A stretch of 37,486 nt of DNA from Paracoccus sp. (in: a-proteobacteria). GTDB lineage: Bacteria; Pseudomonadota; Alphaproteobacteria; Rhodobacterales; Rhodobacteraceae. Below the pieces are notes generated by a model. It was not told the DNA's origin, ran no database searches, and saw only the letters and a list, made by a program, of their open reading frames with translations. Shown one piece after another: positions 1-37,486 of this stretch; position 1 is the first letter of the stretch; each line of letters starts with the position of its first letter. The position numbers and the translations under genes were made by a program. The DNA is taken from the NCBI GenBank assembly GCA_030538425.1, contig JAUNTZ010000025.1, positions 1-37,486 on the forward strand, given 5' to 3'.

Positions 1-655
1 CGATGCGGATATCGGTGGCGGGGATGTCGATATCGACCTCGGCGGCTTCGGGCAGAACCGCGACGGTCGCGGCCGAGGTATGGATGCGCCCGCCCGATTC
101 GGTTTCCGGCACGCGCTGCACCCGGTGGACGCCGGATTCGTATTTGAGCCGGGCGAACACCCCCTCGCCCTCAATCCGGGCGACGGCCTCACGAACGCCG
201 CCGAGTTCAGTCTGGGAGAGGTCGAGGATCTGGAACTGCCAGCCCTGCGATTCCGCGAAACGCTGATACATGCGCAAGAGATCGCCCGCGAACAAAGCGG
301 CTTCCTCGCCGCCGGTGCCGGGGCGGATCTCGACAATCGCGGGGCGCGCATCGGCGGCATCGCGCGGCAACAGCGCCAGCCGCAGCGCCTGTTCAAGCGC
401 GGGCATCTCATCGCGCAGGCGGTTGATCTCATCCTGGGCCAGTTCGCGCATATCGGCATCGTCCAGCATCGCCCGCGCCTCATCCAGATCGGCCTGCGCG
501 CGGTGCCAGGCTGCGATTTGCGCGGCAACGGGTTTCAGTTCGGCATATTCGCGGCTGATCGCGGCGATTTCGTCGGGGCTTGGCCCGGCATTGAGCCGCG
601 CTTCGAGAAACTCAAAGCGTTGGCTGATCTGGGCAAGGCGGTCTGCGGGCAACAT
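1..655 (-). CDS. prfA: Peptide chain release factor 1, 5' part
   Basis: Release factor that recognises UAA and UAG in the ribosomal A site and triggers peptidyl-tRNA hydrolysis. The minus-strand frame begins [20 protein letters not shown], typical of RF1 N-termini, and runs off the left edge after about 218 residues. The conserved stretch [20 protein letters not shown] is present. The stop-codon-reading tripeptide is seen as P-E-T in [16 protein letters not shown]1 proteins carry a PxT here, RF2 an SPF. The catalytic GGQ loop should lie just beyond the window edge and is not seen. The ATG at 653-655 is the only plausible start; the Shine-Dalgarno match is weak. The gene is divergent from the small ORFs that follow. 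Confidence 0.94.
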
Positions 656-786
656 TCCCGCGATGTGCCGCAGCGCGCGGCGCAGGTCAAGCGGAGGGCA
701 TCGGCGGGCGCCACATCAGCGGGGCATTACATCAGCGCGGTTAACCGGGGGGTAACGGATGGCGATGTAGAAGGACTTGCTGAGAA

Positions 787-808
787 GGGGGCGGAATGAC
801 CCGCCCCC
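787..808. other. GC-rich 8-bp hairpin before a small ORF
   Basis: GGGGGCGG (787-794) pairs perfectly with CCGCCCCC (801-808) around a 6-nt loop. No T-run follows. It ends ten bases before the Shine-Dalgarno AAGGAG (818-823) of the 26-codon ORF, so it may be a leader structure for that ORF, or part of the prfA upstream region on the other strand. Confidence 0.4.
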
Positions 809-831
809 GAGCAGCAAAAGGAGAGAAAGGC

Positions 832-912
832 ATGCAAATACAAACCTTTGCCTTTATCCTTCAGCTTATCGTGGCGGTGATGTTGCTGGCCAACATCATT
901 CATCATTGGTAG
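832..912 (+). CDS. Predicted 26-aa single-pass membrane micro-protein
   Basis: Not a family I recognise. The frame has 26 codons from ATG 832 to TAG 910-912. An AAGGAG Shine-Dalgarno at 818-823 sits 8 bases before the ATG, better than for most genes here. The product starts MQIQTF, continues with about 18 almost entirely hydrophobic residues (FILQLIVAVMLLANII) and ends HHW. It has no charged residue apart from the two histidines, so it should span the inner membrane once with a very short periplasmic or cytoplasmic tail. A terminator-like hairpin follows at 922-947, which would make it a single-gene transcript. A similar micro-protein lies 82 bases downstream. Coding status is inferred from the ribosome-binding site and hydrophobicity only. 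Confidence 0.5.
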   Translation: MQIQTFAFILQLIVAVMLLANIIHHW

Positions 913-921
913 ACTGAAGGC

Positions 922-956
922 GTTGGTGCTGTTCACGCAGCGCCAACCTCTCCTTT
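922..956 (+). terminator. Probable terminator after the 26-aa ORF
   Basis: GTTGGTGCTG (922-931) pairs with CAGCGCCAAC (938-947), 10 bp with one G-T wobble, around a 6-nt loop. A pyrimidine-rich CTCTCCTTT follows directly. It separates the two micro-ORFs. Confidence 0.5.
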
Positions 957-994
957 AGATATAGCGCCGCATGGCCCTTCACTCAAGGATTAGC

Positions 995-1096
995 ATGGTT
1001 AACAAGACAGAATCCCGCAAGCTTGCCGCAGCCTCGATCATCCTGTCGCTCGTGACGATTGCGCTGATGGCGATCAATTTCGGCTGGTTTGGCTAG
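995..1096 (+). CDS. Predicted 33-aa single-pass membrane micro-protein
   Basis: Family not recognised. The frame has 33 codons from ATG 995 to TAG 1094-1096, with AAGGA at 985-989 placed 5 bases before the ATG. The product has a basic, soluble N-terminus (MVNKTESRKLA), then one hydrophobic segment (SIILSLVTIALMAI) and ends NFGWFG. The basic N-terminus predicts a cytoplasmic N-terminus by the positive-inside rule. It sits between another micro-ORF and the FNR-type site for the cytochrome c peroxidase gene. A link to a respiratory or oxidase complex is possible, since several such complexes carry single-helix accessory subunits of this size, but nothing in the sequence shows it. Confidence 0.5.
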   Translation: MVNKTESRKLAAASIILSLVTIALMAINFGWFG

Positions 1097-1151
1097 ACCC
1101 GCCGGTCGTTCCGACCACCCGCAGGCGCCAGACGCGCCCGCATGCCCCGTG

Positions 1152-1165
1152 TTGATCTGGATCAT
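1152..1165 (+). promoter_or_regulatory. FNR/FnrP-type binding site before ccp
   Basis: TTGATCTGGATCAT matches the FNR consensus TTGAT-N4-ATCAA at nine of ten defined positions. Its centre is about 74 bases before the GTG start of the peroxidase gene, which places a class-II promoter start near 1200. Oxygen-dependent control of cytochrome c peroxidase by FnrP is established in Paracoccus denitrificans. That this site does the same here is inference. Confidence 0.65.
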
Positions 1166-1231
1166 GGCGCGACCGTCAGGTGGTCACGATAGTCCAGCTG
1201 CGCGCGACACGAACAGAGAAAGGAACGACAG

Positions 1232-2317
1232 GTGAAACCTTCCGCCTATCTATTCGCTGCCGCCCTTGGTGCTGCGGCCATGCCCGCCATGGCGCAGGAC
1301 GCGCTTGATATCGAGACCTTGCGCGAACATGCGCTTGAACTGTTCGAGCCGATCCCGCTTGAACCCCAACCCCTGGTCAAGTCCGAGGTCTCGGATGAAC
1401 CGATCGCGCTGACCGCCGAACGCATCGACCTTGGCCGCAAGCTGTTCTTTGATCCGCGCATGTCGGCCTCACAGCTGATTTCGTGCCAGACCTGCCATAA
1501 TGCGGGGCTGGCCGGGGTGGATCAGCTGCCGGTCTCGGTCGGGCATGGCTGGCAAACCGGGCCGCGCAACGCGCCGACCACGCTGAACTCGGTGTTCAAC
1601 GCCGCGCAGTTCTGGGACGGTCGCGCCGCCGACCTGGCCGAACAGGCGATGGGTCCGCTGCAAGCCTCGGTCGAGATGAACAACACGCCCGAGCGGCTGA
1701 TCGAGACCATCGCCTCGATGCCGCAATATGTGGATATGTTCCAGGCCGCCTTCCCCGGTGAGAATGACCCTGTCAGCTTTGACAATTTCGCTCTGGCCAT
1801 CGAACAGTTCGAGGCCACGCTGATCACCCCCAACGCGGCATTCGATCTGTTCCTCAAGGGCGATGATGACGCGATGAGCGAACAGGAATTGCGCGGGCTG
1901 GCGGCCTTCATGGATGCGGGCTGCGCGGCATGTCATAACGGCATCAATCTGGGTGGGCAGGAATATTTCGCCTTTGGCGTGATCGCGCGTCCGGGCGCCG
2001 AGATCCTGCCCGAAGGCGACACGGGCCGGTTTGAGGTCACCCAGACCGCCAGCGATGAATATGTGTTCCGCGCCTCGCCCTTGCGCAATATCGCGCTGAC
2101 CGCGCCCTATTTCCACTCGGGCGCCGTCTGGGATCTGAAAGAGGCGGTGCAGATCATGTCCTCGTCCCAGCTTGGCAGCGAGCTGACCGCCGATGAGGCG
2201 ACCGATATCGTGGCCTTCCTGCACACGCTGACCGGGGATCAGCCGATTGTCGAACATCCGATCCTGCCCGAACGCGGCCCCGATACGCCGCATCCGGTGC
2301 TGATGATCGCGCAGTAA
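1232..2317 (+). CDS. ccp: Periplasmic di-heme cytochrome c peroxidase
   Basis: Reduces hydrogen peroxide to water in the periplasm using electrons from cytochrome c or a cupredoxin. The 361-residue product has a signal peptide (cleavage after MPAMA, about residue 21). It has two c-type heme sites, CQTCH (Cys85, Cys88, His89) for the N-terminal heme and CAACH (Cys231, Cys234, His235) for the C-terminal heme. Other family signatures are LGRKLFFDPRMS, FWDGRA and LRNIALTAPYFHSG. The start is GTG at 1232, supported by AAAGGA a few bases upstream. An FNR-type box at 1152-1165 suggests low-oxygen induction. Length and domain order are normal for the CcpA/MauG superfamily; the two full heme sites and the overall fit favour peroxidase over MauG. 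Confidence 0.93.
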   Translation: MKPSAYLFAAALGAAAMPAMAQDALDIETLREHALELFEPIPLEPQPLVKSEVSDEPIALTAERIDLGRKLFFDPRMSASQLISCQTCHNAGLAGVDQLPVSVGHGWQTGPRNAPTTLNSVFNAAQFWDGRAADLAEQAMGPLQASVEMNNTPERLIETIASMPQYVDMFQAAFPGENDPVSFDNFALAIEQFEATLITPNAAFDLFLKGDDDAMSEQELRGLAAFMDAGCAACHNGINLGGQEYFAFGVIARPGAEILPEGDTGRFEVTQTASDEYVFRASPLRNIALTAPYFHSGAVWDLKEAVQIMSSSQLGSELTADEATDIVAFLHTLTGDQPIVEHPILPERGPDTPHPVLMIAQ

Positions 2318-2324
2318 CGACATC

Positions 2325-2356
2325 GCCATGGCCGGGCATCACGCCCCGGCCATGGC
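2325..2356. terminator. Perfect 12-bp hairpin after ccp
   Basis: GCCATGGCCGGG (2325-2336) and CCCGGCCATGGC (2345-2356) are perfect complements around an 8-nt loop, starting 7 bases after the ccp stop. There is no T-run, so termination would be weak or Rho-assisted; mRNA 3'-end protection is an alternative. Confidence 0.5.
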
Positions 2357-2370
2357 ATCCGCGAATCGCC

Positions 2371-2398
2371 TTGCATCCGGCGCATTTGCCGCTATAAA
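2371..2398 (+). promoter_or_regulatory. Sigma-70 type promoter of the rpsF operon
   Basis: TTGCAT (2371-2376) and TATAAA (2393-2398) are separated by 16 bp. Transcription would begin near 2405, immediately before the structured leader. Confidence 0.6.
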
Positions 2399-2405
2399 GC
2401 CACAT

Positions 2406-2456
2406 CCTTCCGCAATTTGCGAAACCGGCAGGCCCCTCGTGGCGGGGTGCGGAAGG
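2406..2456 (+). promoter_or_regulatory. rpsF leader hairpin, candidate S6:S18 autoregulatory element
   Basis: CCTTCCGCA (2406-2414) pairs perfectly with TGCGGAAGG (2448-2456), enclosing a G/C-rich inner stem (CCCC with GGGG) and an unpaired side containing ACCGG. rpsF leaders in many bacteria carry a structure bound by the S6:S18 heterodimer. Position and shape fit that role, but the exact conserved bulge was not verified. Confidence 0.5.
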
Positions 2457-2500
2457 TCTGTCCCGCCGTTGAAGCCGCCTTGAACATGATAGGATCTCTC

Positions 2501-2866
2501 ATGCCGCTTTATGAGCATGTGCTGATCGCCCGTCAGGACCTGTCGAACGCGCAGGCCGAAGGGCTGGTCGAACATTTTTCCACCGTTCTCGCCGATAATG
2601 GCGGCAAGGTGGTCAATTCGGAATATTGGGGTGTGCGCACCCTCGCCTACAAGATCAACAAGAACCGCAAGGCCCATTACGCTTTCCTGCGTTCGGACGC
2701 CCCGTCCGAAGCCGTGCAGGAGATGGAGCGTCTGGCCCGTCTGCATGACGACGTGATGCGCGTCATGACCGTCAAGGTCGATGAGCATGAGGAAGGCCCC
2801 TCGGTGCAGATGCAGAAACGCGAAGAGCGTGGCGAGCGCCGCGAGCGTCGCGACCGCGACAATTGA
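2501..2866 (+). CDS. rpsF: 30S ribosomal protein S6
   Basis: Small-subunit protein that pairs with S18 on the 16S rRNA platform. The 121-residue product begins MPLYEHVLIARQDLSNAQAE and has the S6 signature WGVRTLAYKINKNRKAHYAF. It ends in a charged tail rich in Arg and Glu (REERGERRERRDRDN), usual for alphaproteobacterial S6. ATG 2501 is chosen because the S6 fold begins there and AGGAT precedes it by a suitable distance; the same frame is open further upstream, but that part lies within the leader hairpin. First gene of rpsF-rpsR-rplI. Confidence 0.97.
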   Translation: MPLYEHVLIARQDLSNAQAEGLVEHFSTVLADNGGKVVNSEYWGVRTLAYKINKNRKAHYAFLRSDAPSEAVQEMERLARLHDDVMRVMTVKVDEHEEGPSVQMQKREERGERRERRDRDN

Positions 2867-2883
2867 TCTGAAGGACAAGAATA

Positions 2884-3111
2884 ATGGCAAACAAACCGTT
2901 TTTCCGCCGTCGCAAGGTCTGCCCGTTCTCGGGTGAGAACGCGCCGAAAATCGACTATAAGGACACGCGCCTGCTGCAGCGTTACATCTCGGAACGCGGC
3001 AAGATCGTGCCGTCGCGCATCACCGCCGTTTCGGCCAAGAAACAACGCGAACTCGCTCGCGCCATCAAGCGCGCGCGCTTCCTCGCGCTGCTTCCCTACG
3101 CCGTGAAATAA
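2884..3111 (+). CDS. rpsR: 30S ribosomal protein S18
   Basis: Small-subunit protein, partner of S6. The 75-residue product has the expected N-terminus [20 protein letters not shown] and core [26 protein letters not shown] precedes the ATG. The cysteine in KVCPF is a single residue, not a full zinc site. It lies 17 bases after rpsF and 12 before rplI, clearly one transcript. Confidence 0.98.
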
Positions 3112-3123
3112 GGGGACACCACG

Positions 3124-3711
3124 ATGCAAGTCATTCTGTTGGAACGTGTGGCCAAGCTTGGCCAGATGGGCGAAGTGGTCAAGGTCAAGGAAGGTTACGC
3201 GCGTAACTTCCTGCTGCCGCAAGGCAAGGCGCTGCGTGCGTCGGACGCCAATATCAAGGCGTTTGAGGCCCAGAAAGCCCAGCTTGAGGCCCGTAACCTT
3301 GAAACCCGCGATGAGGCCGCCAAACTGGCCGACAAGCTGAACGGCGAAACCTTCGTCATCATCCGCTCGGCCTCGGATGCCGGTGCGCTCTATGGCTCGG
3401 TCACGCCGCGCGATGCCGCCGATGCCGCGACTGAGGCGGGCTTCTCGGTTGATCGCAAACAGATCATTCTGGGCGCGCCGATCAAGGAACTGGGTCTGCA
3501 TAATGTGCAGGTCGTCCTGCACCCTGAGGTTGAGGCTGAGATCGTGCTGAACGTCGCCCGTTCTACTGAAGAGGCCGAGCTGCAAGCCTCGGGCAAGTCG
3601 ATCCAGGATCTGGCCGCTGAGGAAGAGGCCGCCGCCGAGTTCGAGATCGCCGAGCTGTTCGACGATCTGGGCTCTGCCGGTCGCGATGAGGACGGCGAAG
3701 CCGAAGCCTGA
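3124..3711 (+). CDS. rplI: 50S ribosomal protein L9
   Basis: Large-subunit protein at the base of the L1 stalk. The N-terminal RNA-binding domain ([20 protein letters not shown], then [16 protein letters not shown]) is followed by the connecting helix and the C-terminal domain ([17 protein letters not shown]). At 195 residues it is about 45 longer than the E. coli protein because of an acidic, Glu/Asp-rich C-terminal extension, a trait I associate with Rhodobacterales L9. AAGGGGACACC precedes the ATG. A strong intrinsic terminator follows. Confidence 0.97.
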
Positions 3712-3735
3712 TCGCAAAGCCGATCCGAAAATCAG

Positions 3736-3761
3736 AACCGCGCCTTCGGGCGCGGTTTTTT
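3736..3761 (+). terminator. Intrinsic terminator of rpsF-rpsR-rplI
   Basis: AACCGCGCC (3736-3744), TTCG tetraloop, GGCGCGGTT (3749-3757), then a run of T to 3761. Confidence 0.92.
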
Positions 3762-3770
3762 CATGCGGGT

Positions 3771-3800
3771 TTCTTCTGTGCCTAAATACTCCGGCGACGG
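3771..3800 (+). repeat. Diverged copy of the AAATATCCC extragenic repeat
   Basis: TTCTTCTGTGCCTAAATACT followed by CCGGCG resembles the better-preserved copies at 17963-18026 and 31951-32020. The downstream G/C hairpins are not clearly present, so this is a partial or decayed copy. Confidence 0.35.
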
Positions 3801-3931
3801 ACGCGCGGCGGATGGGGCAACGCCGCCTTGCGCCCCCGAACTGACCGCCAAAGGGTTAGCCTTTTCAAATCCCGGGAACAATCGTCCGGCGCATGTGTTG
3901 TCTTGCAAATCTCTGAACAGATGGACAGATC

Positions 3932-4705
3932 ATGACCCGTTTTGCCGATGTTGACAGCGACACCCCTCACGGCCCGCGCCGCGTGCCTCAGGGCCATATC
4001 GCCACCCGTGACCGTCTGGAATCGCGCGCCGTGCCGCCCAGTGGTGAGGTTGATGCCGAAGGCCGCCGCGCGCCCGCGCCTTCTATGACGACCAAGGTGA
4101 TGCTGATCGGCGGCGCAAGCGTCGCGGCGGTCGCGCTGACCGCAGGCACCCTGCTGGCCGGTCGCAAGATCATCGAGGCCATTGGCGGCAGCGATGAGGA
4201 CGACAAGCCCGCCCGCCGCGGGTCTGGTCGCCGCGACCACGCCCCCTTCATGCCGCCGGTGCGTGAGGCCCGCGCCCATGCGCCGCGCTTTGCCGCGATG
4301 GATGCTGATGAGCGCGCCGAGATGCGCGAACGGGCCGAGGCCCGCGCCCGCGCGGAACGCCGCCGCGTGGCTGAGCTGCGCGCCCGCGCCGCTCGCGGTC
4401 GCGACAACGGCAATATGATCAACAACATTTCCGACAGCGCCGAGCGTTTCACCGGCAGCATTGGCGGGCTGATGGCCTCGCTGACCTCGGCTGTGGGTGG
4501 GTTCCGCTCAGTCGCCGGTCAGGCGGGCGGGCTCTTGTCCGAGTTCAGCAACGCCGCCGATACCGTGCGGTCCATTCTTGGCGGCGGGTCGGAGGCCGCC
4601 CCCTCGCGCCCCTTTCGCGGAACGGATCGCGCCGATACTGGCCGCCGCCACGCGGCTGACGGGCAAGAAGCGGATGGTGACGACCGCCGCGCGCATCGTC
4701 TCTGA
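3932..4705 (+). CDS. Unknown membrane-anchored protein, possibly frameshifted at its 3' end
   Basis: No family recognised. The 257-residue frame has a hydrophilic N-terminus of about 50 residues, one hydrophobic segment (VMLIGGASVAAVALTAGTLL, about 57-76), and an Arg/Ala/Glu-rich helical region around 115-155 that may form a coiled coil. A Gly/Ser/Ala-rich segment follows (FTGSIGGLMASLTSAVGG and FSNAADTVRSILGG). The last 35 residues (from about RPFRGTDRAD) look like out-of-frame translation: Arg/Asp/His-rich, with poor G/C at third positions. Over the same bases the +1 frame reads IAPILAAATRLTGKKRM with strong third-position G/C. Either the gene is frameshifted near 4610 or the downstream YihY frame starts earlier than called. 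ATG 4085, just before the hydrophobic segment, is an alternative start. Confidence 0.6.
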   Translation: MTRFADVDSDTPHGPRRVPQGHIATRDRLESRAVPPSGEVDAEGRRAPAPSMTTKVMLIGGASVAAVALTAGTLLAGRKIIEAIGGSDEDDKPARRGSGRRDHAPFMPPVREARAHAPRFAAMDADERAEMRERAEARARAERRRVAELRARAARGRDNGNMINNISDSAERFTGSIGGLMASLTSAVGGFRSVAGQAGGLLSEFSNAADTVRSILGGGSEAAPSRPFRGTDRADTGRRHAADGQEADGDDRRAHRL

Positions 4706-4730
4706 CCGGGTCCGCATGACTTCGCAGACG

Positions 4731-5846
4731 ATGAGTGACGACAAGCCCCTGCCCCGCGCCGCCTCGGTGCAAGACGCGCTGTTCGCGCCCTTGCCCGACG
4801 AGGTGCGCAGGCGTTACGGGATCGGCGAATATGCCCCCGATCCCGAGCCTGAAAAGGCCGCCGAGACATCCGCCAACCCTCCCGCGCGTGATGCGGCGCC
4901 CCATGGCGGGCGGCGCATCCCGACCGGCGACGGCGCGGATGAATTGCCCGCGCCGCGCGCCGATGCGCCGAAGAACTCTTGGGGGATGCGGTTCTCCGAC
5001 TGGAAACAGGTCGGCAAGCGCACCTTTCGCGCAATCAGCGAGGACCGCGTGACCTCGGTCGCGGGGGGCGTGACGTTCTTTGGCATCCTCGCGCTGTTCC
5101 CGGCCATCACCGCTTTCGTCTCGATCTACGGCTATTTTGCCGACCCCGCGACCATCGCGCGCCATCTGGAGATGCTGGGCGCGTTCATCCCCGAGGGCGG
5201 GCTGGAGATCATCCGCTCGCAGGTCGAATCGATTGCCTCGGCCCCGAAATCGGCTTTGTCCATCGCGGGTCTGGTCGCACTTGGCGCGGCCTTGTGGTCG
5301 GCGAATGGCGGCATGAAAGCGCTGATCGACGCGCTGAATATCGCCTGGTTCAAGCGGGAAACGCGGGGCTTCGTGCGGCTCAATCTGGTCGCGCTGACGC
5401 TCACGCTTGGCGCTATCGGCATGATCATCGCGATGCTGGGCGTGATCGCGGTCATTCCGGCGGTGATCGCCTGGGTGCCGATGCCCGACAGCGTGGCCAC
5501 GCTGATCGAATGGGTCCGCTGGCCGCTGATGTTCGGGGTGCTGATCGTGGCACTTGCCGCGCTTTATCGGTGGGGTCCGAACAAGGATGATACCAAGCTT
5601 GCCTTCCTGACGCCGGGCGCGGTTCTGGCCGGTATCGGGCTTGTTGTGGCGAGCTACGGCTTTTCGTTCTATGCCTCGAATTTCGCGGATTACAACGCGA
5701 CTTATGGCTCGATCGGGGCGGCGATTGCGCTGATGATGTGGCTGTGGATCGCGTCCATCGTGGTTCTGGTCGGGGCCGAGCTGAACTCAGCAGCGGATCA
5801 ACAGCTTCGCGCGCTGCATGGCCTGCCGCCGCGCGACCCTGAATGA
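4731..5846 (+). CDS. yihY: YihY/BrkB (virulence factor BrkB) family inner-membrane protein
   Basis: Polytopic inner-membrane protein of the YihY/BrkB family, whose biochemical role is not settled; old names linking it to RNase BN are obsolete. The called frame gives 371 residues. About 85 hydrophilic N-terminal residues are followed by the family core starting FSDWKQVGKRTFRAISEDRV, then VAGGVTFFGILALFPAITAF (first helix), ALWSANGGMKALIDALNIAW, YRWGPN, and the final pair of helices around NATYGSIGAAIALMMWLWIA and GAELNSAADQQ. About six helices are expected. ATG 4731 is chosen as the likely start (ATG 4716 is an alternative), but the frame stays open upstream and looks coding from about 4612. 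It overlaps the next gene by ATGA, so the two are translationally coupled. Confidence 0.88.
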   Translation: MSDDKPLPRAASVQDALFAPLPDEVRRRYGIGEYAPDPEPEKAAETSANPPARDAAPHGGRRIPTGDGADELPAPRADAPKNSWGMRFSDWKQVGKRTFRAISEDRVTSVAGGVTFFGILALFPAITAFVSIYGYFADPATIARHLEMLGAFIPEGGLEIIRSQVESIASAPKSALSIAGLVALGAALWSANGGMKALIDALNIAWFKRETRGFVRLNLVALTLTLGAIGMIIAMLGVIAVIPAVIAWVPMPDSVATLIEWVRWPLMFGVLIVALAALYRWGPNKDDTKLAFLTPGAVLAGIGLVVASYGFSFYASNFADYNATYGSIGAAIALMMWLWIASIVVLVGAELNSAADQQLRALHGLPPRDPE

Positions 5847-7387
5847 CCAGGATCCTGACGCCCGAGCAGATGCGCGAGGTTGAGCGCGCCGCGATGTCTC
5901 GCGGCGCGCTGACCGCTTTGCAGCTGATGGAGAATGCGGGGCAAGCGGTGGTTGACGCGATGGCCGCGAAATGGCCGCATTATGAAGCGCAGATGGATCA
6001 GCGCGCGCCCTCGGCGCTTGTGCTCTGCGGGCCGGGGAAGAATGGCGGCGACGGTTTTGTCATTGCGCGGCTGTTGGCGGGGCGCGGCTGGCGGGTCGAG
6101 GTGCTTCTGTGGGGTGATGCCGACAAGCTGCCCCCTGAAGCGCGCCTGAATTACACGCGTTGGGCAGAGATGGGCGCGGTCGGGCCGCTTGATCCTGCCG
6201 GGCATCACCTTGATTGCGACGTGATGATCGACGCGCTGTTCGGCACCGGCCTGACCCGCCCGCTTGACCGCCGGTTCGAGGGCTTGCTGAGCGATATTTA
6301 TGACGCACGGGGCGGGCCAGATCCGGGCCTTTGCCATATTGTTGCCGTCGATATTCCAAGCTGGCTCAGCGCCGAGACCGGGCGCGTCATGCTTCATCGC
6401 GACGAACTGGCGCCGCAGGTCGATCTGACCGTAACCTTCCATGCCGCGAAGACGGGGCATTATCTTGCCGACGGGCCGGATTTTTGCGGTGATCTGGTGG
6501 TCGCGCCGATCGGGCTTGCCGCCGATGGCCCTGAATTTTCCGATCCGGTCGAGCTTGTGCAGCTGTCCCGCGCGCGGCTGCATAAAGATCAAGGCCACAA
6601 ATACAGCCACGGCCATGCGCTGATCCTGACAGGTCACGCGGGCCATGGTGGTGCTGCGCGGCTGGCGGCCCGGGCCGCGCTGCGGGTCGGGGCGGGCGCG
6701 GTGACGATGGGCTGCCCGCACGTAGCACTGCGAGAGCTGGCCGCGCCCCCTGACGCGCTGATGCGGCGGGTGATCGAAAGCGCCGCTGATCTGGCCGACG
6801 CTCTCAACGATCAGCGCATCAACGCGCTCTGCCTTGGCCCCGGCATGGGGGTCGAGCGCGCCGCCGATCTGTTGCCGGTGGCGCTGCAAAGCAGGCGGGC
6901 GGTGGTGCTGGATGCTGATGCGCTGAGTGCCCTTGCCGCCGATGGCGCGCTGTTCAGCATGATCCATGATCGCTGCGTGCTGACGCCGCATGAGGGTGAG
7001 TTCGGGCGGCTTTTCCCCGACCTCGCCGACCGGCTGAACCCGGCATTCCACCCCGACGGGGCCTCGAAACTAGCGCTTGTGCAGGAAGCGTCAGCCCGCT
7101 GCGGCGCCACCGTTTTGCTCAAGGGGCCTGATACGGTCATTGCCGCGCCGGGCCAGCCATCGCGGATCAATTCCGCGCCGGATGTGCCATGGCTCGCCAC
7201 CGCAGGCGCGGGCGATGTTCTGTCGGGGATCATTACCGGCCTTCTCGCGCGCAGAAACCGGCCCGCTGACGCCGCAGGCTGGGGTGCCGCCCTTCACGCC
7301 GCCTCGGCCCGCGCCTTCGGCCCGGGGCTGATCGCGGATGACCTGCCCGAGCTTATTCCGACGGTGCTGCGCGAGATCGGCGCCTGA
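5843..7387 (+). CDS. nnr: Bifunctional NAD(P)HX epimerase / ADP-dependent dehydratase
   Basis: Repairs hydrated NADH and NADPH. The N-terminal YjeF_N epimerase interconverts R and S forms and the C-terminal ribokinase-fold domain dehydrates S-NAD(P)HX using ADP. At 514 residues both domains are full length. The epimerase shows LTPEQMREVERAAM, GPGKNGGDGFVIAR (63-76) and VDIPSWLSAETG (169-180). The dehydratase shows HKYSHGHALILTGHAGHGGAA, LTPHEGEF, LLKGPDTVI and the anion-hole/catalytic AGAGDVLSG (Asp458). Two epimerase motifs deviate from the usual GPGNNGGDG and VDIPSGLDADTG: Lys for Asn, Trp for Gly and Ser for Asp. Activity of the epimerase half may therefore differ. The ATG overlaps the YihY stop. 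Confidence 0.95.
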   Translation: MTRILTPEQMREVERAAMSRGALTALQLMENAGQAVVDAMAAKWPHYEAQMDQRAPSALVLCGPGKNGGDGFVIARLLAGRGWRVEVLLWGDADKLPPEARLNYTRWAEMGAVGPLDPAGHHLDCDVMIDALFGTGLTRPLDRRFEGLLSDIYDARGGPDPGLCHIVAVDIPSWLSAETGRVMLHRDELAPQVDLTVTFHAAKTGHYLADGPDFCGDLVVAPIGLAADGPEFSDPVELVQLSRARLHKDQGHKYSHGHALILTGHAGHGGAARLAARAALRVGAGAVTMGCPHVALRELAAPPDALMRRVIESAADLADALNDQRINALCLGPGMGVERAADLLPVALQSRRAVVLDADALSALAADGALFSMIHDRCVLTPHEGEFGRLFPDLADRLNPAFHPDGASKLALVQEASARCGATVLLKGPDTVIAAPGQPSRINSAPDVPWLATAGAGDVLSGIITGLLARRNRPADAAGWGAALHAASARAFGPGLIADDLPELIPTVLREIGA

Positions 7388-7474
7388 CGCGCTTTTCCTC
7401 TCGCACCTGCCGCGCGGCTTTGCTAGAACGGCGCGGATTTAGGGGGCGTGGCCTTGTGCCGCGCCTTGGGCAAT

Positions 7475-7559
7475 GCGGGTGTGGCGAAATTGGCAGACGC
7501 ACCAGATTTAGGTTCTGGCGCCGCAAGGCGTGGGGGTTCAAGTCCCTCCACCCGCACCA
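7475..7559 (+). tRNA. tRNA-Leu (anticodon UAG)
   Basis: Acceptor GCGGGTG pairs with CACCCGC, followed by discriminator A and an encoded CCA (7557-7559). The anticodon stem CCAGA/TCTGG encloses the loop TTTAGGT, giving anticodon TAG at 7509-7511. The long variable arm (GCGCCGCAAGGCGT region) makes it a class II tRNA, and the T arm carries GGTTCAAGTCC. It lies 21 bases before the trigger factor start, so some tig mRNA may come from tRNA read-through. Confidence 0.96.
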
Positions 7560-7580
7560 AAACGATGTGAAGGAAGAAAG

Positions 7581-8915
7581 ATGCAGGTCAAAGAGACCCA
7601 GAACGAAGGCCTCAAGCGCGGCTATCAGATGACGCTTCCCGCGGCCGATCTTGCCGCCACGGTCGAGGCCAAGCTGAAAGAAGCCCAGCCCGAGGTTGAG
7701 ATGAAGGGCTTTCGCAAGGGCAAGGTCCCGATGGCGATGCTGAAAAAGCAGTTCGGCCCCCGCGTGATGGGCGACGCCATGCAGGACGCGATTGACGGCG
7801 CGCTGCGCGAGCATCTGGAAAAATCGGGCGACCGCCCCGCCGTTCAGCCGCAGATCGAGATGGTCGATGGCGAGAACTGGAAAGAAGGCGATGACGTCGT
7901 GGTCAACGTCTCTTACGAAACCCTGCCCGAGATCCCCGAGGCTGACCTCTCCGGCGTCAAGCTGGAACGTCTGGTCGTCAAGGCCGAGGACGCCGCGGTG
8001 CAAGAGGCTCTGGAAAGCCTTGCGAAGAACGCCGTCTCCTATGAGGACAAGAAAAAGAACGCCAAGGCGGCCAAGGACGACCAGATCGTGATCGACTTCA
8101 AGGGCTCGGTCGATGGTGAGCTGTTCGAGGGTGGCTCGGCTGAGGATTACCCGCTTGTGCTGGGCTCGGGCTCGTTCATTCCGGGCTTTGAGGATCAGCT
8201 GATCGGCGCCAAGGCCGGTGATGAGGTCGAGGTGAAGGTGACCTTCCCCGAGGATTACGGCCACCCCACGCTCAAGGGCAAGGATGCGGTTTTCGCGACC
8301 ACCGTCAAGGCGGTCAAGGCGGCGAAACCGGCTGAGCTTGACGATGAGCTGGCCAAGCGTTTCGGCGCGGAAAGCCTTGAAAAGCTGAAAGAACAGATCA
8401 CCGAACGGCTTGAGGCGGAATATCAAGGCGCCTCGCGCGCGGTGCTGAAGCGCTCGCTTCTGGATCAGCTGGACGATGCGGTCAAGTTCGACCTGCCCGA
8501 AGTTCTGGTCAATGCCGAGGCCGACCAGATCGCGCATCAGCTTTGGCACGAAGAGCATCCCGAGGAACACGGCCACAATCACGACAAGATCGAGCCCACC
8601 GACGAACACCGCAAGCTGGCCGAGCGCCGCGTGCGTCTGGGCCTGCTTCTGGCCGAAATCGGTCGCAAGGCCGAGATTCAGGTGACCGATCAGGAAATGA
8701 CCCAGGCCGTCATGGCGCAGGCCCGCAACTATCCGGGTCAGGAGCGTGAGTTCTTCCAGTTCATCCAGCAAAACCCGCAGGCGCAGCAGCAGCTTCGCGC
8801 CCCGATCTTTGAAGACAAGGTGGTCGATCTGATCGCCGAGCAGGCCAAGGTCGAGGAAAAGACCGTGACCAAGGAAGATCTGGAAAAGGCGGTCGAGGCT
8901 CTGGACGAGCTGTAA
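7581..8915 (+). CDS. tig: Trigger factor (ribosome-associated chaperone)
   Basis: Chaperone at the polypeptide exit tunnel with peptidyl-prolyl isomerase activity. The 444-residue product has the N-terminal ribosome-binding domain with signature GFRKGKVP (43-50). The central FKBP-type domain includes [19 protein letters not shown] and [20 protein letters not shown]. The C-terminal helical chaperone domain contains a His-rich patch ([18 protein letters not shown]). The start at ATG 7581 is preceded by AAGGAAGAAAG. An intrinsic terminator follows. The His-rich patch is an unusual detail and could bind metal. Confidence 0.97.
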
Positions 8916-8939
8916 TCTCTCCGGTTTTGACGCGCACAG

Positions 8940-8967
8940 GCCGCGACCTTCGGGTCGCGGCTTTTTT
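8940..8967 (+). terminator. Intrinsic terminator of tig
   Basis: GCCGCGACC (8940-8948), TTCG loop, GGTCGCGGC (8953-8961), then six T. Confidence 0.93.
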
Positions 8968-8991
8968 ATTGGCCCGCGCGGATCTCGCCGC

Positions 8992-9028
8992 TGCCTTATT
9001 TTTAGGCAACTCGCCCTCTTATTGGGCA
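8992..9028 (+). promoter_or_regulatory. Tandem GCC-N9-GGC dyads, candidate NtrC sites before glnB
   Basis: Two dyads lie back to back: TGCC-TTATTTTTA-GGCA (8992-9008) and CGCC-CTCTTATTG-GGCA (9012-9028). Centres are 20 bp apart, two helical turns. Both have A/T-rich spacers. Tandem NtrC sites of this general form precede glnB-glnA in Rhodobacter as I recall it. No clear sigma-54 TGGCAC-N5-TTGC element was seen downstream, consistent with an RpoN-independent NtrC promoter. The function is inferred. Confidence 0.55.
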
Positions 9029-9134
9029 TATAGCGGCAATTTTGATCAGCCGGGCCGCGCGGGCTGCGGCGCGGCATGGACCCCCGCCGCGAATCCCGCC
9101 AAGCATGGCTCATCAGGTGACATCACGCGATTGA

Positions 9135-9482
<348 letters not shown>

Positions 9483-9541
9483 TCTTAACCCAATTTTCAA
9501 GACTTTGCGATAAGACCGGCCCAAGGGCCAGAGAGGATGAC

Positions 9542-10948
9542 ATGAAAGTCAAAGACGTTCTGACGCTGATTTCGGACGAAGACATCGCCTATGTCGATGT
9601 CCGCTTCACCGATCCCAAAGGCAAGCTGCACCATGTGACGCTTGACGTTGATCTGGTGGATGAGGACTTTTTCGAGGAAGGGTTCATGTTCGACGGCAGC
9701 TCGATTGCCGGCTGGAAATCCATCGACCAGTCCGACATGAAGCTGATGCTGGACCCGGCAAGCGCCTATATCGACCCGTTCTATGCCGAAAAAACCCTTT
9801 GTATTCATTGCAATGTGGTAGAACCGGACACGGGTGAGCCCTATCCCCGCGACCCGCGCGGCACCGCCGCCAAGGCCGAAGCCTATCTGAAATCGACCGG
9901 CATCGGCGACACGGCCTATTTCGGCCCTGAGGCTGAGTTTTTCCTGTTCGACGATGTGCGCTATTCGGTCGCGCCGAACAAGGTCTCGTATCAGTTGGAC
10001 GCGGTGGACGCGGCCTGGAACACCGATACCGAATATGAAATGGGCAACCAGGCCCATCGCGCCCCGCTCAAGGGCGGGTATTTCCCGGTCAATCCGGTGG
10101 ACGCGGCGCAGGATATTCGCGGCGAAATGCTCACCACCATGAAGCAGATGGGCATGAAGGTGGACAAGCACCACCATGAGGTCGCGACCTGCCAGCACGA
10201 ACTGGGCCTGATCTTTGGCGGTCTGGTCGAACAGGCCGACAATATCCAGAAATACAAATATGTCATCCACAACGTCGCCCATGCCTATGGCAAGACCGCG
10301 ACCTTCATGCCCAAGCCGATCAAGGGCGATAACGGCTCCGGCATGCATGTGAACATGTCGATCTGGAAAGACGGCAAGCCTTTGTTTGCGGGCGATAAAT
10401 ATGCCGATCTGAGCCAGGAGGCGCTGTGGTTCATTGGCGGTATGCTCAAACATGCCAAGGCGCTGAACGCGTTTACCAACCCTTCGACCAACAGCTACAA
10501 GCGGCTGATCCCCGGCTTTGAGGCGCCGGTGCTGCGGGCCTATTCGGCGCGCAACCGCTCGGGCTGTGTGCGTATTCCGTGGACTGAAAGCCCCAAGGCG
10601 AAACGGGTCGAGGCGCGCTTCCCCGATCCGGCGGCGAACCCCTATCTGGCCTTTGCCGCGCTGCTGATGGCCGGTCTTGACGGCATCCGCAACAAGATCG
10701 ACCCCGGCCCGGCCTCGGACAAGGATCTTTACGATCTGCCGCCTGAGGAACTGGCCGAGATCCCGACCGTCTGCGGCAGCCTGCGCGAGGCTTTGGATGA
10801 GTTGGAGAAAGACCACGACTTCCTTCTGGCAGGCGACGTCTTCACCCGCGACCAGATCGAGGGTTATGTCGCGCTGAAATGGGAAGAGGTCTATGCCTAT
10901 GAGCACACCCCTCACCCGGTCGAATATGCGATGTATTACAGCGTGTAA
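9542..10948 (+). CDS. glnA: Type I glutamine synthetase
   Basis: Dodecameric cytoplasmic enzyme making glutamine from glutamate, ammonia and ATP. The 468-residue length equals the GSI-beta standard. Visible signatures are [18 protein letters not shown] (latch and N-terminal domain), [11 protein letters not shown] (metal-binding glutamates), [41 protein letters not shown] and [10 protein letters not shown]. The adenylylation tyrosine is present as [11 protein letters not shown] (Tyr397), so regulation by GlnE is expected. GAGAGGATGAC precedes the ATG. It follows glnB in the same operon and ends at a strong terminator. Confidence 0.98.
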
Positions 10949-10962
10949 CGCGCGAAACCTCG

Positions 10963-10989
10963 AAAGGCGCCCAGAGATGGGCGCCTTTT
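10963..10989 (+). terminator. Intrinsic terminator of glnBA
   Basis: AAAGGCGCCCA (10963-10973), GAGA loop, TGGGCGCCTTT (10978-10988), with T at 10986-10989. Confidence 0.9.
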
Positions 10990-11493
10990 GTCGCCTTTGC
11001 GGGTTGCGGGCCACCTCGCGGGCTTTGACTGGCTGAACGGCTCTCGGTCCCGTGTCGGGCAGATCGAGGCAGGCAGGTTTTTCAGCCTTGAAGCGGGGCA
11101 ACGCGCGTCAGGTCGCTGGCTGGCCTGATCGCGCGCGGGCTTTGAGAAGATCAGGGCGGGCAGATAGCTGCCTTGGGGCGAGGCAGGGGCGCAGGTCAGT
11201 GGCGGCTGAAGCGCCCGGCGGGTCGATGACCAGAAAGCCTCCGCCCGCCGCAGCGTCAACGTGGCGATTGGTCACCGAAGACTAACGTTTGGGGGCCAGA
11301 TATGGCTTTGCAGAGCTGATGGCAGTTGCGTCCCGCGACAGCTATTTTTTGCCTCTTGCGCCCCGGAACAGCCTTCTGTCAAACAGTCGTGGCGTCTCTC
11401 ATATGGCGGTTCGCAACTCGTTCAATCCTTAGGACAACACCGCACAACCCGCCGCATCCAACACGCGAAACCGCGCCCCCGGCCTTGCACATC
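10990..11493. other. Gene-free convergent region between glnA and olsA
   Basis: About 500 bases with no convincing gene on either strand. Short open frames exist but lack a ribosome-binding site and read as low-complexity Arg/Pro/Ala sequence. No tRNA or long repeat was seen. It is less G/C-rich around 11260-11450 than its surroundings. A small RNA cannot be excluded. Confidence 0.5.
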
Positions 11494-12342
11494 TCACCCC
11501 TCCCGATCCGCCGAAAGCGCCCCCGCCACCGCCGCCTGGGCCTTGGCGGAGAGGGTTTTGCGGGTCTCTCCGGCAACCGGGATGGGGTCGTGCAAGATCA
11601 CGCGCACCCTGCCCTGACGCCGCGCCGACAGCACCGCGAGCAGATGGGGCCCGAGCGCCATATCGCCCCACCAGCCGTAAAAGCGCGCATCCTCACCCTT
11701 GGGGGCCTGATAGATCACGCTGACCGGCTGGATGGCGAGGTCTGCGGGCAGATCCACCGCCAGAAAGCCCTGAAACAGCGTCGGCTTGAAGGGCTGGACG
11801 CGCAGACCGTCGGTCGAGGTGCCCTCGGGGAAGAACAGCAGGCGGTGACCGGCGGCGATGCGGGCGGCGAACTCGGCCGCTTGGGACGCGGCGAGCCTTG
11901 GGTCGCGGCGCACGAAATGCGTGTCGGTCACGCGGGTCAGGATGTTGATGCCGGGCCAGGCGGAGACCTCGGACTTGGCGACAAAGAACACCGGCTGCGC
12001 GGCGTTCAGCACGAAGATGTCAAGCCAGCTTGCGTGATTGGCCACGACCGCGCCGGGGCCGCGCAGGGGCCTGCCCTCACGCTGCCAGCCAAGCCCCAGA
12101 ATCGCCAGAACCAGCCGGCAGATGCCCTGAACAAAGGGCCCCGTCACCGGGCGGCGGGGGCCCGTAAAGAGCCGCTCAACCACTCGCAAAAGCGACAGCA
12201 CCACCACCCCCGCGCCCAAAACCGCGATGATCGGCACCGCGCGCGCCACGACCAGAACCCAGCCCAACGGGCCGGGGCGCGGCGGCTCGATCTGGTCGCC
12301 GCGCCAGGTGCCGGGGTTGGTCGCGTGGGCGGGCTCAGCCAT
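11494..12342 (-). CDS. olsA: Lyso-ornithine lipid O-acyltransferase (PlsC family)
   Basis: Adds the second acyl chain to lyso-ornithine lipid, completing a phosphorus-free membrane lipid. The 282-residue product has an N-terminal hydrophobic segment (about 28-55). The PlsC acyltransferase motifs are NHASWLD (His103, Asp108), the FVRRDPR region, and FFPEGTSTDG for acceptor binding. The PlsC family also includes 1-acylglycerol-3-phosphate acyltransferases; the assignment to OlsA rests on the 8-base overlap with the OlsB-like gene upstream. Some alphaproteobacterial OlsA proteins also act on lysophosphatidic acid. Signatures and context are clear; exact substrate is inferred. Confidence 0.87.
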   Translation of the reverse strand: MAEPAHATNPGTWRGDQIEPPRPGPLGWVLVVARAVPIIAVLGAGVVVLSLLRVVERLFTGPRRPVTGPFVQGICRLVLAILGLGWQREGRPLRGPGAVVANHASWLDIFVLNAAQPVFFVAKSEVSAWPGINILTRVTDTHFVRRDPRLAASQAAEFAARIAAGHRLLFFPEGTSTDGLRVQPFKPTLFQGFLAVDLPADLAIQPVSVIYQAPKGEDARFYGWWGDMALGPHLLAVLSARRQGRVRVILHDPIPVAGETRKTLSAKAQAAVAGALSADREG

Positions 12343-13123
12343 GAGTGGCCTGATGGCCCCGGGTGTAAAAGCCGCGATGCTTTTCGGACATCGCCTTGGT
12401 GTCCATCATCAAAAACACGTCGGTCGTGTTGAAATCGCGGTCGAGATAGGCCCCCTCTCCGACCGTGCCGCCCAGCCGCAGATAGCCCTTGATCAGCGCG
12501 GGCATCCCCAGCATGGCCGCCTTGCGGTCGATCTGGTCGGGCGCGATCAGGTCCATGCGCTGATAGCCCGGGGCCCGGGCCACCGCGCGCAGCGCCTCGG
12601 GCGCCAGATGGTGATGATGCAGCCATGAGAGCGAGGGCGCAAGCGCCGCCACATCAAGCCCGTGAAACGAGGCCACGCCGAACAGGATCTCTATCTCACG
12701 GTCCAGCACATATTCGGCCAAGGCGTTCCACATCAGGAACATGCCCGCGCCGCCGCGATAATCGGCATCCACGCAGGACCGGCCCAGTTCCAGCAGCGAG
12801 CGGCCCGACCGTTTCAGCCGGTCGAGATCATATTCGCTGTCGCAATAAAACCGCCCGAACTGCGCCGCCGCCTGCCCGGTCAAGAGCCGATAGACGCCCA
12901 CGACATGATCAAGCGCGGCCTCATCGCGGCGGGTATCGACCAGAACGAGGTGATCGACGACCGGGTCGAACTCATCGCGTTCGAGCCCCGCCGCATGATC
13001 GACAAGCGCGCCGTCACCGCCCAGTTCCGTGACAAAGACGCGATAGCGCAGGCGTTGCGCGGCCAGCAGATCGGCCTGATCACGGGCAAGGCGGACGGTC
13101 AGGGGGCTTTGATCTGGGGTCAT
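12335..13123 (-). CDS. olsB: L-ornithine N-alpha-acyltransferase (GNAT-like)
   Basis: Transfers a 3-hydroxyacyl group from acyl-ACP to ornithine, the first step of ornithine-lipid synthesis. The 262-residue product from ATG 13121-13123 shows the family pattern: LRYRVFVTELGG, LERDEFDPVVDHLVLVD, FYCDSEYDL, LELGRSCVDADYRGG, FGVASFHGLD, LIKGYLRLGG and DRDFNTTDVFLMMD. The frame is open 41 codons further upstream, but that part is not family-like and would start in the promoter region. It overlaps olsA by 8 bases, so synthesis of both enzymes is coupled. Confidence 0.92.
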   Translation of the reverse strand: MTPDQSPLTVRLARDQADLLAAQRLRYRVFVTELGGDGALVDHAAGLERDEFDPVVDHLVLVDTRRDEAALDHVVGVYRLLTGQAAAQFGRFYCDSEYDLDRLKRSGRSLLELGRSCVDADYRGGAGMFLMWNALAEYVLDREIEILFGVASFHGLDVAALAPSLSWLHHHHLAPEALRAVARAPGYQRMDLIAPDQIDRKAAMLGMPALIKGYLRLGGTVGEGAYLDRDFNTTDVFLMMDTKAMSEKHRGFYTRGHQATHG

Positions 13124-13264
13124 GCGATCCGCTACAGGCTGGGATTGCGCTTTAACTAAGCGGGCCGGTGCAGCAATGCAACAGTCTCGCAGGGCAATCT
13201 TGAGCGGGACGTCTGATGTTTGACTCTCGCCATGGTTGCATTTCACAAATGGGTTATGAGCGCG

Positions 13265-13441
13265 TTACCGATCCTCAACCACCAATTCCAGAACCACGCG
13301 GCTGCCGTCCAACACGCGCTTGCCCGCCTGAGTGAAGTTGACGGTGATGCGGTGGCCGATGCGCGACTGGACCTGTCCGACGCCCCATTCGGGCGCGCCG
13401 GGGTGACGCACGATCATGCCGGGTTCCAGAAAGCCGTTCAT
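13265..13441 (-). CDS. DUF3553 small protein
   Basis: A 58-residue protein of the DUF3553 family, common in Rhodobacterales and of unknown function. The sequence reads MNGFLEPGMIVRHPGAPEWG, then VGQVQSRIGHRITVNF and AGKRVLDGSRVVLELV. The pattern resembles small beta-barrel (CarD/SH3-like) nucleic-acid-binding folds, e.g. the GxxVxHPxxxxWGxGQV opening, but function is unproven. ATG 13439-13441 is preferred because AAGGGA lies 6 bases before it; ATG 13447 is an alternative. It is divergent from chpT with only 23 bases between start codons, so each promoter must lie inside the neighbouring gene. Confidence 0.85.
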   Translation of the reverse strand: MNGFLEPGMIVRHPGAPEWGVGQVQSRIGHRITVNFTQAGKRVLDGSRVVLELVVEDR

Positions 13442-13464
13442 TTCCATTCCCTTAGCCAAGACAG

Positions 13465-14103
13465 ATGATTGCCATGAAAGATACCTTGCCGACCCCTGCC
13501 GACCCTGCACAGATGACCGCCCTGCTGGCCTCACGGCTGTGCCATGACATTATCTCGCCTTTGGGGGCCATCGGCAACGGGGTTGAGCTGCTCCAGATGA
13601 CGCCCGATTATCCGGGCATTGCGCAAAGCCCTGAGATGATGCTGATCGCTGAAAGCGTCGAGGCGGCGCGGGCGCGGATCCGGGCGTTTCGCATGGCTTT
13701 TGGCACCGCCAGCGATGGTCAGCGGGTGTCGCAGGGGCAGCTGGCTGAGGTCATCGACGATCTGAACCACTCGGCGCGGCTGCGCGTCTCGCTTGAGACC
13801 GGCGACGATCTGCCGCGCGCGGATGTCAAGCTGGTGATGCTGGCGCTGATGTGCATGGCCACGGCGATGCCATGGGGCGGGCGGGTCACGGTCACGCAGA
13901 ACCTGCGCCACTGGACGATCACCGGCGAGGCCGACCGCACGCAGGGCAATGACCGCGCGGTCTGGGCCTGGCTTGACGCCGATCAGCCCGACATGCCCGA
14001 CGCGGCGCATATGCATTTCGCGGTTCTGGGCGTCACCGCCCGCGCCATGGGCCATCATCCGCGATGGTCGCGTGATGAGACGCGGGCGGTGGTCGCCTGG
14101 TAG
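13465..14103 (+). CDS. chpT: ChpT-type histidine phosphotransferase
   Basis: Dimeric phosphotransferase which in Caulobacter relays phosphate from CckA to CtrA and CpdR. In Rhodobacterales the same relay controls motility, quorum responses and gene transfer agents rather than viability. The 212-residue product has the phospho-acceptor helix SRLCHDIISPLGAIGNGVEL (His27) and a degenerate ATPase-like C-terminal half (VKLVMLALMCMATAMPWGG). ATG 13474 is a possible alternative start. The Shine-Dalgarno is weak. The stop is 3 bases from the convergent proA stop. Confidence 0.9.
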   Translation: MIAMKDTLPTPADPAQMTALLASRLCHDIISPLGAIGNGVELLQMTPDYPGIAQSPEMMLIAESVEAARARIRAFRMAFGTASDGQRVSQGQLAEVIDDLNHSARLRVSLETGDDLPRADVKLVMLALMCMATAMPWGGRVTVTQNLRHWTITGEADRTQGNDRAVWAWLDADQPDMPDAAHMHFAVLGVTARAMGHHPRWSRDETRAVVAW

Positions 14104-14106
14104 ATC

Positions 14107-15375
14107 TCAGGGCCGGATCGTGCCGTCGCCGGTGACCAGATATTTGAAACTGGTCAGCTGATCGGCGCCGACCGGCCCGCGCGCATGCATCTTGCCCGTG
14201 GCGATGCCGATCTCCGCCCCCATGCCAAATTCGCCCCCATCGGCGAACTGGGTCGAGGCGTTATGCATCACGATCGCCGAATCGAGGCTTTGCATGAAGC
14301 GCGCCGCCGTGGTCGCGTTCTCGGTCAGGATCGATTCGGTATGCTGTGAGCCGTGGCGGCGGATATGCGCGATGGCGCCCTCCACCCCATCGACCAGACG
14401 CGCGGCGATGATCATGTCCAGAAACTCACGCCCGAAATCGTCGGGCTGGGCTTGGGTGGTGCCGCGGGTCTGGGTCAACTCGCCCTCGGCCCGGACCTCG
14501 ACGCCTGCCTCCAGCAACGCGCGGATCAGCGCCTCGCGGTCGACCTCAGGATAGGCGCGGTCGATCAGCACCGTTTCGGCGGAACCGCATACGCCCGTCC
14601 GGCGGGTCTTGGCGTTCAGCACCACGCGCAGCACCTTTTCGGGGTCCGCCTCGGCATCGACATAGATGTGGCAGATGCCCTCAAGATGCGAAAACACCGG
14701 CACCCGCGCCTCACGCTGGACCAGACCGACCAGACCCTTGCCGCCGCGCGGGATGATCACGTCGATCAGCCCCTGCGCGCGCAGCATCGCGGCCACGGCC
14801 TCACGGTCGGGGGTCTCAACCAGCTGGATCGCGGCCTCCGGCAGGCCCGCGGCGCGCAGCCCTTCAACCATAGCGGCATGGATCGCGCGCGAGGAATGGT
14901 AACTGTCCGAGCCACCCCGCAGAATCACCGCATTGCCCGATTTCAGCGCAAGTGCGCCGGCATCGGCGGTCACATTGGGGCGGCTTTCATAGATCACCCC
15001 GATCACGCCCAAGGGCGTGGCCACGCGGCGGATATGCAGCCCGTTGGGGCGGTCCCATTCGGCCAGAATGCGGCCCACCGGATCGGGCTGTTCGGCCACG
15101 GTGCGCAAGCCGTCCTCAATCCCGCGCAGCCGGTCGCGGTCCAGCTTCAGCCGGTCCATCATCGCGGGCGAGAGCCCCTTTTCCGCGCCCGCCTTCAGAT
15201 CAAGCGCATTGGCAGCGATGATCTCATCGGCGCGGGCGGCCACCGCATAAGCGGCCCCGATCAGCGCGGCATGTTTGCGTTCCGCCGTGGCCATGGCCAG
15301 TTCGGCTGCGGCCTCGCGCGCGGCGCGGGCCATGGTGTCGATCACGCCTGCGGCGTCAGTCTTGGCGCGGTCCAT
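14107..15375 (-). CDS. proA: Gamma-glutamyl phosphate reductase
   Basis: NADPH-dependent reduction of glutamyl-5-phosphate to glutamate semialdehyde in proline synthesis. The 422-residue product has the aldehyde-dehydrogenase-fold signatures [44 protein letters not shown], the catalytic cysteine in [14 protein letters not shown] (Cys263), and [20 protein letters not shown] near the end. AAAGGAGG precedes the ATG. It lies 39 bases downstream of pgk and is probably co-transcribed with it. proB, the usual partner, is not in the window. Confidence 0.97.
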
Positions 15376-15414
15376 CTGCGCCTCCTTTGGATGAATGTCG
15401 TGGTCTAGCTAAGA

Positions 15415-16617
15415 TCAGCGCCGGGTCTCGGCAAGGGCCGCGACCCCTGGCAGATCCTTGCCCTCCATCCATTCCAGAAACGCGCCGCCCGCCGTCGAGA
15501 TGAAGGTGAAGGCATCGGCGACGCCCGCCTTGTTCAGCGCGGCCACCGTATCACCCCCGCCCGCAACCGAGACAAGCGCGCCCGCCCGGGTCAGCTCAGC
15601 CGCGCGGGCGGCGGCGGCGTTGGTTGCCGCGTCGAAAGGTTCAATCTCAAAGGCGCCAAGCGGGCCGTTCCAGATCAGCGTCCTGCTCGCGCCGAACACA
15701 TCGCCAATCGCGGCAACGGTTTCGGGGCCCGCGTCAAGGATCATCGCATCGGCGGGGCAGGCATTGGCCGGGACCGTCTCATGGGCGGCACCCGCCTTGA
15801 ACTCACGCGCGACGACCACATCGACCGGCAGATGGATCTGACAGCCCGCGCCCTCGGCCTTGGCGAGGATCTCACGCGCGGTCTCGGCCATGTCGCGTTC
15901 GGCAAGCGATTTGCCGACCTCGACCCCTTGGGCGACCAGAAAGGTGTTCGCCATGCCGCCGCCGATGACCAGATGATCGACCTTTTCGATCAGGTTCGAC
16001 AGCAGCTCAAGCTTGGTCGAGACCTTTGCCCCGCCCAGCACCGCCACGACCGGGCGCTGCGGCTGGCCCAAAGCGGCGTCAAGCGCGTCCAGTTCCGCCT
16101 CCATCAGCTTGCCTGCCGCCGCAGGCAGAAGCCGCGCGATGCCCTCAGTCGAGGCATGGGCGCGATGGGAGGCCGAAAAAGCGTCATTCACATAGACATT
16201 CCCAAGCGCGGCAAGCGAGGCCGCGAAGGTCGCGTCGTTCGCCTCCTCACCCTCATAAAAGCGGGTGTTTTCCAGCAGAAGAACATCGCCCGGCCCCATC
16301 GCGGCCACGGCCCGTTTCGCAGGCCCGCCAATGGCCTCTTCGGCAAAGCCGACCGTCTGGCCCAAAGCCTGTTCAAGCGCGGGGACGATCTGGCGCAGGC
16401 TCATAGAATCCACGCGCTGCCCCTTGGGACGGCCGAAATGCGCCATCAGCACGACCCGGCCTCCGGCCTCCTGAATGGCGCGGACGGTCGGCACGATCTT
16501 GTCGATGCGGGTGGTGTCGGTGACCCGCCCATCCTCGACTGGGACGTTCACATCCACGCGCACAAGAACGGTTTTTCCGTCCAGATCCATGTCTTCGATG
16601 CGGTTGAACTCGGCCAT
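15415..16617 (-). CDS. pgk: Phosphoglycerate kinase
   Basis: Glycolytic, gluconeogenic and Calvin-cycle enzyme moving phosphate between 1,3-bisphosphoglycerate and ADP. The 400-residue product has [13 protein letters not shown], the substrate-binding [29 protein letters not shown], the nucleotide loop [10 protein letters not shown] and [15 protein letters not shown]. It is full length. An AGGGG-containing site precedes the ATG. It is divergent from the cyclophilin gene with a 155-base intergenic region. Confidence 0.98.
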
Positions 16618-16772
16618 GCTACGCCCCTGTTTTCTGGTGTTATCCGCTTTTGGGGCAAGATCACAGGATCGTCAATGCGCGCGAGAGGGCAAACCTTTTG
16701 GCCCAGTCATGCGTTGCGTCCGTGTCACCCGCAAGGTAGCAATCCGTCACAAACAGATAACAGGAGCCGTTC

Positions 16773-17282
16773 ATGGCCGAAATTACAGACCCGGAAAACA
16801 CCGTTATCATCGAACTGAAAGACGGCAAGGTGGTTATCGAACTGCTGGCCGATGTCGCGCCCAAACATGCCGAGCGCATGAAAGAGCTGGCCCGTCGCGG
16901 CGATTATGACAATGTGGCCTTTCACCGCGTGATCGACGGGTTCATGGCGCAGACCGGCGATGTCGCCCATGCGAATATGGAACGCGACTATCAGCCCGGG
17001 CGCGCGGGCACCGGCGGCTCGGACCTGCCCGATCTGCCTGCCGAGTTCTCGAAACTGCCGCATGATCGCGGCACGCTTGGGGCGGCGCGTTCGTCGAATC
17101 CGAACTCGGCCAACAGCCAGTTCTTTATCAATTTCAACGACAACCATTTCCTGAACGGCCAATACACCGTTTACGGTCGCGTGATCGAGGGGATGGAATT
17201 CGTTGACAAGATCGCCCGCGGTGAGCCGCCGGCGAGCCCTGACCGCATGATCTCTGTGAAGGTGGCTGCCGATGTTCAATAA
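16773..17282 (+). CDS. ppiB: Cytoplasmic cyclophilin (peptidyl-prolyl isomerase)
   Basis: Cyclophilin-type cis-trans prolyl isomerase of 169 residues without a signal peptide. Active-site signature FHRVIDGFMAQTGD (Arg, Phe, Met, Gln) and the substrate pocket region SANSQFFINFNDNHFLNGQY are intact. A Gly/Asp insertion (GRAGTGGSDLPDLPAEFS) is typical of this bacterial group. CAGGAG precedes the ATG at a good distance. It overlaps the next cyclophilin gene by 11 bases. Confidence 0.95.
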   Translation: MAEITDPENTVIIELKDGKVVIELLADVAPKHAERMKELARRGDYDNVAFHRVIDGFMAQTGDVAHANMERDYQPGRAGTGGSDLPDLPAEFSKLPHDRGTLGAARSSNPNSANSQFFINFNDNHFLNGQYTVYGRVIEGMEFVDKIARGEPPASPDRMISVKVAADVQ

Positions 17283-17862
17283 AGCCCTGATCCCCGCCCT
17301 TCTTCTGGCCGCGACTCCGGTCGTTGCTCAGGCACCTGCCGCGACCGATGGTCCCGGCCCCAATCTGGTGATCGAGGTTGCCGCCCATGACGGCACGCCC
17401 AAGGGCACCATCGTTCTGGACCTGTTCGCGGACAAGGCCCCGAACCATGTGGAACGCCTGACAACGCTCGCCCGTGACGGCGCCTATGATGGGGTCGTGT
17501 TCCACCGCGTGATCGCGGGCTTTATGGCGCAGACCGGCGATGTGCAGCATGGCCGCCGCGATGGCGACACGCAATTCGCGGGCATGGGCGGCTCGGACCT
17601 GCCGAACCTGCCGGCTGAATTCAACGATGTCTCGTTTCAGGCAGGCACCGTCGGCATGGCGCGTTCGCAGCATCCCGATAGCGCCAACAGCCAGTTTTTC
17701 ATCGACCTGGCCCCGGCAACCTTCCTTGACGGCCAATACACGGCGGTCGGCCAGCTGATCGAAGGCTGGGAGGTTCTGGAAAGCATCAAGACCGGCGATG
17801 AGGCCGCCAATGGCGCCGTCGCGGAGCCCGACTATATGGCCCGCGTCACGGTGGTTGAATAA
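17272..17862 (+). CDS. Exported cyclophilin (periplasmic peptidyl-prolyl isomerase)
   Basis: A second cyclophilin, 196 residues, with a clear signal peptide MFNKALIPALLLAATPVVAQ and cleavage near residue 20. Active-site motif FHRVIAGFMAQTGD and SANSQFFIDLAPATFLDGQY are preserved, so it is likely active in the periplasm on exported proteins, like E. coli PpiA. GAAGGTGG inside the end of ppiB is its ribosome-binding site; the 11-base overlap implies coupled translation. The pair looks like a tandem duplication with one copy retargeted to the periplasm. Confidence 0.95.
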   Translation: MFNKALIPALLLAATPVVAQAPAATDGPGPNLVIEVAAHDGTPKGTIVLDLFADKAPNHVERLTTLARDGAYDGVVFHRVIAGFMAQTGDVQHGRRDGDTQFAGMGGSDLPNLPAEFNDVSFQAGTVGMARSQHPDSANSQFFIDLAPATFLDGQYTAVGQLIEGWEVLESIKTGDEAANGAVAEPDYMARVTVVE

Positions 17863-17879
17863 TCACCCTGCCGACAGCG

Positions 17880-17930
17880 CCGGGGGCTGTCTGCCCCCGG
17901 ACCCCCGAGGATATTTCCCGACAAAAGACA
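17880..17930 (-). repeat. AAATATCCC extragenic repeat, copy A (inverted)
   Basis: Read on the minus strand it gives GTCTTTTGTCGGGAAATATC, then CTCGGGGG and a G/C hairpin. The hairpin is CCGGGGGC (17880-17887) with GCCCCCGG (17893-17900). It lacks the small middle hairpin of the other copies. It faces copy B across the hairpin at 17933-17963. Confidence 0.65.
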
Positions 17931-17932
17931 GC

Positions 17933-17963
17933 AAAGGCGCGCGGATCACCACCGCGCGCCTTT
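17933..17963. terminator. Bidirectional terminator between ppi and tyrS
   Basis: AAAGGCGCGCGG (17933-17944) and CCGCGCGCCTTT (17952-17963) are perfect 12-bp complements around a 7-nt loop. It lies between two convergent genes; T-runs are short on both sides. Confidence 0.75.
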
Positions 17964-18026
17964 CTTCTGTCTGCAAATATCCCGGGGGGAGAAACGCCGC
18001 TGGCGTTTTGGGGGGCAGCGCCCCCC
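17963..18026 (+). repeat. AAATATCCC extragenic repeat, copy B
   Basis: TCTTCTGTCTGCAAATATCC then CGGGGGG, followed by two hairpins: AACGCC-GCT-GGCGTT and GGGGGGC (18010-18016) with GCCCCCC (18020-18026). The same order of elements occurs at 31951-32020. Confidence 0.7.
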
Positions 18027-18033
18027 GGCCCGG

Positions 18034-19272
18034 TCAGCCGATCCGCAGCATCAGGTGCTTTTTCTTGCCGACCGAGACCTTCAGCCCCTCACCGATCAGG
18101 CCCGCATCGACCGTCATCTGCGGGTCGGTCACCGGCTCATTGTTCAGCCGCAGCCCGCCCTCGGCAATCAGGCGCTTGGCCTCTTTGCCAGAGGCTGTGA
18201 TGCCACTCTGGGCCAGCATCTGGACGACCGAAAGCGGCAGTGCCGTGGCGGCGATTGTCACGACCTGAAGATCGCCACCCGCGCCGCCCTGTTCGAACAC
18301 CTGACGCGCGGTGGCCTCGGCGCTTGCCGCGGCTTCGGCACCGTGCAGAAGCGTCGTCACCTCATTGGCCAGAATCACCTTGGCCGCGTTGATCTCGGAC
18401 CCCGACAGGGCGCCCAGACGCTCACATTCCGCGACCGGCAGCTCGGTATAGAGCTTCAGGAACCGGCCCACATCCGCATCGGTGGTATTGCGCCAGAACT
18501 GCCAGAACTCGTAAGGCGACAGCATTTCCGCGTTCAGCCATGTCGCGCCGCCCGCCGATTTGCCCATCTTGCGCCCGTCGCTGGTAGTCAAAAGCGGCGT
18601 GGTCAGCCCCCAGACCTCACGGTCAAGGACGCGGCGGGTCAGATCGACGCCATTGACGATATTGCCCCATTGATCCGAGCCGCCCATCTGCAAGGTAACG
18701 CCGTGGCGGCGGTAAAGCTCCAGAAAGTCATAGGCTTGCAGGATCATGTAGTTGAATTCAAGGAAGGACAGCGATTGCTCCCGGTCCAGCCGCGATTTGA
18801 CCGATTCGAAGGACAGCATCCGGTTGACGCTGAAATGCCGCCCGATGTCGCGCAGGAACTCAAGGTAATTCAGCCCGACCAGCCAGTCGGCATTGTTCAC
18901 CATCATCGCGCCATCCGCGCCGTAATCGAGATAGCGGGCAAAGACCTTTTGCATCCCGTCGATATTCGACTGGATCGCCGCATCGTCCAGCAGGGGGCGT
19001 TCATCGCTGCGGAAGGAGGGGTCCCCGATCTTCGTGGTGCCGCCGCCCATCAGCGTAACGGGTCGGTTGCCGGTTTTCTGGAACCACCGCAGCAGCATGA
19101 TATTCAGCAGATGCCCCACATGCAGCGACGCGGCGGTGGCGTCATAGCCGATATAAGCCGTCACCGGCCCGCTCAGCAGGGCTTCGTCAAGCGCCTGATA
19201 ATCGGTGCAATCGGCCAGAAAGCCGCGCTCGATCAGGATGCGCATGAAATCGGATTTGGCGTTGTAGGTCAT
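18034..19272 (-). CDS. tyrS: Tyrosyl-tRNA synthetase
   Basis: Class I aminoacyl-tRNA synthetase charging tRNA-Tyr. The 412-residue product has [20 protein letters not shown], where HVGH (51-54) is the HIGH motif, then [17 protein letters not shown] for tyrosine recognition. The KMSKS loop is [11 protein letters not shown]. An S4 RNA-binding domain closes the protein ([20 protein letters not shown]). The start at ATG 19270-19272 is favoured over upstream frame extensions because GGAAAC precedes it and TyrRS similarity begins there. It is divergent from anmK, with 58 bases between the starts. Confidence 0.97.
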
Positions 19273-19330
19273 CTCTGTTTCCTTTCCAATGCGGCGGATA
19301 TACCCAAGGGCAGGGAAAAGGAAAAGCACC

Positions 19331-20428
19331 ATGATCCTTGCGCTTGGCATGATGTCGGGAACCTCTCTGGACGGGGTGGACGCGGCCCTGATCGAGACCG
19401 ACGGCGAAGCCATCGCAGGCTTTGGCCGGTCGGATTACCGCGCCTATTGTGAGGCTGAGGGGGCCGCGCTGCACGCGGCCCTTGGCGCATGGCCCGGAGA
19501 CGGGCGCGTGGCCGGCGCTGCGGCAATCAGCGAGGCCGCGCATTCCGATCTTGCGGCGGCGTTCCCCGAGGCGCAGGTGATCGGCTATCACGGCCAGACC
19601 CTTGCCCATGATCCGCAGGGGCGCGGCACCCATCAGGCGGGATCGGGGGCGCGTCTGGCGCGGCTGACCGGGCGGAAGGTCGTCTGGGATTTTCGCACCG
19701 AGGATGTCCGGCAGGGCGGCGAAGGCGCGCCTTTGGTGCCGTTCTTTCACTGGGCTTGCGCGGATTGGGCGCGGCGCGCGGGGCGGCTTGATGGGCGCCC
19801 TGTTGCGTTTGTGAACCTCGGCGGGGTCGGCAATCTGACATGGGTGGACCCTGCCGCGCCCGATGCGGCCGCCCGCGGCGCCTGTCTGGCCTTTGACACC
19901 GGCCCCGCCAATGCGCCGATCAACGATCTGATGCGCGCGCGCGGCGCAGGCGCGCGGGATGAGGGCGGCGCATTGGCCGCGCAGGGCCGCGCGGATGAGG
20001 GGATCGTCGCGCGCTTTCTGGCGCATGACTATTTCGCCCGCATCCCGCCCAAATCGCTGGACCGCGACACCTTCGCGGACCTCTCGCGCGCGGTGGAGGC
20101 GCTGTCCCTTCCTGATGCGGCGGCAACGCTTGTGGCCGCGCTTGCGGCTGCGGTGGCGTCAAGCTGGCGCTTTCTTCCCGCGCCGCCCGCCCGCGTTCTG
20201 GTCTGCGGCGGCGGGCGTCACAACGCGGCGATCATGGGCGCGCTGCGGGCCGCCTTGCCCTGCCCCGTGGCCCCGGTCGAGGAGATCGGGCTGGACGGCG
20301 ATATGCTTGAGGCGCAGGCCTTCGGCTGGCTGGCGGTGCGCGTGCTGCGCGGCCTGCCGACATCCGGGCCGATGACCACCGGCGCGCCCGGCCCGGTCTG
20401 CGGCGGGCGGATCAGCTATCCGCGATAG
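19331..20428 (+). CDS. anmK: Anhydro-N-acetylmuramic acid kinase
   Basis: Phosphorylates and opens 1,6-anhydro-MurNAc during cell-wall recycling, giving MurNAc-6-phosphate. The 365-residue product has the ATP-binding [19 protein letters not shown]. Family motifs [58 protein letters not shown] and the C-terminal VCGGGRHN and [19 protein letters not shown] follow in order. AGGGAAAAGGAAAAG precedes ATG 19331. No mupP or murU homologue is nearby. The stop lies 6 bases from the convergent thioesterase stop. Confidence 0.96.
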
Positions 20429-20434
20429 TCCCCG

Positions 20435-20938
20435 CTACCGCCCCGGCGGCATCAGAAAATGCGCGGTGGCTTGCGCGAAGAGGCGGGCGCGGTTGTCCTG
20501 CCAAGCCTCGACATGGACCGAGGCATAGCGCCGCCCTGAACGCACCACCCGCGCCCGCGCATAGGCATCGCGCGGCAGGCCCGAGCGCAGGTAATCCACC
20601 GTGAAATCAATCGTCTTGGGCAGGCGCGGCAGCGAATCGGGCACGGCGGCATCGGGGGCGATGCGGCCCGATTCCAGATCCTCCCACATTGCGGACCATG
20701 ACAGCTCCACCATCGCGGCGGTTTCCAGAAAGGCCGCCGTCGCGCCGCCATGGATCGCGGGCAGAAACGGGTTCCCGATCAGCTTTTCGTCAAAGGGCAT
20801 GGTCGCGGTCAGCTCATCCCCGCGCCGCTCGAACCGCAGGCCAAGCCAACGGATATAGGGGACGCTGTCGACAAGGGCGCGCAGGGCGGCGTCACGGCGC
20901 GACTTGATCTGGTGCAGCGGCTCGTTGCGGTCGGCCAT
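20435..20938 (-). CDS. PaaI-family hot-dog thioesterase
   Basis: Likely acyl-CoA thioesterase of the PaaI / DUF4442-like hot-dog group; substrate unknown. The 167-residue product has the hot-dog helix signature LPAIHGGATAAFLETAAMVE, with HGG as the usual active-site neighbourhood, then KTIDFTVDYLRSGLPRDAYA and VHVEAWQDNRARLFAQATAHF. It sits 3 bases after a second hot-dog gene and next to the MerR/acyl-CoA catabolic genes, which suggests a role in clearing acyl-CoA intermediates. Confidence 0.88.
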   Translation of the reverse strand: MADRNEPLHQIKSRRDAALRALVDSVPYIRWLGLRFERRGDELTATMPFDEKLIGNPFLPAIHGGATAAFLETAAMVELSWSAMWEDLESGRIAPDAAVPDSLPRLPKTIDFTVDYLRSGLPRDAYARARVVRSGRRYASVHVEAWQDNRARLFAQATAHFLMPPGR

Positions 20939-20941
20939 GGC

Positions 20942-21391
20942 TTACCTCTCGACCGTGAAGGCGCCGGTCGCGGTGGCCACCGGATTGCCGCTGTCATCAT
21001 CCATCGCCACCGCCCGCACAAAGGCGACCGAGCGGGTGATATGATAGCAGGTCGCCTGCGCCCGGATCCGCTGGCCGCTTGTCGCCGCGCGCATATAGTC
21101 GATGCGCAGGTCGATCGTCGCGGTGACGCGCGGCGCGGACGGATGCGACAGCACCGCCGCCCCGCTGCATGTGTCCATCAGCGCCGAGACAACGCCGCCA
21201 TGGATCACCCCGCTGCGCGGATCGCCGACGAAATCGGGGCTCCAGCCCATCGACAGCTCAGCCTCACCTGCGCCCACGCGGTCAAGCTGCATGCCAAGCG
21301 CGGTCGCATGGGGAATCGCCTCGATGAATTGGCGGGCGATGCGGGTGCGGGTGTCGTCACCGGCGGGCGCGTCTTCTGGGCTGTCCTGCAT
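20942..21391 (-). CDS. PaaI-family hot-dog thioesterase
   Basis: Second thioesterase of 149 residues with core motifs [39 protein letters not shown] and [20 protein letters not shown], and end [15 protein letters not shown] 21389-21391 is preferred: AGAGG precedes it and the similarity begins after it; the frame is open 27 codons further upstream. It is first of a two-gene minus-strand operon and divergent from the first MerR gene, sharing an intergenic region that holds a CGTCA-N3-TGACG dyad. The two hot-dog proteins may form a heteromer or have different chain-length preferences. Confidence 0.88.
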
Positions 21392-21466
21392 AGGGCCTCT
21401 CTGCTGCTTTGTCTCTGGCGTAACCCGCTTGCGACAATCCGGCAAGAGCGGTGCAATTAACCTATA

Positions 21467-21479
21467 CGTCACCTTGACG
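21467..21479. promoter_or_regulatory. CGTCA-CCT-TGACG dyad, candidate MerR operator
   Basis: Perfect 5-bp inverted repeat with a 3-bp spacer in the divergent region between the thioesterase operon and merR1. A promoter for merR1 could follow: TTGATG (21481-21486), 17 bp, TAGTCT (21504-21509). LiuR/AcuR-like MerR regulators of acyl-CoA catabolism bind ACGT-centred palindromes; assignment here is inference. Confidence 0.4.
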
Positions 21480-21539
21480 GTTGATGCGACGGCGCGGGCG
21501 CACTAGTCTTGGGGCGCCTGTATTCAAAGGGTGGCCTTC

Positions 21540-21920
21540 ATGCCGAATTCTGAAAAGCTGAATTTCAAGGAAATGTGCGCGCGTTTCGACGTCACGCCGC
21601 GCACCTTGCGTTATTACGAATATATTGAATTGCTGAGACCTGAAAAACAGGGCCGCGCGCGGTTTTATGGCCCGCGTGAGATCGCCCGCATGATGCTGAT
21701 CCTGCGCGGCAGACGCTGGGGTTTCAGCCTTGAGACGATCCGCCGATGGCTTGAGATCTACGACCGCAAGGGCACGCGTGAGCAATATGAGGTCTGGGTC
21801 GGCTATGCCAACCGCCAGCTGGAGGTGCTGGAACAACAGCGGCAGGAGTTGGACCAGATCATCGCCGAGCTGAAAGAGAACCGCGACGAGACCGCGGATA
21901 TTCTGCGCAAGATGGTCTGA
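21540..21920 (+). CDS. MerR-family regulator 1 (acyl-CoA catabolism locus)
   Basis: A 126-residue MerR protein. The winged helix-turn-helix is FKEMCARFDVTPRTLRYYEY with wing GRARFYGPREIARMMLILRG, followed by RWGFSLETIRRWLEIYD and a dimerisation coiled coil (about 85-120, rich in Gln/Glu/Leu). It has no cysteine cluster for metal or redox sensing. Context with thioesterases and beta-oxidation genes suggests an acyl-CoA or fatty-acid signal, as for LiuR-type MerR proteins. ATG 21540 is chosen with AAAGGG at a suitable distance; GTG 21531 is an alternative. It is roughly half identical in its DNA-binding part to the next MerR gene. Confidence 0.9.
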   Translation: MPNSEKLNFKEMCARFDVTPRTLRYYEYIELLRPEKQGRARFYGPREIARMMLILRGRRWGFSLETIRRWLEIYDRKGTREQYEVWVGYANRQLEVLEQQRQELDQIIAELKENRDETADILRKMV

Positions 21921-22007
21921 TCACGGCAAGCCGGTGATCTGGCGGGACATTCTGCCGGGCGCGGCGATGGCTTTGCGGGAATTGTCGATTATGACGCAAC
22001 GTCCCGC

Positions 22008-22022
22008 TTACGCGAACGTCAA
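22008..22022. promoter_or_regulatory. Imperfect TTACG/CGTCAA dyad before merR2
   Basis: TTACGCGAACGTCAA is an imperfect palindrome of two ACG-type half-sites in the 174-base gap between the two merR genes. It shares TGACG/CGTCA half-sites with the dyad before merR1, so both may be bound by the same regulator. Evidence is pattern only. Confidence 0.35.
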
Positions 22023-22094
22023 CTTTATGCATGATGAACCCAACCGGGACGGGAGGCCCGCGCCCCCGGCCCCGCTCAACAGACGGGTTCACTC

Positions 22095-22493
22095 ATGTCC
22101 GACGACGTTCTGACCATCCGCCAGATGTGCGACCGCTATGAGGTCACGCCGCGCACTTTGCGGTTTTACGAATCGCGCGAACTTATCTCGCCCGAGCGGC
22201 GCGGCCAGCATCGCTATTATGACAAGACCGACCGCGCGCGGCTGACACTGATCCTGCGTGGCAAGCGCTTCGGCTTCAGCCTTGAGGAAATCCGGCAATT
22301 GCTGGAGCTTTATGACCCGCGTGAGGAAAACATCACCCAGATCGGCGCCACGATCGAGACGGCAAGGCTGCGGCTGGCCGACATGATCCGGCAGCGTGAG
22401 GAACTGGGCGATGCGATTGAGGAACTGAGTTTGCAGATCGACGAGGCGCAGCAGGTGCTGAACCGGCTGAGCGGCGCCTCGGCCGCTGAATGA
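22095..22493 (+). CDS. MerR-family regulator 2 (acyl-CoA catabolism locus)
   Basis: A 132-residue MerR protein with DNA-binding domain IRQMCDRYEVTPRTLRFYES, wing RGQHRYYDKTDRARLTLILR, then KRFGFSLEEIRQLLELYD. A C-terminal coiled coil (about 80-125) follows. No cysteines are present, so a small-molecule or acyl-CoA ligand is more likely than a metal. It is paralogous to MerR 1, with VTPRTLR and GFSLE-IR shared exactly. It lies directly before the acyl-CoA dehydrogenase gene and probably controls it. The stop codon is the first unit of an 11-bp tandem repeat. Confidence 0.92.
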   Translation: MSDDVLTIRQMCDRYEVTPRTLRFYESRELISPERRGQHRYYDKTDRARLTLILRGKRFGFSLEEIRQLLELYDPREENITQIGATIETARLRLADMIRQREELGDAIEELSLQIDEAQQVLNRLSGASAAE

Positions 22494-22534
22494 CCACCGA
22501 ATAACCACCGATTAACCACAGAATAACAGGGAAC
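22491..22534 (+). repeat. Four tandem 11-bp units placing stops in all frames
   Basis: Units are TGACCACCGAA (22491), TAACCACCGAT (22502), TAACCACAGAA (22513) and the decayed TAACAGGGAAC (22524). Each begins with a stop codon. Because 11 is not a multiple of 3, successive stops at 22491, 22502, 22513 and 22524 fall in all three frames. The last unit carries the AGGGAA ribosome-binding site of the next gene. Confidence 0.8.
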
Positions 22535-22538
22535 GCCC

Positions 22539-24314
22539 ATGCCGATCTATCACGCCCCCGTCGCCGATATGCAGTTCATCCTGCATGACGTTCTGGACAT
22601 CACAGCCTCGGGCCTTGAGGGCCATGATGAGCTGGACCGTGACTTTACCGAAGCCGTGCTGGACGCGGCGGGCAAGCTAGCCTCTGAGGTGCTGGCGCCC
22701 CTGAACGTGGTGGGCGACCAAGAGGGCTGCGTGCTGGAGAACGGCGTCGTGCGCACGCCGAAAGGCTTTGACCGCGCCTTCGAGGCGATGAAGGAAGGCG
22801 GCTGGACCGCGCTTGACTGCGACCCCGAATATGGCGGGCAAGGCATGCCCTATATCATGGGGTTGGCCACGGGTGAGATGTTTGTCTCGGCCAATATGGC
22901 GTTCAACATGTATCAGGGCCTGACCCATGGCGCCTATTCCGCGATCCACGCCCATGGCACGGATGAGCAAAAGGCGATGTATCTGCCGAAAATGGTGTCC
23001 TGCGACTGGACCGGCACGATGAACCTGACTGAGCCCCATTGCGGCACCGATCTGGGCATGTTGCGCACCCGCGCCGAGCCGCAGGAAGACGGCAGCTATG
23101 CCATCACCGGCCAAAAGATCTTCATCTCGGCGGGCGATCACGATCTGGCCGAAAACGTCATCCATCTGGTTCTTGCCAAGGCCCCCGGCGGCGGTGAGGG
23201 CACCAAAGGCATCAGCCTGTTCATCGTGCCGAAGTTTCTGGTCAATGAGGACGGCTCGCTTGGCGAACGCAACGGCGTCTCGGTCGGCAATATCGAACAC
23301 AAGATGGGGATTCACGGCAATTCCACCTGCGTGATGAACTATGACGGGGCGAAAGGCTGGCTTCTGGGCGATCTCCACAAGGGGATGCGGGCCATGTTCA
23401 CGATGATGAACGAGGCGCGGATGGGCGTCGGCCTGCAAGGCTATGCGGTGGCCGTCCCCGCCTATCAGAACGCCGTGGAATATGCCAAGGACCGGTTGCA
23501 AGGCCGCGCCGTGACCGGGGCTGAAAACCCGAACGGTCCCGCCGATCCGCTGATCGTGCATCCCGATATTCGCCGTTCGCTGATGGATCAGAAATCGTTT
23601 CTGGAAGGCGCGCGGATGCTGGCCTTCTGGGGCGCGCATCTGATCGACCGCTCGCACCGGGCGAATGACGCGGATGCCGAGGGGCTGATCTCGCTGTTGA
23701 CGCCGGTCATCAAGGGGTTCCTGACCGACAAGGGCTTCGATACGGCGGTTCTGGCGCAGCAGGTTTACGGCGGCCACGGCTATATCGAGGAACATGGCAT
23801 GAGCCAGTTCGTCCGCGATGCCCGCATCACCATGATCTATGAAGGCGCGAACGGCGTTCAGGCGCTTGACCTCGTGGGCCGCAAGCTGGCGGCGGATGGC
23901 GGCAAGCACGTCATGGCCTTCTTCGAGATGGTCAAGGGCTTCTGCAAGGAACATGGCGACGGCCCGCTGGCGCAGGATTTCATCGCTCCGCTGAAAGCCG
24001 CCTCCAAGGATCTGCAAGCCGCCGGCATGTTCTTCATGGAGCGCGGGATGAAGAACCCCAATGACGCGCTGTCGGGGTCGTATGATTTCATGCACCTGTT
24101 CGGCCATACGGTGCTTGGCCTGATGTGGGCGCGCATGGCGGTGGCCGCACAGGCCGCGCTTGATGCGGGCCAGGGCGACCGCGCGTTCTATGAAACCAAG
24201 CTGGCCACCGGCCGCTATTACATGGCACGGCAATTGCCGATGACCGCCACCCATCTGGCCCGCATCCAGTCCGGCGCGGCCCCGGTCATGGCGCTGTCGG
24301 CAGAGCAGTTCTGA
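22539..24314 (+). CDS. Long-form acyl-CoA dehydrogenase (DmdC/FadE-like)
   Basis: FAD-dependent alpha,beta-dehydrogenation of an acyl-CoA. At 591 residues it belongs to the long acyl-CoA dehydrogenases with an extra C-terminal domain, the group containing 3-methylmercaptopropionyl-CoA dehydrogenase DmdC and related FadE-like enzymes. Motifs are [80 protein letters not shown] and the catalytic glutamate in [18 protein letters not shown] (Glu435). No DmdB or DmdD is adjacent, whereas a thiolase and a FadB/J enzyme follow, so ordinary fatty-acid oxidation is at least as likely as sulfur-compound degradation. AGGGAA precedes the ATG. Confidence 0.92.
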
Positions 24315-24371
24315 GCCATGCCGAACCACCCCGCCCCTTTTGCAACCATGCACCCCGACGCCCTGTCGGCA

Positions 24372-24394
24372 GGGTATTTGGGTGATGAAGAAGG
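24372..24394 (+). repeat. Left arm of a 23-bp inverted repeat
   Basis: GGGTATTTGGGTGATGAAGA then AGG. It matches the reverse complement of 24572-24594 at 21 of 23 positions. The tail resembles the TTCTTCTGTC end of the AAATATCCC repeat family. Confidence 0.7.
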
Positions 24395-24571
24395 GGCGGG
24401 AGTGGGCACGGATGCGCTACATCACCGCAAAGCGGGTCGGACCCCGATCCACGCGCGGCCAGAAGCATCAATGGCGCGAACCGGGGCCTTCTCCATCAGC
24501 GGCCATCGGCTCCCCAGCCTGTTCCGCGCCTCTGGTTCTGGCACAAAAACCTTAACAAAATCTGAACCCGG

Positions 24572-24594
24572 CCTTCTTCATCACAAAAATACCC
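24572..24594 (-). repeat. Right arm of a 23-bp inverted repeat
   Basis: CCTTCTTCATCACAAAAATA then CCC, complementary to 24372-24394 apart from two bases. The arms are 177 bases apart. Confidence 0.7.
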
Positions 24595-24599
24595 GGCGT

Positions 24600-24657
24600 G
24601 GTGGCCAAGGTGTGCATGGGCTCAGGGGACGCGACCCCGCGCCGGGCCTTGGCCACC
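24600..24657. other. Structured element: 11-bp perfect stem with branched loop
   Basis: GGTGGCCAAGG (24600-24610) pairs with CCTTGGCCACC (24647-24657). The 36-nt loop has its own GGGG/CCCC stem. It begins 6 bases after the 23-bp inverted-repeat arm. It does not match a riboswitch class I can recognise; it could be a terminator-like, cruciform or RNA-processing structure. Confidence 0.45.
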
Positions 24658-24867
24658 CACCGCGTTACAATTCTGAAAGCAGGATGAATGAGTATTTTTA
24701 CACAAATCCCCGCGACCCTGCTTCCCCCGAACGCGGCTCACGCCGTCGTCCTGGCTTATCCCGATCTTCCGGGGTCTGAGCATTCCTGCGATCTTTGATG
24801 ACAGCAGGCTCACCCCCGTCCACTGAACGGCGCGCCACGGCGCGCAGCCGCCCCAACAGGAGGAACT

Positions 24868-26079
24868 ATGTCTGACGCCTATATCTACGACGCCGCCCGC
24901 ACGCCGCGCGGCAAGGGCCGCCCGGATGGCAGCCTGCACGAAGTCACCTCGCTGGCGCTCTCGGCGCGGCTTTTGAACGCGGTGAAAGAGCGCAACAACC
25001 TGACCGGCCATGCGGTCGAGGATGTGATCTGGGGCAATGTGACCCAGGTCAAGGAACAGGGCGGCTGCCTTGCCCGCTCCGCCGTGCTGGCCTCGCAGCT
25101 TGACGAAAGCATCCCCGGCCTCTCGATCAACCGTTTCTGCGCCTCCGGGATGGAGGCGGTGAACCTTGCCGCCAATCAGGTGCGTGGCGGTGCCGGTCAG
25201 GCTTATATCGCGGGCGGCGTGGAAATGATGGGCCGCGTGGCCATGGGCAGCGACGGGGCCGCGATTGCGGTTGATCCCAGCCTGACCTTCCCGACCTATT
25301 TCGTCCCGCAAGGCATCAGCGCCGATATCATCGCCACCGAATACGGTTTCACACGCGAACAGGCGGACACTCTGGCCGTGGAATCGCAGCGCCGCGCGGC
25401 AAAGGCGTGGGAGGAGAACCGTTTCGCCAAGTCCATCGTGCCGGTGATCGACCAGAACGGCCTGACCATCCTTGAGCGCGACGAATATATGCGCCCCGGC
25501 ACCACGGTCGAGGATCTGGCGAAGCTCAAGCCCAGCTTCAAGGAAATGGGCGAGGTCATGCCCGGTTTCGACAAGGTGGCGATGCTGAAATATCCGCATC
25601 TGGCCGCGATTAATCACATCCACCACGCAGGCAATTCCTCGGGCATCGTGGATGGCGCCGCCGCCGTGCTGATCGGGAACGAGGCCTTCGGCAAGGCCCA
25701 CGGTCTACGCCCCCGCGCGCGCATCCGCGCCACCGCCAAGATCGGCACCGATCCGACGATCATGCTGACCGGCCCGGTGCCCGTCACCGAGAAAATCCTG
25801 CGCGACAGCGGCATATCGATCAGCGACATTGACCTGTTCGAGGTCAACGAAGCCTTTGCCTCGGTCGTGCTGCGCTTCATGCAGGCGTTTGACGTGTCGC
25901 CTGACAAGGTCAACGTCAATGGCGGCGCCATGGCCATGGGCCATCCGCTTGGCGCAACCGGCGCCATCATCATTGGCACCCTGCTGGACGAGCTTGAACG
26001 GCGCGACCTGTCCACCGGGCTGGCGACACTTTGCATCGCGTCCGGTATGGGCGCGGCCACCATCATCGAGCGCGTCTGA
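24868..26079 (+). CDS. fadA: Acetyl-CoA C-acyltransferase (thiolase)
   Basis: Thiolytic cleavage of 3-ketoacyl-CoA, the last step of beta-oxidation. The 403-residue product has the acyl-accepting cysteine in INRFCASGMEAVNLAANQVR (Cys91), then HIHHAGNSSGIVDGAAAVLI, the FEVNEAFASV loop, the His motif NVNGGAMAMGHPLGATGAI and the second cysteine in LCIASGMGAATIIERV (Cys389). An excellent AGGAGG ribosome-binding site precedes the ATG. It lies 11 bases before the multifunctional enzyme gene, so the two form an operon and probably a trifunctional-type complex. A biosynthetic acetoacetyl-CoA thiolase is less likely given the partner. Confidence 0.95.
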   Translation: MSDAYIYDAARTPRGKGRPDGSLHEVTSLALSARLLNAVKERNNLTGHAVEDVIWGNVTQVKEQGGCLARSAVLASQLDESIPGLSINRFCASGMEAVNLAANQVRGGAGQAYIAGGVEMMGRVAMGSDGAAIAVDPSLTFPTYFVPQGISADIIATEYGFTREQADTLAVESQRRAAKAWEENRFAKSIVPVIDQNGLTILERDEYMRPGTTVEDLAKLKPSFKEMGEVMPGFDKVAMLKYPHLAAINHIHHAGNSSGIVDGAAAVLIGNEAFGKAHGLRPRARIRATAKIGTDPTIMLTGPVPVTEKILRDSGISISDIDLFEVNEAFASVVLRFMQAFDVSPDKVNVNGGAMAMGHPLGATGAIIIGTLLDELERRDLSTGLATLCIASGMGAATIIERV

Positions 26080-26090
26080 GGGAGGGAAAC

Positions 26091-28283
26091 ATGACCGATT
26101 TCACCATGAAGAAAGACGCCGACGGCGTCGCCATCATCACCTGGGACGTTCCGGGCAAGTCGATGAACGTCTTGTCGATGGAGGCATGGCCTCTGCTGGA
26201 AAGCCTGATCGACGACGCGCTGGCCGATGAGGCCGTCAAGGGCATCGTCATAACCTCGGGCAAGAAAGACTTTGCCGGCGGGATGGACCTCAACGTCATC
26301 GCCAAGATGAAAGAGGGCGCGGGCGACAACCCGGCCAAGGGGCTGTTCGACGGGCTGATGTCCAGCCACGCGATCCTGCGCAAGATCGAACTGGCGGGCA
26401 TGGACCCGAAAACCAAACAGGGCGGCAAGCCCATCGCTGCGGCCCTGCCCGGCACTGCGCTTGGCATCGGGCTGGAAATCCCGCTGGCCACGCATCGCAT
26501 CTTTGCCGCCCCGAACCCCAAGGCCAAGATCGGCCTGCCGGAAATCAAGGTCGGCATCTTCCCCGGCATGGGCGGCACCACCCGCGTCTCGCGCCTGCTG
26601 GGCGCGATGGCGGCGGCACCGATCCTGCTGCAAGGTCAGATGATGTCGCCCGAAAAGGCCAAGGGGGCCGGGCTGATTCATGAGGTGGTAGACGATCCGG
26701 TCGCCGCCGCCCGCGAATGGGTGCTGAATGCCAAGCCCGCCGATCTGGTCAAGCCATGGGACGCCAAGGGCTACAAGATGCCCGGCGGTGAGCCGTTCCA
26801 TCCTGCCGGTTTCATGACCTTTGTGGGCGCCTCGGCAATGGTGCATGGCCAGACCAATGGCGTCTATCCCGCCGCCCGCGCCATGCTCAGCGCGATCTAT
26901 GAAGGCGCGATGGTGCCCTTCGATCAGGCGCTGAAGATCGAGGCGCGCTGGTTCACCAATGTGCTGATGAACCCGTCCTCGACCGCGATGATCCGCAGCC
27001 TGTTCATCAACAAGGAGGCGCTGGAAAAAGGCGCGAACCGGCCCGAGGCACCCGACCAGACGGTGAAAAAGGTGGGCATCCTTGGCGCGGGCATGATGGG
27101 CGCGGGCATTGCCTATGTCTCGGCCATGGCGGGGATCGAGGTGGTGCTGATCGACGCCAGCCAAGAGGCGGCGGAGAAGGGCCGCGCCTATTCCGAGGGT
27201 TTGCAGGACAAGGCGATCAGCCGCCGCAAATCAACCGACGAGAAGAAGGCCGAGATCCTTGGCCGCATCACCGCCACCACCGATTATGCGGCCCTGTCGG
27301 GTTGCGATCTGATCGTTGAGGCGGTGTTCGAGGACCCCGCCGTCAAGGCCGAGGTCACGAAAAAGGCCGAGGCCGTGATCCCGGCGGATGCGATTTTCGC
27401 GACCAATACCTCGACCCTGCCGATCTCGGATCTGGCGAAAGCCTCGTCGCGGCCCGAACAGTTCATCGGCATCCACTTCTTCTCGCCGGTGGACAAGATG
27501 CTGCTGGTCGAGATCATCAAGGGCCGTGAGACCGGCCCGGTCGCCGTGGCCAAGGCGCTCGATTTCGTGCGCCAGATCCGCAAGACGCCGATCGTGGTCA
27601 ATGACGCGCGGTTCTTCTACGCCAACCGCTGCATCATCCCCTATATCAACGAAGGCATCCGTATGGTCGGCGAGGGTGTGAACCCCACGCTGATCGAAAA
27701 CGCCGCCAAGATGATGGGGATGCCGCTTGGTCCCCTGCAACTGGTCGATGAGACCTCGATTGATCTGGGCGTGAAGATCGCCAAGGCCACCCGCGCGGCG
27801 ATGGGCGATGCCTATCCCGATGGCGCGGTGGATGATGTGATCTTCTGGATGGCCGATCAGGGGCGCATGGGCAAAAAGGCCAATGCCGGTTTCTATGCCT
27901 ATGATGATGCGGGCAAGCGGCAGGGGCTTTGGGACGGTCTGGCCGCGCAATATCCCGTCGCGGACGAACAGCCCGAGCTGACCGATGTGCAGCACCGGCT
28001 GATGTTCGCGCAATCGCTTGAGGCCGTCCGCGCGCTTGAGGAAGGCGTGCTGGAGGATATCCGCGAGGGCGATGTCGGCGCGATCCTGGGCTGGGGCTTT
28101 GCGCCCTGGTCGGGCGGCCCGTTCAGTTGGCTGGACATGATGGGTGCCGCGCAGGCGGTTGAGATCTGCGACCAGTTGACCGCCGATCACGGAGACCGCT
28201 TCAAGGCCCCCGCCCTGCTGCGCGAGATGGCGGAAAAGGGTCAGTCCTTCTACGACCGTTTCGGCGCGAAACAGGCCGCCTGA
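26091..28283 (+). CDS. fadB: Enoyl-CoA hydratase / 3-hydroxyacyl-CoA dehydrogenase fusion (FadB/FadJ type)
   Basis: Two-domain beta-oxidation enzyme of 730 residues. The N-terminal crotonase domain has GTALGIGLEIPLATHRIFAA and KIGLPEIKVGIFPGMGGTTR, holding both catalytic glutamates. The central NAD-binding domain has VGILGAGMMGAGIAYVSAMA (from about 329), IVEAVFEDPAVKAEV, and ATNTSTLPISDLA. The catalytic histidine lies in IGIHFFSPVDKMLLVEI, followed by FFYANRCIIPYINEG. The C-terminal helical domains are present to the end (WSGGPFSWLDMMG). ATG 26091 is preceded by GGGAGGG. An intrinsic terminator follows. Confidence 0.96.
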   Translation: MTDFTMKKDADGVAIITWDVPGKSMNVLSMEAWPLLESLIDDALADEAVKGIVITSGKKDFAGGMDLNVIAKMKEGAGDNPAKGLFDGLMSSHAILRKIELAGMDPKTKQGGKPIAAALPGTALGIGLEIPLATHRIFAAPNPKAKIGLPEIKVGIFPGMGGTTRVSRLLGAMAAAPILLQGQMMSPEKAKGAGLIHEVVDDPVAAAREWVLNAKPADLVKPWDAKGYKMPGGEPFHPAGFMTFVGASAMVHGQTNGVYPAARAMLSAIYEGAMVPFDQALKIEARWFTNVLMNPSSTAMIRSLFINKEALEKGANRPEAPDQTVKKVGILGAGMMGAGIAYVSAMAGIEVVLIDASQEAAEKGRAYSEGLQDKAISRRKSTDEKKAEILGRITATTDYAALSGCDLIVEAVFEDPAVKAEVTKKAEAVIPADAIFATNTSTLPISDLAKASSRPEQFIGIHFFSPVDKMLLVEIIKGRETGPVAVAKALDFVRQIRKTPIVVNDARFFYANRCIIPYINEGIRMVGEGVNPTLIENAAKMMGMPLGPLQLVDETSIDLGVKIAKATRAAMGDAYPDGAVDDVIFWMADQGRMGKKANAGFYAYDDAGKRQGLWDGLAAQYPVADEQPELTDVQHRLMFAQSLEAVRALEEGVLEDIREGDVGAILGWGFAPWSGGPFSWLDMMGAAQAVEICDQLTADHGDRFKAPALLREMAEKGQSFYDRFGAKQAA

Positions 28284-28304
28284 GCCCGCCCCCTGAACAC
28301 GCTG

Positions 28305-28341
28305 ACCGGCGCAAGGCAACCCCTTGCGCCGGTTCTTTTTT
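28305..28341 (+). terminator. Intrinsic terminator of fadAB
   Basis: ACCGGCGCAAGG (28305-28316), CAACC loop, CCTTGCGCCGGT (28322-28333), then TCTTTTTT. Confidence 0.95.
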
Positions 28342-28385
28342 GTGCGCCCGCGCGCTGTCGCGGAACTTTCACTTGCAGCCGGTTG

Positions 28386-28413
28386 TTGATCTGCTTTGTA
28401 AAGCCCCTATGCT
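28386..28413 (+). promoter_or_regulatory. Candidate promoter of the telA cluster
   Basis: TTGATC (28386-28391) and TATGCT (28408-28413) with a 16-bp spacer, 30 bases before the telA start and downstream of the fadB terminator. The match is moderate. Confidence 0.35.
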
Positions 28414-28443
28414 GCGGCACAAATCGCAATAAAGGATCACGCC

Positions 28444-29625
28444 ATGACCACCGAGACTCAGCGCAAGGCCGAAGCCCGACTGGACGAATTGCAAGAGGTG
28501 ACGGCGCTTGTGCTGCCCGAACCGCAAAATGAGATCGTCCAGCTGGAACAGGCCCCCGCGCCCGTGGCCGATGAGATCCGCCGCCGCATGGATGAGATCA
28601 ACCTGCGCGATACCGGATCGGTCGTGCATTTCGGCTCACGCGCGCAGGCGGGCTTGCAGGAAATCAGCCAGTCCATGCTGGCCGATGTCAAGAACAAGGA
28701 TGTGGGCCCGGCGGGCGAAAGCCTGCGCGATATCGTCGGCACGATTCGCGGCTTTTCGGTCTCGGAACTGGATGTGCGGCGCGAACGCTCATGGTGGGAA
28801 CGGCTGACCGGCCGGGCCGCGCCTTTCGCGCGGTTTGTGGCGCAATATGAAAACGTGCAGGGCCAGATCGACAAGATCACTGAAGACCTGCTGAGCCACG
28901 AACACCGCCTGCTGAAAGACATCAAATCGCTGGACGTGCTTTATGAACGCACGCTGGATTTTTATGACGAGCTTGCGCTTTATATCGCCGCCGGTGAGGC
29001 CAAGCTGCGTGAGCTGGACGAACAGGACATCCCCACGCTGGAAGAGGCCGTCCAGAACGCGCCCGAAGACGACAAGGTCATCCGCGCACAGGAATTGCGC
29101 GACCTGCGCGCGCTTCGCGACGATCTGGAACGCCGCGTCCATGACCTCAAGCTGACCCGTCAGGTCACGATGCAGTCGCTGCCCTCGATCCGGCTGGTGC
29201 AGGAAAACGACAAATCGCTGGTGACCAAGATCAACTCGACCTTGGTGAACACGGTGCCGCTGTGGGAAACCCAGCTTGCGCAGGCGGTCACCATCCAACG
29301 CTCGGTTGAGGCGGCGGGCGCGGTGCGTCAGGCGACCGATCTGACCAACGACCTCTTGACCGCCAATGCCAAGAACCTGCGTGAGGCCAATGTGCAGGTC
29401 CGCACCGAGATGGAGCGCGGCGTGTTCGATATCGAGGCCGTGCGGACCGCCAATGCCGAACTGATCGCCACCATCGAGGACAGCCTGCGCATCGCGGATG
29501 AAGGCAAGGCGCGTCGCGCCGCAGCGGAAGAAGAGCTGGTCAAGATGGAAGGTGAGTTGCGCGATACGCTGGCCTCGGCCCGTGCGCGTCAGGATCGCAG
29601 CCTCGGCGAGCCGGTCAATCTGTAA
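28444..29625 (+). CDS. telA: TelA/KlaA-family toxic anion resistance protein
   Basis: Almost entirely helical, soluble protein of the TelA family. The family is named from plasmid tellurite resistance and often sits in Ter-type stress and phage-response neighbourhoods; its molecular role is unknown. The 393-residue product shows the core VHFGSRAQAGLQEISQSMLA, SELDVRRERSWWERLTGRAA, YENVQGQIDKITEDLLSHEH, LLKDIKSLDVLYERTLDFYD, LPSIRLVQENDKSLVTKINS and VPLWETQLAQAV. Long heptad-like stretches predict coiled coils throughout. AAAGGA precedes the ATG. It is first of four or five genes in one direction with an SPFH and a zinc-ribbon membrane protein, which suggests a membrane-associated role. Confidence 0.93.
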   Translation: MTTETQRKAEARLDELQEVTALVLPEPQNEIVQLEQAPAPVADEIRRRMDEINLRDTGSVVHFGSRAQAGLQEISQSMLADVKNKDVGPAGESLRDIVGTIRGFSVSELDVRRERSWWERLTGRAAPFARFVAQYENVQGQIDKITEDLLSHEHRLLKDIKSLDVLYERTLDFYDELALYIAAGEAKLRELDEQDIPTLEEAVQNAPEDDKVIRAQELRDLRALRDDLERRVHDLKLTRQVTMQSLPSIRLVQENDKSLVTKINSTLVNTVPLWETQLAQAVTIQRSVEAAGAVRQATDLTNDLLTANAKNLREANVQVRTEMERGVFDIEAVRTANAELIATIEDSLRIADEGKARRAAAEEELVKMEGELRDTLASARARQDRSLGEPVNL

Positions 29626-29641
29626 CGGACAGGGCGCGCAG

Positions 29642-30781
29642 GTGCAGCAGGCGGAACAGGGAATAGCGGAACGCTTGACCAAGGCGCGGCATGACCCGCG
29701 TCCCGTCCCGCTGCGCGCTGTCCTGCTGCGTCCCGCCATTGCCGCGCCTGTGCTGCTATCGGCGGCGCTGTTCACGCTGACGTCGTGCGACCGGGCCGAG
29801 GCCCCGACCGCCACGCAGCCCGCGCCCGTCGCCTTGGCGCCCGAGCCGCGCCCGGACAATATCACCCCTCGGGCGGCCCCGCCCGCAGCACGCCCCAACG
29901 CCATCATCCGCGCCGCGCGGGTCGAAGAAAATATCCGCGCCGCAGGTCAGGCCCAAAGCCTGGCCCAAAACCCGGCCTCGCAGGCGCTGTCCTCTTATTA
30001 TCGCACGGTGCAGGGGGAATTGCTGTCGCGCAATTTGCTGCGCCCGGCCGATGCGGCCGATATTTCAGCCCTTGATGCCGCGACGCTGGCCCGCAACTTT
30101 GTCGATATCGCGCTTTACGACGAATATTACCGTGAGGGCGACCGGCTGATCCCCGGCCCCGTGCCCGCGCCCCTGCGCCGCTGGAACGATCCGGTGCGCG
30201 TGCAGATCGTGTTCGGCGAATCGGTCGCGCCCGCCGCCCGCACCCGCGACCGCGCCGCGATTGCACGCCAAAGTGCTGCGCTTGGCGCGATTTCAGGCCA
30301 TTCGGTCGCGGTCGTGCCTTCGGGCGGCAATTTCATCGTGATGGTCCTGTCCGAGGCCGAGCGCCGCGCGCTCTCGCCCACCGCCTATCCCGGCCTTGCC
30401 GATCTTCCGCCCGCCGATCTGGCCTCGATGCGCAACATGCCGCGCGACAATTACTGCGCGGTCTTTGCCTATTCGCTGGAGGGCCAGCCGGGCTATGTGC
30501 AGGCCGTGGCGCTGATCCGGTCGGAGCTGCCCTCTCGCCTGCGCCAGTCCTGCATCCATGAGGAACTGGCGCAGGGCATGGGGCTGGCCAATGACAGCCC
30601 GCGCGCGAACCCCTCGATTTTCAACGACAACATGACTTACGGCGAAATGACGCCGCATGATGCTTTGTTGCTGAAACTGCTTTACGACCCCCGCCTTCGC
30701 CCCGGCATGACTGAGGCTGAGGCAACCCCGATCATCCGGCGCATCGCGGGTGAGCTTGTCGCTCGCCCTTCCGCGCCCTAA
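29642..30781 (+). CDS. DUF2927 predicted lipoprotein with a metallopeptidase-like HEExxQ motif
   Basis: About 379 residues from GTG 29642; TTG 29675 is an alternative, and no in-frame ATG precedes the hydrophobic segment. The N-terminus is Arg-rich, then hydrophobic (AIAAPVLLSAALFTLTSC) with a lipobox-like LTSC, predicting a lipid-anchored periplasmic protein. A Pro/Ala-rich linker follows. The DUF2927 domain contains YRTVQGELLSRNLLR, DPVRVQIVFGESV, NYCAVFAYSLEG, LRQSCIHEELAQGMGLANDS and NPSIFNDNMTYGEMTPHDAL. HEELAQGMGL with the later acidic and histidine residues looks like a zinc-peptidase-type helix, but catalysis is unproven. It lies 16 bases after telA and 15 before the SPFH gene. Confidence 0.85.
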   Translation: MQQAEQGIAERLTKARHDPRPVPLRAVLLRPAIAAPVLLSAALFTLTSCDRAEAPTATQPAPVALAPEPRPDNITPRAAPPAARPNAIIRAARVEENIRAAGQAQSLAQNPASQALSSYYRTVQGELLSRNLLRPADAADISALDAATLARNFVDIALYDEYYREGDRLIPGPVPAPLRRWNDPVRVQIVFGESVAPAARTRDRAAIARQSAALGAISGHSVAVVPSGGNFIVMVLSEAERRALSPTAYPGLADLPPADLASMRNMPRDNYCAVFAYSLEGQPGYVQAVALIRSELPSRLRQSCIHEELAQGMGLANDSPRANPSIFNDNMTYGEMTPHDALLLKLLYDPRLRPGMTEAEATPIIRRIAGELVARPSAP

Positions 30782-30796
30782 CCGCAAGAGGCAGAC

Positions 30797-31930
30797 ATGG
30801 CCCTGTTCAATTTCCTTTCGGGTGAGTTCATCGACGTGATCGACTGGACCTCCGACAACCGCAACACGATGGTCTGGCGGTTCGAGCGGCGCGGCAACGC
30901 GATCAAATACGGCGCCAAGCTGACCGTGCGCGCGGGTCAGGCGGCGGTCTTTGTCCATGAAGGGCAGATTGCGGATGTGTTCGGCCCGGGGCTTTATATC
31001 CTTGAGACGAACAACATGCCGATCCTGACAACGCTTCAGCATTGGGATCACGGCTTTCGCTCACCCTTCAAGTCCGAGATCTATTTCGTCAACACCACCC
31101 GTTTCAACAACCTGAAATGGGGCACCCGCAACCCGATCATCGCCCGCGACCCCGAATTCGGCCCGGTGCGCATCCGCGCCTTCGGCACCTATTCGATGCG
31201 TGTCACCGATCCCGCGCGGTTCATGGCGGAAATCGTCGGCACCGATGGCGAGTTCAGCTCGGATGAGATCACCTTCCAGCTGCGCAATGTCATCGTGCAA
31301 GAGTTCTCGCGCATGATTGCGGGCTCTGGCATTCCGGTTCTGGACATGGCCTCGAATACCGATCAGCTGGGCAAGATGGTCGCCAAGGCGATTGCGCCGA
31401 CGATTGCGAATTACGGGCTGACTATCCCCGAATTCTATATTGAAAACATCAGCCTGCCCGATGAAGTTGAGGCGATGCTGGACAAGCGCACCTCAATGGG
31501 CATTGTCGGTGATCTGGACCGTTTCGGCCAATATGCGCAGGCCGAGGCGATGCTGAACGCCTCGCAGAACCAGGGCGGCGCGGGGGCCGGTCTGGGCGCG
31601 GGCATGGGTGCCGCGCTTGGCATGGGGATGGCCGCGGGGCGCGGGCCATGGGGTCCGGTCAGCGCGCAGGCGCAGCCGCAAGGTGCCGGCGGTGCCATGC
31701 CGCCGCCGCTCCCGCCCAAAGCCTCGGAAACCGTCTGGCATATCGCGGCGGGCGGTGAGGCCGACGGGCCTTATGGGCGCGGGCATCTGGGCCGGATGGT
31801 CAAGGATGGCAGCTTTACCCGCGAAACCCTTGTCTGGTCGCCCGGTCAGGACGGCTGGAAACCCGCCGATGAGGTGGACGAGCTGGCGCAGCTGTTCACC
31901 ATCGCGCCGCCCCCGCCCCCCGCAAGCTGA
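30797..31930 (+). CDS. SPFH-domain protein with C-terminal GYF_2 domain (YdjI-like)
   Basis: Scaffold-type protein of the SPFH/Band-7 superfamily, in the group sometimes labelled virion core protein, to which B. subtilis YdjI belongs. The 377-residue product has the N-terminal FNFLSGEFIDVIDWTSDNRN and YGAKLTVRAGQAAVFVHEGQ. The SPFH core spans about 60-240 (VFGPGLYILETNNMPILTTL, VRIRAFGTYSMRVTDPARF, YGLTIPEFYIENISLP, MLDKRTSMGIVGDLDRFGQY). A Gly/Ala/Met/Pro linker follows (about 258-310), then a GYF_2 peptide-binding domain (313-370: VWHIAAGGEADGPYGRGHLG and VWSPGQDGWKPADEV). It lacks a transmembrane helix, so membrane contact would be through partners. AAGAGG precedes the ATG. Confidence 0.92.
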   Translation: MALFNFLSGEFIDVIDWTSDNRNTMVWRFERRGNAIKYGAKLTVRAGQAAVFVHEGQIADVFGPGLYILETNNMPILTTLQHWDHGFRSPFKSEIYFVNTTRFNNLKWGTRNPIIARDPEFGPVRIRAFGTYSMRVTDPARFMAEIVGTDGEFSSDEITFQLRNVIVQEFSRMIAGSGIPVLDMASNTDQLGKMVAKAIAPTIANYGLTIPEFYIENISLPDEVEAMLDKRTSMGIVGDLDRFGQYAQAEAMLNASQNQGGAGAGLGAGMGAALGMGMAAGRGPWGPVSAQAQPQGAGGAMPPPLPPKASETVWHIAAGGEADGPYGRGHLGRMVKDGSFTRETLVWSPGQDGWKPADEVDELAQLFTIAPPPPPAS

Positions 31931-31950
31931 CCTAATCCTCCGGGGCTGAT

Positions 31951-32020
31951 TGCGGGTCTTTTGTCCGCAAATATCCCCGGGGGGGAACCGCCGCAGGCGG
32001 TGGGGGGCAGGCAGCCCCCC
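31951..32020 (+). repeat. AAATATCCC extragenic repeat, copy C
   Basis: TCTTTTGTCCGCAAATATCC then CCGGGGGGG, followed by two hairpins: ACCGCC-GCA-GGCGGT and GGGGGGC (32002-32008) with GCCCCCC (32014-32020). Element order is identical to copy B at 17963-18026. It fills most of the 122-base gap inside the telA cluster and may reduce expression of the genes behind it. Confidence 0.75.
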
Positions 32021-32052
32021 GCTCGCTTCACCATTCAGGGCCACGCATCAAC

Positions 32053-33324
32053 ATGCCGACACCCCCCAGCCAATACCGCTTTCCCTGCGAAAGCTGCGGC
32101 GGCAGCCTTCGGTTCAGCCCCGGCGATTCCGAGCTGACCTGCCCGTTCTGCGGCCACCGCCAGCAGATCTCTCCCGGTGCGGCCCGCGCCCCCGCCCGCC
32201 AGAGCGCCGAGGGGGCCGAGGGCGATGAGCTGTTGCTGCGCGACCCCTCGACCGGGCGGGCGCTGCAATGGGACGGGGGCCGCAAATCGGCGGGGCTCAA
32301 TGAGATCCCGCTGGAAAAGGGGCTGCGGCTGGATGCGGCCTCGGACCTCGCGCAAGAGATCCGCACGCTGTCTTGCCCCAATTGCGGGGCGCGGTTTGAT
32401 CTGGACAGCACGCATCACTCGACCAATTGCCCGTTCTGCGCGACGCCGGTCGTCACCGATAACGGCCGTACCCGCCAGATCAAGCCGCAGGCCGTCCTGC
32501 CCTTCGTCGTGACCGAGGATCAGGCGCGCGGCGCGCTGGACGACTGGCTGGGCAGCCTGTGGTTCGCGCCCTCGGGCCTGACCGCCTATGCGCGACGGGC
32601 GCGGCGCATGGCCGGGGTCTATTCGCCCTTCTGGACCTTCGATGCCGACACCAGATCAAGCTATGCCGGACAGCGCGGCGATTATTATTATGTGACCGTC
32701 TGGGTCACCGACAGCGAGGGGCGACGGGTCGCGCGGCAGGAACGCCGCACCCGCTGGCGCCCGGCAAGCGGGCGGGTCGCGCGGCACTTCGACGATGTTC
32801 TGGTGCTGGCCTCCTCATCCCTGCCGCGCCGCTTTACCGATGCTCTGACGCCTTGGGATCTGTCGCATCTGCGTGAATATAACCCGCAATTCCTCTCGGG
32901 CTTTGAGGCCGAGGGCTATACAATCGCGCTTGCCGATGGCCACCAGATCGCGCGGCAGGAAATGGCCGGGGTGATCGCGATGGATGTGCGCCGCGACATT
33001 GGCGGCGATGTGCAGCAGATCAGCAGCCTGAACACCGAACACAGCGCCGAGACATTCAAGCATATCCTCCTGCCGGTCTGGTCCGCCGCCTATAAATATA
33101 ACGGCAAATCCTATCGCTTTGTGGTCAACGGCCAGTCGGGCCGCGTGCAGGGTGAGCGGCCTTACTCGATCTGGAAAATCGCGGCGGCGGTTCTGGTCGC
33201 GGCGCTTGCCATCGCGGTCTTCGTTCTGGCCACGCAGGGCGGCAATATCCGCATCGGCGCCGCGCCGCCTGCCGTTGTGACCGCCGAAGCCATCCCCGAC
33301 ATCATGCCAAGGTTGCGCCTATGA
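32053..33324 (+). CDS. Zinc-ribbon, single-pass membrane protein (YdjG-like)
   Basis: A 423-residue protein with two zinc ribbons near the N-terminus: CESC/CPFC (Cys12, 15, 30, 33) and CPNC/CPFC (Cys108, 111, 126, 129). A large middle domain follows with PFVVTEDQARGALDDWLGSL, GVYSPFWTFDADTRSSYAGQ, RDIGGDVQQISSLNTEHSAE and FKHILLPVWSAAYKYNGKSY. A transmembrane helix (about 375-397, IWKIAAAVLVAALAIAVFVL) and a short tail close it. Such proteins are often mislabelled as PriA-like or TFIIB zinc-finger proteins. B. subtilis YdjG, a partner of the SPFH protein YdjI, has this architecture as I recall it. The ATG overlaps the next gene as ATGA. Confidence 0.88.
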   Translation: MPTPPSQYRFPCESCGGSLRFSPGDSELTCPFCGHRQQISPGAARAPARQSAEGAEGDELLLRDPSTGRALQWDGGRKSAGLNEIPLEKGLRLDAASDLAQEIRTLSCPNCGARFDLDSTHHSTNCPFCATPVVTDNGRTRQIKPQAVLPFVVTEDQARGALDDWLGSLWFAPSGLTAYARRARRMAGVYSPFWTFDADTRSSYAGQRGDYYYVTVWVTDSEGRRVARQERRTRWRPASGRVARHFDDVLVLASSSLPRRFTDALTPWDLSHLREYNPQFLSGFEAEGYTIALADGHQIARQEMAGVIAMDVRRDIGGDVQQISSLNTEHSAETFKHILLPVWSAAYKYNGKSYRFVVNGQSGRVQGERPYSIWKIAAAVLVAALAIAVFVLATQGGNIRIGAAPPAVVTAEAIPDIMPRLRL

Positions 33325-34238
33325 TCCTTTGTTGCGGTGAATCGCTGATCGACATGGTGCCCGAGGGCGACGCTTTCCGCCCCCTGCCCGGCGGCGCGGT
33401 GTTCAATACCGCCATTGCGCTTGGCCGGCTTGGCGCGCAGGCGGGCTATCTCTGGCCCCTGTCGCGCGACCGCTTCGGGCAAAGGCTGGCGCAGGCGCTT
33501 GACGATGCGCGGGTCGGGCGCGAGCTGTGCCCCGCCACCGACCGCCCGACCACGCTGGCTTTCGTGCATCTCTCCGATACGGGTGAGGCGCAATACAGCT
33601 TCTACGACGAAGGCAGCGCGGGCCGCATGTTTGAGCCCGCCGCCCTCCCCGCCCTGCCCGAGGGGCTGGAGGCGCTGTTCATCGGCGGCATCAGCCTGAC
33701 GCAGGAACCTTGCGGCACCGCGGTTGAGGAACTTGCGCTGCGGGCCGCACAGGCTGGCATCACGGTGATGATCGACCCCAATATCCGCCCTGCCTTCATC
33801 AACCATGAGGCCGAGACCCGCGCCCGCATCGGTCGTCTGCTGAGGCTGGCCTCCATTGTGAAACTCTCGGATGACGACCGCGCATGGCTGTTTCCGGGGC
33901 AAGACGCGGACGAATTGGCCGCCCAGATGGATGACAGCGGCGTGCGTCTGCTGCTGTTGACCGGCGGCGCGCAGGGGGCCACGGCGATCTGCGGTGCGCA
34001 TCGCCACCACCACCCCGCGCCCGAGGTCGAACTCGCCGACACGATCGGCGCGGGTGACACGTTCAATGCAGGGCTTCTGGCCGCCCTGGCCGCGCAGGGG
34101 GCCTTGTCCCCTGACCGATTGGCCGCCTTGGATGAGACCGGCTTGCAGGCCGCGCTGGACCTCGCCAGCCGAGCGGCAGCGGTCACCGTCTCGCGCGCAG
34201 GCGCAAACCCGCCATGGGCGCATGAGCTGGGGCTTTGA
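33321..34238 (+). CDS. PfkB-family sugar kinase (fructokinase-like)
   Basis: Ribokinase-fold carbohydrate kinase of 305 residues. It opens with CCGESLIDMVPEG and LPGGAVFNTAIALGRLGAQA and ends with the PfkB signature DTIGAGDTFNAGLLAALAAQ, where the Asp of GAGD is the catalytic base. It also shows VMIDPNIRPAFI and VKLSDDDRAWLFPG. The pattern is closest to fructokinases; 2-keto-3-deoxygluconate kinase is an alternative. It overlaps the zinc-ribbon gene by ATGA, so it is translated with the telA cluster, although a functional link is not obvious. Confidence 0.9.
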   Translation: MILCCGESLIDMVPEGDAFRPLPGGAVFNTAIALGRLGAQAGYLWPLSRDRFGQRLAQALDDARVGRELCPATDRPTTLAFVHLSDTGEAQYSFYDEGSAGRMFEPAALPALPEGLEALFIGGISLTQEPCGTAVEELALRAAQAGITVMIDPNIRPAFINHEAETRARIGRLLRLASIVKLSDDDRAWLFPGQDADELAAQMDDSGVRLLLLTGGAQGATAICGAHRHHHPAPEVELADTIGAGDTFNAGLLAALAAQGALSPDRLAALDETGLQAALDLASRAAAVTVSRAGANPPWAHELGL

Positions 34239-34288
34239 CGCGGGGGGCGCGGTGAGGGATTTGGGGCGGAGCGGCCCAAGCGCCATAA

Positions 34289-34348
34289 GGCCGAGAGACG
34301 CGGCCAATCATGGCGACCAGAACGGCACATCATCGAAAGCGCCTCGCC
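34289..34348 (+). repeat. 60-bp direct repeat, copy 1
   Basis: Core GGCGACCAGAACGGCACATC then ATCGAAAGCGCCTCGCC. The last 44 bases differ from copy 2 at only one position; the first 16 are about 75 percent identical. Confidence 0.85.
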
Positions 34349-34593
34349 TCGCGTGCTTTCGCCTCTCTATGATCGGCAGAGCATCGCCCGCGCCTCAAAC
34401 CCATGCCAGCAAAGACCGGCACCAGATCAAAAAGGCGGCCTGCGCAGTCTCACCGCCCCACAAGGCTGATCATCGCGGTCAGCTGTGGCCTCCAGAACAC
34501 TCCCTCACCCTAAGCCGCCCTGACCGCGCCCCCGTCATAAAGAGCGCCCCATCCATTATGTGAGCCGCAGTTGGGCGCGTCGCCCGCGACGAG

Positions 34594-34653
34594 GGCCGAG
34601 CAACGTGGTCAATCGTGGCGACCAGAACGGCACATCATCGAAAGCGCCTCGCC
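34594..34653 (+). repeat. 60-bp direct repeat, copy 2
   Basis: Offset from copy 1 is 305 bases. Its last 18 bases (CATCGAAAGCGCCTCGCC) recur once more at 34663-34680 with one change, so the end of the unit has itself been tandemly copied. Confidence 0.85.
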
Positions 34654-34837
34654 GTGCCTCTGCATCGAAAGCCCCTCGCCCTTAAAATGAGCCGCAGCCA
34701 CTCACACCACAAACTCGATCATCGCTGGCAAGCCGGACCTCCAGAGCCGCCCTGCGGATCCTCCAACAACCGAAGCCCCCCACAATCCGCATGGAAATGC
34801 CATTCCGTTGGCGCAGATACCGCGTTATGACAGCCGC

Positions 34838-35434
34838 ATGAACAGTATCACACATACCCCGCCGCTGCGGCTTGTGCTGGCATCAAGCAGTCCGCGCCGA
34901 CTGGAATTGCTGGCCCAGATCGGCGTCACCCCCGCCGAGATCCGCCCCGCCGATATCGACGAGACACCCCATAAGGGCGAGACCCCGCGCGATTACGTCC
35001 GGCGCATGGCGCGCGAGAAAGCCACAGCCAGCCAAGCCGCCGAGGGTGAGGTCGTGCTGGCCGCCGATACGGTGGTGAATGTCGGGCGCCGCATTCTTGG
35101 CAAGCCAGAAAACGCGGCTGAGGCGGCCAGTTTCCTGCGCCTGATGGCCGGTCGGCGTCATAGGGTGATGACCGCGCTTTGCCTTTGCGCGGGCGCGCAG
35201 GCCTGGGCGCGGCTGGTTGAGACGGTGGTGCGGATGCGCCCGCTGACCGAGGCTGAGATCTCGGCCTATATCGCGGGCGGCGAGTGGCAGGGCAAGGCGG
35301 GCGGCTACGGCATTCAGGGCGCGGCGGGCGCGTTCATTCCGTGGATCAGCGGCTCTTTCACCGGCGTGGTGGGCCTGCCCTTGTCGGAGACCGCGACCCT
35401 GCTGCGGGCCGCAGGCATCGAGGCCGGGTCATGA
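34838..35434 (+). CDS. maf: Maf-family nucleoside triphosphate pyrophosphatase
   Basis: House-cleaning pyrophosphatase that hydrolyses non-canonical or specific NTPs (dTTP/UTP or 7-methyl-GTP, depending on subgroup). The 198-residue product has LRLVLASSSPRRLELLAQIG, VRRMAREKATA, the catalytic VVLAADTVVNVGRRILGKP, and GEWQGKAGGYGIQGAAGAFI. ATG 34838 is chosen because similarity begins a few residues later; TTG 34808 is open in frame but lies in the repeat-bearing spacer side. No strong Shine-Dalgarno is seen. It overlaps the RNase E/G gene by ATGA. Confidence 0.94.
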   Translation: MNSITHTPPLRLVLASSSPRRLELLAQIGVTPAEIRPADIDETPHKGETPRDYVRRMAREKATASQAAEGEVVLAADTVVNVGRRILGKPENAAEAASFLRLMAGRRHRVMTALCLCAGAQAWARLVETVVRMRPLTEAEISAYIAGGEWQGKAGGYGIQGAAGAFIPWISGSFTGVVGLPLSETATLLRAAGIEAGS

Positions 35435-36492
35435 AGGGCCGTCAGATCGTGATTGGCCGCTTTGCCGGTCTGGATGCCGCCGCGCTGATGGTCGATGGAA
35501 GGCTTGAGGATGTGGCGCTTGATCCGTCGCGCGCCCAGAGCTTCGCGCCCGGCGCCATCCTGCGCGGTCGGGTGGACCGTCTGGTCAAGGGTCAGGGCGG
35601 CGTGTTCCTGCGCCTGCCCGAGGGCGCGCGCGGATTTCTGCGCGGCAAGGGCGGCTGGCGCGAGGGGCAGGACCTGCTGGTGCAGGTCTCGGGCGCGGCG
35701 GAGCCGGGGAAGGCGCTGCCCCTGACCACCCGGCTGCTGATCCGGGGCCGCTACGTTATCGTGACGCCGGGTGCTGCGGGCATCAATGTCTCGCGCGCCA
35801 TCCGCGACCCGGATCTGCGCGACGAGTTGGTCGCCGATGCCAATGCCGCGCTGGCTGAGGCGGGGCTGGCGGGCGCGGTGCCCGGGCTGATCATCCGCAG
35901 CGCAGCGGCTGAGGCAAGCCCCGATGAGATTGCCGATGAGCTGATCGCGCTTGGGCAGATCGCTGTCGGGATCGCGGGAGACGCGCAGGGTGAGCCTGGG
36001 CTGCTGCTCGACGCGCCCACCCCAGCCGAGACCGCCTTCAACGACTGGACAACCCCCGCCCCCGATGCGGTGGATGAGGGTCCGACCGCCTTCGACGATA
36101 GCGGCGCAGGTGAGGCGTTGCGCGCGCTTCTCTCGGCGCGGGTCTCGCTGCCCGGCGGCGGCTTTGCGATGATCGAGAGCACAAGCGCGCTTGTCGCCGT
36201 GGATGTGAATACCGGCCCCGATACCTCGCCCGCCGCCGCGCTCAAGGCGAATATCGCGCTGCTGCGCGACCTGCCGCGCCAGTTGCGGCTGCGCGGTCTG
36301 GGCGGTCAGGTGGTGATCGACTTTGCCCCGGTCTCCAAGCGGGATCGCGGCACCATCGAGCAAGAGCTGCAAAAGGCCTTCCGGGGTGAGGCCGCTGAGA
36401 CCGCGCTGATCGGCTGGACCCGGCTTGGCCTGTTCGAGCTGACCCGCAAGCGCGACCGCGCGCCCCTTCACACGATTTTGGCCCAATCATGA
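35431..36492 (+). CDS. rng: Short ribonuclease E/G family protein
   Basis: Endoribonuclease-fold protein of 353 residues, much shorter than RNase G (about 490) or RNase E. The N-terminal part is S1-like ([20 protein letters not shown], about 43-62), followed by the family region [20 protein letters not shown]. The two metal-binding aspartates are kept: VAVDVNTG (Asp258) and [11 protein letters not shown] (Asp297). The sequence ends soon after [17 protein letters not shown], where RNase E/G would continue into the zinc-link and small domain. It may therefore act as a dimer or monomer with altered specificity. It is coupled to maf and yacG by stop/start overlaps. Confidence 0.88.
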
Positions 36493-36686
36493 ATGAGAGC
36501 AAAACCCCTCAGCAACAGGCGCCCGTCGCGGGCCGCTGCCCGATCTGCGGCAAACCGCGCGTGCCGGAATTTCGTCCTTTCTGTTCAAAGCGTTGCGCGG
36601 ATGTGGACCTCGCCCACTGGCTGCGCGGCGATTATGTGATCCCGGGCGATGCCGCGCCCCCGCCCGAGACGGACAGCGAGAGGTGA
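36489..36686 (+). CDS. yacG: YacG zinc-finger protein (DNA gyrase inhibitor family)
   Basis: Small zinc protein of 65 residues; in E. coli YacG binds GyrB and blocks DNA binding by gyrase. The zinc site is CPIC (Cys17, Cys20) and CSKRC (Cys32, Cys36), with the family sequence [20 protein letters not shown] and [13 protein letters not shown]. An acidic Pro-rich tail follows. ATG overlaps the upstream stop as ATGA, making it the last gene of maf-rng-yacG. Confidence 0.95.
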
Positions 36687-36760
36687 TTTTTCTGATTTTG
36701 GCACTGGACAGCGCCCCCGCCCTCACTTAAACACGCCCTCACCCCGGCAAGAGCCGGTTG

Positions 36761-36836
36761 GCCCGGATAGCTCAGTTGGTAGAGCAGCGGATTGAAAATC
36801 CGCGTGTCGGTGGTTCGAATCCGCCTCCGGGCACCA
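36761..36836 (+). tRNA. tRNA-Phe (anticodon GAA)
   Basis: Acceptor GCCCGGA pairs with TCCGGGC, with discriminator A and encoded CCA (36834-36836). D arm GCTCAGTTGGTAGAGC, anticodon stem GCGGA/TCCGC around TTGAAAA (GAA at 36794-36796), T arm GGTTCGAATCC. Standard 76 nt. No integrase or att-like duplication follows it. Confidence 0.97.
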
Positions 36837-36915
36837 TTTTCCTCACAATGCGATGGGATAGCGGTGATGCCGCTTGGTCTGCCTGTTTTTGCGGGGGCGA
36901 CACCGGATGACAAAG

Positions 36916-36932
36916 CCTCAGGAAGCCTGAGG
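36916..36932. terminator. Small hairpin downstream of tRNA-Phe
   Basis: CCTCAGG (36916-36922), AAG, CCTGAGG (36926-36932), followed by TTCCTCCC. A possible terminator for the tRNA transcript; the T-run is poor. Confidence 0.4.
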
Positions 36933-37022
36933 TTCCTCCCACAACCCATTGTATTCAAATTAAACCCTGCCCCATCCCCCTTTCCTGTTGCGCCGCGGCC
37001 TCGATCACGCTATCGCTGCCCT

Positions 37023-37187
37023 GTCGGTTTCCATACGGAAATAATAGGGAATCCGCCGCCCCCATCGGGGCGAAACGGAACTGCCCCCGCAACTGTCGGC
37101 GGTGAGCCGGACGCGATCATGCCACTGGGGGCGACCCCGGGAAGGCCGCGCCCGGTGATGACCCGCCAGTCAGGAGACCTGCCGACG
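37023..37187 (+). promoter_or_regulatory. Cobalamin (adenosylcobalamin) riboswitch
   Basis: Conserved blocks appear in the right order: GGAAATAATAGGGAATCC near the 5' side, CCCCGCAACTGT (37085-37096), GAGCCGGAC, GCCACTG (37121-37127), GGGAAGG, and the B12 box GCCAGTCAGGAGACCTGCC (37165-37183). The switch lowers expression of the genes after it when cobalamin is plentiful. It precedes a substrate-binding protein gene, consistent with cobalamin or corrinoid uptake. The output is likely translational, because a ribosome-binding sequence GGGAGG follows the B12 box by about 35 bases and no intrinsic terminator is visible. Confidence 0.95.
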
Positions 37188-37231
37188 CGAGACGTAACCA
37201 AGGCCGGGCGGGGTTGTCCGGGAGGTGTGGC

Positions 37232-37354
37232 ATGGCATTGACGGCACGGCGCGGCTGCGCGCCCATCGGCATTCCAAGGGGCGGCCCAGACCGCACCCTG
37301 TTCCGCGTCCCAGACAGGCGCGCAGGTCGATATTTCAGGAAAATGCCATGTTGA
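37232..37354 (+). CDS. Candidate 40-aa leader ORF between riboswitch and uptake gene
   Basis: A 40-codon frame from ATG 37232 with GGGAGGTG 6 to 13 bases before it, a better site than that of the following gene. It ends at TGA 37352-37354 and overlaps the next start codon (ATG 37348). The product begins MALTARRGCAPIGIPRGG and ends RKMPC; it is Arg- and Pro-rich and not a known family. It may act by coupling translation, with the riboswitch controlling its ribosome-binding site. It could equally be a chance frame. Confidence 0.3.
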   Translation: MALTARRGCAPIGIPRGGPDRTLFRVPDRRAGRYFRKMPC

Positions 37355-37486
37355 GACTGACAACCGCCCTTGCGGCGATCTGCCTTGCCGCGCCTGCGCT
37401 GGCCGCGACCGAATATCCGCTGGAGTTCGAGAATTGCGGCGTGCCGCTGCGCTTTGACGCCGCGCCCGAACGTGTAGCCAGCATCG
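37348..37486 (+). CDS. ABC transporter substrate-binding protein, 5' part (BtuF/FepB-like)
   Basis: First 46 codons of a periplasmic binding protein, cut by the window end. A signal peptide MLRLTTALAAICLAAPALAA is followed by EFENCGVPLRFDAAPERVAS, the standard opening of vitamin B12 / iron-siderophore binding proteins. AGGAAAA precedes the ATG. The cobalamin riboswitch upstream favours a corrinoid ligand (BtuF-like). Confidence 0.85.
   Translation, partial: MLRLTTALAAICLAAPALAATEYPLEFENCGVPLRFDAAPERVASI

Follow-up and report, generated by a model that had tools for sequence, protein, structure and literature searches.

The DNA studied here raises the question of whether a run of Paracoccus genes beginning with telA encodes a joint system against membrane stress, and which part TelA would play in it. 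The TelA and XpaC families are named after phenotypes, tellurite and indolyl phosphate hydrolysis, respectively. The mechanism of TelA is still termed unknown where a 2026 paper touches on it (PMC12791056). A preliminary description of the window (i.e., the whole stretch of 37,486 nucleotides that was analysed) had proposed a membrane-stress system without PspA, in which TelA takes the place of PspA. Considering the observed gene content, order, co-occurrence and motifs, together with the predicted fold, topology and promoter, our results suggest that the cluster merges an XpaC–TelA module with an SPFH–zinc-ribbon module, both kinds of which occur apart in other bacteria. We infer, with a rough probability of 0.45, a stress-induced membrane-protection complex built from these two modules. 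That TelA and XpaC co-occur with an SPFH scaffold protein and a membrane protein bearing zinc ribbons provides a concrete set of candidate partners for TelA/XpaC function.

Gene content of the cluster

In line with the preliminary description, the open reading frames in Paracoccus for TelA, a DUF2927 lipoprotein, an SPFH–GYF_2 protein, a double zinc-ribbon membrane protein and PfkB all run in one direction 3' of a terminator-like hairpin (Table 1), while the terminator scan overall gave 6 sites versus a shuffle mean of 7.0, i.e., no excess. Pfam matches were obtained in the window for TelA (8.8e-106), DUF2927 (4.8e-58), Band_7_1 and GYF_2 in the SPFH protein (3.7e-104 and 4.1e-17, respectively) and PfkB (2.2e-40). 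The zinc-ribbon protein carries two CxxC-CxxC ribbons, with Pfam zinc-ribbon matches that are sub-threshold only. Within the genus, each of the 16 loci that no contig end interrupts keeps the five-gene order; a 17th locus, which stops inside the SPFH gene, is outside this count. The pfkB gene is probably a passenger of the cluster.

Table 1. Features of the telA–pfkB cluster and of the region 5' of it (positions in the window).
Feature	Position	Strand	Description
Intrinsic-terminator-like hairpin	28304-28334	+	between upstream fadB-like gene and cluster; 13 pairs, 9 G-C, then CTTTTTTG (T run)
EcfG/ECF-type promoter-like site	28362-28387	+	GGAAC-N18-GTT; 5' of telA
Sigma-70-like site	28386-28413	+	TTGATC-N16-TATGCT; overlaps ECF-type site
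TelA (toxic anion resistance family)	28444-29625	+	393 aa; predicted all-helical, without hydrophobic helix
DUF2927 predicted lipoprotein	29642-30781	+	379 aa; GTG start; lipobox LTSC, Cys49
EExxQxxGxxND signature of DUF2927 protein	30560-30595	+	residues 307-318; proposed position of matrixin HExxHxxGxxH site, register inferred, without superposition
SPFH (Band_7_1) protein, C-terminal GYF_2	30797-31930	+	without hydrophobic helix
GYF_2 domain of SPFH protein	31736-31885	+	residues 314-363; Pfam
PPPPP tail, SPFH C-terminus	31907-31921	+	residues 371-375
Double zinc-ribbon protein	32053-33324	+	one C-terminal hydrophobic helix, residues 376-394
PfkB-family sugar kinase	33321-34238	+	4 nt overlap with zinc-ribbon gene

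Co-occurrence and gene order

The preliminary description had proposed that the four families are conserved together, and over 120 sampled Rhodobacteraceae genomes from 119 genera they do co-occur and are mostly adjacent. Counted by genome (non-independent events), 104 hold both TelA and SPFH and 14 hold neither, an agreement in 118 of 120; the TelA, DUF2927, SPFH and zinc-ribbon genes stand in order in 81 of 120, and in 102 of 120 TelA and XpaC accompany SPFH and the zinc-ribbon membrane protein. The 105 genomes with XpaC (PF10112) above cut-off are exactly those with TelA (PF05816), and the two genes are adjacent in 102 of these 105.

For XpaC, a membrane protein, two helices are predicted. 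Outside Paracoccus, its gene lies directly 5' of telA in all 59 named loci whose upstream sequence is long enough (median gap 26.5 nt). In the genome of the window, XpaC is present on a different contig from telA; the most tightly linked partner is thus invisible in the window, since it is encoded elsewhere in Paracoccus. A single-helix open reading frame of 23-39 codons was found 5' of xpaC in 59 of 62 loci, matching no Pfam or NCBIfam model, and represents a candidate new component.

The modules could also be independent envelope modules that stand side by side through vertical synteny without forming a joint machine, which we regard as somewhat unlikely. The neighbouring housekeeping genes tadA, rluB and dtd are likewise conserved in place, so that part of the synteny of the cluster reflects vertical inheritance. 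TelA and SPFH matches lie on different contigs in three genomes (G092, G113 and G034) and 37 kb apart in a fourth (G048). At one locus (L056) another gene replaces DUF2927 between TelA and SPFH, at another (L152) SPFH was not found within 10 kb, and DUF2927 occurs elsewhere without TelA. Each module is also found apart from the other: SPFH–zinc-ribbon pairs occur in Vibrio, Comamonas and Tsukamurella with no TelA within 9 kb, and in the six sampled genomes outside the Rhodobacteraceae that hold both a strong Band_7_1 match and TelA, the two were never found adjacent (five genomes have them on separate contigs, one at a distance of 129 kb). Against mere juxtaposition stand the agreement in presence of TelA and SPFH noted above, the Paracoccus loci, in which telA to pfkB stayed together though xpaC is no longer there, and a genome of another family (G320), in which the gene next after XpaC–TelA encodes a protein with GYF_2 (8.8e-10) and a Band_7_1 match that is weak and stays below threshold.

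Relation to known envelope-stress systems

Relatives of both halves of the cluster belong to envelope-stress regulons in Firmicutes, which upholds the stress link drawn in the preliminary description, and a membrane-stress role of the cluster is plausible. The sigma-W regulon of B. subtilis comprises both xpaC-yaaN and pspA-ydjGHI (PMC3498285). For L. lactis overproducing membrane proteins, table values show a rise of 10.3 for an XpaC-like gene and 3.44 for telA1, and the double deletion of these genes is described as partly impairing growth under such overproduction (PMC3139573). YdjI is presented as a likely soluble SPFH protein whose membrane placement requires YdjG/H (PMC8581546).

Like the sigma-W operon pspA-ydjG-ydjH-ydjI, the window combines a likely soluble SPFH protein with a two-zinc-ribbon membrane protein, the likeness to YdjG being one of architecture (two ribbons, helix). 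Unlike that operon, the window's cluster has five proteins without a YdjH/TPM match in Pfam and comes from a genome in which no PspA was found, its SPFH protein ends in GYF_2 and PPPxP while the counterpart ends in a zinc ribbon, and its system adds TelA, XpaC and DUF2927. The Firmicutes xpaC-telA (yaaN) operons, which stand in envelope-stress regulons (sigma-W, CesSR; induction in Listeria is slight), share the adjacent and co-occurring TelA and XpaC families, whereas XpaC is unlinked in Paracoccus and SPFH, zinc ribbon and DUF2927 have joined in Rhodobacteraceae. PspA-linked band-7 operons (polyamine, DUF4178, DUF350) likewise have a band-7 protein as organiser, but with other partners and another C-terminal domain; a Novosphingobium locus (L071) resembles a published variant of these operons.

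A tellurite- or metal-handling operon, in which TelA–XpaC and TerC would jointly handle metal ions and DUF2927 would bind one at its acidic site, appears improbable. The family name TelA points that way, as does the presence of TerC a short way 5' of xpaC in 14 of 59 loci, but TerC is not beside xpaC in 45 of 59, nor does it occur in the cluster of the window. A listeria telA mutant is reported to be 2-fold more susceptible to tellurite, and 4-fold more susceptible to nisin (PMC12791056, citing Collins 2010), the larger effect thus being the one on nisin.

PspA and the ligand of GYF_2

The proposed lack of PspA was supported within the limits of the assembly: PF04012 found no match in the genome of the window, which is 86.6% complete, so that a loss to gaps is possible, and PspA was absent or below the Pfam cut-off in 98 of 120 Rhodobacteraceae genomes. 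PspA occurs in 19 of 105 TelA-positive versus 3 of 15 TelA-negative genomes (Fisher p = 1); it is missing from most sampled Rhodobacteraceae genomes, yet TelA and PspA do not exclude each other, and the claim that TelA fills the place of PspA by exclusion is not supported. No solved PspA was matched at E up to 1 when the TelA profile was compared with PDB sequences.

The preliminary description had also suggested a proline-rich ligand of GYF_2, for example the Pro/Ala-rich linker of the DUF2927 protein. Binding to this linker is unlikely, since topology prediction places the linker across the membrane from GYF_2 (neither a helix nor a signal was predicted in the SPFH protein, while the DUF2927 protein is a predicted lipoprotein), and a C-terminal PPP[PLV]P (PPPxP) tail is present in 74 of 74 SPFH relatives. 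Judging from these motifs, this tail of the SPFH protein itself is the more likely ligand. Such a GYF–tail pair suggests an assembly rule for SPFH scaffolds, which are found in several phyla. That TelA is a functional replacement of PspA, recruited by the SPFH scaffold while GYF_2 binds the DUF2927 linker, is quite improbable, as the rarity of PspA and the YdjI- and YdjG-like architectures in its favour are opposed by the missing complementarity, the PDB comparison, the SPFH tail and the predicted topology.

The DUF2927 lipoprotein

Residues 152-351 of the DUF2927 protein are predicted to adopt a matrixin (metzincin) fold, which provides a structural hypothesis for this uncharacterised family. 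In place of the HEExxQ-type motif noted in the preliminary description, the conserved signature is EExxQxxGxxND, with E307, E308, G314 and D318 in 96 of 96 sequences and Q311 in 95 of 96. The H that precedes it is present in 78 of the 79 proteins from the clusters, against 2 of 17 among the remaining DUF2927 proteins. Matrixins are defined by the zinc site HExxHxxGxxH. This site is lacking in DUF2927, where, in the inferred register and compared to matrixins such as MMP-7 and karilysin, E, Q and N replace the zinc histidines and a Phe sits at the Met of the Met-turn. Because the zinc histidines are replaced, the protein modelled here is probably not an ordinary protease.

Predicted promoter region

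Of 33 distinct regions 5' of telA in Paracoccus, 24 contain the motif GGAAC-N17-20-GTT (PMC6599016), compared to 40 of 2858 background windows of 250 nt; this EcfG-type site is missing from the other 9 of 33. A sigma-70-like site was found in 20 of 33 and both kinds in 11 of 33, and in the window the GTT of the EcfG-type site overlaps the sigma-70-like -35. In other genera, none of 59 regions 5' of xpaC carries the EcfG-type site. The PhyR–EcfG cascade of R. sphaeroides is described as serving membrane stress (PMC5830050). With the promoter being a prediction, an EcfG-type sigma factor may raise transcription of the cluster in many Paracoccus.

Proposed mechanism

In the membrane-protection complex that we favour, XpaC, encoded elsewhere in the window's genome with the tiny single-helix open reading frame beside it, would anchor the helical TelA at the cytoplasmic side of the membrane. 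The soluble SPFH protein would oligomerise into a scaffold, which the zinc-ribbon protein would tether through the helix at its own C-terminus; within this scaffold, contacts between the GYF_2 domains and PPPxP tails of the SPFH subunits would serve to cross-link or gate the assembly. On the outside, DUF2927, a predicted matrixin fold without zinc histidines, may bind unfolded peptide or metal without cutting, and the lipoprotein could thus report or buffer envelope damage.

A more far-reaching version, which is speculative and rather unlikely in all its parts, would be a PspA-independent repair machine, where XpaC and the microprotein hold TelA, which acts on an SPFH scaffold set by GYF_2–PPPxP contacts between neighbouring subunits and coupled to a periplasmic pseudo-matrixin sensing misfolded envelope protein; DUF2927 would then be a widespread matrixin-fold family in which the zinc site has been exchanged for a new function.

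As for the 3' end of the block, pfkB is its last gene in Paracoccus, and that position varies elsewhere.

Gene order in Paracoccus and across the Rhodobacteraceae

The cluster is best read as a merged envelope-stress module, whose products, we infer, would work as a joint machine. The window is one contig (37,486 bases) of a 2.69-Mb assembly of 92 contigs, and ORF calls, Pfam searches and a hairpin scan recovered the five genes where the preliminary description had placed them, behind a terminator-like hairpin of 13 pairs. At 73–76% identity, the SPFH protein matches five named plasmid records of Paracoccus, and public annotation of Paracoccus ferrooxidans has the same order (toxic anion resistance protein, DUF2927, SPFH, zinc ribbon, carbohydrate kinase). 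TelA was found in 17/18 same-genus relatives, and the order TelA–DUF2927–SPFH–zinc ribbon–PfkB was kept in 16/16 loci free of a contig-end cut (17 fetched). One congener carries a second, shorter TelA (291 aa) away from the cluster, 63% identical to the window TelA over the matched part. On the 3' side of pfkB, the window has a direct repeat of 60 nt (92% identity).

Coordinates of the features discussed
Feature	Location	Setting
telA	28444–29625 (+)	window
DUF2927 predicted lipoprotein	29642–30781 (+)	window
SPFH–GYF_2	30797–31930 (+)	window
zinc ribbon	32053–33324 (+)	window
pfkB	33321–34238 (+)	window
direct repeat	34289–34348 and 34594–34653	window
second EcfG-type match	3875 (+)	window
xpaC	L062:9204–10268	own genome, contig C27
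shorter TelA	L041:6246–7121	congener
330-aa protein	L056:11129–12121	G123
solute-binding + VWA protein	L155:7309–8880; L039:6661–8547	G022 and G199
SPFH–GYF_2/zinc-ribbon pair	L067:5093–11154	Vibrio coralliilyticus plasmid

Among 120 Rhodobacteraceae genomes of 119 genera, counted as genomes and not as independent events, TelA was found in 105, DUF2927 in 114, Band_7_1, the Pfam domain of the SPFH protein, in 106 (105 strong, one weak), and the zinc-ribbon protein in 105. TelA and strong Band_7_1 occur together in 104 and are both missing from 14, agreeing in 118/120 (two discordant), while the presence of TelA and the zinc ribbon agrees in 114/120. Among the matches listed for both, DUF2927 follows TelA within 0.6 kb in 92/94 genomes. 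At least 81/120 genomes have the four genes in order on a single strand, with contig breaks among the remainder, a count to be read with the caveat that rluB, tadA and dtd near the cluster are likewise syntenic in the family. The four families first noted in the window co-occur and are mostly adjacent. In Gemmobacter caeruleus (L117), the SPFH and zinc-ribbon genes are inverted, still directly 3' of DUF2927, which makes a common transcript with telA impossible, yet proximity is kept. In another genome, a 330-aa protein with no Pfam match replaces DUF2927 between telA and SPFH.

XpaC and the microprotein preceding it

The preliminary description was right in what it observed, and important partners lay out of its sight. 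Immediately 5' of telA, most other genera have a PF10112 gene (Halogen_Hydrol, XpaC) of about 290–340 aa. The family genomes with XpaC over the Pfam cut-off are precisely the 105 that have TelA. In 102 of them xpaC is located 5' of telA, the exceptions being the own genome (the assembly holding the window), one congener and G134. Among the best 80 named loci of the matches listed, XpaC is directly 5' of telA in 59; 17 loci, every one titled Paracoccus, lack it there, and four had too little sequence. TerC stands shortly 5' of xpaC in 14 of these 59 loci, one TerC being confirmed by Pfam. In the own genome, XpaC lies away from the cluster, and its gene adjoins one reading as truA, named by eye.

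An ORF of 23–39 codons encoding one hydrophobic helix (profile consensus MSGTGLQKLAFVLLVVLILYVSTGGGL) precedes xpaC, and its end ranges from 9 nt short of the xpaC start to 4 nt beyond it. It was detected by script in 59/62 loci; in L064 it was visible by eye and missed by the script, and in L102 none was visible. The same ORF rule applied at other starts gave 0/79 for TelA, 0/78 for DUF2927, 0/73 for SPFH and 1/70 for the zinc ribbon. Pairwise differences fall mostly at the third codon position (0.55 vs 0.36 and 0.23, 27-codon class), a pattern as in coding sequence. Four microprotein sequences had no match in Pfam or NCBIfam. The own genome has a 26-codon version 5' of xpaC, which thus stayed with xpaC.

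Two modules outside the family

Because XpaC–TelA and SPFH–zinc ribbon occur apart outside the family, the family cluster is best read as a merger of these two modules. In a phylum survey of 299 genomes, XpaC passed the cut-off in ten out-of-family genomes, nine with TelA over cut-off, seven of them within 3 kb. Six out-of-family genomes have both strong Band_7_1 and TelA, which were not found as neighbours: five have them on separate contigs, and in the sixth 129 kb lies between them. SPFH–zinc-ribbon pairs without TelA within 9 kb were found on Vibrio, Comamonas and Tsukamurella plasmids, and their zinc-ribbon proteins align over their length at 32–34% identity. G320, a genome of another family, is an out-of-family example: there XpaC–TelA is followed by a GYF_2 protein (8.8e-10) whose Band_7_1 match is weak (0.0027, under the cut-off); a profile built from the family's SPFH matches it at 8e-8. 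The gene after TelA in G022 and G199 encodes a solute-binding + VWA fusion protein that begins with a lipobox-like sequence, so that TelA modules gain other extracytoplasmic partners too; XpaC lies further along the same stretch (a profile match in L039, and in G199). The pair on the Vibrio coralliilyticus plasmid is close to a TIR-domain protein, possibly a defence setting, and near a protein with weak WD40/beta-propeller matches.

The likely ligand of GYF_2

The preliminary description had GYF_2 bind the DUF2927 linker. In 74/74 named loci (among the best 80 listed), GYF_2 is followed by a PPP[PLV]P tail at the C-terminus of the SPFH protein, starting three residues past the last GYF_2 motif in 72/72 measurable proteins; a comparable terminal proline count was found in 20/423 other picked ORF products from 29 loci. 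None of the 74 SPFH proteins has a hydrophobic helix, and DUF2927 has a lipobox-like signal in 60/78. On these sequence features, binding within one SPFH subunit or between neighbouring ones would be simpler than binding to the DUF2927 linker. Plasmid-encoded proteins from Vibrio, Tsukamurella and Bacteroides share the GYF_2-plus-tail arrangement; those from Comamonas and Novosphingobium have other C-terminal ends in place of GYF_2. According to the SHOCT paper, SHOCT most often accompanies Band_7_1.

Envelope stress, PspA and promoter-like sites

The sigma-W regulon of B. subtilis holds both xpaC-yaaN and pspA-ydjG-ydjH-ydjI (PMC3498285); in L. lactis the CesSR response includes xpaC-telA1, and a strain lacking both genes is partly impaired in growth during membrane-protein overproduction (PMC3139573); a bacteriocin slightly induces xpaC-telA in Listeria (log2 0.6; PMC12791056); and YdjI is likely a soluble SPFH protein whose membrane recruitment needs YdjG and YdjH (PMC8581546). 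TelA had been proposed to take the place of PspA. A PspA profile search found none in the own genome. PspA passed the cut-off in 22/120 family genomes, 19/105 with TelA vs 3/15 without, and since its presence is unrelated to that of TelA, TelA is not a mutually exclusive substitute.

GGAAC-N17-20-GTT, reported as the EcfG motif of Sphingomonas melonis (PMC6599016), occurs in 24/33 distinct regions 5' of telA from related Paracoccus species, against 40/2858 background windows from the same loci, and in 0/59 xpaC and 0/60 telA upstream regions of other genera. A sigma-70-like site sharing the same GTTGA is present in 20/33; both kinds occur in 11 and the ECF-type alone in 13. The Rhodobacter sphaeroides PhyR-EcfG cascade serves membrane stress, according to PMC5830050. 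The window holds a second EcfG-type match, GGAAC-N17-GTT.
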